Under the pieces are notes generated by a model. That model was not told the origin of the DNA. It saw only the letters and a program-made list of their open reading frames with translations, and did no database searches. From the NCBI GenBank assembly GCA_015680905.1, contig CM027377.1, forward strand, positions 37,348,501 through 37,412,500: a DNA stretch of 64,000 nt, written 5' to 3'. Positions 1-64,000 of the stretch are shown piece after piece. The DNA is from Coptis chinensis (Eukaryota; Streptophyta; Magnoliopsida; Ranunculales; Ranunculaceae). A program made the translations under genes and the position numbers. The stretch's first letter is position 1; every line of letters starts with the position of its first letter.

Positions 1-551
1 TCATAAATTTCATAAAATTGATCAAATATTATTCTAGCAAGCATTTAGAAAACTCAATCATCAAAAATTTTACCCGATTGAAAGCTGCTTCATATTTCCA
101 CTACACAGAACCAATATAAATGGTGGAATATATTTTCCGTTGAACATAAAGAATTTGCTCGAGCATATTCTTTTTATCAAGACTATACATCTCCTCACAT
201 ACAACACAAACACTACAATTTCCCTAAACATCCCAATAAAACAATAAGGCAGACATAGCTGATTGTACCAAAACAAGGGAAGTAACTAACCTGTCCTTCA
301 AGCTTGCAATGACGTGGGATGCCGGAGTGGGATGTCGGAGTGGGATGCCGGAGTGGGTTTTTCAATTTGGAGTTTGGAGTTTGGAGTTTGGAGTTTGGAG
401 TTTTTGGAGTTTGGTTTCGGACACTGTTTGCCAAAGGTTTTGTTAACAAATTTTTGTTTTGTGTTTTGTTAAGTTCGTGGGTTGGGCTTTAAGGACGTGA
501 ACAGTAGTATGTCACGGTAGGATGTCACGATAAGGATGTCACCCTAGCCAA

Positions 552-592
<41 letters not shown>

Positions 593-649
593 GTTAAAGT
601 GGACGTTGGGCTTAAATAAATTATATACCAAACCAAAACAAATTACATG
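1..649. repeat. Non-coding leader with short tandem repeats
   Basis: No gene is recognised here. Three simple arrays are visible. About three copies of a 13-base unit of the form GGATGYCGGAGTG lie at about 315-358. A 7-base unit GGAGTTT is repeated at about 366-417. An uninterrupted TA run spans about 555-589. The short open frames over these arrays are low-complexity translations and are not treated as genes. Confidence 0.7.
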
Positions 650-3352
650 TGGAAAATTAAATTATACAAAAAATAACATCACAAAATATATAATAGAAAA
701 TGAAAAAAAAAAATAACGGCAAAGCAATAATGACAAATATTTTAAAACACATATAATAATGAATGAAACTAACGTCAAAGAACAATTAATGGGGAACCGA
801 AAATTGGATGTAAATGCATCGAACTAACCTCAAATAATATTTAATGGGAAATCGGAAACTAGATGCAAATGCAAGCATTAAACTAATCTTAAAAAGTAAT
901 TAATAGAAAATCAAAATGTGGATACAACTGTATTAAACTAACATCAAAGAATAATTAACGGAAAATCAAAACTTAGATGCAAATACATCAAACTAATATA
1001 AAAAAATAATTGTCGGGAAATCGGAAATTGGATGCAAATGCATTGAACTAACCCTCAAAGATTAAATTAATGGGAAATCGAAAACTGGATGCAACTGCAT
1101 TGAACTAACCTCAAAGAAAAATTAATTATAAATTGGAAACATGATGCAAATGCGTGGAACTAATCTTAAAGAATAATTAATGGGAAATTAGAAACCTGAT
1201 GCAACTGCACTGAACTAATCTTAAAAAATAAACTACATGCAAATGCATTGAACTAACCTCAAAAAATAATTAACGGGAAATTGGAAAGTGGATGCAAATT
1301 CATTGAATTAACCTCAAACAATAATTAACGGAAAATTGGAAACTAGATGCAAATGTAACCTTATCAAATAATAAATGAGAAATAAAAAACTGTATGCAAA
1401 TACATTAAACTAATATCACAGAATAATTAACGAAAAATCAGAAACTAGATGCAAATGTATTGAGCTGACCTCAAAGAACAATTAATAGGGAATTGGAAAT
1501 TGGATGCAAATGCATTGAGCTGACCTCAAAGAATAATTAATAGGGAATTGGAAATTGGATACAAATGTATTGAACTAACTACAAAGAATAATTAACGAGA
1601 AATCAAAAACTAGATGCAACCGCATTGAACTAACCTCAAAATATAAATAACGAAAAATCAGAAACTGGATGCAAATGCATTGAACTTTATCAAAATATAG
1701 TTGGATTATATGTTGTGAGAATGTCTCGATAAGTATATTTTTGCATTTAAAATTGTGTTTATCTTATCTCTTTCCGTATGATTGGTAACTCCTTGCTATT
1801 CAAGTAGCTTCAATATATATGAACTTCGCCTTATTAGGCAATCTCACAAAACTTCAATCAAACTTCTATTATTAAACAACAAAATGAAGTTGAAGGGTTT
1901 TATCAAATGTGAGTCTTTTTTTTATTGGAGAGTGAGATTTTCGCGTTATAAGATATTTGGACGAGTGATCAATATAATATTAATATATAATAGTTCTGCA
2001 TATTTGCAAATATTTTTTAGAATAATTAATATAACAACACTCGTTTGTAGATAATCTTTGCAGATTTCACATAGTGAGTAATACATAATTTAAATAATAA
2101 TTAACGGGAAATCGGGAACTGGATAATCTTTGATGATCCAACATAGTAAATCAAACATAATTTATTTTTTATGTCATGTTTGCAAGGACACTACAGATGG
2201 ATCAGTAGAAGTTGGTATTACACACCACATTGGATAATTAAAAGGAAATTGAAAACTAGATTCAAATACATAACTAAGCTCAAAGAGTAATTAACGGGAA
2301 ATTGAAAACTTTATGCAAATGCAATAAACTAAACTCAAAAAGTAATTAACTAGAAATCGGAAACTGGATGCAATTGCATTAAACTAACATCAGAGAATAA
2401 CTAACGGAAAATTAGAAATTGGATGCAAACTCTTGAAAAATATTTAATGGGAAATCATAAATGGTATGCAAATACATCAAACAAACCTCAAATAATAATT
2501 AATGGGAAACCAGAAACTGGATGCAAATACATTGAACTAAACTCAAAAAGTAATTAATAGAAAATCAAAAACCAAATGCAACTGCATTGAACTAACCTCA
2601 TAGAATAATTGGTGGGAAATCAAAAACTAAATGCAAATATGCATTGAAATAACCTCAAAGAATAGTTAATGGGAAATCAGAAACCGGATGTAATTGCATC
2701 GAACTAACCTCAAAGCATAAATAATAAATTGGATGCAAATGCATTGAACTAACCTTAAGAAATAATTAACTAGAAATTATAAAGTGGATGCAATTGCACT
2801 GAACTAACCTCAAATAATAATTAATGGGAAATCGGAAACTTGATGCAACTGCATTGAACTAACCTCAAAGAATAATTAATGAGAAATTGGAAACTGAATG
2901 CAATGTACTTCATTGAACTAACCTCAAAGAATAATTAATGGAAAATCAGAAACTTGATGCAAATGCATTGAACTAATAACCCTAAAACATGTTTGTATTA
3001 TATGTAGGGGGAATAAATGTCTCAACAAATATAGTTTTACATTTTAAGTACTATTTATCATAATTTTTTTTATTATGATTAAGAATGTCATGTTATTCAA
3101 GTAGCTTCAATATTATCTTCGTCACATTGGGCATTTTAACTTCAATCAAACTTCTAGTATTAAACCTAACAGCATAAAGAAGTCGATGAGTTTTATTAAG
3201 GTTTGATGCTTCTTTTTTATAGAGAGCGGTGCAAGAAATTTGAATGACTGATTAATATAATTTTCATATCTCATAGCTATACATAGTTGCTAATATTTTT
3301 TACAATAATTTAATATAATGACACCCGTTCGTAGGATGGGTTCGAAAGCTAG
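650..3352 (+). repeat. Minisatellite block A with a Helitron-like 3' end
   Basis: Two arrays of a degenerate unit of about 55-60 bases (about 740-1690 and 2095-2985) share the core pattern GATGCAAATGCATTGAACTA, then CCTCAAAGAATAATTAACG. Each array is followed by a roughly 350-base non-repetitive spacer containing CAAGTAGCTTCAATAT and ending near a (C)ACCCGTTCGTAG-type motif. The last spacer ends at 3352 with ACCCGTTCGTAGGATGGGT followed by CTAG and then T. This resembles a slightly decayed Helitron 3' hairpin plus CTAG. No credible protein is encoded. The same block recurs at 5205-8428 and resumes at 13302. Calling the block a Helitron copy is inference, because its 5' end was not located. 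Confidence 0.6.
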
Positions 3353-4677
3353 TTAGGACCTAAGTCCAACTCCCAAGTCCTTAGCTATATCATTTTTACT
3401 GACCATTGGATCATATGGCCAAATGACAGCCGAGCTATTTTAAATGTTTAGTTATACGGTAGGTATGAAAAGGTGAATCAGGATACTGATGGCACATTTG
3501 TTGGTTAAAGAATTGAAAATTAACCAAAAATGAGTCGTTCTGTATAATAAGTTGTTGTATCAAATGTTTTTTTATCCCCCAAAACATTGAATTTCTTTAA
3601 CGAAGTATGTTTGGACCATAGTACAAAATATCAAGATATGGGGATATATCAACTTTTGAAATCTCCATATATTTCATCGATATATCATCTTGTGTGGGGA
3701 TATTTTTACATACACATATTTGTTAATATCGACAATATATCGATAAATATAAAAAAATCATCGACATTTTGGAGATATTTTATGATATATCTTAGACATA
3801 TAACCAAATATCCCTTATCCACTAGACCTCTTTTTATTTTTATTTTCTTCAGACGGTGTTTGATATGAAGAGACGAACAGAATCCAGCAAAAAATAAAAC
3901 AAAAAAACCACAAACAAAACAAAAAAAAATGAATAGACAGACATATGAACGACGGGAAAGCTATCCAAAAATCAAAATTTATCCATGATGATTTAGTAGA
4001 TGTTGATCTTCATGCCAAAACCTTTTTATATTATTAACCTTTTGAATTCTTCACACCACTGTTGGAAACGTTCGGCTTAGATTGATCATTCTCTGAGTTA
4101 ATTCTTGGAGCGAATAGCGGGAATTAGGATCACTTCTCCTCTTATTATTATTACTAACAACAGAAACAACCATTTCATTTCTAACAACAACCAAAGACGA
4201 AGAATCACTATATTTATCATTTGAATTACCTAGATCGTCTCAATCGATTCCAATATCTTTTGAAAGTATTTGTGATAAATGAGATAATGGTTATTCATCA
4301 TCTTCTCTTCTTCTTCGAGTTCGACTTCGTTTTTTTTTTGTAGTTTTATAATCTTCTTCTGAATTATTGTTGTGAATTACTATTGTTGAGTAGAGTTATT
4401 GTTGGTTGGGTTGGATTTTACAGCTTTTTTGTGAGACGAGTCCGGGATGTTTGGTAGAGCTGATTTGGTGATATTTTTAAGGAGTAATTGTTAAAACAAA
4501 AGTTATGTAAATTTTCACGATATTTTTTAAATATCAGTATATGGTGATTATATTGCGATATTTGAGGATATATCAACCATAATTACAATTGTATCAGTTG
4601 AATGTATCAAATCCATATTCTGGATATTATCTTATCCTTTTCTGAAATCTCGATAGATATCATGAAATATTGCGATA
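3353..4677. other. AT-rich spacer with GATATATC-rich flanks
   Basis: No gene is recognised. The segments at about 3630-3800 and 4510-4676 are both rich in GATATATC, ATATCGAT and related short palindromes. They bracket a central section (3880-4450) of ordinary composition. This could be an old, unassigned DNA transposon, but no clear terminal repeats or target duplication could be set. Confidence 0.35.
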
Positions 4678-5204
4678 TCTACTATCTATATACTAAAGCA
4701 GAGACCTTTAAAGGATGATTTTCTCTCTCCTATGTGGCACTCTAATATGAGAGTTAACTTTTTTTTTATCATATGTGGCACTCTAATATGAAAGATAGTA
4801 TTTTCTAATAGCCTACAATCTCACGTACATGGAATCTCTTTGGAGAGTTTGAGTGTATTTCTAATTTTTATATTTGGAGAGTTTGAGTGTATTTCCAATT
4901 CTTATATATTTGATAAAAAAAAATACTAAAAAAATAGGTGATTTGTATAAGGTAATTTCTTATTACTACGAATCAAACACTTTTAGTGTTCCAATTCTTA
5001 TATATTTGATCAAATAAAAAAAATTGCTAAAAAATAGGTGATTTGTAGAAACTATTTTATATTTGATCAAATAAAAAAAATTGCTAAAAAATAGGTGATT
5101 TGTATAAACTAATTATCTATTACAAATCATACAAGTTTAGTATCTATGATAAAACACCGACTTATTTCGAATATATCTTTAACATGGCCTCAAAGCATAG
5201 TTAA

Positions 5205-8200
5205 AAACAATTATACAAAAAATATAATAGAAAATGAAAAAAAATAACAACGGCAAAGCAATAATGACAAATATTTTAAAATATATATAATACTGAATGA
5301 AACTAACGATAAAAAATAATTAATGGGAAATGGAAAACCGGATGCAAATGCATCGAACTAACCTCAAATAATATTTAACGGAAAATCGAAAACTGGATGC
5401 AAATGCAAGCATTAAACTAATCTTAAAAAGTAATTAATAGAAAATCGGAATATAGATACAACTGCATTAAACTAACCTCAAAGAATAATTAACGGAAAAT
5501 CAAAACTTGGATACAAATACATCAAACTAACATCAAAAAATAATTGTCGGAAAATCAGAAACTGGATGCAAATGCATTGAGCTAACCCTCAAAGATTAAA
5601 TTAACGGGAAATCGAAAACTGGATTAAACTGCATTGAACTAACCTCAAAGAAAAATTAATTATAAATTGGGAACATAATGAAAATGCGTGGAACTAATCT
5701 TAAAAAATAATTAACGGGAAATCGGAAACCGGATGCAACTGCATTGAACTAATCTCAAAAAATATACTAGATGCAAAACCTCAAGAAATAATTAACGGGA
5801 AATCGGAAACTGGATGCAAACTCATTGAACTAACCTCAAACAATAATTAACGGGAAATCGGAAACTAGATGCAAATGCAACTTTATCAAATAATAAACAC
5901 GAAAAATCGGAAACTGGATTCAAATGCATTAAACTAATCTCACATAATAATTAACGGGAAATCAGAAACTGTATGCAAATGCATTGAACTGACCTCAAAG
6001 AACAATTAATAGAAATTTAGGAATTGGATGCAAATATATTGAACTAACCGAAAAGAATAATTAACGATAAATCAGAAACTAGATGCAACTGCATTGAACT
6101 GATCTCAAAAAATAAATAACGGGAATTGGAAATTGGATGCAACTACATTGAACTAACCTCAAAATATAAATAACGAAAAATCAGAAACTAGATGCAAATG
6201 CATTAAACTAACCTCAAAACATAGTTGGGTTATATGTTGTGGAAATGTCTCGATAAGTATAGTTTTGCATTTAAAATGATGTTTATCTTATCTCTTTCCG
6301 TATGATTGGGAACTCCTTTCTATTCAAGTAGCTTCAATATATATGAATTTCACCTTATTAGGCAATCTCACAAAACTTCAATCAAACTTCTATTATTAAA
6401 CAAAAAAATGAAGTTGAAGGATTTTATCAAATGTGAGTTTTTTTTTTTAATGGAGAGTGAGGTTTTCACGTTATAAGAAATTTGGTTGAGTGATCAATAT
6501 AATATTAATATATAATAGTTATGCATATTTGCAAATCTTTTTTAGAATAATAATATAACAACACCCCGTTCGTAGATAATCTTTGAAGATTCCACATAGT
6601 GAGTCATGCATAATTTAAAGAATAATTAACGAGAAATCGGAAACTGGATAATCTTCGATGATCCCACATAGTAAATTAAGCATAATTTTCTTGTTATGTC
6701 ATGTTTGCAAGGACACTACAGATGAATCAGTAAAAGTTGGTATTACACACCACATTGGGTAATTATAAGAAAATCGGAAACTGGATTCAAATACATAACT
6801 AAGCTCAAAGAGTAATTAACGGAAAATCATAAACTTTATGCAAATTGCATTAAACTAACGACAGATAGTAACTAACGGAAAATTAGAAATTGAATGCAAA
6901 TCCTTGAAAAATATTTAACAAAAAATCGGAAACAGTATGTAAATACATCAAACAAACCTCAAATAATAATTAATGGGAAACCGGAAACTGGATGCAAATG
7001 CATTGAACTTAATTCAAAAAATAATTAACATAAAATCAAAAACTGAATGCAACTGCATTGAACTAACCTCATAGAATAATTAGTGGGAAATCGAAAACTA
7101 AATGCAAATGCATTGAAATAACCTCAAAGAATAGTTAACGGGAAATCAGAAACCGGATATAATTATATCGAACTAACCTCAAAGCATAAATAATCAGAAA
7201 CTAGATGCAGATGTATTGAACTAACCTTAAAGAGTTATTAACGAGAAATCGAAAACTGGATCCAAATGCAATGAACTAATCTCAAAGACTAATTAATTAA
7301 ACATTAAAAAATAGATGAAACTGCATTGAACTAACCTAAATGAATAATTAACGGAAAATTATAAATTTGATGTAACTGCATTAAACTAACCTCAAAAAAT
7401 AATTAACGAGAAATCAGAAACTTGATGCAAATGCATTGAACTAACCTCAAAGAACAATTAACATAAAATCGAAATTATATGCAACTGCATTGAACTAACC
7501 TCAAAGAATAATTAACGGAAAACCAAAAACTGGATGCAACTGCATTAAACTAAAATCAGAGATTAACTAACGGGAAATCAGAAATTAGATGCAAATGCAT
7601 TGAAATAACATCAAAAAATGGTTAACTAGAAATCGGAACTCGGATGTAATTGCATCGCACTGACCTCAAAGTATAAATATCCACTTTTTTAGCCTTCTCA
7701 TATGAGTAATTACAAGTAATTAGGAACCCAAAACGAAAATAAGTTTATAAAAACAGACTCTTACATGTATGCAAACTGTATAGAAATTGTAAATTATCGA
7801 ACTAACCTAGAAAAACAATTAACGGAAAATCATAAATTAGATGCAAATATATTGAACTAACCTCAAAGAGTAATTAACAGGAGATTGGAACCTAGATACA
7901 AATGCAATGAACTACTCTCAAAGACTAATTAACGAAACATCAAAAACTAGATGCAACTGTACTAAATTAACCTTAATGAATAACTAACGGAAAATCATAA
8001 AGTGGATGTAATTGCACTGAACTAACCTCAAATAATAATTAATGGGAAATCGGAAACTTGATGCAACTACATTGTACTAACCTCAAAAAATAATTAATGA
8101 GAAATTGAAAACGGGATACAACGTACTACATTAAACTAACCTCAAAGAATAATTAATGGAAAATCAGAAACTTGATGCAAATGCATTGAACTAATAACCC

Positions 8201-8428
8201 TAAAACATATTTGTATTTTATGTAAAGGGAATAAATGTCTCGACAAATATAGTTTTGCATTTTAAGTAGTGTTTATTATAATTCTTTTTATTGTGATTGG
8301 GAATACCTTGCTATTCAAGTAGCTTCAATATTATCTTCGCCACATTGGGTATTCTCACAAAATTTCAATCAAACTTCTATTATTAAACCTAACAATAATA
8401 ATAAAAAAAAAAAATCGATTAGTTTTAT
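5205..8428 (+). repeat. Minisatellite block B (paralogue of block A)
   Basis: This repeats block A in order: array, spacer, array, spacer. Shared landmarks include the phrase beginning GGCAAAGCAATAATGACAAA at about 740 and 5250, the spacer with CAAGTAGCTTCAATAT, and the ACCCCGTTCGTAG motif near 6570. The final spacer is interrupted at 8428 by the CACTA transposon and resumes at 13302-13440. Divergence between A and B is moderate, with many substitutions and several units lost or gained. This suggests an old duplication or two independent copies of one element. Confidence 0.75.
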
Positions 8429-8830
8429 CACTACAACAAATATAACATATGACATCGCTAACTTTACATCACTTTCAGTGAAGTGATATCATAAGAAAAC
8501 TATGATATCACTTTTCCCAGCATGTGATGTAATAATTATCACAATTTTTTTTTTAACATCACTTATTTTAGAAGCTGATGTAGTAAAGTTATACAACATC
8601 ATTTTAATTAGTGATGTCGTGATAGTGATGTAGTAACACTTTTTTACATCACTCGCTGTATCACTTATAAAGTGATATAATATCTATGTATTCAACATCA
8701 CTCTCTAAAGGTATTGTCACTCACCGTGTCACTTATAAAATGATGTAATATCTATGTATTCAACATCACTTTAAAAGTGACTTTGCCAAGTTTTCAAAAT
8801 CACTTATAATGTGACTTCCAAAAGTCTTAT
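8429..8830. repeat. CACTA left terminus and subterminal repeats
   Basis: The terminal inverted repeat is followed by many copies, in both orientations, of an 8-9 base motif around ACATCACTT/AAGTGATGT. Several pairs are close enough to form small hairpins. Such clusters are where CACTA transposase binds in the characterised maize element. That role is inferred here from position and pattern. Confidence 0.8.
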
Positions 8831-9146
8831 TATTAATATACATCTTAATTAAGTTAATTAGTTAGAAAAATACCATCTAAAAAATTAGGTTAAATAGAAA
8901 TGAAATATGGTGCGCAGTGGTTTGTAGACTAGGCGCCCTTAAATGAAAAATAGAAAATAAAAAACCGCGACCAATACCCAAATGGCTTAAACCCCATAAG
9001 CAAGGTTCGGCCCATATATTTATAAGACCTAATACATATGAAAATTAAGAATGGAACTCGCCCTCACTTCTAAATTTTAGGGATTTTAGGGATGATCTTC
9101 AGTATTTTATTTTCCAAAACCCTAACAGTCTTTCATTGAACTAAAA

Positions 9147-9392
9147 TCGGAGATTGATCGTCACGACAACCAGAAAGGCACTCTTCCTGCTAAAGATATA
9201 TCTAAACCGAAGAAGCCTCTCATACAAGTTCCATATTTTGTTTCCATAGTTATTGTATTACTTGGATGTGTTCTAGCATTTTCGCTGATTGCTTTTGCAA
9301 AAGGGAGTCCTTCAGCAATCTTAGAAGCAAATGCAAAGTCAGGTTTCACTACCGCATTCACATTGATTTTTGTTTCTGAAATCGGAGACAAG
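9147..9392 (+). pseudogene. GDT1/PAM71-type cation transporter fragment
   Basis: The frame starting near 9161 reads a hydrophobic segment (VPYFVSIVIVLLGCVLAFSL) and then GFTTAFTLIFVSEIGDKTFF. The E-x-G-D-K-T motif with its preceding helix is the signature of the UPF0016/GDT1 family. The plastid members (PAM71/CCHA1, CMT1) move manganese or calcium across chloroplast membranes. Only the first of the two family motifs is present, and the family-like sequence stops at about 9390. There it passes directly into receptor-kinase sequence at a T-rich junction. It is a transposon-captured piece with no sign of independent function. Confidence 0.85.
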
Positions 9393-9862
9393 ACATTTTT
9401 TCATTTTTCATCCCGGAAATAAGTAGAGACGTAAAAAAAGAAGATTCATTAGCTTCAAAAGAATGCAGTAATCTGGATGATAGTTGCTCAAACACGGATA
9501 GTGAAGATCTAAGTCCACCTTCAAGCTGGTCTAAGTTTTCAACCATGGATGGCGAAATTCTTAGTTCAAGCCACTCATCGTTAAAAGTTAGATGAAAGCT
9601 CGCCAAAGGCTCAAGAACATTCATTCTTCCACAGCCAAAGTTTTGGTGGAGAAATTCTCAAAACTTCACCGTGAAGGACTTGGAAGACTCAACTATAGGC
9701 GGGATGTTGAGTTTGGTGGTAATGTCGGGAGAAGCGGTGTCATTATCCGAAACGCACCTCCCCGGACCGTCCCCATTGTATTCAATATGTCAAAGACCTG
9801 AGGCTCTCAGATTTGGGAAACCTCCAAGGTGGTTTAGTTATCTTTGAGCTTGAACTTGCTAC
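9393..9862 (+). pseudogene. Receptor-like kinase fragment, juxtamembrane part
   Basis: Read across shifted frames, this matches the region before the kinase domain of the plant family often annotated 'inactive protein kinase SELMODRAFT_444075-like' (RLCK/PERK-related). Recognisable pieces are KKEDSLASKECSNLDD, DTDSE-like NTDSEDLSPPS, LSFQPWMA, EKFSKLHREGLGRLNYR, VEFGGNVGRSG, RNAPP, FGKPPRWFSY and ELELAT. At least three frame changes separate these pieces, so no continuous protein is made. The homology stops at 9862, where CACTACACCATAATAG begins. The kinase continues in a second piece from about 11965. Confidence 0.85.
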
Positions 9863-11960
9863 CACTACACCATAATAGAATATTTGTAACACACACCTTT
9901 TTGGCTTTGTAACACTTTTTTGCCGTTGGTAAGCCGCCTACGCTTTATAACCATTAAGAATGCCGCTAAGTGTTACATTAATTCAAAAGGATTTCTAAAA
10001 TTATTTTGAAACACTTTATAATTGGACCAAACCGTGTGAAAAAGGTTGCAAATTTAAAAAACCAAAAACACTTCAAAATTTCGTGAGAGGGAAAAGAACA
10101 AAAAATCGCGCACATCTATTATTTCCTCAAACCAGAAAACATAACACTCTCTTCCTCTAAACTTGGGTTTCCTTTACTTCTATCGCATGCTCAATCTTCT
10201 TAAACCGGAAAACACTTCTTGTCTGTCGCTACTCAATCTTCTCTCTTGATGCCACTATTCAATCTTCTCTGATTCTCTCTCACTGTCGCTCAATTTAGTA
10301 AGTATCCATTCACCATCCTCTTCATTTTCTAGGGTTTTCGTTCTTCAACTATCACTCATCTCTCACTTTCGAATTGTCTATTTTTGGTAGGGAATCCATT
10401 GCGAAACTAGGGTCAATACCAGTATAATTCGGTTTTTCTTGCTTCAAAGGTGAATTTTTTATTTGCTTACTTGCTTGAATTTACATGGTACTGCTTCATT
10501 TTATTTGAAATTAACAGTCCTTTTGTCTAATTGAAAATAGAATAAAATTAAATATATAATTTTGTTTATATCTATATTTTGAATGTAACTATAACATTGC
10601 TTAAGAATACCCATTTGATTGGTTTCGGTTCTTTGTTTGATGCCCAATCCATGCTGTCCTTACAAGATGGATAGTGATTGAGTCTGATGAGTGAGTAAGA
10701 ATCAACGTCTCTGATGAGTCTGCTGAAAACTATCACAAGATTTCTGATGACTTGATATGAATATAACTACTGAACTGATGAACACTGCTTATGGTACTCT
10801 TCAAGCAATATTGGTACTGGTTTATACATATCTTTGGATAATATAATGAGATTGCACTACACCATAACAGATCAAGGCATAAATTTTGATTATGTACTTA
10901 ATTGGAAAGTAATTGATCCACCTTTATATCTTAAAATTATAGGGTCCCAAAATTATATAGTTTAGGCTTTAGGATTTGGATATTTAGCTAGACTTGTATG
11001 TTCGAAGTTAATGCATGTGTCGATGTAAGTTAATTTAGTATGCATGCATGTGATGTGATTCCAGTTAATATAGTGATCCAAAATAGGTGGAGGTGAGAAA
11101 TCTTGCAAAGGTATAATCAAGTTATAGAATCTTATATCTTGTATGTACTTTTAAATGAATTCTTGACTGTATATGAATATATAGAGGCCATTATGAAAAA
11201 TATTATACTTGGATGTCTTATCATTGAGTTCACAAATTAGAATATGTACCCAGCAAACAAACTTGATCATCCACAATGATCAAGATCACATGGTCTTTAA
11301 TATACTTTAATGTAGGGATAAATGGGTCATTGTTTTTACTCCTATTCTTGCTCTTATTTTTATCTATTCTTAGAATCAGACCATGTACGTGAGTTTAGTT
11401 TTGGTTGTGATTCGGGTAATTTGCATGCAGTATTTGAATTCCATGAGCCATCTTGATGGCATTTAACTCAGACCAAGCATATAATGATGTTCATTATAAA
11501 ACTAGCTAGTTAATGTGCTAATGTTTTACACCTAGTCTAAAGTCCGTCAATGCTATGCTGTCACATTGCCTACTTCCATTGAACACAGTTCATATGAGTC
11601 ATCTTGTTAGTAATTTTATGACTTTCAGGTTTAAGTTAAAAGTGTGAGGGGTATATTTTAGTTTGAGTCATCTGGTCAATTGTTGTAAAGAGCCCAAATC
11701 CTTTGTTCTTTACTTTGTTTGTTACTCAAGTACCAACTCATTTAGTCCAACAGCCATTGAGTCACTCTAGTTTTCACATGCCCACTCACTTATGTATCTA
11801 CATGCATGAAGTCTAGTGCCCTACGGGTCAAGCCTTGGGAAGTTGGCCCCAAGGTCTTGGGTTTATTTATGGGGATAGGGAATAAAATTCAAACTATGTA
11901 AGAAGAAATGTATGAAATTCATTTTTTTTCTTCTTCTTAAAAAATTGTAATTTTATAATA
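9863..11960 (+). mobile_element. Nested CACTA-like insertion, probably truncated
   Basis: CACTACACCATAATAG starts exactly where the kinase-fragment homology ends, and a second CACTACACCATAACAG occurs at 10858. No matching TAGTG end or 3-bp duplication was found, so either the right end is lost or this is only a rearranged remnant. The interior is AT-rich with no recognisable transposase. A pyrimidine-rich stretch near 10130-10290 looks like a 5' untranslated region. The right boundary is set only by where kinase homology resumes. Confidence 0.45.
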
Positions 11961-11964
11961 TTGA

Positions 11965-12346
11965 AATCGAATTGGATCTCATACAACATTCCCATTTTCG
12001 CGGGTTGGAGACTTTGGCTGGCTAGATGGCAACTGATGGGAGAAATGGGGTGGAGACGAGTCGCCATTGGAACATTCGGGTGAGCTAGATTGTTTTTCAT
12101 TTCGAAATTATGTTATAGTGTATACTCTAGCTCTTCAGTAAGCGTTGAAAAACTGATTAATCTCTTCTCCATCTACCTAGGTACTTGGCGCCAGAATACA
12201 CTCAAAGTAGTCAAATCACAGAAAAAGCTAATGTCTATTCCTTTGGGGTGGTATTGGTGGAACTCGTTACAGGATGAAAAGTTGTGGATATTAGCAGGCC
12301 CAAGGATCAGCAGTGTTGTATTGAATTGGTATATATTCTATTAAGT
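11965..12346 (+). pseudogene. Receptor-like kinase fragment with intron, activation loop
   Basis: The segment contains VGDFG, then an ARWQ-like stretch, GEMG and IGTFG, which is the DFG-to-activation-loop part of the kinase. An intron with GTGAGC donor and CCTAG acceptor (about 12077-12180) follows. The next exon reads [31 protein letters not shown], a stop codon, KVVDISRPKDQQC. The APE motif and the subdomain IX D-x-Y-S-F-G equivalent are visible, with N in place of the usual D. The retained intron shows that genomic DNA, not a cDNA, was captured. It belongs to the same gene family as 9393-9862. Confidence 0.85.
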
Positions 12347-12944
12347 GAATGAACGTTGAACACACATAGTTTCTTGTTTATATTGTCCTTAGAGTTTCGT
12401 CTCCTTCATTTTAAGTTCTAATATACAAGTTATTTCCAATACATTTTGGCACAGGGCTGGAACTGATCTTGAACACAACTAATTGTCTTCTGTAGAACTT
12501 CCTTTGTTATTCAGGTACTATATTATGCGGATGTTCCGTCTGTTTATTTTCCTTTTATAAAATGTGCATTGATTTTCTAGTATAATGTTTCATACTGCAG
12601 AAAAAAGAAAACAGAGTGATTTGTTAGGTTGTGATAGGTTCTTGGATTAAATTGATTGCGTCAAGCCAGGTTGTGATAGGTTCTTGGTTGGGTGATTGTG
12701 GTTCTCTTTGGCTCATTTCAGTACTGCAGATTAGATTTTGTTGGTATATGTTGGCATGTTATAATTTTTTGTATATAGTGTAATATTTGTAATTGGAGAT
12801 GATATTTGTGTGATGAATGTGATTTTAAGATGCATTTCATCTTTATTTGATGATAAATTACCTGGAAAATGGTACTATATTGGGATGATATTGGCAATTT
12901 TGTTTTTTTATTTTTTTTATTACTTTGATAAATGGGACATCACT

Positions 12945-13301
12945 TTTAAAGTGATTTATAGAGTTATTTTACATCACTTTACAAGTAATTTGGAATCGTA
13001 ATGAAACGTCACTTCCTAAGTGATGTTAATCGGCCTTATTTATTTCACTTAAAAAGTGATGTTAAACGTTATAACATCACTTGTGGACATCGATTAAAAA
13101 GTGATGCAAAGTTATAACATCACTTGTGGACATCAATTAAAAAGTGATGTGAAGTAACATCACTTGTGGACATCGTTATAAAAGTGTTGTGGAAAACCCT
13201 GATTTTTCACGTCGCCACCATTCACATCACTCTCAAAAGTGATGTCTTATACTTTTGACATCACTTTTTAAGTGATGGGAAATGTCATTTATGTTGTAGT
13301 G
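12945..13301. repeat. CACTA right subterminal repeats and terminus
   Basis: At least a dozen copies of AAGTGATG or its complement lie within 350 bases, many as back-to-back inverted pairs such as AACATCACTT...AAGTGATG. They end in GTTGTAGTG. This mirrors the left end. Repeat density is higher here than at the left terminus. Confidence 0.8.
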
Positions 13302-13567
13302 TATCAAGGTTTGGTACTTCCTTTTTATAGAGAGTGGTGCAAGAAATTTAAATGAGTAATTAATATAATTTTCATATCTTATAGCTATGCATAGTTGCTA
13401 ATATTTTTTAGAATAATTTAATATAACGGCACCCGTTCGTAGGACACGTTCATATGATAAATCTTTTCAAGGGGAGTAGTGTATTCTTTGAGGATATGGA
13501 AACAATCAATCTGTTTTAGTGATTTGTACGCATTAATACGTAAGCCGAACGGTGATGATTTACCGAT

Positions 13568-14226
13568 AAATCACCATAAATCTAATAAAACTATTATACA
13601 AGTTAGATCGAGTTTAAAATAATTCTATTTGAAAATTACATATTAATATCCTAAACCACAAAGTGAATAGGCTATCTCAATTTGATCCCTTAGTTTCCAA
13701 GTACTTATGCACCATAATCACTGCTCATTAACGTATTTCGGTTTATTTTCAATAAAAATATATTCTGATTCAAAATTTTGGCGCTAAATCACCATAAATC
13801 TAAGAAAACTATTATACAAGCTTTAGATCGAGTTTAATATAATTCTATTTGAAAATTATGGATTAATATCCTAAACCACAAAGTGAATAGGCTATCTCAA
13901 TTTGATCCCTTAGTTTCCAAGTACTTATGCACCATAATCGTTGCTCATTAACGTATTTCGGTTTATTTTTAATAAAAATATATTCTGATTCGAAAATTTG
14001 CCATTAAATCACCATAAATATAATAAAAATATTATACAAGCTAGATCGAGTTTAAGATAATTCTATTTAAAAATTACGGATTTATATCATAAACCACAAA
14101 GTGAAGAGGCTATCTCAATTTGATCCCTTAATTAGTTTCCAAATACTTATGTACCATAATCATTGGTCATTAATGTATTTCGGTTTATTTTCAATAAAAA
14201 TATATTCTGATTTGAAAATTTATGTG
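13568..14226. repeat. 219-bp tandem repeat, three copies
   Basis: Units begin at about 13568, 13786 and 14006, each with AATCACCATAAAT, then GATCGAGTTTAA, AAACCACAAAGTGAA, TTTGATCCCTTA and ATTTCGGTTTATTTT. Spacing is 218-220 bases and the copies are roughly 90% alike by eye. The array ends about 75 bases before the 3' terminus of Helitron H1. No protein is evident; open frames across it are incidental. Confidence 0.85.
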
Positions 14227-14301
14227 AGACATTTTGTAAAGCATTTTCAGCCGACAAAATATTTAATAGATTCCGAATGTATGTCCGGGTCCAAAATCTA
14301 G

Positions 14302-16115
14302 TTTTGTAATATAGCATAAAACTATTGATCACTACACAAACTACACTTTTTCCCGATAATTTCACACTTTACTGTACTAATTGCGTTACTTGAAGTTGAA
14401 ATCCAAGCAAGGGCTAAAGAGAAACGTGACTAGCTTCCTGGAACAAAGGTACACACAACCCAATCTCGATGAAAATAAAAGCAATAAGTGGACCCCAGTA
14501 CTTTTCTCTTACTCATCATTGACTTCCCGTCTTATCTATTACCATTTTCTTTGGCGAGGGTCGATGTACCCTAGGGAAGGGGGGTTGCATATTACCCAAT
14601 TATCCAAAATTGACCCAGAACCGAAAACGTTTACAGCGGTTTTGAGTTTTAAAATAAAATATTAGACCCATTAAAAATGGTATTCAACAACCGAACAAAT
14701 AAAGAAAAGTTAAAACCAAATAGTAAAAAACCAATAGATATCCGAACCGGAACCATAACCAATTATTATGATTTAGATATTTAAATTTTAGTATTTTATT
14801 ACACTAAATTAAGACAAATTAAAATATTATAATATATAATTTTTGTTTATTAAGTGTAAAAATCTACTAAATATATATAACATATTATGATACTAGTAAA
14901 TGTGTATTATTAAATGTATGTTTTATAATATTATGTTAAATATGTGTATTATAAATGTTAATAATAATGTCAACGTCTACACGTATACTATGAATTAGTT
15001 AATACACTGAATATGTTAACTAATACGCGTGTACATACTTGATATATTGCACTTGTATATATATGATAATTAATACTTACAATGCTAACTAATAATATAA
15101 TTGTGATAGATGTGTTTATTCTATATATGACACATGTGCGTATAATATAATATATACTTACGTATTTGTAAAATACACGCGTACGTACAATTTATGAGAT
15201 TTACTTTAAGTTAAAGTTTTTAGAAAATTTTGAAAGACTATTGAATTTAAGACCATTATTTCTTTTGATAGGACAAAAATATCAGTTGCAATTGTTGTTA
15301 TCGTACTAAAACCCAACTTTAATATCGATTACCGATTGCACACGTAAAAAAAAATTAGCAATAATAATATATAACCCGAGAAGAAACCAAAACCCGAACT
15401 GAAATCGACTTAATTAATAGATATGGGTTGGAATTTTCTAAATATAAGAAAAAACCGAAAGACCTGAACCATTAGGAACGGTTAAAAATAGAACCTAAAC
15501 CGAAATCGATAAGAATCGAATTGGAACCGACCCATGAACAATCCTAGATGTACCGTCTTATTAATGGGGAAACAATTGTCCTTCTTTCAATTTTTCGCCA
15601 AATTTTAAAGTAATTCCTTATGAAATTTTATCAAAAACCAATTGATTGATAAATAATATAATATAGAAGAAGTGCGTATTTGAATTTTGAAGGTTGAAAA
15701 AAAAAATAGTTACATTTTTGTTTTATAAATTGCACTTTTATTAATTGAAATTGGTAAGAAGTATTACAATAGATAATACAATCAAGAGGAGGATGAGAGA
15801 GTACAATGACATACTACACTCGACAAAATCAACTTCTCTAGTTACCTTCGCCACCATAGCCATCATAAGACAGTATAGTTCTATCTCTTGTAGAATAAGT
15901 TCCCTATCCGAAGATAAGTGACTCAAAATGGAATTGTTCCCGTTGAGAAAACCTTGATAACCAATACCACAACAAAGCTTTAACTTCTCGTGTCACGTTG
16001 TCTGGAAACCTTGTTGTTTCTAGCTTTCTAAAATGTAGCATATGGTACTAACTTCCATAACCTATATCCATAGCCACCACACTATACTTTCGGCCACAAT
16101 TCCAACCATGCGCCA
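14302..16115. other. Intergenic, AT-rich, old hAT-like relic
   Basis: No gene is recognised. The section 14700-15556 is AT-rich and ends with repeated AACCGAAA-type runs and GACCCATGAACAATCCTA, a pattern typical of right ends of plant hAT-type MITEs; a matching left end was not found. On the minus strand, 15740-16115 continuing across the hAT insertion into 17393-17470 has coding-like stretches (for example LLNGVADQYTSSLCAAVD) broken by stops. I could not assign it to a family. Confidence 0.4.
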
Positions 16116-16123
16116 ATGTCAAC

Positions 16124-17384
16124 TAGGGGTGGGCAATGGTGCAGGTTGAAATTTAGCAATACTAAACATTTAAAGCCCTTCATATATTAAGGCGCCGGCC
16201 CACCCTAAAGTCAAGATAGAGTTCGGGTCGCCAGTCACAAGTCTAAATCTCAAGCCACGACCCCCTACCCTATGCCCTCTTTAAAGGCTTTAGGGTTCGG
16301 GCCTATATATATTTTTTTTTTACTACATCAGTTTTAAAACTCATTTATATTACAAAAATGTACAATGATCTACAAACTCAAAGTCCCACCAATTTAGTAA
16401 TAATCCTAGATAAGTCCAACAATTTAAAATGCACATCCACAATATAATTAACTGAAGTACACCGAGAGTTCAGAATTTGTTCTTCTTTGTACTCAAACCT
16501 CACTAAAATTACATTTAACATTGAAATACATAGACAAATAATTATATTATCATTTTAAAGGAAGAAGTAATAGATATAAAGAAGAAACATAATAGCTTTG
16601 GTTAAGGGTCAGGGAAGTTGTTAAACTGTTTCAAATATCATAAATTGTTTCCATAATAGATTCAAACAAATATAATATTACTTTTCTTCTAATTTAAAAA
16701 TGATTCAAGCTTTGTATGTGGAAATGAAAATATTGGCTTTTAAACAAGTGATGGAGAAAGGTTTGAGATTACAAATGTTATTTTTCTGACAAAAGTTGTT
16801 TTTTGGTTTCGATATATGTTACAAATGTCTGATATGTATTTCACTTTAATGGTGTGGAAGGAAACCTTTAGTTCTAGACTTGGCTTAGATGTGAATAAAA
16901 ATATAATGTATAAGAAGTAAGCGGGAAAAGAAATTGAGAATAATAAGTTCTGGACTTTGACTTGATGATCAAAGGAATAAAGTCTTATTTTTTATTAGGC
17001 TAGTGCTCATTGTTTTTCATGGCTGCTAAGTTGACAAGTTTTTGTTATATGAGACAAGTTATTGGAAGTACCCTTGGGTGTAAGTGATAAATTACAAAGG
17101 ATAATGTTATTTTAATTGAAAATATTTAACAAAGAGTTGGGCAATTATGGTATATGTATTTATAGTGAAAGTGTGAAACAGGGCAGTTAGGGCTTGGTTA
17201 GGGCCGGGCTAATGAGGGCTGAATTAGGGTCGGGCCTATGTTTTAGAACTTTAGACTTAACGCTGCCCTAGAAGTCATTAGGGCCGGGCCAGGCTGGCCC
17301 TAAACTCTGTGAAGGTTTTATAGGGCTTAGGGTCGGGTCGGTCAGGACCGGGTTAGGGTCGTTAGGGCCAAATTCTCACCCCTA
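16124..17384. mobile_element. Non-autonomous hAT element
   Basis: The ends are TAGGGGTG and CACCCCTA, and the flanks are a perfect 8-bp duplication ATGTCAAC (16116-16123 and 17385-17392), the hAT target-site length. Just inside, both ends carry GC-rich sequence with repeated GGGCCGGGC/AGGGTCGGG motifs. The middle is AT-rich and encodes no transposase. Its length is 1261 bp. The intact duplication suggests a fairly recent insertion. Confidence 0.88.
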
Positions 17385-17517
17385 ATGTCAACTGCTGCAC
17401 AGAGAAGACGTGTATTGGTCTGCAACACCATTCAGTAGCGCAAACCAAACATACCTCGCGGAGGGACAATTAAGGGGGAAAAAATAGTTATATGGAATAT
17501 GCAACGGGAAAAATTAA

Positions 17518-17660
17518 TCTTGAGGGGTAGCACAACTGTTCTGCCCTTGGGTTTGCTCCCCAATAGTCACCAGTTCGATTCCCCTCAATGCCACTGGCGA
17601 GGCAATACTCGGTTGAATTTCCAATTACCAGGGCCTTGGTTAGCAAATAAAAAAGACGGG
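17518..17660 (+). mobile_element. tRNA-derived SINE-like sequence
   Basis: A box-A-like motif TAGCACAACTG near 17528 and a box-B-like AGTTCGATTCC near 17571 lie about 43 bases apart, the spacing of an internal RNA polymerase III promoter. The surrounding GAGGGG...CCCCTC can pair like a tRNA T-arm, but no full cloverleaf with an anticodon arm was found. The downstream tail is A-rich. A tRNA-derived SINE is more likely than a functional tRNA. Confidence 0.5.
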
Positions 17661-17886
17661 AAAAGTTATATATGGGTCAATTAATAATCACAATTGATAC
17701 AAATATATATTATTGTCATGTTGTTTCAATTCCGCTCTTCATGGAGGAAAGAAAGACATGAAAGTCCAAATAATTCCATTACTTTGGCTATGAATGTGTG
17801 AAACTAGATTTGTTGTCCCAAAATTTGAAGTCCACAACTCCAGCTATCCCAAAAGACTACAACCCAATCTCATGTTTCCAGATTTC

Positions 17887-18558
17887 GAGAAAAAATTTGC
17901 TCCTAGGCGCTTAGGAGTGAAAAGCCTCCTAAGCACTCATCCACCACACATCTACCATTTTATTATGTATTGATTAACTCTAGTTAATTAAAATCAAACC
18001 AAATATTTATTTATTCTCTCGATCTACAAATTATTCTATTTTTTTTTTCTCTCTACAAATCTTTCATTTTTTTTTGTTTGTTTCTATAAAGAAAGAATAA
18101 CCTTACATTAAAAAAAAAAAATGAAAACTACACTAACATTTATGAAAAAACTCTTAAAATTTATCATAATTTTTAAAGAAACGTAAATGTAATTACAAAT
18201 TACAATTTTATTACAACCCAAAATACTGATGATAATAGACAATACAAAATAACTATGAGAAATTTGCGTATGTAATTGAACTAAGGAGAATCCCATTAAA
18301 AATCTGCAACACAAAATTAAAAATTAATTTGCAAAATTTTAATATTTAATTGAAATTAATAATTTATTTATTTATTTATGAAAACACACAAAAATTAAAA
18401 GATTTGTGGAGAAAAAAATAGAACGATTTGGGAGAGAGAAAATAAAATAAATATTTGATTATTTTTTAATTAACTCAAATGAATTAATAGATAAAATGAT
18501 TGTGGATGTGTGGTGGATGGGTGCTTAGGAGACATTTCGTTACTAAGCGTTTCTCCCT
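17887..18558. mobile_element. MITE with long terminal inverted repeats
   Basis: The left side reads CTCCTAAGCACTCATCCACC at about 17927 and the right side contains the complement GGTGGATGGGTGCTTAGGAG at about 18515. The inverted similarity extends about 70 bases inward from each end. GATTTC flanks both ends (17881-17886 and 18559-18564) as a probable target duplication. The interior is very AT-rich with no coding capacity. The superfamily is uncertain: long TIRs favour a Mutator-like MITE, although the visible duplication is shorter than 9 bp. Confidence 0.7.
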
Positions 18559-18999
18559 GATTTCACAGCAAAAAACAAACAACTGATGGGCTCACTAGAA
18601 TTCATCTGTTTTTGCGGAGGCAAATTGAATTTTTTTAACTAACATTTAACATTTAGATTTTAGAGTACCAAAAGTGGCAAAAGTTAATATTGGATCTTCG
18701 AAACCATAGTTTTCCAAATCGGCGAGCATCATCAACAGAAATCGCCAAAAATAAATGTACGGCGTTAATAAACCAGAAGGAAAGAAAGACCGACAACTAA
18801 CCAAGTGCTGACTGTTGCATCATTGCTTACAAAAGTCATCAACAATGATATCATCTTTCGTACCACATCAAAAATTAGAGCACATGTGTTTATAAAAATC
18901 CCACCCAACATTAAACAAGTTGCATTCCAGCAAGTTGCAAGAAATTTCACAGAAACAAATATCGTCCTCATTCATGAACCTTTCATTTCCCTCCTCACA

Positions 19000-19005
19000 T
19001 ATAAA
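19000..19005 (+). promoter_or_regulatory. Probable TATA box of the ERF gene
   Basis: TATAAA sits 67 bases upstream of the chosen ERF start codon, leaving room for a short leader of about 35-45 bases. This supports starting the protein at 19072 rather than at the in-frame ATG at 18805, which would lie upstream of the TATA box. Confidence 0.6.
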
Positions 19006-19071
19006 CCCCTCATTCCCTCCTCTCTTTCAGAAATAAATCTTCCAACTAAATATCCATCCAAAAAACAAAAC

Positions 19072-19893
19072 ATGAACTGTAACTCTGATTTTGGGTTTCT
19101 TGATTCAGTTCGTCGACACTTACTCGAAGAATCGGAAGCATCAACAACAATGAATTTCTACTCCAACGCGCCTCCGGTTTATTGTCGGAGTTCGAGTTTT
19201 AGTAGCTTATTTCCTTGCTTAACTGAAAAGTGGGGAGATTTGCCAATGAAAGTTGATGATTCGGAAGATATGTTACTTTACGGCGTACTTCGTGACGCCG
19301 TAAATGATGGGTGGATTCCTTCACTTGCTCCACATCAACAACCATACTCACCTAACTCTCCTCTTGACTCAAATTTAACAGTAACAAATATTGTTAATGT
19401 TAAATCTGAGCCTATTGAGAGATTTCAAGAACCAGCTATACTATCTACGTCTACAGGTACTATGAGTATAGCTGGTTCTAATCTGGCTCGACTACCAGAA
19501 AAAGTAGAAAAGGTAGTCAAGCCAGTAGTGGCACCCGTTAAAGGGAAGCATTATAGAGGAGTGAGGCAACGACCGTGGGGGAAATTTGCCGCAGAGATAA
19601 GGGATCCAGCTAAGAATGGTGCAAGAGTTTGGCTTGGAACATTTGAGACTGCTGAAGACGCAGCGTTGGCTTATGATCGAGCCGCTTATAGAATGCGGGG
19701 ATCGAGAGCTTTGCTTAATTTTCCACTTAGAGCTGGTATGGATGAGTCGACTCAACCGATTCCAGCCACTTCAAAACGTTCATCACCTGAGCCTACGTCA
19801 TCATCTGCGTCAGAAAATAGTTCACCTAAGAGGAGGAAAAGGGGAGTTAACTCGGTAACTCAAAGTGGTTCACGCAGTGAGTTGGCTCAATAG
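19072..19893 (+). CDS. AP2/ERF transcription factor, group IX (ERF1/ERF2-like)
   Basis: A 273-residue intronless reading frame for a nuclear DNA-binding protein of the ethylene/jasmonate-responsive ERF group IX, which binds GCC-box promoters. The N-terminus has the group motif [16 protein letters not shown], and an acidic block [17 protein letters not shown] lies at about residues 65-81. The AP2 domain spans residues 160-219 ([19 protein letters not shown] to RALLNFPL), with Ala14 and Asp19 of the ERF subfamily. A basic nuclear-localisation patch PKRRKR lies near 252-257. The start was chosen from the TATA box and family alignment; an in-frame ATG 267 bases upstream is probably leader or promoter. 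The C-terminus ends in SGSRSELAQ and lacks the acidic-hydrophobic tail (of the EVVEV...LLV type) that I recall in Arabidopsis ERF1. The gene looks intact and single-exon as usual for the family. Confidence 0.93.
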
Positions 19894-22168
19894 GTAAGTC
19901 AATGAAAAGTGGTGATGTGGTTTGAGAGAAAAGATCTTATCTTTGCTTTTGCAACTTGCAAGGGTATTGTTTTGTTGGGATTTTGACTTTGTGAGTAAAA
20001 CATAGGGACAAATAGATCATAATGAGAGATTGTTTGGTTCTATAATGTGAATATATAAAAATGGTTTGTTATTTTATGTTTTGTCTTTTCTTATTAGTCA
20101 AATATCCGATTAAGAAGTTCAAAAACACTGAATTACAGTATGAGCAATAGTTGGATGATTGAGATGCATATGACAATGACAAACAGTGGACAATTCTGAA
20201 TTGCATTGGTGCTTTGGGGCCAAATTGACATATGTCGGCAGTAATGAATGAGATTATTCTCAACTAAACTCAAAATGTAATTCAGGAGACCGGAAAAGAA
20301 AATCCTTGCGTATTCAGCTATGAATCAGAGCTCAAGGAAAACTAAAACTGAAACAGTAAATCATAGCCCCTTGCACGTACTACTAAATATTGACAATTGC
20401 TTGGCGTTAATATTATTTCAATCAATAAGTCCATGGTCAAAGCCTATGCGTTCACATCACTTTGTGAACCCTGATGGATCTGAAATTGGAGCAGGAAATT
20501 TGCCGTTTTAGTAAGACTCGGAGAATTGAGAACGCTTAAAAATTCTAGAAACTTTTCCATGTTGAATATAGCAAAGCAAACAGGATTACTTATTCAGCTT
20601 AATCATTAAACTGGTTTTTATCTATTATATTTTTTTAATCATTTTATTTTATTTTTTTATATAGTTTGTTTTAACTACATCAAAGAAAAATCGTTACAGG
20701 AAAAGAAAAAAAAATATCGTCGACCTTTGCTTTCACATTTTCCTTTGTCTGCGGACTACAACTTGGCGAAAATTGAAAATTTATTTCTTCCACTACAATT
20801 ATAATCTTCTAGTGTTACTTGGTCCTGATCATACCCAGTTTGGGCTTTAGCAGAAGATTCTTCACAACATTTATTATTTATATGAACATGCAATAGGAAT
20901 TAAAAACACATATCTCAGAAGAAACCAAAAATTGTATGTGAATAGTTCAGGTTGCTTTTGTTGTGCTTGTCAATTGTCTTTTAAAACAATAACAAGCTTA
21001 ATATGTGAAATCTTTGAATATCTACCTAGATTAATTTTTTATGTCATAATGCTTGAAAAAACATAAAAGAAACCAAGTCAGTCGACGGGTAGCTTAGTTT
21101 ATTATGCAAAAACAAAGAACTCTAGATGACTCGAGGAATAATTAACTATATTCGTCAAGCTCAACGTGCTCTCCATGACCATACACTTAAATAAACATAT
21201 TTTCTTAGGAAAATCCCTCAGGCATCATGAGTGCTATGACATAGAAGATATGGATCTTTTCAATTTTTCTTTTGCACTAAATTCAAACATAGAAAGCATT
21301 AGAAGATCACAGTCAGGGGTACTCTTTTAGAAGTTACTGTTGATTGATCTGATTTAGTAAGATCTAAAAAGTACCACTACCCAATTCCTACAAAATCCTT
21401 GAACAAGAAAGAATGTGGCTATAGCACGAACTTGATGCTTATCAAGGAATTGCTCAAGGAAACAAGACGCATTGGACGGGCAGTTTGTGAATGTATGATT
21501 AATAAAAGTAAATTAATGCTGCTATTGCCTAAAGCTCTGTTTTTCCTATCCGTTGGGTCAATTTTTTGTCCATCTTAGATTTTGAAAACCAAATGTGAAA
21601 TGTCATTCTATACCAGCTGTTAATCTGGATATCTTACAAATACGATAATACATATTACACTATTATATAACAATAACTGTCGTCCACCCTATGCGAAATG
21701 CAGAAATTTTCAATGACCAACTGAACAACTAGTTGGATATGGTACACCCACCACTATAGACCCCATCCATTGGGTGATCCAACTAGGCCTACTAGCAAGG
21801 TAGAGAACAAATCATAGGAAACAGCAAAAAGTGTCCACATTTGCGGGGATAAAACATGACAGTCCTGGAAAGCGCAAAAACTGGATTATAATCTTTTGTG
21901 AAATTTGTATATTTTGTGGCCTGCCAGCTAAACCGATCCTGTTTTCTAATCAAGTCAAACAGAATGTATCCTGGAAAAGATAATGAGAACATTAAGAACA
22001 ATGTCATAAATGCCAAACAGAGTCTAAACTGATGTGACCACGACCAAGTTCAAATTCAGAGGAGACATTCTTTGATCAGCAAAAATCAATTATGCCAAAA
22101 TGCTGTCAACAAAAATCCAGCAAGCTGCCTGGAAAAACCATCAGTTGTCTTCCGCTCACCTTCAGTCT
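19894..22168. other. Intergenic region between ERF and CSN7
   Basis: This holds the 3' flank of the ERF gene and the 3' flank of CSN7, which converge. No further gene, repeat array or element end is recognised. A two-codon-table scan by eye found only short frames (for example 20320-20511) with no family resemblance. The CSN7 3' untranslated region presumably occupies the last few hundred bases before 22168, but no poly(A) signal could be chosen with confidence. Confidence 0.5.
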
Positions 22169-25100
22169 CTACGATACAGGTGGTCGCCTCCTGAATCTTA
22201 CATACCATTACGTCAAAAGTATGTTCCAATAATCAAGTTATTTAAAGGGGAAATATAATGTCTAGATTACTTGAAGAAGAAATATACATATAGTTGGGGT
22301 ATCAGATGCAATACCTCTTGGGTCTAATTCGCTCTTCCTCATATTCCATCACTCCACCACCCTCAGAGTAGAAGATCTCCTCATGCCCTCGGAAGTCACT
22401 GTCTGCCTGCTTACAGTGTGTAACTTCTGCCACCACGTAAGTAAGACACATCGACCAACATATCCCAAAGAAAGATAAATCACTAATAATTTTGTTTTTA
22501 TTATTACATTTTTAACTTCTTATCAGCAAAAGAAAACAAGAACATATATTATATTGAGAACATAAACAACAGTAATGTCTTGATAACCCACTAATGCCTC
22601 TATCATAAGACTTGTCACTGTACTCAAAACCAAATGTTATAATCCTTGACAGTGCTAGAAATAAGTGCTACATGTAACACAAGCAGGAAATGACATTGGT
22701 TCTATAGCTACGTGTCTTCAGTATAGAGCAAAAATAGGTTTTTTTCTTTTCTTGTTTTGTCTGTTCCTACTGTTCATCAGGACAACATTAATTTCCTTCA
22801 CGTAAGATACTGTATTAATCAAATTGCCTTTCTCAGACTCCAAACTAACTAAAACTGATGATACCACAGAATCCTAGGCTTTTTTATGCTTCATCAGAAC
22901 AAAACTCACAGTGCAATACTAATCTTATAAACATCTGCAAACCCACTAATTATAAACCTAATGTATTGGAGGTATCACCCAGGTCTTACTGTATCACCTT
23001 CTCTTATCATTCGTTAGAGTTGTTTTAAGATTTAGCGAAAAAATTAAAAAGTCTAGGGGTTAGGTAGACCCTAAGCAAACTTGTTGCAAACTCGGAGTTC
23101 ACACTAGATTAGCAAATCAATCACAAAAAGATGCTAACAACAACAACAACAACAGCAACAATACTAGAAATAATAACAAGAATAAAAGTAATGACCATAC
23201 AGGCCACATGGTTGATCCTGCACAATTTCTAACCCATAGGGGCCAAGTAGGATTATGTTAAGTTTCCCATTTTAAAGATTGGGAGGAAATCTCAGGAAAT
23301 ATATCAAAACTTAGTACAGGTGTTCATCTACAACGAAATTCAGATAGACAAGCAAGCTACGCAATTGGTGTGTCCGCCCACTTTGTGACACTCTGACAAG
23401 ATATAACAGAATGAATGGTAATCAAACGCCATAATAAAACAACGAACCGAATCAACTGACCTTGATTGTTAGACACTTTTTTGCGTCTTCCACTTTATCT
23501 TCAAACTCTTTTTTGTGTTTCTTGTCCAAATCACTCATTGTATCAGCCCATTTGATCTTTTCTTGGATAGAAAGAAGTAGACTGTCTGATGTAGTTAACC
23601 TACAACGATACATTTTCTCATAAAAATATGAACCCAAGGAAAAGGAGCGAGTAAATTGTGATGATAATTGCACGGAAATGTTATCGTTGATATTGTATAC
23701 TTTTAAACCAAGAAAAAGGACAACAGGCACGAGTAAGAGAAAGACAGCCAAATGAATCAGAAAGTATGTCATCATACAAAATACATACTAATGATATTAT
23801 GACACCTGGGGCCGGTTTCCAATTAATTCTCAAGCATGCAGAAAAAAGTGGTGTTCTTTGTCATCTGATTAATTAATCTAGCAGTTCAATAGAAACCAAA
23901 GTACGACATCCTAAACTTTCCAACGGACAATACTAGTTATTCAAGTGCGAAGTAATTACCATGAGTCTAATGTCTGTATCATACCCCCAAGCTGTTCAGC
24001 TCTCAGATCCCTTCCTGCCGCAAATTGGACCTGTAACTCATGAAAGGAGAACAGAACTATTAATTGACTCTGCAGTGGTATTCCTGGACAACAATCAACT
24101 AACTTAATATTAGTAAAAAAGAAAAAAGAAAAAAGAAAACAAATTTCTGACCTCAAAGCATCTTCGCAACTGATCCAATTTTCCGCGCACTATGCCCTAT
24201 AAAACAAAAGAAGACCGTGGAATTACATTCTTTGCTCTCTCAATATAGTCAACAATCTGGAAGTACGTTACTGGTCACCTGTATGTACTTTACTAAATAA
24301 AGGTATTAGAGAATAATATAGAAGCTGATGAATTCTTAAGATTTAAAGACGAACAACCATCTTCCTCTCTTGACTCAATCAGTGGAAGACTGAGAGTAGA
24401 GGACGAAAATAAGACAACTCAAGATGAAGTTCCTTTGACTATGCCAATGTTTTGGCTGGCTCAGGTGATTAATTTAAAAGTTCGAACGAAAATAAATGAA
24501 ACAAAACCAAATTAAGAAAGTTACAAAAAAATTCTCATCAACAACGTAGGAACTGTATTGATAAAGAAGAGGTCATGGTCGGGGAGATTTCTAGTGACCA
24601 ATACAAAAAATAAGAGCAAAAGAAACAGAAACGAAGATGAAAAAGAAGAACAAATGAAGAAAAAAAACAGAATCATAGAGCAAGTGTGCAACTACAAGAA
24701 CAAAACTGCTTGTCCAAGCATATGATCTACTCCCACCTTAAAGTAGAAATCTTAAAATCAAGCCCTCGAATCATGACACCATGTCTCGAGGTTAAGCAAC
24801 CTGTCTCAAATCTGTAATCCCTTTAAGGAACTCTGTCTCTTTCATAAGGGATTGAAACCTTAAAGCTTTCCCACCCATAGTTCGACGCAAAATCCCAAAG
24901 ACGCATAATAGGAAAAGAGATAACCCTTTTGACGCATAATATCTCCTCACCATCCCCCTAGTGTCGAAAAGTTAATACTTTATTACTCACAAAGTGCCAG
25001 TTCCCCTGGAACGCATGGTTCATAGAATAATTGTTTCGTTTTTCTAAACCAAATATCACATTCTTCTATGCTGAGTAAGATTCTAACCGAGTGGCTAGTA

Positions 25101-28100
25101 TACCAGATGATATTGACCATCATCCTCAATATCTCCCCGTGAAGCTATACAAGTTCATCATGATTTCCAAAGACCTTAATATTACTTGGACTCAAGTCGC
25201 ACAATTTACAGATAGAAATAGTTGGTTGGGGACACGATTATCCACCATTTCAATCGAAATCAAGAGGGCAAGGAAAAGGAGCACAAATATAAATAGAGAA
25301 TAGACAAATAAAAAGGAGCATAATACTATTACCAAATCAAGTATTACCTACTTCAAAGAGGTAAACACAATCCACCCAACTAGTGCTATATCATATCAAC
25401 CTTGCACCTTTTATATCGTACATGTTCTGGCTTAGTACATTTGGGAATCTTCAAGGAGGTAATGTGCACAAAAAGATCACCAAATATACCAAGCCACCTC
25501 AAAAGAAAATAAAAGTAAAATGTCATCCTCTTCCTTCTTGCTACATACATCTCCGAGGGATGGTCATTCCCCTTTTGACAAGCTTATCCAGTATCCACCA
25601 TTGACAAGCTTATCAAGTTTTGACAACCCATAAAGATGGTCTTAATGTAAATTGAAGATGCAAGCATTAACGCCACCAATCCACCCTGGTCGAGTTTCAA
25701 CCCATCAAACTCTTTTCCCCTTCTAATGATCCTGCCCAAGGTCTCTACCAATGATCCCCCTTCAATTCCCGTATCAGATTGTGCATACCCTTTTAGGGTA
25801 TGTTCGCAAATCAGAACACTACTTCTAACGTCCCCAGTCTTATAGAAGAAGAGCAAATAAGAAGAAAAAAATAGCAGTACCTAATAAGAAAAAAAAAAAA
25901 TCAAAAATAGACATGGAGTACTAAGTTTTATTTCATCCCCGCGTTCTCACGTCTCTCTCCCTCTCTTGTAGCAACAGGATTGGCTATTAAAATGGTCATA
26001 TAATTAAATTAGACTAGCAATGCTTGAATGAATTGATCCATTTGTTTGATTTATATTATACACATATATCAACGCCCTCGCACTCTCGCATAAACATACC
26101 AAGGCAAATTAGACTCGAAATACCATACCAATTAATCCTACCAAACGTATCTGTACCCCATACAAAACGACCCGCATTTCTGGTAACATTGGGGTCTGGT
26201 CTCTACCACAACACTTAAAAGTATGAGATAGAGAATACCCTTCCTTTTGACCTTAAAAACAAATGAAGACCATGAGGAAGGTGAACATGTAGATGTATGA
26301 GCCGAAGGATACCCAGATACCCTTCCTTTCAACCAGTGTTATAAAAAAAACACATTGAGGCTTGCATCTTGAGGCGTGCCTCAAGCATTTTGGGATGTCA
26401 CCGCACCGAGCCTTAAGCCTCAATATGGCAGAGCAACCCAAGATCCTAAAAACTTGGTTCATAAAACAAAACAACTTTATTCATATGAAATTGTTCAGTT
26501 TCAAAGATAAAATTAAAGACTAAATTTTGTTTTTTGCCATTGTGGCACGATTGAAGTTTAAGCCTCGAGTGCCTCTGAGGCTTGCCTCATAAAGGCAAGG
26601 CTCATATGTGTTTCTAAAAACACTACTTTCGACCTAAAAAACCAACCATTAGGAAAGTGTACTAAATACTGTTGGGGAAAAAAAACAAACAAAAAAAAAA
26701 AGAAGAAAAAAAGGGTGGGGAGGGGGGGTTGAAGATAATGAGATACATATTTCCTAATACAACCATTTTCCTGGTCAAGTTTTCAACTAATATAACAAAA
26801 TAAGTGGATATGGAGGTTCTTCAACCTAGAGAACTGCTGAAAAAAAAGGCAATGAACGAGTCAAGTGTTTAGATGTTTGGTATAATCCCACATGGGGTGT
26901 TTTAACTTTTAAGCCTTGCAGTATTTTATAAAATTTCCTAGCCTTTACCCATTTTTCTACAACCATTGTTTCTCCTTCACTTTTTCTTACTGCTTCCCTT
27001 ATCATTGATCGTTTCAACTAGACTAAAATGGAGGCTGAAGACATGCATTTCCTAATCCAGCTCTTTTCATTGTCCTAAACCCAAGATCGTATTGTATAGG
27101 TCTAGAATACAACAGTGCCTGATAGGCTTGGTCTTCACAGTTGACGATTTGAACACCATCAAAAACTTGCATCCTTGTCGTTAGAGTTCTATAGGGACAT
27201 CTCCTGAGAGTATCAAGCGCCTCCCGACATGCACTTCCTAATCCAGCACTTTCAGTTATCATAAACCTAAGATTGTATAGGATAGGTCTAGAATACAACA
27301 GTGCCTAATAGGTTTGGTCTCCACAGTAGACGATTTGAACTCCATCAAAAACTTGCATCCTTATCGTTAGAGTTCTATAGGGACATCTCCCGAGAGTATT
27401 AAGGCCCCCCCCTCCCCAGGTCTGTCAATGGGTTTCAATAACCCGATAACTGACCCGAACCAAAGTGATAAAAAACAGTTTGGGTTTTAGTAATTTGGTT
27501 TGCCCTTCACCGATAAGATATTGGTTTGGTTTTGCCCTCCACCAAACCGATATGAACCCGAACCAATAAGATGGCATTTTAGTAATATCTATGATTCATT
27601 TTGTATATATTTATTAATTGTGTGGCTGAAATTAATCGATTTTATTTCGAATTTAATTAATTTTATAGTTTTCGGTTCGGGTTGGTTCGGTTTCGGTTTG
27701 CAATAAATCTAATCGGTTCGGGTTCGGATTTTCCAGAATCCGACCCAAACCGATCCATTGACAACCCTACCCCCCACCAAAAAAAAAAAAAAAACAAAAT
27801 TTAAGAAGTTTTTATAAAGCCAAAACTAAGGTTGTATCCTCTTTTTCTCTGTTGACTTTCTTCTTCATTAGCAATAATAAACTTTTACTCTTATTTAATA
27901 TGAGGGGGAGAATTTTTACTTCCAAAACAACTGCATCCTGCTCTTTATAAATTTGGGAGTTGAGAAAAACTTCGAGTTTTGAGGCTAGCATTCCATTTAT
28001 GATCTTATAACCAGAACCAATAAGATTGATTGGCTCAAGCCCAATGAATTTGTTACGCCATGGCAATTTGGTTGAAAACTATAAAGGTGTGTCCCAAGCA

Positions 28101-31100
28101 ATGTACCAAGAAACAAATTTCCAGAAAATTCTAACGACAAAACAGAAACTGTAATGATGCACATGAAATCAAGTCCAAAGAACCTCAAAACGATTGCACA
28201 ATCTAACTTTGGAAATCACTGATTGGCAAACATTTTCTCTGCTCCCCCAAAATCTTAACTCTAAGCCTTTAACCAATGTGCTATTAAACCAAAAACTTCT
28301 AGCAGGGCAGGAAATGTATGTGTGAGATACAGTCAAAATATGTTGATGAAAATCTCCCACGTGCAAAATCACTTTAAAGCTAGGTTAAAGATGAGCATCA
28401 TGCTACAATAAACGTAGCACATTGTTGAAAATCGTTATTAAGTACCTAAAAATTAAAATGTAGCAGAAAAGGAAGAAGGCTTACCGCATACATGCAATCA
28501 TTAATAAGAAAGTCTTCAAGTTCACGTACATTAGATACATCTAGCTCCTGCATCAGCTTATCATATGGGAGTACCTAAGGAAGTGTTCAATCAGTACTCA
28601 TTACGATATAGAACCAGTAAATTGAAATTCTCGTGAAATTTCAATTGAAGAAATCCTGTGTAAGATGGTATACAAATCTTGTTGAATAGGTGCAAACGTG
28701 ATCAAATTAAAGATATAAGTATCTGACGTAATGTTGGGCAGCATTGAAACTTCATTTATAAACCCTTTAAACAGAATTCAAATGATAAGAGAAAATTAGG
28801 AGAATAATGCCATAATATAACTGGGCGTGGAAAAAAGGAAAAAAGCCAACCACTATAGTCATCATACTTCTAAAACACATCCATTAACAACAATATTATA
28901 TTATGAAGTTCCATTAATCAGATAATTTCAAAAAGTTAGCAAGAAGCGAAAGACCTAAAGAATAACTTAGACGGGCCCAATTACCAGGTTTCAGATGCAC
29001 TTTTCTTGTTCTTTTTGGCAAGTAAAGTTGGGATTGAAATAGATACAATAACACTTAAGTCATCAGCAAGAGCGTATACCCTAGACCAACACCCCACCCT
29101 ACAAAGTACAAAGGCACCAAATAGAACAAAAACAAACAGCCAAAACACAAAAACCAGAGAAAAAAAACACCAATAACCTACTGAAAAGATTCATCTATCC
29201 AGTCACAACAACTGACCACCCAACCATCCAAACCTTCTAAGCAACCGTCTTCCACCAAAACTAACCAAGTCAACGAGTTAATATCATCATCCTCTCCCCA
29301 CAGAGAACCATAAGTCCACTTTGTCTTTGTCCTCTTCATAATTGAAGACATCAAAATCAATACTAACCTCAGTCATGGAGCCATCATTTTCCAATCAGCC
29401 CTCTTCTCCCTCTCAACGCTCTCTATTATGGCTCTAATCTTACCTTAATTTCCAGCTAACTTGCTCCTAACAGACTCAACTTCTCTTCTTCATATTTCAA
29501 CTCCACCAGATCCTTTGGCTTCTTCCATGCTTTGATCTCTTTCCTTAACTTTGTTCACTTTTTGGACTTTTTCCTTCTTAAATTCCCTAGTTGGCTCTTT
29601 CCTTCTTAACATGGCTGAACTTTTTCCTCATATTTACCAAGCATCTAATAATAAAAGGAGCTTGATCCATGAGCATGCACAATTTGTAAACAATCAAATG
29701 GCATGGAACTTGTTTCTAAGGAGAGGTAGCAACGATTGGGAGGTGCAGCAATATGTCTACTTAGCCATGCTTTTGGAAACGGTGGTGATAACTGACCAGG
29801 AAGATAGGTGTTTGTGGCGCTTAATGAAGGATGGTATCTTCTCGGTAAGCACTTTCTATGGTACACTAACTGCTGAAGGTAGAGACCAAGAATACCAACC
29901 CCCTTCTTTTCCCACTAAGTTGGTGTGGCGGGTTCCCATATCTTTGAAGGTGAAAATTTTCTTTTAGGAGGCCGTTTGGAGTTGCATTCTCACTGCTGAT
30001 ATACTTAGACATAGGGGAACTATGGCGTCTCCAGTATGTACAATGTGTGACACTTTTGATGAGGATATTGGTCATCTTTTCCTACACTGCTCTTTTGCTT
30101 TAGAGGTGTGGGCAGAGTTGACACAACCAAGGGTAATAGCTTTTCCACTTCTTGCTCAAGCTGAGTCGTTACAAGATTTTCTATCACTATGGCCTAGGAA
30201 AAGATATGGATGCTTTGGGGACAAGATATGGCGTCTTTTATCGTATGCTACTATTTGGGTGCTGTGGAAAACAAGAAACAGTCATATATTCAGGGGTAAA
30301 GTGTTAGCAGTTCGGAGTACAATGCTAGAGGTTAAAGGGCTATTGTGGCATTGGATGTCCACTACATATCAAAGAAGGAATTACAGGTTCAAAGACCTTG
30401 TTTTAGACAGGTCACATGTCTTAACAGGAGAGTGATGTTGGGGTCTTTGGGGGTAGTTAGTTTGTTCTTTTTTTTATGTGTAAACAAGTGAGGTCCTCAC
30501 TCACTGTTTTACATTTTTGTTTTCTTTTGTATCTTTTGTGCTATGCTCAACCCTCCTAATAAAGATCACTTATCAAAAAAAAAAAAAAAAATCCCTATTT
30601 TTTTTTTCCACTGACTTCACTTCACCTCCCTTCAAGTTGCTCACTTGTCTAACTCCCACCCATTTTATCCTCCTTGCTCCGTTATTTCAGATCCATTAAA
30701 ACAAGAAAAAATGTATTTCAAGCTATACACAAACATGTCCAACAAACTTTTCACATGGAAAACAATAAGCATAAAGAATCTGTCTTTAAAATAAAGAAAA
30801 AAAGTCCAACACCACGTCATTCCATCACACAGGTACCACGTCATTCCATCACACAGGTACCAAACATTTAATGAAGATTATAAGACGCTAGCAAATAATT
30901 TCCAAAAAGTAAATCCCACGATAGCTAGATCTAAAAAAATAAAAGACAAAACAAGACAGACAGACATATAGTAAGTGGTTGAAAAAAAAGAGAGAAAGAC
31001 AGAAAATTTACCTTGTCTGTTTCGGAAAGTGTAAGCACACTAAGTTGCTTCAGCTTGCGGACTTGATCAGGAACAAGTGCTGGGAGAAACCCAGCATTAC

Positions 31101-34100
31101 CTGCAAGCATAAAAAAAAATATGGTAAAAAGCTATGCTAGCAACCACCTCAAAAAGTATGGAGACACCTGGTACAAATTATACATTCCACAGAAAAAATA
31201 GTGCCGAACCATCTAGAAATTTGGAGCATCACACTTGGAGATATCTAGCCATTTATTAGTATTAATTCACATACAGAAATTTTAAACCTATGGGATTCTA
31301 CAAGTTATGATGAGCAGACATGAAGATTTTGTATATAGCTGGTGCCAGTGTTCAAAATCCGCCAGTTAAAGTTCTTTCTCTTTTAAACTGTTTCATGAAT
31401 GGTGCATTGACTCATATCAGCTTATACAGTCCACAAACTCATTATGCGGCTTTGTTAAGAATTTCAGATAAGCTATATTATTAGGTAAAACTCGGAACTT
31501 ATCACACTACTGCAATATGAACTGGTGAGACAAAAAATAGGTAACTTGAAATTTACAATGTTTATACGCGGGAATCGGGCAATTATTAGAGTAAAACTTT
31601 TGCAAACAACATTTCATAATCTCCCTCCTTATTAAGAAATAAGAACATAAATATTCTCAATCATGAAATTGAGTCTCACCAACCTTTTAAGTGAAAACTT
31701 ACTCCATACCAAGCGTCACAAGTTAGCCTACCACTAACTAGAGATGGAAGCAGGAGTCCCACCTGAATTTCAACTAAATTCACTACTTGGCAGAAACATA
31801 TCCTGATGTTAATGCCTACACCATCTGAAAAATACATAAGCATAGTTATGTACCCATCTCGATCCCATTCTAATAAACATGAGGTCCAATACGTATTGGA
31901 TTTTGTCCTTATTTGCATTTGACTAGTCCTTGTTGGACTACCCCAAGCTCGGCATACCAAGCATCACAAGTTTAGCTACCACTAACTAGAGAAGAGAGTG
32001 CTATTTGGCTGTAACCAAATCACCAAAGAGAAGAAAGATGGAGTCCCACCAGAATTTTAACTACATTCAGTATTTGTCAGAAATTATCATAATGTTAATG
32101 CCTAAACCGCCCGATGATTATATAACCTTATTTGTGTATTTTTCTTGAATCCATTCAAATAAACATGGGGTCCGATAAGAATTGGTTTTTGTCATCATAC
32201 GCTTGTGACTAGTCCCTGTTACACTACCCTAAGCACGGCACACCTTAATCTTGAGGAAAGTACTCCTTTGCCATAAAAAGTACATCCATAAATATGCATT
32301 GTTCATATAGTACCTCGATTTGTCTAAATAGGGCAATTACAAGATAGCCCTTAGCCCTAAGGCCCTTTTTATTTTAAATATACCGTAAAACCATTGCCTT
32401 GTCATTTGACCCAGTAATAAGGTTGATTGCCCATTTCCCAAAATACGGATAAGGATCTCAATCTTTTGTTATAAAAAAAAAAGATTGCAATTCATATAGA
32501 ACCTCACACAAGACCAAACAAGAACAACCCAACTCAAAAATCAATGATATTACCCAACACCCAGTATATCTACTGGTACCTCTCAATTATGCCCACAACC
32601 AAAGTGACAAATATTTACATCTTAGATTATTAGTCATGGGTAGGGGAAGAAAAATTAACCTTCTTCTTTCCACTTGAAGTGAAATATTCTGATAAAAGCA
32701 TACAATACAACGCCACAAAAAATTTAAAACTTGAGACGATGGGACCCCTTAATGATGCCACATTTCTACTCCTAACTAGCAACCCTATGGGTGTGTGTTG
32801 AGTTACATTGAATTGGCATAGGTGAAAGTAGCATCTCTTCTTGAAGCCACTTGATCCTTGATTTCCACTTGACCTGTAAGAGGCCAGCATATTGATACAA
32901 TATGGACACTGATACCCAAAACGGGAATAGCTCTTTCATTTTCTAAAAGCTGTTACAATACACATACAAGGATCATAATTAAAATGATAAGGGTATGTTT
33001 ATATTTGGTTTTTTGTGTTGAGTATCACCTCATTTGTAATTGCTATCACAATCCTTGTGATATAACACTGCAAATTGTGTCGCAATATATTATGAAAGTA
33101 TCTCCAGTGACAAAACAAATTAGTAATTATGAGAGCTGATATAAATGTTAGACAGTAGGATGTTAGGTAGATGTATCCAGAGTATTGAGTTTCAATACTG
33201 GAATCGTATCTGGATACGGATATGTTAAGACTTTAGAGCACATTGAAGCATCTGCAGTTCATATCTTGAACATGGAATATTATATCTAACTTTCTTTCCA
33301 ATTTAACCACATTTAAAGTTTTCATCTGGAAAAAACTCTTTTATGAAAGCAGATATTCAGACAATTGGGTTTTGTGATGACGAGAGGAACTATTCAACAT
33401 CTAGAATTCTTCTAGGATTTTGACTTTACTTTCTACTAACATCTCAGAAGCCCATGCATTAGTCGATGCACTAAACCGTAATGCTCAACAGAAAGTAGAT
33501 AAAGTGATGGTCCAAAAGAGGTAAGAAATAGATGTAATTCTGCAACTTTATTGTTTCAAACCCTAAAAACCCTTTCGTGGATTTAACTCCCAGACATCCA
33601 GCCCAACCTCCCAACGCCAGCAGGCCACTGGACACATTCAGGAAACATTACAACTAAAGTATTCCATGATTTCCCATGAAACTTAAAGCCAATGGGTTTC
33701 TTTTGATGGATGTATTGTAGTTTTTCATGTATATCTGTAGGATATCAAATCCTACTCTCGTTTTTACTGAGTATATAAATTTTGAGGTCAACGTGGAAAA
33801 AGGATTCTCATCCGACTAATCAATCATGTACTAAAACAAAATTCAAAGATCACTAGCCTCGAGATAAGTCATTACATAATAAATCTAAGAAGTTACACTT
33901 CATGCGCACAGGATGCTTCATTCAATGGATTGGCTCTCTGGCTTTAGATAATTAAGAAGAAAAATCTACACTAAGCAACATTGCTCCAAGTCATAATGCA
34001 TCCTAATAATATCAATATAGAGAGAAAATTGGAAAGTATTGGTGAACTATATGTACAGAGATCTGGATTGTAGTGATTCTCATTTGCTACCGAAGTACCA

Positions 34101-36423
34101 ATATCATCAGAGACACCGCAAGAAGAAAACTACCGATTCCAACACAGGGCCAATTAACAGCTCATACTACCAAATATTAACAAAAATACTAAAAACTTAA
34201 AAGACAGAATAATGCACGAGTTTCCTTTTACTTAAACTTACTCTTGTAATCACTCCATGTTCCATGAGCAAACAGTCGAAGCAGATCAAGATACGCGGAA
34301 TGTTCGATCCCTTGAAGCTGCATTCAAGTTGATGATATTAAGAAAACAACCATGAACTTTCCAGTCAACCAAAATAAGCATGTATTAATTTTTCCAAGAT
34401 GAACTTCAAAGAAAACTAACTCCATGTATGAAATGAGTATGAGCACTGATAAATGACCACACAGACAAGACAAATACCACGCTTGCAAACCTTTTCATTA
34501 CACCACGCAATGAAATCACAATCTAAGATGACTTAATATGAATCTGTACTGTTATATGCATTCACACAAGTGATATCTGTATATGCTGTCATTTATCAAA
34601 GTCTTCTTGTGATCCATCACAAAATATACAATATATACACACGTATAACTCTAAAATCAAAGGTATAGTTTTGGCTCAACTTCAAAAGGTAATATGATCC
34701 TCAAGGTCTGTCTTAAACAAACTTTTTGCAACTTCCGTTTATGCTATTTACAGGCTACCTGTACAAAAACTTACTGGGGCCCAATTTAATAATTAAGAAG
34801 TTACTTATTAGTTATTACTATTATTACTAGTCAGAAAAAAGTATATTCATTGCTTTTAAAAATATTACAACCATTTGAGATAATTCAAACATAATAAGAT
34901 TATAAGGGCATGGGCCATCACAACTTATTAAACAAACACAAGTACAATGACAAACTCCCCACCTTTACAAGATTAAAGTGTCCCAATCACAAATGAATGC
35001 ATGAAACCGCAAATCCCTAAGTGATATGGCACCCTAAAGACCAATCAAATAAAGTGTCTTTAGCCTCCATGAAGACATCTTGTGCACCCTTGACATTTTG
35101 CTCAAAGATCCGCAATACAATCATTTTGTAGCACCCAATGAAGATATTCAGCTCATTGCATAATAAGGAACTCCTGCGTAATAAGGAACTCCTTATTATG
35201 CAATGTACTGGGAAGAAGTTAATTATATCTATCAGATTCTCAAATAGTATTTTTAAAGAAAAATAATTATAGTAAAAGCAAAGCACCAAACTTCAGACAA
35301 AATTAGATAACATTACCAAAGAGCAATCCACCTCTACATCAATTAACACTACATTCTAGAACATCAACATTAAGGTAATCGATCTTATTGTCAAAACCAT
35401 CACTTATCTCTCTCTTACACGGCAAGGCTTCTATACTTGAACCTCAATAGTAACCCCTAGCAAATAACAACAACTTCTACTACTGCACAAATGATCCTCA
35501 TGTGGGACCTCTCACCTCTCACCTCACATCCTGTCTGTACCCGTATTCTCCACTGTGTTCTGAACAGTGTCAACTCTACAACCTTTTGAATTTTCTCAAA
35601 CTCACCCTCACCACCTCCCACCCAGACAGCCACAACAACTTGCCAGGAGAGTTTGTTTTGTTCTTTTCCTTTTCTGATCAGTGGCATGAGCGAATTTGCT
35701 AGCCACCTATACCCTTAATTTTCTTCCAGTGCCCCCAGGCTCAAGGTGCAAGGTTTGAGTCTAGAGCTTAGGCAAGCAACAGTCTCTACCATTTTTCATC
35801 AAACTCATTTAAACGTTTCGAATACGTATCTCGGGAGGAAGGGGAAGATGCAAAGATTTGGTTTTAGCTTTCTGTCTTAGTAGATTTATGTCTCCCATAA
35901 TTCTCCACAGCACTATTACTTTTCACTAACAAACTAACAATAACTTTCAAAAAACATTCAACTCCCAATAAAATAACATATCACATCCACGACATGAAAC
36001 ATATGGATATTTTATACTCATCAAGTCTAACCAAAATATCTCTACTTCTTAATACACAGCAAACAAACACACTGAGAAAGTAACCAAAAGACAACAAACC
36101 CTAAATGTAACGCGAAACAAGTAAAACTTCTAGACTACTGAAAATACAGAAAAATAAATTCCAAAATAAGTTAAAATCAACAACACATCTACTAAAAAAA
36201 CAGCTTCATACATTATATAATTAAAAAATAATAATAATAAATTAATTAATTAAAGAGATTAAACCTCGATGACATTAGGAACAGAAAGGATCTCAGAGAA
36301 CCCAAAAAGCAAAGGATGAGAAGTAGCTTCAACAATCAACTTTCCAAGAGAATCCCCTTTTTGACTCTGTGCTTGTTTAACAAAATACTCAATCAAATCA
36401 GCTTGTTTTTGTTCAACGTCCAT
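22169..36423 (-). CDS. CSN7: COP9 signalosome complex subunit 7
   Basis: A subunit of the eight-part nuclear COP9 signalosome, which removes NEDD8/RUB from cullins and represses photomorphogenesis. Nine exons on the minus strand, all with GT-AG borders: 36265-36423, 34242-34317, 31012-31100, 28485-28574, 24152-24196, 23960-24030, 23461-23599, 22315-22406, 22169-22190. They total 783 nt, giving 260 residues, the size of Arabidopsis CSN7 (FUS5). The protein starts MDVEQKQADLIEYFVKQAQ. Its PCI-type region includes LLRLFAHGTWSDYK (about 65-78), VRELEDFLINDCMYA (about 124-138) and VQFAAGRDLRAEQLGGM (154-170). Then come SIQEKIKWADTMSDLDKKHK and the basic tail IRPKRRRPPVS. Phases agree at every junction and no stop intervenes. 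Introns 1-4 are 1.9, 3.1, 2.4 and 4.3 kb and carry transposon debris. Upstream of the start are CT-rich sequence (36541-36553) and a probable promoter. Confidence 0.96.
27041..27412. repeat. 186-bp tandem duplication in CSN7 intron 4
   Basis: Two copies begin at 27041 and 27227 with ACATGCA[T/C]TTCCTAATCCAG and run through TCTAGAATACAACAGTGCCT, GACGATTTGAAC and GTTAGAGTTCTATAGGGACA. They are about 92% alike by eye. The minus strand is open across most of both copies, giving a repeated peptide with LLYSRPI and GLG[N/S]AC, but I recognise no family. Confidence 0.8.
27418..27772. mobile_element. hAT-like MITE in CSN7 intron 4
   Basis: TCTGTCAATGG at the left and CCATTGACAACCCTA at the right form inverted ends. 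The interior is rich in GGTTCGGGTT/AACCCGAACC motifs, a pattern common in plant hAT MITEs. The flanks are C-runs, so the target duplication cannot be resolved. No coding capacity is present. Confidence 0.6.
27812..28085 (-). pseudogene. LINE reverse-transcriptase fragment
   Basis: The minus-strand frame reads FIGLEPINLIGSGYKIINGM, then LASKLEVFLNSQIYKEQDAVV. This matches the segment around the P-I-S-L-x-G motif of plant L1-type LINE reverse transcriptase, just N-terminal of the catalytic YADD box. The YADD part is absent. It lies in CSN7 intron 4 on the same strand as CSN7. It is a short decayed piece without visible LINE ends. Confidence 0.6.
29580..30592 (+). mobile_element. 5'-truncated L1-type LINE, 3' part
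   Basis: The translation carries the C-terminal part of a LINE ORF2: RCLWRLMKDGIFSVSTFYG, LVWRVPISLKVKIFF, a TAG in place of a likely TGG, EAVWSCILTADILRHRG, then the zf-RVT cysteine-histidine pattern CTMCDTFDEDIGHLFLHC, and a terminal IWVLWKTRNSHIFRG. ORF2 stops at 30433. A 3' untranslated region of about 145 bases with AATAAAG leads to an A-run at 30576-30592. The element lies antisense in CSN7 intron 3. The 5' truncation is typical of target-primed insertion. No clear target duplication was found. Confidence 0.85.
31690..32250. repeat. Diverged tandem duplication in CSN7 intron 2
   Basis: Two units of about 250-290 bases, starting near 31705 and 31955, share ACCAAGC[G/A]TCACAAGTT, CTACCACTAACTAGAGA, GAGTCCCACC[T/A]GAATTT, GATGTTAATGCCTA-like sequence and GACTAGTCC[T/C]TGTT. 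Similarity is roughly 75-80% by eye. The content is non-coding. Confidence 0.65.
35155..35206. repeat. Short palindrome in CSN7 intron 1
   Basis: ATTGCATAATAAGGA on the left is matched by TCCTTATTATGCAAT on the right, around a short core with GGAACTCC. This gives a roughly 50-base imperfect hairpin. It could be a recombination by-product or a very small foldback. Confidence 0.6.
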
Positions 36424-36789
36424 TTTTTATTTTATTTTTTTTGTAAGATTTTTAACAACTACCCATTCACTATAATTATCTAATGAAAAAAAAGACACGG
36501 CTTTGTAGAAAATAAAGGTTTTGAGGGTTTTAATCACTCTGCTCTCTCTCTCTGTTTTTTTTCTGCGCTTGTGAATAAAAAGTAGCCTTTTGGGGTGGTT
36601 TTTTTTATATGCAACCTCGTTTTTGGAGTTTGGTTTGATGGGCTGTTTTTGTGTGGGCTCTTTTTCGGTCCATGTTTGGATGGGCTAATTCAAGTCCAGT
36701 AAGTAAACCTAGGTCACTTTATTTGATTTTGATGATAGAGTAGCTATATATAAGTCACGCTTAATGTGAGACTATTATTTTTTTTCCGC
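36424..36789. promoter_or_regulatory. CSN7 5' flank and probable promoter
   Basis: The region just upstream of the CSN7 start codon holds a CT run (36541-36553) and T-rich stretches, typical of plant core promoters and leaders. No confident TATA box in the minus orientation was picked. No other gene starts here. Confidence 0.4.
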
Positions 36790-37560
36790 TAATCACCCAT
36801 CACATTAAAATTTAGGGTTGCAATACACTTTGGAAGAGGCTTCATGTCTTGATTACTAATAGCCCACCTAGCAAGTTCATGGGCCTCCCCATTAAATAAC
36901 CTACTAATCCAATGCATATGAATTATGAAATATACTAGTATACTGCGTGGCAGTGGGGAGTGAGCGGAGATGCAGGGGAGAGAGAGAGTTGGGTGATGCA
37001 GGGGAGAGAGAGATGGGTGAAGAAGAAAGGTATTTGGGCGGAAAAAAAAAAGGAGAGAGAAGATGAGGACAGACAAACAGAAACCAACCAAGTTGGTTTT
37101 TGTCCGCATAGGCCCCCCTTCTGCCAAAATCGTTCGCTCCGCTTACTCGACTACGAAACATAACCTTATTATTTTTTATTTTTTGTGAGCAAAATGGAGA
37201 CATAACCTTATTAAGTGAAAGCTTTGAAGTTGTTACTATGGACTCCTAATGCCACTCTAGGTTCTCAAAAGTAGTAAAAGTTGCCAGATTTGCTAGAGTT
37301 TGAATCACTCGTTGATTGTCTCCTTCAATGAGAAAACAACTTGCAGATAGAGTTCCAGCCAAGTGGATAGCAGTTTTAGCTGCCACAAACTCTGCTTCTT
37401 CGATCACCACTTCGAACTTTGAAGGTTTTGAAGACTGTAGCAACTGGCTTTCCTTCCATATTCCAAGCTATCACTCCTGTTGCACATGCTCCTCTTCCTC
37501 CTTCCCTGTCAAAAAAGGCATCAAACCGTATATTAATTGGTTTGGGATCAAAAGACTATG
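36790..37560 (-). pseudogene. RNase H (RVT_3-type) remnant, interrupted
   Basis: On the minus strand the segment 37560-37250 reads INIRFDAFFDREGGRGA, GVIAWNMEGKPVATVFK, then after a frame change EEAEFVAAKTAIHLAG and CFLIEGDNQRVIQTL. This is the D...E...D order of a plant RNase H-like domain. The closing part RLFNGEAHELARWAISNQ is found at about 36840-36900. The two parts are separated by about 300 bases (36920-37215) of GA-rich sequence that looks inserted and is bounded on one side by a repeated ACATAACCTTATTA (about 37159 and 37200). It may be a LINE tail or a host RNase H-domain pseudogene. Confidence 0.65.
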
Positions 37561-38230
37561 TCACATGAGATGTTATTGTAGTGTTGAATATATCATATTT
37601 TAGAGATGAGAGGCGATAATTGTTTGTACATTTTAACTCGAAACATGACATGTTTTTTAACTTAAAATAATTGGTTTGGGATAACAAGGGGGCGCACTTT
37701 GGGCAAGCTAATCCTTAGCGCTGGATCGACTGATTATTATAAATAATTACTCTTATGTCTTGGGTTGCATGGGTCATGTTATTCATGGTGGACCACACAC
37801 ACACATATATATTTATAACCGCCATTTATTATTGCAAAATTAATCGTTATGCACAACAAGCGGTAAGATTATACCAAAGTAGTCTATATAACAAAGAAGT
37901 AAAGTGTGAGGCCCATAGGGCCTCTATCCTACAGCTCTAACAGTCTACAATCTAACCCTGTTTTATGGGCTTATGACGTGGACGAATGTGGGGTTATCTA
38001 GTGGTATGATGTTTTAGTGATTTCAAACAGGCCCATAGGATCCCCTATTTTGTTTTCTTCTCCAAACACCCTCCTATTTTGTTTTTTTCTCCAAACACCA
38101 TCGTCATCACTCCTCGCCTTTGAGCCAAACTGAAGAAGACACTTTAGACAAAAAAACTTTATGACAAGTAGAAAAATTAGTGTAAAAAACATAGAAAGTC
38201 ATAGGATATGGAGTGGAAGACCGTGTTACC
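37561..38230. other. Intergenic, no gene recognised
   Basis: Mixed-composition sequence between the RNase H remnant and the copia fossil. A direct repeat of TTGTTTTCTTCTCCAAACAC-type sequence occurs near 38050 and 38080. No element ends were found. Confidence 0.4.
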
Positions 38231-41200
38231 TTAGAGTCCGATTGGATGAGGTTGGTCGAACGAGAGACTGTAGGTGCCTTGGTGATAATCTTTGATGAGA
38301 AGTGGTGGGGGGTTTCGCACTCTAGTAGATCGAGGTGAGGTAGGAAGGTTGAGTTGTGGTGGCTGAGGGGTTTCCAAAATTGCAGGTGATGGAGCTGACT
38401 GTGGTAGCAGATTGACAGGAGGGAGAGTCTTTGGCGCCGATTTATCTTGGATCGAGAGCGCCGCCGCTCGGACTTGGAGATACTGAGAAAGATTGAATGT
38501 CGAAAGTTTCATTGTCTGGGATGGGTAAGGGATAAACAGACAGATGTGATGGTGGGGAAGATAAATGTTGATAGGGGAATATATTCTTATGGAAAATCAC
38601 GTCACGGGAAGTAAATTTTTTTTTTGGAAGATAGATCATAAATGTGATAACCTTTCTGAGCATAAGGACAACCAATGAAGATGTCAGGTTTACCTCGGTA
38701 ATCAAACTTATTTTTAATGGAAGTGTTATGAACAAAACATAAAAAACCAAAAACACGAAGATGGGCAATAGTGGGAGGTGTTGTAAATGAGATAGCCTGC
38801 GGTGAGAATGCATTCACCCCATAAGAATAACAGGAGATGAGCTTGAAAACGTAATGCCCGTGCAACGTTGAGTAAGTGACGATGTTTTCTTTCAACAACA
38901 GCATTTTGTTCGGGAGTAGCAACGCAATTATGTTGGTGGATAACCCTATGTTTGGAAAAAAAATTGTTGCATATTTAACAAAGGGATGTTGTAAATGCTA
39001 TTTAACAAAGGGCTAAGAATTTTGTTAATGAGATAGCCTGCGGTAATAATGTATTCACCCCATAAGAATAACAGGAGATGAGCTTGAAAACGTAATGTTC
39101 ATGCAACGTTGAGTAAGTGACTATGTTTTCTTTCAACAACAGCATTTTGTTGGGGAGTAGCAACGCAACTATGTTGGTGGATAACCCTATATTTGGAAAA
39201 AAATTGTTGCATATTACGGGATATAAATTCGGATCCATTGTCGGATCGAAGGACTTGGATTTCATGAAAATGGTTATCAATGTTGTCATGGCTAGATATG
39301 AGCGAATGTATTGTAGAATGAAATTGAGTATGAACCATGTCAAAAAAGGATTGTAAATGCATGGCAGTTTCAGATTTAACAGTCATAAGATAAATCCATG
39401 AAACACGACTAAAATCATCGACAATAGTTAAGAAAAAACGAGCATTGGAATAGGATGGTAAATGAAAGGGACCCAAATATCATAATGAGTCATTTGAAAA
39501 GGTCTAATAGTTTTTATTGAACTATGAGAAAAAGATAAACGTGTTTGCTTAGCTTGCGGACATACATGGCAAGTAACATTATTTGAACTAGAAATAAAAG
39601 AAAATTGTTTAGCTAAAATCTGCAAAGGAGTGGAAGAGAGAAGTTCTAAGTGATAATGCCATAAATGATTGGTGGTGAAGTTGTGGGATGAGCAAACAGA
39701 AGCTAGTTGAAGGTGGTAGAGTCCCCCATTAAGCCGTCTCAATCCAATCTTCTTCTTCGATAACTGGTCCTAAAAAGACAAGAATCATTAGTCAACGTGA
39801 CGGAGATAGGGTGAGACTTGACTAGTTCACTAATGGAAAAACAAGTTAAAATGAAAAATGGGAACAAACAGAACATTGTCAAGACGCAATAGAAGGGAGA
39901 GAATAACACTACCAACATGAGTGATTAAATGGTCTGTTCTATCTGGAAGTTTAAGAGTAGAATGTGTTAAACAGGTATGATAATGAGAAAACAGATGTAA
40001 CGATGAACAGACATGATTGGTAACACCAGAGTCGATGGTCCATATGGATTTAGAAAAAACACAAGAGAGAAATACCTATCAAGTTTGCTTGTGAAGTGGT
40101 GCTACCTGAATCGAGCAAACTGAGAAGTTGGTTGTACTGTTTTGTGGAGAAAACAGGAGAAGTGGAGTCCGTAGCAACTGAATTGACTTGAGCAGGCTTG
40201 GGGGATAACTATGCAGTTTAAAACATATACCAATATGATGTCCAACTCTGTTACAATGATTGCAAAATAGACATGAGGAGAGAAGCGCTGGCTTTCATCC
40301 GCTTGCATTGATCCGAGGGCTGCCAATTGCGAACCATTGTTGCTCTATTGAGGTTTGAACGGGCATGGTTTTGAAGAAGAAGCCCAATTGTGCTTTTTAA
40401 AGTGGGTACTCAGGGCAGCAGTGTCTAGAGCAGAAAGACGAGATAGTGCATGAATCTCTTGTTGCTTCTCTTCCTGTCAGATTAAAGAATAAATCTTGGA
40501 CATACAAGAAAAATGATCAATTAAGATAATTTGACTGTGAATGGATTGAAAATGAGCATCTAGGCCTTGCATAAATTTCATAGAACGACCATCTTCAATC
40601 TCTTTGGCAAAAATAGATACATGACCACAAGTACAAGAAGGCACTATAGACAAAGAACTTAATTTATCCCATAAAGATTTAAGCAAAGTGAAGTAAACAG
40701 ATACAAGACGGTTGTCTTGTTTGAGAAGAGTGATGGAATCTTTTAGTTGAAAGACCTTGGGTACGTTAGTTTGGGAAAAATGGTCACCTAGATCTTTCCA
40801 GATTTCAGATGCAGAGTCGGCATAGAGGATGCTTCCACGGATATCTAGAGTAACAGAATTGAGAATCCATGAAGCAACGAGATCACCACATCGCGATCAC
40901 TTAACTTTCTCTTTGGGAGTAGTGGGAGGTGTGACGGAGCCATCGACAAAACCAAATTTATTCTTTGCTCGAAATGCTCTAGAGATAGATTGTAGCCATG
41001 TCGGATAATTGTCACCGGATAATAGAGGAGAGACGAGAACAGCCGTAGGGCATTATCGGAATGGTGTATAAAGAAAGGATCATCGGATCCCAGAGGAGAG
41101 TCATTGTTGATGGTGTTGGGTTCGGCCATCAAGAATGGAGAGAGAGCGGAAGCTTTGAGCGGCTAGGGTTAGGATCGAAGTTAGTTTGATACCATGATAA

Positions 41201-41353
41201 ATTAGAAGGAGATAGATTTGAAAGAATATTTACTTGATTATTTTATACTGTTTACACACTTGTTTATATAGAGTTTATAAGTTCCTAATCCGTACATATT
41301 GTTGCTATCTACGTTAATAGAAATCCTAAAACAAATAGGAAACAAACTGTACA
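38231..41353 (-). mobile_element. Ty1/copia retrotransposon fossil, incomplete
   Basis: A broken LTR retrotransposon on the minus strand. The likely 5' LTR is at about 41195-41353, with a primer-binding-site-like motif next to it. Leftward from there come gag-like sequence (about 41130-40100), a pre-integrase region and an integrase core (about 39480-39100). The integrase-to-reverse-transcriptase linker follows, ending at about 38231. Reverse transcriptase, RNase H and the second LTR are not seen, so age cannot be taken from LTR divergence. Many disabling changes indicate an old copy. Confidence 0.85.
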
Positions 41354-41461
41354 AGCGGCGAGAGTGGTTTATTGGAAGATTAGGCTTGGGCGCGCTCTAA
41401 TTGTACTAGAGAAGAGGGCATGTGCGCTCTGACATGGACAAAGCTACTTCTAATAGTAATT

Positions 41462-41491
41462 GTGTCGTACGACACGGGCAATTAATACTAG
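41462..41491 (+). mobile_element. Helitron 3' terminus (plus strand)
   Basis: A perfect 14-base palindrome GTGTCGTACGACAC is followed by GGGCAATTAATA and CTAG, then T. This is the canonical Helitron 3' end: hairpin, short spacer, CTAG, host T. The 5' end would lie to the left, but no convincing TC-type terminus was found, so the element's extent is unknown. It lies just outside the copia LTR. Confidence 0.6.
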
Positions 41492-41559
41492 TTACATACA
41501 AACGTTGGTGGTTTCATCCACAAAAAAAAAATCTAATTAAATAGTCCATTAATTCTCTT

Positions 41560-42810
41560 GGTACATTAACTTTCAAACCAACCAGACTAGATAAGCAAGA
41601 AGCATCTTCAGCTCGATCCGAGGCAAAAGAAGCAAGAGCATTCGCCACAAAGTTCGATTCAAGATAATTCCATTTCATATCAATCCTTTCCAGGGGTACT
41701 TATCAAGTGTGAACACTCTTGAATAACACAAGCCACCTCCCAAGGAATATCTCCAAATGGTTGCTTAATGCAATGATGAATGAATTTTGAATCAGTCTCA
41801 ACTATAACATGAATATCATTCAACTGCAGATAAGTTAAGATCTTCAACCCGAAATGTAATGCTTCACTTTCAGCCATAATAGTGGAAGCATGTAGAATTG
41901 GTACTGCCAAACCAACAATAAATCTACATACCTTCTCAATCTCGAAGGACACAACCAACTCCTGCAACACCTGGGTTACCTCGAGAAGATCCATCAATAT
42001 TCAATTTAAAAACTCCATATGGTAGGAATATCCAAATGGTCGGAACCCAATTCGTATTACTTGCCAATGAAGTTGATGAAGAGAAAGTTGATATTCCTTC
42101 GCCTTGTTCATCTCGCCACATGTTTTCTACTAGTTTTTTTTGCTTGCATCATATAATGAACAAGTTAAACCTTAGCAACATTAAATCTAGCGTTGTTTCA
42201 TGTCAGCCATATATGCCAAATTACCGCAACCATAAGAGATAAACACCAATCAACCTCCACATGTTGCAAAGCTAATGCAATTCAATCAAACTCTTAATCT
42301 AATCAATCAGCAAAGTGGTTAAAGTCATTAATGTTTGGCAGAAAATACCAACATCAAACCACACTGCTCTTTCAAAGGAGCAACCAATGAAGATATGTTT
42401 TTTTGAATCAGTACCATTTTCACAAAGAGAACACGAAGGAGGAACACTAATACCTTTCGATGCTAAAAAATCCGCCGTTGGAACCACCTCCTGGATACAT
42501 TGTCATAAAAAAAATCTAATTTTATATGGTATTGCCACCCTCCAAATTTTCTTAAAAATTGGATCAGGATGAATGTTATCATCATCAAACAATTGATTCA
42601 CCTTAATATGCAAATTTCACCGAATATCTACCATATTTATCAGGGCCCATAATCTATAATCTGGATGAAGCTCAGAAGACAAAGGAATTGAAAGTATACG
42701 AGCAGCATATTCATTAGGCCAAAAAATCCACATCTTCAACATTGCAGGTACGAACCGCATATTTGACCAGTGGAATTGTAAAGAGATTAAGAGAAACAAT
42801 TCTATCAAGT
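41560..42810 (-). pseudogene. LINE ORF2 C-terminal remnant (zf-RVT and RNase H)
   Basis: Leftward on the minus strand: WPNEYAARILSIPLSSE, IFKKIWRVAIPYKIRFFL, then the zf-RVT pattern CSLCENGTDSKKHIFIGC. An RNase H domain follows with its first acidic block FKLNIDGSSRGNPGVAGVG, AESEALHFGLK and VETDSKFIHHC, ending near NALASFAS at 41640. The order is normal for plant LINEs that end in RNase H. Frames are broken in several places, and no poly(A) tail or 5' part is visible. Confidence 0.75.
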
Positions 42811-43624
42811 ATAAAAAATAATATTTCAGCCATGTTACTTGTTAAACATTATGCAATCCATCGTAAATACTTTTTTTTTTTTTTTATAAAGCCATCATAA
42901 GTACTTCTCTTGACAAACTCTGGCCATTTTTTTTCAAATGTCAAAGATGTTGTTCTAGAGGCTTTGTTGGAAATTGAAAGGGAAAAAATCGAGTATGACA
43001 ACAATGATGAGAATAAAGTAGATAACAAGAGCACAAGAGTTGGTTAATATGAAATAATTAACCTAACATGAAATATTTTTTAGCCCACGATTTGCCAAAG
43101 ACAAATGAGAATGTTTGTTGTGATTAGATATGAAACTGATTTTATTACGGTAGACAATTTGATATCTTATTAGAGATATATATGTAAGCAAGAATATTGT
43201 TGCAGCAAATGTTTAGGATTAAGGTTTAAGATCAAAGCAAAAACATAAATTTAATCAAAGATTTAAGAAGCGCCTACAACTAATTTTATGTCACAAATAA
43301 GAAATATCAACCTATGCCGAGAAACTATCATCTGCCACGTGCCTGACAGAAGACACGACATTTGGCAGCATACGTTTTAAATTAAACTAGTACGTGATCC
43401 GTGTTATATACTAGTTTGTTTGGAGTATTCAAGCCCGTTGCTCGAATATCTATTGTTTATTACTATATAGAAGAAACATGGTTAACTACATTAAGAGAAA
43501 GTTTATTAAGAGAAAGTTTATAATAGCCCAAATATGAAATAATATAATCAACATACTATACCTAAGGCTATTCGTCGCCACTACCCTAATAGAAAAAAAA
43601 ACAAATTACGACCATTCAGGCCAA

Positions 43625-43805
43625 TGATCTATAACATCCTCACTAAATGAGTCACCCTAGGAAAATTCCAAAAATTCTGGTTGGTAGGTGAATTGAGAAG
43701 ATCTTCCAGATTAAAGTGATCACCGACATGCACATTCTGACTGATCCAAGCATCGACACCAACTAAATCTGTAGCAAGCTCCTCAAGAAACTGCCCATTA
43801 TAAGC
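43625..43805 (-). pseudogene. Unidentified coding-like fragment
   Basis: The minus strand reads GQFLEELATDLVGVDAWISQ, then NVHVGDHFNLEDLLNSPTNQ, NFWNFPR and ends at a stop. The D-H-F-x-x-x-D-L-L core is reminiscent of the N-terminal region of plant GATA factors, but no zinc finger is nearby. The assignment is a guess. It lies about 520 bases outside the 5' end of Helitron H2. Confidence 0.35.
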
Positions 43806-44743
43806 TAAGGACTGTTAATCTGCAACATACGCTTCCAACATTTCAATTTACAATAATAACGCTCAAAAACCTAAATTATATATCTCATCCCTAAAATCTA
43901 GATTTCATCCATCAAAACCAATAAATTCTAAAAAAACCTAATGAATGAAAATGGTTAAATAGTAACAAACAAACAAAAATAGTGAAATAGTGAAGATGAA
44001 ATTTAGGAAATTGCTAAGAAATTACGTTGTTAGATTGTTTAACCCAATTGTTTATTATTATTATTATTTCCAATTTAATTCTAATTATAATGAAATAAGT
44101 AGCATAAAAATGTTAGGGAACTAATTATATAATTTCATTGACATAAGGAAGGTTATTCTAAATTATTAAAAAATAGAAAAAATTATATAATTTTAGTGAA
44201 GTGCGGAAAGTTCTTCTAAATCATTAAAAAAAGAGGGAGTTGATTCTAATTCTAGTGAGGGAGGTGCTTCCAATTTGTAAAAAAACAAAAAAAAACTATT
44301 TGGTGTTGCGTGAAGTTGGGCTATCTACTATCTATACTAGCAAAATGCACGTGCTCTGCACATGAGTGACAAATAAATCTTATTGGAGCGTACGTGAATA
44401 TGAACACATGTACAGTTGTAATAGATATACACTCATCCAAAAAAAGGGGAAAATTAATATGTATGACAAATAGTTATTCCGATTAAAATTGATAGTTTGG
44501 CATAACTTTTCAAACCTCTTTTGTTTGAAAATGTTGTTAATAATGAATCTTATAAAGCAATATAATTGCTACATATTCATTTTAGATGTGAGTTTGGCAT
44601 TGAAATAATTCTACATATTCCAAAAAGAATAGAGGGCTTGTTGCCTCAACAGAAGTATCTCATGTTATCTTCAAACCACTTGTTTCTGAAATTATTTCCT
44701 CAGTAATATAATCCTCAATATGTGACTTGTCAAGATGATGTTC

Positions 44744-45399
44744 TTAGTGGACATCTCCTATGTTTGCAACGTCTCTGTTTGTGCAATTGTGTTGACTTGA
44801 AGTATTACATGTGCCTCCACATGAATTAGTTATCAGACCACCCAATGCTAAAGCAGGATCTTTAAGCGCAACATCCTCTAGAAATCCAGCATTGGGAACG
44901 TAATGATCTTTTGTAGATTCCCTGTACATAAGTCCCTCCATAAATAAACCATATACATCCTGGACCAACTTGGAAAAACAATTAATTTTGCTCAGTATAC
45001 TTGCCAGAGTGAATCTCAGTAACAGTGGGTTATTCGCAAAGCCTTTCCACGCAAACCGGCTTTCGGTGCTTCGGTGCTACTCATAGTGGTCGTCCCGACC
45101 ACATCCAAATATTCCAAAGAGTATTCAAATGACAACTCCACCAAAATAATCATTATTTACAGTACATGGAAGAAATAAGAAAAGAAGTCCATGGAACAAT
45201 TGCTTACTGCAATTGAAGCTACATTGTTAGGGACTGTTACTGCCCATGGTTGCCCAACTTGTAAAGGAGGAACTCCTTTAGCAGGTATACTAATACCCAG
45301 AAACATCAAATATGCTCCCCCAATGATAAAATGTGATACCTTGCCCCCCTTGAGCATAAAAGTTGGCTAGGAGTTCAGGCACCTTCCAGAGTGCATAAA
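44744..45399 (-). pseudogene. eIF2D (ligatin) PUA-domain fragment
   Basis: Captured piece of the translation initiation/recycling factor eIF2D. Exon one (45399-45208) reads YALWKVPELLANF and, after a frame change, MLKGGKVSHFIIGGA, then ISIPAKGVPPLQVGQPWAV and VPNNVASIA before a GTAAGC donor. Exon two (about 45090-45011) reads TTMSSTEAPKAGLRGKALRI, THCY, stop, DSLW; its acceptor is lost. Exon three (about 44922-44744) reads ESTKDHYVPNAGFLEDVALK and DPALALGGLI. This is the PUA domain and following linker in correct order with introns kept. It sits nearest the 3' end of H3. Confidence 0.82.
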
Positions 45400-45494
45400 C
45401 TGCAAGATGAGAACAGGAGTCATAAGGGTGTCAAGCTAAGGCCTAAATGTATGGATAAAAAGCAAACTCTAGAGAGTTGCATATAATATAATAG

Positions 45495-45498
45495 AAAA

Positions 45499-45582
<84 letters not shown>
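45495..45582. repeat. TA microsatellite
   Basis: About 40 uninterrupted TA dinucleotides inside Helitron H3. It produces artefactual Tyr-Ile frames on the minus strand. Confidence 0.95.
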
Positions 45583-45583
<1 letters not shown>

Positions 45584-45930
45584 TTATTATAGCCACATTT
45601 TTTGACATACAAATGAATTAAGGTCTAGTTTTTTTGTGGAGATGGCCTCCCTACTATGAAGATCATTCTCACAAAAAATCATAATATTTGGATATGTCTA
45701 ACCATGTAAAAATTAGTGTTCATTAGTGTTCATTTTTTAATTTTTCATCTAACTGTCTAAAAGTTTTGTGAGCATGTTATAATGTTAGACTTCTTTGAAT
45801 GAGCTAAATTTTTGTGAGCATGTTCTCCATGGTGGGGAGATCATATCTACAAAAAATTAGCCCTTAATTCAACTTTTAAGTCTATGATTTTGCTTGGATT
45901 AATTTACAATGTGGCTATAATGTGCGCATA

Positions 45931-45961
45931 AGATTTAGTCGTTAGCTAATACTTCAGAGTA

Positions 45962-46036
<75 letters not shown>

Positions 46037-46042
46037 TAGAGC

Positions 46043-46089
<47 letters not shown>

Positions 46090-46115
46090 CTGAAGTATTA
46101 GCTAACGACTAAGTC
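45931..46115. repeat. Foldback with CT/CA/TA/GA microsatellite loop
   Basis: The left arm 45931-45966 (core TTAGTCGTTAGCTAATACTT) is the near-perfect inverse of the right arm 46080-46115, with two mismatches in 36 bases. The arms continue into a CT run on the left and a GA run on the right, which also pair. The loop consists of CA and TA runs. The whole could form a hairpin with a stem of roughly 60 bp. It lies in H3 between the eIF2D and CAMTA pieces. Confidence 0.9.
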
Positions 46116-48189
46116 TCCTCTTAACAGGGTAAATGTGCTTCCCTGTGAACACTGACTAACAAATGCATTCAAATAAATAATATTATAACAATAGCAAAGT
46201 TAAAAAGTCGTCCAAATCGCTTACACTAAGAATTTTCAAAATATGCTATGATTTTTTAAATCATTATGGGCCGATTGACAATGTTCATTCCCGCTACACT
46301 ACTTTCTATTGCAAACAAAAAAGATAACAAAATACAAATAGATACCAAAATAGATCACCTTTTTGTTGAAATAATTACCAAATTAAGGGATCAATTTCCA
46401 ACTATATTATTTCCAAACAACTAAGGGTGTCTTTGATAGGTGGGAATAAACTCCCTGTGAAACTTCCACATTAATAGGTTAGCTCAAACTCTTGATTTTG
46501 TACGAACTTTTCACAACTCAATAGTTTGCAGATTAGAGCTCTTTAGTGGTAAAAGTTGCCCACTAATATCCATAGGATTTCAGGTTATAAATAAGTGTGC
46601 AAATTGTATTCCCACAAATCGAAGTATCAAACACGGCCTATATTATGATACAGAATATGCACTCATGGTCACTATGTATGATGGTTCTCATCAGTTCTCA
46701 CTCACCAATTGCCACCCCAGTCACTGGCTTTAAGTGTGGATGGTGGGAAGCTATAAAGACTCCTCATAAGCAATCATGCTACCTATTGTTCATGAACAGC
46801 TGAAACAATATTGGTGTGATACCTTTGGCATACTCATGGTAGTACTTGTTAGGTGAACTTCACAGTTCATCATGCACAAAGCAATAATAGACTACATTTT
46901 GCTTTGTGCGCCTTGGTACTAGGTAGCAATTGGAGATGTTACTGTGCAACCGTAAATTCATCTTAATATAGTTTATACCACAATTTGACAATATCCAATC
47001 TACAGTAAGAAAATAAGAATGACACAACACCGGTTCAAAATTTATAGAAAAAACACAACCGTAATATATACACAATCAATTAACCAAAAAAACCATAAAT
47101 ACTTTTTTGATAAACCAAAGGGAAGCTGTTAGAATATTCTAACGTACATTTACTTGAGATGACGAAGAAGAAAAGCTCATATATAGACTACCATCATAGC
47201 ATGGAACTAAAATGTGGCCACTATATATTATTTATTGAAGTATAGAACTAATATTCCAAATGAAGCATTTACAAAAGATGTACCTCTGGAAAATGCCCGA
47301 GGGCCAAGGGCCAACAAAACCTGTCGTCTTGAATCAAAACTGCAAAGGGTGTCATTAGGGTCCCATAACAATACAGTTCAAATAAGAGTAATGTTTATCG
47401 TGCCCTACATTAAAAAAGATAGAGATGGACATGTATACCTAGAAAGCCCACACAGTTCCCACAAAACCCATAAGAGATTGTTAGATTGTGGAGTTGATGC
47501 AAGCAGAAGGACTACGGCATTCACCTGCAATCAAAAGTACTGATCTGAGACACTATATGTTCAACAGCAAAGGATCAAATAAGCTAAGAAATTGGGGAGT
47601 CATTTGACGTAACACATTGGATGTAGCATTGTGAAAGCAAGTTCCAGGAAAAGCGAAACAAAAAAGTTTGATAAAAGTTGTTCTCTCCCTGCTCTTCATC
47701 TTGTCACAGATGGAAACCCAACATTGAAAAAATGGGTACTAACCGACCATTAGAAAATGCAAAAACGGAAAACGAAAATTGGATTCTCTATTATGCTGGT
47801 TTGCATTTGGAAGAGACTTCTTGTATAATATAACTTCCCAAGTCAAAATCTGACATTGATTATGAAAGTTACCTTCAAGGCTATTCCAAGCCTTCCACGC
47901 CGTCTTTCACGCACCACTAAGAGCATGCTTTCACTGTAATCTATTATGGTTTTTCTTTTGGTATCTTGAGTAAATCCCTCTCACGCCTGATAGGGTTATA
48001 GTTGTTGGGCTATTCAGTAAGAAGTGGTCAATTATTGTCACCTTAGTTGGGAATTCGGAACATATTAATACATGCGGATGTCGTTTCCTACCACTTTTAC
48101 AATTTTTTTCTTCGACTGTGACTATGAATAAAATCTTTATTCATCACAAAGAATTTTAGAAAGAAGCACGTGGAAAGAAAAGCACACAC
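46116..48189. other. H3 interior without recognised gene
   Basis: Non-coding or unrecognised sequence between the eIF2D and CAMTA fragments. Splice-like signals occur near 47525 on the minus strand, but the adjoining frame matches no family I know. The next CAMTA exon expected downstream of the IQ region was looked for here and not found. Confidence 0.5.
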
Positions 48190-49829
48190 CTGAATCTTGA
48201 TAATCCACTGTCGAATTACCAAAAATTCCTTTCTTCCTTTCCAACCACAAAATTTGTTCTATATTCGCATGGCTGCAACATGTACGGGTTCATCATGCAA
48301 TCCCAGTCTATGTTTCTTAACAGAAATGAGTGAAAAAGCACGCTTGTTTGACATTCCAAATTTTTTTTCATCATACTCAACTAATTAACTACTTTCTTTG
48401 GAATGATTGTATCCTATACACTTGATGTATATGAGCAACAACTTGAGTAGCATTGCGAACAACAGTAAGTGAGTCTTTCAAAGAGGCATCTGGCACACCA
48501 ACATCAAATAATTGTGAAGCATTTTGATCAGGAACTTTCTGTGAAGCTTCTACCTCTGTAATATCTGCCGGAATATCATCCTTGGTGTCTTTCATAGTAA
48601 GAGATGAAAGATGAATGGTCAAAGAAGATTTTGCAAGGTAACCTGCAATCCCTTTGTATCCATTCATGTAAGCAAGGTCTGCAGGTGTCCTGCACGAAGG
48701 AAATTTGGGAGTTGGATTTGTGAATGCTCTAGAAGCTGCATCCAGAGGGACGAAAAGACCAACTGTCCGCTCCCTGAAAAGGAGTTAAAGAGAGAACTAT
48801 ATTATTAAAGTAGCAAAAAGAGTGTCTTAAATGGTCTTATTTCCATAACAATTCTTGCATCTACTGAAACCTATTGTACTATGTACTTTAGCGTATATAT
48901 GACTTTTTTGGTGCACCAAAAAAAAACACACCTACCACAAAATGCAGCCCAGTGAAGTGCAGTCCATCCATTCACATCACGGAAATTGATATTAACACCA
49001 TCGGCTACTGTATGTTGGTGCTATAGCCCAGTCATAGCCAAGAGCACCTGCTAAATGTATCACGCCTTGACCTTCTTTATCTAACAAATTGGGGCCTTTA
49101 CCGTCTTCAGTTACTTTCTGAATAAGCCATGAATTCAACTTCTCTTTTAGAACTTGCTCTTTTTCTTTCTCTGGGTAAAAGCCACCCATAGTAGTATTTA
49201 CCATTAGGAACCCTTCATCATCTTCTTTCATCATCAATCTGATACTACCACTTCTATGATAATTTTCACCATCAATTTCAACGGAACCAGTATGACAGAC
49301 AGAACCCAAGGATAATAAATTTTGAAATCGTATATTAAGGAGCATATCACTTGTGCCGACACTATTAGGATAAGTCATCATGAAATCTTGAGTACGGCTG
49401 GCTCGAAATTCAAATTCTCTCACTTCACTACAAGACACCTTGTTGGAGCATGTTACGTAAAAAGGGATCCTTCCCACTTTGTGATGTGGAGCATGGCATT
49501 GAATAACATTATTTGCTAAAACCTCAGCTGGAACTTCCACTTCCCCAAACATGCACGGCCATTTCTATTTTGCTAAATCTTCTCGACTCTTTAGGAACAT
49601 TCTGGAAATTAGTACCTGTTTAATAATTTATTAGAAAAACAATAAAACTAGTATTTAATAATTGTGTTCAAGACCTGTAAAGTAAAGTGTGTCATATAAA
49701 GCTTAGGCAAAATGCTTTAGCAAAAAACAGACCAACGAAAACAATAATACTTCACCTACCTTAGTTTCTGAGCCTTCATAGGCCCAGTTTGGTGAGAAGT
49801 CTGTAATACTGATCCACCCATCTCTCCAG
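48190..49829 (-). pseudogene. CAMTA2/3-type transcription activator fragment
   Basis: Captured middle-to-late part of a calmodulin-binding transcription activator. Exon one (about 49829-49763) reads ITDFSPNWAYEGSETK. Exon two (49615-48932) holds the TIG/IPT domain (CMFGEVEVPAEVLANN, HAPHHKVGRIPFYVTCSN, VREFEFR) and the start of the ankyrin repeats (GQGVIHLAGALGYDWAIAPT, NFRDVNGWTALHWAAFCG). Exon three (48773-48190) continues the ankyrins (RTPADLAYMNGYKGIAGYLA) and the first IQ motif (RNATQVVAHIHQVYRIQSFQ). It ends in the second IQ motif (a decayed MRIQNKF and KGRKEFLVIRQ) at a GTGTGT donor. Two glutamine codons of the IQ region have become TAG. The CG-1 domain and C-terminal exon are absent. 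Introns are retained, so genomic DNA was captured. Confidence 0.9.
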
Positions 49830-49845
49830 CTCTTTGTAATTATCC

Positions 49846-50133
49846 TCAAACAAATCTGGACAATAACAAATCTGGACAATTGCAGGATTTTGGTCCAGAT
49901 TCACCGTCCTTGCTTGAATCATCTACTGCTGCAATTATTGCATCTTCAATTGGCGTCTTCTCACTCTGAAAAATATAGAAACTTAACCATTGAAAATGCC
50001 CTTTCTCAAGCACAACATGACAAAGGACTTCCCCAGAGCAAGGAAAAGCAACATAAAAAAACCATTGAGTTTTTCTAGACATTCTATTGTTCAAGGAGGA
50101 AATAGTAAGGCCAAAGCTTGAATTAAGGTCCAT
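49846..50133 (-). pseudogene. Unidentified captured exon in H3
   Basis: A TTTTTCAG acceptor precedes SEKTPIEDAIIAAVDDSSKD, GESGPKSCNCPDL. The upstream part reads RKTQWFFYVAFPCSGEVLCH. Codon-like structure and a splice site suggest a genuine exon of some host gene lying between the SPL and CAMTA pieces, on the same strand. I do not recognise the family. It runs almost directly into the CAMTA fragment near 49850, where AATCTGGACAA is duplicated at the join. Confidence 0.45.
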
Positions 50134-50407
50134 AATTTTGTTATATTTTAGTCTTATCTGGGACCTCTAATTATCATTCTCCACCTAATACCTAAAAAAG
50201 GCTCTGCAGTGGGGAACTCTACACCGAAGCTATAATGTACAACAACAAATGCCGCAAAATTTCAAAATAGGTAAAATAGATAATAATAAACCTACAAATT
50301 AAGACTACAATACCAGGCAACTTTACCGCAAAGTGGTCTTGAGAAGAATTAAGTGAAAAATCATACAACAATCATAATAATAATAAAAGTAGAGAAAGTC
50401 ATTCCCA

Positions 50408-50882
50408 CCTTAGTATAGTCATCTCCGCAAGTGCTAGTCCTTTTTTGTCATGAGAACCAGATCGAACACGCTTGTTGGGCCTAGTTGTTGGCTCCTCACC
50501 GGAATACAAATTATTCCTCCAAGTTGCAGTGTAAGGTTCTCAGCTTCTTCATCCACTGACTTCTCCACAACCATAGGCTTTATTCCACTATCCCCTTTCT
50601 TTTCCTGCGCAGTCTCAACTATTCTAGGCAACGTAGTCTCCAAACTGCCAGCATTCTCAGCTTCAGATACCTTTGCAACAAACCTCACACTGTCCCACTC
50701 ATAAACTTTTGGATCCCAATTACCATTTGCGCTTTGATACCACTGTTGTTGTTGCTGGTTAAGGAAATTAGAATTTTGCCATGGTAAATCTCAGTTTTTC
50801 GCCATCGCGGTTCACGGTATCAACCAGCAAGCGGCTGGTGAACATAAATTGGATGAGCTACTTGTGCACCCACTTCTTCCAT
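50408..50882 (-). pseudogene. SPL14/16-type SBP protein, first-exon fragment
   Basis: The piece begins with an ATG at 50882 reading MEEVGAQVAHPIYVHQPLAG, the typical N-terminus of large squamosa-promoter-binding-like proteins of the SPL14/16 group. After frame changes it continues NSNFLNQQQQQWYQSANGNW, DPKVYEWDSVRFVAK, DEEAENLTLQLGG and RPNKRVRSGS, the segment just before the SBP zinc-finger domain. The SBP box itself is not present. It ends near a GTGGGA that could be the original exon donor. The fragment sits upstream of the CAMTA piece on the same strand. Confidence 0.85.
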
Positions 50883-51511
50883 TTTCTCTAACAATTTTCT
50901 CAAACAATTTCTTCTCTTGATTTCAAACTGCTACCTAAATGTAGCAAAAGAACAAACACCAACCAAAAACTAATAAATACTATTGAACATGAAAAGAATG
51001 AACAACAAATTTATTAGGAAAAGACTACAAAATGAATACATTTCCACTTTTTTTTCGCAATAATTTGTTTTCCACAAGATAAATTTCTGACTTCTAGCAA
51101 TCACACCAAGATCAAATCCCAAAAAAATCGACACTTCGAAACATATTCAATAACATTTCTCACTCAAAACCTTAACAACTTCGGAAAACAATATATTTAT
51201 TCAAAAGAGAACAGTTTCCATACCTTTAACCAGCTTCACAAATCTCAAATAAACAGACTTTACTTCATTTCTTCTGCTTATAACTTAATATCACATCCAT
51301 AAATAAACAAACTTTGTCCTCAAACAAAAAGTTTACTTAAATTCCATCTCAATGTAAATCCTATTGGTCATTAAACGCTTTACTTAAAACATTCAATCTT
51401 CTCTCATTGTCAACATAACCGGTGCAATTGAAAGTTTTTTTTTTGGGAGTCGGAAGAGCGGGGAGATTTGGGGATAAACAACACTTTAAAAGTATATACT
51501 CTTATCTTGAA

Positions 51512-51889
51512 TTTAACTGGTACAATTCCCTCTTCAACAGCCGCTCTGGTTGCATTTAGTGCATCAGTAACTCTGTCTTTTTTCTCCCCGACTTCAGTTT
51601 CGCTAGCACCTCCAATCTACAAGAAAACTCATGCCAAGCACTCATAAGCTTCCCATACCACATATAATATTTCAATAGGCTAATCAGATTGTAGTCATCT
51701 GGCTATTTTGGAAATTATTTGCAAATACAAAAAATCGACACCATTATCACCATTAAGAAAAGAGAAACAATTTATTGAAAATTAGGACCAAACCTTTAAA
51801 ACAGCAACACCACCAGAAAGCTTTGCAAGTCTCTCTTGCAACTTCTCCTTTTCATAATCAGAAGTGCTTGATTCCACAACAGACCTTAG
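51512..51889 (-). pseudogene. Mitochondrial CPN60 (HSP60) fragment
   Basis: Two exons of a group I chaperonin, mitochondrial type. The first (51889-51794) reads [32 protein letters not shown] and ends at GTTTGG. The second (51616 to about 51512) starts after TTGTAG and reads [33 protein letters not shown]. This is the conserved stretch just before the GGG motif of the equatorial domain. Homology stops at about 51512, in or next to the GGG codons. No stop codon lies inside either exon. It is nearest the 5' end of H3. Confidence 0.9.
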
Positions 51890-51892
51890 CTG

Positions 51893-52449
51893 TTACAAGA
51901 ATGAAACATGTTACTATTCCTTAACAATTCACATTATTCAATAGATTCAAGCAATCACTTGTCCCATAAATTGACTAAAGTTGTAAGATGTTTGATTAGA
52001 GTGTTGGAACAGAAAGGATTTCATTGTAATGAGAAAAAAATAATATGAGAAACAGAAGAGATCGATGGGAGAGAAGGGAAAAGAATCGCTTCGTATTCTC
52101 TCGTTAGACTTTTCCTTTTCTTAACGTCTTATTAAATAACCCAATTATTGCTAATTAAATGCCATTTATATAGTAAGGCGTACAATTCAAAATGGCGTGG
52201 AATTGGTTTTTTAATATACTGCCACATGAAAAGACTGATTGCTCCTATTCAAAGGTGTTGAGCAATATTTTTATTTAAGGACAATATCAGTACTGAAAAT
52301 TTATAAAGGCATAAAAAGACAAAGTAGTCCTCATTAATAAATATCTAGGCATCTGATTTTATTATTCATCCAGGGGTATTATGCGTAAGAAAAAGACCCG
52401 GATGAATTTAAGAGGCCACGATCATTATAGGATATACTACTAGTAGAGA
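51893..52449. other. 5' part of H3, no gene recognised
   Basis: Between the CPN60 piece and the H3 5' terminus. AT-rich, with no reading frame of note. The terminal 20 bases on the minus strand begin TCTCTACTAG. Confidence 0.6.
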
Positions 52450-53780
52450 TACTAAAGTAGAGACCTCTAAGAAAAAAAAATTCTATCCTAGGTGGCGCTC
52501 TAATATGCGAGATAGTTTTTTCTCTCCCTACCATGTATGCCACGTGGAACCTATACAAAATTTATAGAAAGAGCCGATTTATTAGGAAATTGGAAATTCC
52601 AAAATTCAAGCCGATTAATTAGGACATTCAAGGGCAGAGCATTAAAAAAAAGTCAATTTACTACGAAAATATTAGTAGAATTTAATAGGAGCATGTAAAC
52701 GTGGTATGATCCTAGGTGGACTCTTCTTAATTGAATCGAACACTAATGCTTCCAAAATTATAAACAAGAAATGGGCCTCAGCCCCCTCAATCCAATCCGG
52801 TTATGTGTAAACTCCTCAGTCATGAAAGTATCCATAGAACCTCCCTATTATTTAGGCCTTGGCCAAATAAACTCCTCGCTTTCCAAATTGTAAGCAATTT
52901 GCGGTCTAATTTTTATCCCCTGAAATTTTTGGTTTCCTATTATACCCTTTTCATTAAATCAAGATCCTTCGAAGAAGAACTATCTTTTCCAATAAAGCAG
53001 CGAAGATTCTTTGTTATACGAAAAAAAGAACACCGATTTCTTGTGATAGAAAATGGATTCATGGATAACCATATTTTATAGGTACAAATTTGAGTGGTAT
53101 ATATTCAAGGTGGGAGAGAAGTTGAATATGCTCATTGCGTATTTGTGGAAATGCCCAAGAGGAAAATAATTGTATGAACCACAAGCAAGAAGCCAATAAA
53201 AATATGAAACAAGAAAATGAATGAAAGCAGTGGTGTTGCAAGAGGAAAATAAAAAGCGCAAGCCGCAATTGAACTAACAATTGGCACTGTACCAAATTTT
53301 TAAATATAAACAAGCTAAGTATGACTTCTGATTTTTTCTGTGAAAATTTATATTTATATAGTTGGTTAACATAATTTTTTTTTTTTCCATATGAAAACTG
53401 TCATTTGCATAGTAGTTTTTGAAACTGAACATGTCTGTAAATTTGAGATAACATATGAAAGTTTATATTTTCATAGTAGTTAACCTATGCAATTTTATAT
53501 TTACATATGAAAGCATATATTTTCATACTAATTAAACAAGAAATTGGGCGACAGAGCTGCTTCAAAAATAAAATTACTTTCAAAGACTTGGAAATATTAT
53601 TTTTGGGTTTTAATACTATTTTGGATTTTTTCATTACTAAAAGTCGTTATTTTTTAAAATGTTTTTGAAATTGGGGATACGACTCGAGATCACCCGCGAA
53701 ACCTTTTTTTCAAACTTTTTGTCTTCTCTTTTTACCCTTTAACCGTTTTTGATTAAAAAAAAAAAAAAACTTCACAATTT
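52450..53780. other. H2 5' interior, no gene recognised
   Basis: The first 70 bases match the 5' region of H1 (AGAGACC, GTGGCGCTCTAATATG). The rest is AT-rich. A 92-codon open frame at 52803-53081 has no family resemblance. Several ATATGAAA...TTTCATA motifs recur at 53390-53540 and 55190. Confidence 0.5.
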
Positions 53781-53803
53781 CTTCACGGACATTCACCCGA
53801 GAC

Positions 53804-54325
53804 ATGAGTGGTTTACTTCACGCATGCAATGCACCATATTCACAAGAAAGGATCACTTGCGTCACCTTAACTGGTGACAGCACGGGAAGACTCATGGAAT
53901 ATAATCCTATGAGTGGAGAAGTGATGGTGCTGAAGAGTGGTCTGAAGTTTGCGAACGGGGTTGCTCTTAGCGAGAACAATGACTTTCTTCTAGTGGCTGA
54001 AATCGATGATGCACGAATTATAAGATTTTGGCTTGAAGGGACAAAATCAAACACAACCAAAATCATTGTTGAACTTCCAGGAGCACCATATAATATTAAG
54101 AGAACTGCCAATGGTGAATTTTGGGTCGCAATAAACAATGGGAGGTCAATTCCCTCTTACAATGCTGGTGAAATCATTGGTGTTCGACTTGACAAAGAAG
54201 ACAGAATCTTTGAGGGCCTCCACGACAATGGGATTTTGGAGTCAATTACCGAACTTGAAGAACGCAATGGTCTGTTCTTGGTAGGCTCTAATATTGCGCC
54301 ATCTGTTGGCGTTTTTAGAATTTAA
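53804..54325 (+). CDS. Strictosidine-synthase-like C-terminal segment in H2
   Basis: An open frame of 173 codons matches the C-terminal half of strictosidine synthase-like (SSL) proteins, six-bladed beta-propellers usually targeted to the secretory pathway or vacuole. Visible motifs are TGDSTGRLMEYNP, LKFANGVALS, FLLVAEIDDARIIRFW, ELPGAPYNIKR, GEFWVAINNGR and the end GLFLVGSNIAPSVGVFRI. Full-length SSL proteins have roughly 330-400 residues; here the N-terminal half with its signal peptide is absent. The ATG at 53804 is internal to the family and in frame with upstream FTRD, so it is probably not the original start. No stop or frame change occurs, in contrast to the gene pieces in H3. Whether it is expressed is unknown. 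It is best read as Helitron cargo. Confidence 0.75.
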   Translation: MSGLLHACNAPYSQERITCVTLTGDSTGRLMEYNPMSGEVMVLKSGLKFANGVALSENNDFLLVAEIDDARIIRFWLEGTKSNTTKIIVELPGAPYNIKRTANGEFWVAINNGRSIPSYNAGEIIGVRLDKEDRIFEGLHDNGILESITELEERNGLFLVGSNIAPSVGVFRI

Positions 54326-56947
54326 TTTTATAGAAGTATTTTCTATGTAATTAGCTACAAGTCTTAAATTTAATATCAAAGTAGCTTATTTGCAATTTTA
54401 CATCATAATTCACAAGTTTATTATTATAATTTTGGTACAATGTTTATAAAATCAGTGGTTTTGAATTGTATGGATACACTTGCAGATTCTATGAAAAACA
54501 TTTTACTGAATGCATACATTTTAAAATGCAGATGCACCACATTATAAACTTATACATTTTAAAATGCATACATACCACGCATTTTAAAATGCAGATACAA
54601 AATGCATTTGATTATTTATTTTGCGGGTTTGATTATATTAACTACTATTAAATGCAACGGGTTGGTTTAGGGTTTAATGTTTAGAAATTTAGGATATAGG
54701 GGTTAGAGTTTAGTGTCTTTAAGGTTTAGGGTTTAGGTTTAGGATTTAGGATTTAGGCTTAGGGTATAGTTTATAAAGATTTTGGGTTTAGTATTTAGTA
54801 GTTTGGGGTTTAGACTTAACGGCTAGTGTCAAATGCCTCCACAAAATATTGGAGGCATAATATTTTTATTATTTTCATTATATGCATTTTTAAATGTAAA
54901 GACAGGTGGTTATAAGTGAAATTTTTGTGTGAAATATTTTTGTTTTGCATCCCACTATGTTACTGGGTAGATAGTTGGTTATACTTGTTTCCAAATGAGG
55001 ATATTTTCGTCTATTCCTGGTAAAGTTGGGTAACCGGTGGTCAGTTCCATATTCTAGTCAAATTGGAGTATTATCAAATTGGAGTATTAAATTCTAAAAA
55101 AATTTAAGAGGAGCCTTAGGACTACTAAATATTTATAACTGACTCCTCTAGCCTAATTTTCTGACTAGTTAAACTATGTAAAATTATATTTACATATGAA
55201 ATTTTATATTTTCATACTAGTTTAAACTATGCAAATTTGTATGTACTGATGTACATGTGAATATTTTGTTTTAGAAAATGGCTACTAAAAAGATGAGAAG
55301 ATTAACAATAACACTTTCTTCCTTTTTTCTAATTTTTTTTCGACATTTGAGTGCATTTATTTTCATACACGAAGATGAATAACGGATACAACTCATGTAC
55401 TATGCAAAATACAAATACTAAAATATAAGAATGCAGAGTAAAATTTAAGAATGCAAAATAAAAATACTATGCAAAGTTAAGAATGCAAAGTAAAATTACC
55501 ACCACACATTACACAAACATGAAAAAGCAAATAAAAAATACTATGCAAATTTAAGAATGCAGAGTAAAAACAACTACAAAAATATAAAAATGCATAGTAG
55601 AACCATTACATACACAAACATAAAAATCTAAACTTGAAATTGCAAAACTATAAAAACTTGAACTGATGTGAACAAGATTTGGTTTGTTCGTAGTTTTTGG
55701 AGCAGCCGTTTTCTCAATTTCATCTCCATCTCTTCTAGAACTTGAAGGTTTGATTTTTTTTGTTGGATTTTTAGCTTTTTTCGAAATTGTAGAGTTTTAT
55801 TTTTCTCTTTTGTTGCTTTCATTTTTTTTTTGTTGATGAGAAAATAGAGAATTTACTCGTGTACTATGAGAATTTGTAGTAGAAGATGCTTCAGATCTAA
55901 AATGCTAGCTAGAAAGATGGAAGCGATAAGGAAGTGTGGTGAGAAAATAGAAAGTTCATGAGTCTATTTACGTGGGGGTGTTTTGGACAGTTTTTTATTT
56001 TCTTAAAAGTAGGGAGGTTTTGAGGTGAGAAAAGATTTGAGAGGGTTTTAACGTATCGGTTTATGTAGTAGAGAGATTAAACCCAAATCTTGAAATTATA
56101 AATCATATTGGAAGTACATGTGAGTCATAATTGGTTATAATTCCAAAATTATAACTAATTGCTAAGAAATTACGTTGTTAGATTGTTTAGCCCAATTGGG
56201 GGGGTTTTTTATTTGTTTATTTGTTTATTTATTTATTTATTTTTCAATTTAATTCTAATTCTAATTCAATAAGTAGTATAAAACTATTAGGGAATCTAAT
56301 TCAATCTTTAATCTTTAGATCAAGTACTACTTAAACTAATTTTTGATAATATAATACTAATTTGGTAGTTAAGAATGAGACTAAGTGATAGACATGAGCA
56401 TTCTCAAGCCGAATGTTGAGATTAACATGTTCCATCGCTTGCAAACTAACTTTACCAAGGAAGGAAGCCTTAATAATATGTGTTGTATTACGTTCTCCAA
56501 ATTTTGACCAGGAATACGACTGACTAGCTAGGAACACATAAAAAGAGGTTCTTATTGCATTTTAAGGCAACTTAAATATAATAACGAATTGTTATTACAA
56601 CATGAACTAATAAATACTATTGTGATTGGATTAGGAGGTGGAGCTCAAATGGGTCTATCGAGAATTATAACTAATAGCTACCATAAAGTAATGTAAGTCA
56701 CAAGAATGAGCATACTTATTTTGAAAAATTTCAACTGGAATAACAACATTGAATTTTTTGGCACACAACTAATAATGGAAACAAAATTGAAGTTTTTGAA
56801 GCACTTGCAGTTACATATAAAATATTGAAGATATTAATAAAGGCTTTTCTTGATATGATTTTTTACGAAAACATTGATAGTATATTCCAGATTTAGAAGG
56901 CAAAATATTTAAAAGTTTTCGGATGTATGCCAACGTCCAAAATCTAG
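54326..56947. other. H2 3' interior, no gene recognised
   Basis: Non-coding sequence with CATTTTAAAATG palindromes (54510-54596), a telomere-like tract (54660-54815), recurring AAGAATGCA-AAGTAAAA phrases (55390-55600), and a section at 56157-56300 that also occurs at 44020-44110. It ends with the Helitron 3' terminus. Confidence 0.55.
54660..54815. repeat. Degenerate telomere-like repeat tract
   Basis: Around 15-20 imperfect copies of TTTAGGG variants, including GGTTTAGGGTTTA and TTTAGGATTTAGG. This is the plant-type telomere unit in decayed, interstitial form inside Helitron H2. Confidence 0.75.
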
Positions 56948-57167
56948 GGCCTGTTTGTTTTGACGGAAAGACTATGGAAAGGAAAGGAAAAGAGCACTAG
57001 TCTACCTTTTCCTTAGTTTTTTGGGTGTTTGTTTGCACGATGGAAAGGAAAAGACTTTTCCGTATGGAAACAGAACCACAGAAACGGAAACGATTTTGAG
57101 CCCGTGCCATACCCCAAAAAAATTCGCGGAAAGGAAAAGGGAAAAAAAAGAGAGTCGAGAGAGAGCA
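56948..57167. other. GGAAAGGAAA-rich segment, possible element end
   Basis: It begins GGGCCTGTTTGTTTTGACGG immediately after the H2 3' end, a start often seen in plant DNA transposons, and has several GGAAAGGAAAAG repeats. No partner terminus was found. Confidence 0.35.
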
Positions 57168-57267
57168 ATGCCCATCTCCAAAGCTACGTCCTCTTCTTCA
57201 CTCCTATCTTCTCTGGTCATTCTTTTGCTTGTTTCTCTTCACAAGCCAAGTTTTTTAGCGCTACAAG
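57168..57267 (+). CDS. Possible first exon with signal peptide
   Basis: ATG at 57168 opens MPISKATSSSSLLSSLVILL and LVSLHKPSFLALQ, then a GTATCG donor. A short polar start, a hydrophobic core and a break before ALQ look like a secretory signal peptide. First exons of small secreted cysteine-rich plant proteins have this shape. No downstream exon could be matched, so the gene may be partial or a coincidence. It lies just outside Helitron H2. Confidence 0.3.
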
Positions 57268-59167
57268 GTATCGATCAATCGTTTGTTATACTATTTTTTC
57301 TTTGGTTTTTGGATTTGTATTTTTTTTTCCTCTTCAAAGAATAAATTTTTTCGAATTATCAAATGTAGAATTCAAGACTAGTAACTAAGAATTTGAGATA
57401 TATTTCCTAATCCTATCAATTAAGCGACGTCATTTTTCGTATAATGGGAACATGCCTTTTTCTGACTAACTATAGATGTATGAGTTTCTAGGGCTTTACA
57501 GACAACGAGGACATTGATTCCTGTTGGTTAGTAATATAAATATGCCACCACATTGCATACTAATAAAAAGCAAGCAATCAATTTCATTCAATACACTAGC
57601 CGTTCTTGTGAATTTTTGGTGTGGTTAGAACAATTAGACTAATGGCTGGTAAGCTAGTTTAGATGCATGAACCCCTTATATCAATTTTTTTTTCATGTAG
57701 TCCAATTGGAAAAATCTAAATAGTATAATGGGAGATTAGTGTGATATCATAGTTCTTATCGTCTTATGTTAAAGCAGTCTATCTGCCATATTGTTTTCTG
57801 TTTCACTTTGCTGTAAGAATGACCTCAACTTTATTCTGGTATGAGTTATAAGAACTGTATAGTCAACTTCTTGTATTATGCTACCTCAACTTTATTAGTT
57901 ACTTCCTTATGTTGTCATATAATCTCGTTTTACTTTCGCTTATTGTGAATTATGTTATATCATGTCGATATCGTATATATTTTCATGTTAGTTAATATTA
58001 TATTTGTTATTCTTAATATTTTATTTGTGCTTAATCTTAAAACAGTTTATAATACATTCTATTAATCATGGTATAAATCCTTGGTAGTATTAGTCACCAT
58101 TTATGTCTGCACAGTAAGTTATGACTGTTTTAGTACAAAAAGGATTTATTTGACGATGTTCTGTGTTTGGTGGCATTCTGTGCATTTTTTGTTGGAACCT
58201 GCTTTCATGGTTTGAAGGTTAGTTGTAGATAATCTAGTGTAGTTTCATACCCAATTGACCTTGTACTAATCCAAGTTATACAAAAAAGTTATGACTGTTT
58301 TTTAGTACGTAGAGGTCAGCCAGAATTTTTCTCTGAAATTCTGTGTTTACATTAGGTTAAGTAAATTTCTAAGTCGGATTCAAGATTTTGAGTGTGAACA
58401 AACATTGTAGAGCTTGGAGTGTAGTTTCTAACCCATTTGGATTTGTGTCAATCCAACTTATATAGAGAAAGCTAGGATTGTTTCAATAGTGTGCTTAACC
58501 ATAATTTTATTCTTGACTATATATATGTTGAATCGATTGATGAGTATTTTCCTTTACAATACGATGTCCGTTTGATTATTATTTTAAAAGTGTGGCATGA
58601 CATGTAATTATAAAAGTGTTACGAAGTATCTTTTGCTTTTGTGAATATGACTAACAAGTTTAACGGAAAAAAAAAGAAAGAATATGACTAACAAGTTGTG
58701 TATATTGTGTTATGTTGGTAGGCAAACCCGGAAAGGAAAACCTATAAAGGTAAGCCAATACCTAGGTTGTTGAAGTGGGTTGAAGTATTCGGAGACTATA
58801 TTGCTTGTGGTAACATACAAAAAACTGATCTTACGATAGATAAGGACGCTATAGCGGCAAGGATGGTGCTGAAAACATGAAAATGTTTTTTCTCAAGATG
58901 AGTACGAACAAGCGTGCTAGTTGGTTATTGAAGAAGCTTGTTGATAATTAAGTGGATGAGTTCTTAAGACTTTTGTGGGTGTTTTAACTACACTTTAGGT
59001 ATGCTTTGATGTTGTTCTTTTTATTTTTATGGTGGAGTTCTCAAGTCTTCTAAGTGTTTTGGATGTTTTGGGGGATTACAGTAGTTTTGTATTGGTGCTT
59101 TAGTGAGTGCACAATGGTTACATGTTTGTGGCATGTCTCTATTGTTATTGTTAGACAATATTATATA
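57268..59167. other. No recognised gene; one possible exon
   Basis: AT-rich sequence. At about 58722-58880 an acceptor-like TTGGTAG is followed by a 50-codon open stretch with RKTYKGKPIPRLLKWVEVFG and DYIACGNIQKTDL, which might be an exon of unknown family. Nothing else is assignable. Confidence 0.35.
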
Positions 59168-59196
59168 CTAGTTAATACCCGTGCCTTCGGCACGGA
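59168..59196 (-). mobile_element. Helitron 3' terminus (minus strand)
   Basis: On the minus strand the sequence reads CCGTGCCGAAGGCACGG, a perfect 7-bp stem with a 3-base loop, then GTATTAA and CTAG, before a T. This is a canonical Helitron 3' end, so the element should extend to the right. Its TC-type 5' end was not found before 64000. The plus-strand reading TACCCGTGCCTTCGGCACGG is a common motif in plant genomes. Confidence 0.7.
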
Positions 59197-62100
59197 TTTC
59201 ATGAAGTTATAATATATTGTTGCTCCTTAACAATCATTGATCTCAAATTACAATACTTAGGCAAAGGAATAAATTTTTTTTCTTAGCTTTTACACTTACT
59301 TGCCTATGGATAGACTTCAGCTTTGCAACAACATCCAAGAGCTACACCTCTTCCTCCTCAACACGATAGTAATTAACTATTAGAAGTAATTAAAAAATTG
59401 AATCAGCAAATACTTGAACATCATCGAACTGTGGTACTCTTCACAAAGTACTATGTTTTATAGCGGATGTGAAAGACCGTTATCTTCTTTAGTTTCGTTA
59501 CTTTTTGCATCTTAATCAATAATTCTTGGTGATTTTCCAAGTAATTCTTTGATGCTATGTACTTGTAAGTTATGTTCATTTATGTCTAAATGGTAAAATC
59601 CAGCTAAATATTGTATAGTGATGAATTTGTGCAGAAAGCCTCAGCACCTACAGTGAATATCATCAGTGGTTGCTAGTTGCTGGTATTGGAGAAGTGTAGA
59701 TACTCTCCATTGTTCCAACAGTTGGTCTGTGTGATGGTAAAATACAGTAGCATGTAACAATTCAATTGCTCGACAACTTTTTACATACTACAGATACATT
59801 CAAATCTTACGTAAAAACAAAAAAACAAAACACACAGAATAGAGATTGCGCTGAACACAAATTACACTGGATCTCACTCACTAACTCACAGTTTTACTAT
59901 TAAGATTGTGCTAGCAGTATCTGTATAGATTACACTTTTTCTCACATTGTCAATCGTACTTTTACTCTATAAATCAATTTCAAAGAGGTAGCAGATTTTC
60001 AGGTAGCAACGGCAGTACCCGCCCCAACACCAACACTACTTCCAATGCCGATTCCAATACCTCCATCGCCAACGACAATGTGAGAGGTGTAACAGTCCAG
60101 TGAATATATTTGATAATAGTATGCCAAAGTACCGAAGTCAGAACCAGCTACTACCAAAATCAAAACAGACGACTCCTAAACATACGCAATAAATGCATCA
60201 TTTTAGACTGTTAGATGAAAACAATATATGCACTAAGTACCAATCAATTTATTAACTGTGCCTATATTGCTAGCAGCATAGCTATTAAGGATCGGGAACA
60301 AATACAACAAAATATAAGTTACTTGGTCAAGCGGTTTGATCTACAAATCGTTTAACGTTTCACAGCAGTGCAAGAATTTTTAAGCAATACACTATGCCCC
60401 CAAAGAACAACCTATAATATGCCTCATTTCCATGAATAATTAAAATGAAAAAAATGGGAAAAAAAAATATTTGCCATGCAATACGTGTCTAAACCTTAGC
60501 AAGAAGGAAGAATAACAAAAACCCAACAATATGCAAAAAAACAAATTCTATTAAAGACCATATATGATTCTTACTATGCAAAAATGGAATAAACATCCCT
60601 GTTAACCTACACAACTTTCATCTAATCGTTGCGTGTGTAATGCGCTTAGCTAAGATAGTCTTCACTAAAAGAGCAATGAAATGCTTATAAATAGTCATGC
60701 CAAGTATACATAGATTGGTGTCTTGGCATCAATAATGTTAATTTGATGAACATAAAATCAGTGCACATTTGCAATTTGGTCGAGTGGTTTTGCCATACCG
60801 CTATAAGTGTACGTTTTTCCTAGGCAATACAACATGTTTATGTATTTGCGCCTCCATTTTAAAACACAACATGAAAATAAAATAAAATACCCGAATAAGG
60901 TGTACCTTTGTAGCACATCCTTATTGCTTATAGAGCCTGCTATACAAACTCCATTCGCCGGTGAAAGAATTATAAAATACCATACAAATGGAAAAGAATA
61001 GTAATAGAAACAACAAACATAGCAAGTGCAAAACTTTAAACGAAAACAAAAATAGCGAAAACACACAAAAACAAACAAACAACGGTTCCTAAGTTAGGAG
61101 GACAAAGAACTAAAATTAAGTACATAGAACTTAGATTACTTTTAGAATTAGTGTGGAATGATTGTTGGGTCCACTTGGGATTGACTAAAGAAGTTACACA
61201 ATCGGATGTAACTAAATGAAAGAAACAAAAACAGATAAAAAACCTACAATGTAAAACTATTACAGTCTAAAAACAGAGATGAAGAAACAAAGTGCAAGGT
61301 TAAGATAAACAAAGTGCAAAGTTAAAAGAAAGGCACTGGAGCGTTAATAACGTGAAAAGGATATTACCTTGGCACAGTTGACCCAAATGAAAGAGATGTG
61401 ACTTCAAAGTCCTGCAATTGGCAATGAAATCATATTAACCTAAGTGGCCTAAAATGAGGGTACAATCCGTTAAGCGTGTATAAATTTTAAAGGGATTACA
61501 GAAAGGTATAATACCTCAAGTGTAATCAATGCCTACCTCAATGACATAACTGAAACCCAAACAAAAATATTGACTAAATTGGTATAAATCTTAACACACG
61601 ATTATGCAATAAGAAATTAAGTTTATTACAAAGTCTAGGGAACAACATAGATTTACAAATTTCTTTTTTAGGAGGGGAAAGTATCAAAAGGTAAAAGAGA
61701 ACAAAGTGATCGACATAGGTAGTTGGAGAATATTTCGATTCAACAGGAATGTATATGCAATATTAGTATAATAATACCACTTTGTAACATCCCAAATCTC
61801 ATGCAATTATATACCTAAGATACATGACTTTTTTAATAAAATTTCGACAGAGTCTCCTTTGTATATTTGACATTTCATATAAATAAATCTGTCAAAACCT
61901 AAAAATTTAATAAGAATACATCCAAACCAAATATAAAACCTCATACCTCAGTCGTAAATTAAACTACTAAAAGATATACTGATTCGTAGAACCAGCTACT
62001 TAACCATCTCGACCAATGCCAGTTAAGTCAAGTAACCAATCCTCGAATAAGAATAAAACTATAAATATACAAACATCCTAGAAACCCTAATACACTATTT

Positions 62101-64000
62101 ATACAGTGCAACTAACATACATACATACATCTCCACGTTATAAATACATTCAAATCTCACCGAAGCAAAAAAAAATACATCACAGATGACAGATTACAGA
62201 TTGCGCTGAGCACAAATTACACTTGATCTCAGTCACTAACTCATAGTTTTACTATTAAGATTGTGCTAGCAATATCTATATAGATAACTCTATAAATCAA
62301 TTAAAAATAAAATAATACATAAATAATAAATAAAACAAAAGCTCTTATCAAATGTCTGCCTCTAATGGAAGAGTTTGTTATGCATATAATGGGGCAATGT
62401 CAATATAATTCCAAAAAGCTAATCATATTTAAAACCTCTGAGAAACTTAATTTTGTTTATGTCAATAATATTTTTGTTTCTGTTTTGAATTCATGGAAAA
62501 ACACCAAAACTAAAAAGAGAAATATGAGGTGGAGGATTGGCATGATCTTTTTTCTTTGACTAACTGTATACAAAGGCAGAGATCCAAATGTTAGATTACG
62601 CAGACTTCTTGTCATAAAAGTGGTTAACAAAACATGGCTGCTTTGTTAACAAACCATCCTAATAAGAACGTATAGTGATGAGATTACATAAAAAAAAAAT
62701 CCATCATTTCCTCATAACACCATTCGAGCAGTACATAATAGTGTCTACAAACTTTTTTAAAAAAAAAGTTTTAGGCTAGAGTTCTACCAAAGATCCTAGC
62801 AAAGAAGCACCCAACAAACGCCTCGCACCATATTTCCATGCTTGCAAAGTACTTTTAGCTCTCGTCCACCTCTAGTCCAATCTCCACTGGAAAAGTTTTC
62901 CCCCTGAAAAGCACACAGAGTTCCTTAAGTATGTTTGCAACATTACCGGAACAATTTAAAAACGAAAAAAGTACAGTCATGAATTGATCATAGACAACCC
63001 AACAATATAATGTCACAACAACAATATAAAACCATGATAAACATTGTTTGAAGGGATTTTAAATGTTCTAAAATATCCACTTTGCTTGACAGCTAGTTTC
63101 TAGTTGAAAACCTGAGTTGGAATTAAATCAATAATAGCAATAACGAAAATAAAGGTGGCAATGCATACCTAATTTTATTTCAACAATTTTTTAATGTGTT
63201 CTTATATGAGTTTAGTAAAAGCCACGGCCTGAAACATAACATAAATGAAGTATAGTTTCAATCAAGCTAACATAAAAGTGTTAGTTATCTCAAAGTACAT
63301 TGGTAAATAAAGGTTTTCTGCGGGATAGTAAATCTGAAAACAAAGAACGAATAGAAAAATAGGTTGTATTTTTTTTAACCAAATGGGGTAACAATACAAA
63401 ATCTACTTAAACAAAAAGGTAAAAATGCCGTCAAACAAGATTACACATAACTTATTCAAAATAGCAAGGCATGCACACACGCTCCGCCACCCAATTTGTC
63501 TTCAAATATGTTATTACTATTAAACAAAGTGCGTGTCTAATGTAATAATTATTGAACTCATCCACAATTCAGAACAATGTTTAAGGAAAAAAGTGCAATG
63601 TGCTCGGTTAATTAGTTAACTACTCGGCATTTCCATCCTTCCAAATGTTGGAAGGAGAAGAAAGATAGTGGGGACGAATTCATAAAGCATTATATAGTCA
63701 AACTAATTACATGCGTGTCACGTAAAATGCCTATAGAAACAATTAAGAAAAAATGTCTTATGATACTCATATAGTTGGCTTCTACTTGCAGGCAAAAATT
63801 CAACTAAATAAATTAAGAAAAAGTCATTCTCCAGTTAGCATTACCCGGCAAACTATTCCTAAGTCACATCATTTTATATGTGCTGTCCACACAATGTATT
63901 GTTGACACAATAAAATGGGAGGGTCGGGAGGGTCTTAGTCTTTAGGGAATCATTATCATTAAAGGAATTCTGGAAAATAGTTGTGGGAAAGCTCATTGGG
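59197..64000. other. Probable Helitron body and flank, no gene recognised
   Basis: AT-rich sequence with scattered splice-like signals but no reading frame I can assign. On the minus strand near 60000-60070 a glycine-rich stretch (VVGDGGIGIGIGSSVGVGAG) is open. Near 61380-61415 a short exon-like DFEVTSLSFGSTVPR precedes GTAATAT. Neither is enough to claim a Rep/helicase or RPA gene. The repeated segment at 59800 and 62144 is listed separately. Confidence 0.4.
59800..62288. repeat. Diverged direct duplication, two copies
   Basis: Sequence at 59800-59932 recurs at 62144-62288. Shared phrases are ACATTCAAATCT, GATTGCGCTGA[A/G]CACAAATT, CACTAACTCA[C/T]AGTTTTAC and TATTAAGATTGTGCTAGCA. Similarity is about 85% by eye. 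The copies are 2.3 kb apart in direct orientation, downstream of the minus-strand Helitron 3' end. Confidence 0.75.

Follow-up and report, generated by a model that had tools for sequence, protein, structure and literature searches.

The Helitron and its insertion site

In the window (the whole 64,000-nucleotide stretch of Coptis chinensis contig CM027377.1 analyzed here), a non-autonomous Helitron carries pieces of five host genes, encoding CPN60, an SPL protein, tripeptidyl-peptidase 2 (TPPII), a CAMTA, and eIF2D, all in the sense orientation of the element (Table 1). Each of the five pieces matches a separate donor-like locus at 93-95% identity, introns included and with sharp ends, which bears out the proposal of the preliminary description that one Helitron holds fragments of several unrelated genes in a single orientation.

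Table 1. Coordinates of the element and its components in the window, in element order, with the matches that identify them.
Feature	Position	Strand	Match or evidence
Whole non-autonomous Helitron, 8,113 bp	44337..52449	-	exact termini in other copies; empty site; no ORF >190 aa
5' terminal backbone (TC end)	52018..52449	-	common to elements without adjoining gene pieces, e.g., L043 from 52019
CPN60 (mitochondrial HSP60-like), two exons with introns	51504..52017	-	C5:95373080-95373599 and C5:95591716-95592233, uninterrupted, 93-94%; PDB 2.9e-27
Small piece, 151 bp	51353..51503	-	partial match C7:73140941-73141066, 89-93%
SPL (SBP-box): upstream DNA, start codon, most of exon 1	50454..51352	-	C6:11577471-11578361, 93%
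TPPII, first part	49812..50448	-	gene-like locus C7:2.19M, 93%; PDB 3lxu E 0.07
CAMTA (end of TIG, ankyrin, IQ), nested in TPPII exon	47933..49812	-	C4:9958208-9960081, 95%; junctions
TPPII, second part	47657..47929	-	C7 locus L048 2484-2756, 94%
Piece Y, joined to TPPII	47003..47656	-	also in L049, C8:71.76M (in part), L031-L034
Interspersed repeat, ~514 bp	46438..46951	.	whole or partial at several other loci
eIF2D (PUA region and next exon) with intron	44641..46479	-	C64:55410-56245, 94%; C8:59154022-59155862, 92-95%; PDB 5oa3 7.9e-15
3' terminal backbone, hairpin and CTAG end	44337..44635	-	common to L041 and L043, both without eIF2D beside the backbone

Read on the minus strand, the element follows an A, begins with TCTCTACTAGTAG (52449), and closes with GTGCAGAGCAC-GTGCATTTTG-CTAG (44337) before a T, so that the TC and CTRR termini of Helitrons are present (TCTCTACTAG...CTAG). 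The 20-bp 5' terminal pattern and the 25-bp 3' terminal pattern each occur once in the window at up to three mismatches (0.01 and 0.00 occurrences expected, respectively). When the genome was searched (935.6 Mb, nine chromosome-sized contigs), 34 of the 43 matches listed for the 3' 464 bp start exactly at base 44337, and 35 of the 41 listed for the 5' 450 bp stop exactly at 52449, the window's own copy being counted in both. An A precedes the 5' end in 9/9 copies (L043, whose 5' end is unaligned at the last base, was left out) and a T follows the 3' end in 10/10, with flanks common to four of the former copies and to two of the latter, so the independent sites are fewer than these counts. In copies of the invaded repeat that lack the element, sequence continues across the insertion point with zero duplicated bases, and the joined flanks are ungapped at the joint in all five loci fetched, which were chosen from alignment rows spanning it. 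The ends earlier described as exact are thus found unchanged in other copies and border an empty site, with insertion between A and T and no target-site duplication. Terminal inverted repeats were sought between the terminal 60-bp stretches and no inverted match was found; the element has neither of the two features, such repeats and a target duplication, that characterize Pack-MULEs and other TIR elements.

The hairpin near the 3' end has a 7-bp stem and a 3-nt loop and lies 11 nt before the terminus, in line with the distance of about 10-12 bp usual for Helitrons. Its stem bases are identical in nine of the ten copies compared (the exception is L041), and its energy is no stabler than that of shuffled sequence (z -0.6). 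Because the largest open frame inside the element is at most 190 aa, no intact RepHel is encoded. The Rep domain is abundant in the genome, with at least 157 matches to Helitron_like_N and none in 14 controls; the search for a RepHel-bearing element with the same ends identified none, and at the one candidate examined (C5:72.68M) a matching 5' end was absent from the 3 kb that were read.

Gene pieces and donor-like loci

The CPN60, CAMTA, and eIF2D fragments named in the preliminary description are all supported by database matches (Table 1). For CAMTA these consist of Pfam Ank_2 at 1.8e-9, with TIG at E 0.1 only, and the CPN60 piece also matches Pfam at 6.4e-5, below the curated cut-off. The SPL assignment was likewise upheld at the level of the SBP-box family: Pfam gave a chance-level match only for the piece itself, and its identity comes from the donor locus, where the same exon continues into an SBP domain (2e-15). 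No meaningful Pfam family was returned for TPPII, SPL exon 1, the PUA piece of eIF2D, or the short ORFs left without assignment.

An exon previously listed as unknown is a host-gene exon, which we take to be TPPII, and the CAMTA piece lies inside it. The name rests on the C7 donor locus, on resemblance to plant TPPII sequence, and on a PDB match to TPP2 that is weak (E 0.07). All four TPPII exon queries find matches at C7 and at no other locus; a stop is listed in two of the four rows, perhaps from reading beyond exon ends. No exons were recognized in the 4 kb further upstream at C7 (L052), and additional TPPII fragments occur on C3, C8, and C6. A 37-residue piece at 47980-47870, for which a PDB search gave no match, is comprised of TPPII plus CAMTA intron.

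Donors were assigned by best match, and the number of candidates differs among the pieces. For SPL there is one strong non-element locus in the genome, and for CAMTA one strong locus plus a 69% relative on C101, while CPN60 has two loci spanning the whole piece plus partial ones. Candidates for eIF2D are on C64 (94%), C8 (92%), and C6 (88%), with partial ones on C7, C3, and C9. Limiting this piece to 44641-45502 was rejected because the C8 locus extends the match to 46479; positions 45582-46022 inside the piece have no counterpart in the C8 locus. Several fragments had been said to end at exon borders, and examination by eye found this for none of ten piece ends: four are inside exons, and the rest are in introns or upstream DNA.

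Nested capture, copies, and partial relatives

The CAMTA piece interrupts an exon of TPPII; at C7, C3, and C8 this exon is intact. Between the two TPPII parts, 18 bp of the C7 exon are missing, and the CAMTA/TPPII junctions have a 1-bp overlap on one side and three unassigned bases on the other. This nesting indicates sequential captures, with at least CAMTA entering DNA that had already been captured. In the genome searches made, gene-gene junctions were seen only at copies of the element. Two internal junctions, neither of them gene-gene, also occur elsewhere: that of TPPII with piece Y on C3 (L049) and C8, without CAMTA and without known Helitron ends, and that of the eIF2D intron with the repeat on C9, again without known Helitron ends. 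The C3 and C8 loci may be either earlier stages of the Helitron or its direct donor.

The CAMTA-bearing assembly is present at six loci representing three independent insertion sites, as the flanks of the window copy, L030, and the L029 group are unrelated to one another. Four copies (C4:44.17M, C6:56.05M, C6:79.50M, and C1:72.84M) have common 5' flanks, which in the two copies read furthest agree at 94% over 1.8 kb; a larger repeat thus carried some of the copies as it spread. Other relatives hold only some of the pieces within the stretches read, including L038 (51504-52449), L031-L034 (44337-47679), and L035 (from 50202), and these support stepwise assembly.

Divergence per fragment had been suggested as a means of ordering the captures. 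Donor-window K2P distances are 0.034 for CPN60, 0.044 for SPL, 0.038 and 0.065 for the TPPII parts (C7), 0.043 for CAMTA, and 0.049 for eIF2D (C64), and this comparison gave no reliable order; we draw none from it, because the donors evolve under different constraint. For CPN60, SPL, and eIF2D, donor-copy divergence is about equal to copy-copy divergence. That of CAMTA (0.043-0.060) is smaller than the copy-copy values (0.065-0.094), and that of the first TPPII part (0.037-0.047) is slightly larger (copy-copy 0.020-0.040), a pattern that leans toward agreement with the nesting, in which TPPII came before CAMTA.

Acquisition of host DNA and comparison with known systems

How Helitrons acquire several genes is still argued, with end bypass, break filling, and stepwise transposition as proposed routes. 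Because this genome supplies the donors, the junctions, relatives with part of the set, and a site that the element has not occupied, shared junctions reveal some of the order of gain and the mechanism can be constrained. This non-autonomous Helitron very probably gained host DNA stepwise inside itself and then spread as a unit, with the gene fragments as passengers. Its ends would be recognized in trans by the RepHel of other Helitrons. The gains may reflect error-prone fill-in at breaks or stalled forks inside the element, as the junctions suggest; sequence would be copied from an unrelated locus and then rejoined, leaving an overlap or unassigned bases of 0-5 bp. The entry of CAMTA into the captured TPPII exon, with 18 bp replaced, makes it an evenly balanced possibility that some Helitron gene capture is copying into internal breaks and not read-through at the ends. 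If so, the same 0-5 bp signature at other junctions would point to break repair as a general gene-collecting route of this Helitron family.

Recombination of two Helitrons, one with CPN60 on its 5' side and the other with TPPII, Y, and eIF2D on its 3' side, with SPL and CAMTA added later, is plausible but somewhat doubtful. Within the stretches read, none longer than 10 kb, L038-L040 have the 5' part alone in common with the element and L031-L034 the 3' part alone, as far as 47679, although loss or replacement of the other half in each relative gives the same pattern; such an event is also compatible with stepwise internal gain, as one of its steps. It is rather unlikely that faulty rolling-circle initiation or termination (end bypass, or failure to stop at the 3' terminator) added flanking DNA at the ends, with later rounds moving the pieces inward. 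In keeping with this, CPN60 lies next to the 5' backbone and eIF2D next to that of the 3' end, and end bypass has reportedly been shown for the bat Helraiser; however, a CAMTA piece in mid-exon with TPPII on both sides is not readily produced in this way, and no remnants of terminal backbone lie between the pieces (the best chance match in the element interior is 15 bp, E 0.39).

A working chimeric gene, in which the SPL start codon and exon 1 are fused in frame to TPPII and spliced onward, is very improbable. A single frame does cross the SPL-TPPII join (RVRSGS-HD-KKGLALAE), but the SPL exon holds at least one stop in all six copies scanned, and TPPII in the window enters CAMTA out of frame and reaches a stop after 11 codons. 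Given the mid-exon joins and these SPL-exon stops, a protein product, and with it a functional chimera, appears unlikely from the sequence, and the five "genes" at 44337-52449 should be treated in annotation as fragments. Segmental duplication of a gene cluster was rejected, since, despite the four copies with common 5' flanking DNA, the donor-like loci are unlinked (CPN60 on C5, SPL on C6, TPPII on C7, CAMTA on C4, and eIF2D on C64 and C8), the flanks of the window copy and of L030 are unrelated and both copies have exact Helitron termini, the empty site contradicts it, and the arrangement named beforehand as refuting capture, the named genes side by side in the same order elsewhere without Helitron ends, was not found in the genome searches made.

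Stepwise capture has been published for multi-gene Helitrons of maize, which resemble this element in combining gene fragments from different chromosomes, in the CTAG end, and in having relatives with nested subsets that imply sequential capture (PMC3288121). The present case differs in its base-resolved donors and junctions, in one capture interrupting an earlier-captured exon, and in the genes involved. Expressed maize Helitrons likewise combine exons from unrelated genes and give chimeric, alternatively spliced transcripts (PMC4528327), whereas here four of the ten piece ends are in mid-exon and the frames are broken. The Mothra non-autonomous Helitrons of rice share the TC/CTAG ends, a 3' hairpin ~10-13 bp from the end, a gene fragment, and the lack of RepHel, but are described as high-copy with a 2-kb consensus (PMC4683698), compared with 8 kb and five genes here. 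Pack-MULEs and other gene-capturing TIR elements similarly mobilize host gene fragments (PMC13317346), and are set apart from this element by their terminal inverted repeats and target duplication. The element is therefore a further instance of a phenomenon already known, one for which the evidence on donors and junctions is unusually complete.

Element ends and insertion site

The preliminary description of one Helitron with pieces of at least four unrelated host genes was checked against actual donor loci and element copies in the searchable genome, a 935.6-Mb assembly of 116 contigs (C1 to C9 each 85–125 Mb) in which the window is C1:37348501–37412500. Its main reading is correct and the observation real, as confirmed by exact ends, an empty site and separate donor-like loci. 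Read on the minus strand, the element begins at 52449 with TCTCTACTAGTAG, preceded by A, and ends at 44337 with a hairpin and CTAG, followed by T (diagnostic Helitron ends are given in PMC4683698). In a genome search with the 3' 464 bp, at least 34 of the 43 matches listed start exactly at 44337 (a further two start one base later), and with the 5' 450 bp, at least 35 of the 41 matches listed end exactly at 52449; the window copy is part of both tallies, which are minimum values because only the best candidates were scored. The host base before the 5' end is A in nine of nine copies, four of them with common flanks (L043, a locus whose 5' end is unaligned to the last base, was omitted), and the base after the 3' end is T in 10 of 10, two with common flanks. 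No inverted match was found between the terminal 60-bp stretches, and no open frame longer than 190 aa was found within the element, which thus lacks an intact RepHel.

For the empty site, 251 bp of one flank were fused to 201 bp of the other. Among 38 non-self rows, 19 cross the joint with 13–24 bp on the short side, six cross with 6–8 bp, and 13 stop short of it. Five of the 25 crossing rows were fetched (8–18 bp short side, 83–87% identity), and all five are continuous across TATCTATA/TACTAAAGTAG, gapless at the joint and with no duplicated bases; an 8,113-bp unit was therefore inserted at an A/T site within the end of another repeat. The insertion lies ∼15 bp inside the end of this invaded repeat (44086–44336 and 52450–52650), which, by eye, looks like the 5' end of a second Helitron family. 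About 1.3 kb past the element, an open frame at 53753–54325 has a strictosidine-synthase domain (Pfam Str_synth, 1e-15).

Captured pieces and the nested CAMTA capture

The element was aligned by blastn to the fetched loci, and the piece boundaries are those of the sharp blocks obtained.

Captured host pieces with their donor-like loci and nucleotide identity
Piece	Window position	Donor-like locus	Identity
CPN60	51504–52017	C5:95.373M	93.7%
SPL	50454–51352	C6:11.577M	93.0%
TPPII, first part	49812–50448	C7:2.191M	92.8%
CAMTA	47933–49812	C4:9.958M	94.8%
TPPII, second part	47657–47929	C7:2.191M	93.8%
eIF2D, against C64	44641–45502	C64	94.0%
eIF2D, against C8	44641–45581 and 46023–46479	C8:59.154M	92.7% and 94.0%

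The SPL donor exon continues into an SBP domain (Pfam 2e-15), and a Pre-PUA exon (1.7e-12) is present at the C64 locus of eIF2D; other eIF2D-like loci occur at C6:45.67M (88%) and, in part, on C7, C3, and C9. The CAMTA donor extends in both directions into exons that are presumably CAMTA-like as well, and a 69% relative lies on C101. The TPPII name is a putative one, given for resemblance to TPPII sequence and a weak PDB match to 3lxu (E 0.07); among 14 matches, C7 is the one locus with all four typed TPPII exons. Two nearly identical CPN60 loci (C5:95373080 and C5:95591716; K2P 0.002) lie 218 kb apart, and more divergent CPN60-like exon pairs are clustered at C4:106.4–107.7M. A MITE-like insertion in the eIF2D intron (45586–45921; ends ATTATAGCCACATT and its reverse complement) falls within 45490–46070, a stretch missing from the copy at locus L030.

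The donor matches cover introns, which most of the fragments had been described as retaining. Exon borders, at which several fragments had been said to end, coincide with none of the 10 piece ends when read by eye: four are mid-exon (SPL 3', TPPII 5', CAMTA 5', eIF2D 3') and six lie in introns or upstream DNA, both CPN60 ends lying ∼12 bases inside an intron. SPL, the 151-bp piece, CPN60 and the 5' backbone adjoin within 0–1 bp, and five unassigned bases stand at both the SPL-TPPII (50449–50453) and eIF2D-3' backbone (44636–44640) joins.

CAMTA is flanked on either side by TPPII parts, overlapping by 1 bp at 49812 and leaving three unassigned bases at 47930–47932. At the C7 locus the two TPPII parts lie 18 bp apart inside one open exon, and at a C3 locus 20 bp apart; the element lacks these bases and has CAMTA in their place, so TPPII was captured before CAMTA. 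Terminal backbone copies were not found in the element interior (best match 15 bp, E 0.39), and this, with the position of CAMTA within an exon, favors a route in which DNA would have been copied into a break inside the element, by a presumed repair step and at least for CAMTA, over end bypass.

Relatives, copies and divergence

Fourteen fetched loci (L-numbers) were scored at ten junctions, in stretches of up to 10 kb, such that an absent piece is one absent from the stretch read. Both CAMTA joins (47931 and 49812) are present in L029, L030, and L036, and the one at 49812 also in L037; the stretches read for L035 and L037 stop before the CAMTA joins absent from them. The SPL joins are spanned only in L029, L030, and L035–L037, the CPN60-5' backbone join in L029, L030, and L035–L040, and the eIF2D-3' backbone join in L029–L034. 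Loci L031–L034 match 44337–47679, including the joint of TPPII with piece Y and 22 bp of TPPII, the rest of which is absent; at L049 (C3:55795773–55797314) and at C8:71763530–71764825, TPPII fragments adjoin Y and CAMTA is absent. The start of L049 and the border of TPPII in the element are only ∼10 bp apart. L031–L034 (C5:95.73M, C1:10.18M, C5:10.06M, C8:86.05M), mostly 93–97% alike over up to 9.8 kb, form a sister lineage sharing the 3' end and eIF2D piece, with different DNA upstream of the 47679 equivalent. Read most simply, the backbone ends would be the oldest part, and CPN60, and eIF2D with TPPII-Y, would have been gained before SPL and CAMTA; loss in the relatives is a possible alternative.

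The CAMTA piece occurs at six loci, some read in part: the window, C4:44.17M, C6:∼56.04–56.05M, C6:79.50M, C8:58.68M, and C1:72.84M. Four of these (C4:44.17M, C6:∼56.05M, C6:79.50M, C1:72.84M; fetched as L029, L035–L037, and L053–L057) have common 5' flanking DNA, and three of the four have a common end at ∼44964 with ∼1.4 kb of common DNA beyond, so they seem to have spread inside a larger repeat carrying the Helitron. This group, the window and L030 thus represent three independent insertion sites.

Donor-window K2P is 0.034–0.065, depending on the piece. Distances between copies are similar in size; they exceed the donor distances for CAMTA and fall slightly below them for the first TPPII part. 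These values fit captures shortly before the spread of the element; divergence per fragment, proposed earlier for ordering the captures, does not order them firmly. One or more stops interrupt the SPL exon in six of six copies scanned (window, L029, L030, L035, L036, L037), in a scan where donor queries necessarily match the loci they were taken from. The reading frame is kept across the join of SPL with TPPII; in the window, TPPII runs out of frame into CAMTA and meets a stop after 11 codons.

Helitron machinery and known gene capture

At least 157 Helitron_like_N domain matches occur in this genome, against zero in the 14 genomes used as controls. Several Rep-domain matches lie in open frames of more than 500 codons, and on these grounds the genome may contain autonomous Helitrons that were active recently. 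One candidate autonomous partner on C5 has a matching 3' end with Rep ∼17 kb upstream; a matching 5' end was not found within the 3 kb read.

In maize Helitrons, captured fragments are biased to sense orientation. More than 90% of the maize Helitrons in one study's set carry gene fragments, and stepwise capture by sequential transpositions was argued there from relatives with nested homology (PMC3288121). Helitron gene capture is described as frequent in maize and rare in both rice and Arabidopsis (PMC2575219). Gene capture has been reviewed (PMC13317346), and chimeric transcripts from Helitrons have been described (PMC4528327). Among the titles listed for Helitron literature on break repair and microhomology, none is on capture into an already captured exon. 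The element type itself is already known; the present case adds a donor-resolved nested capture, which supports at least one insertion internal to the element.
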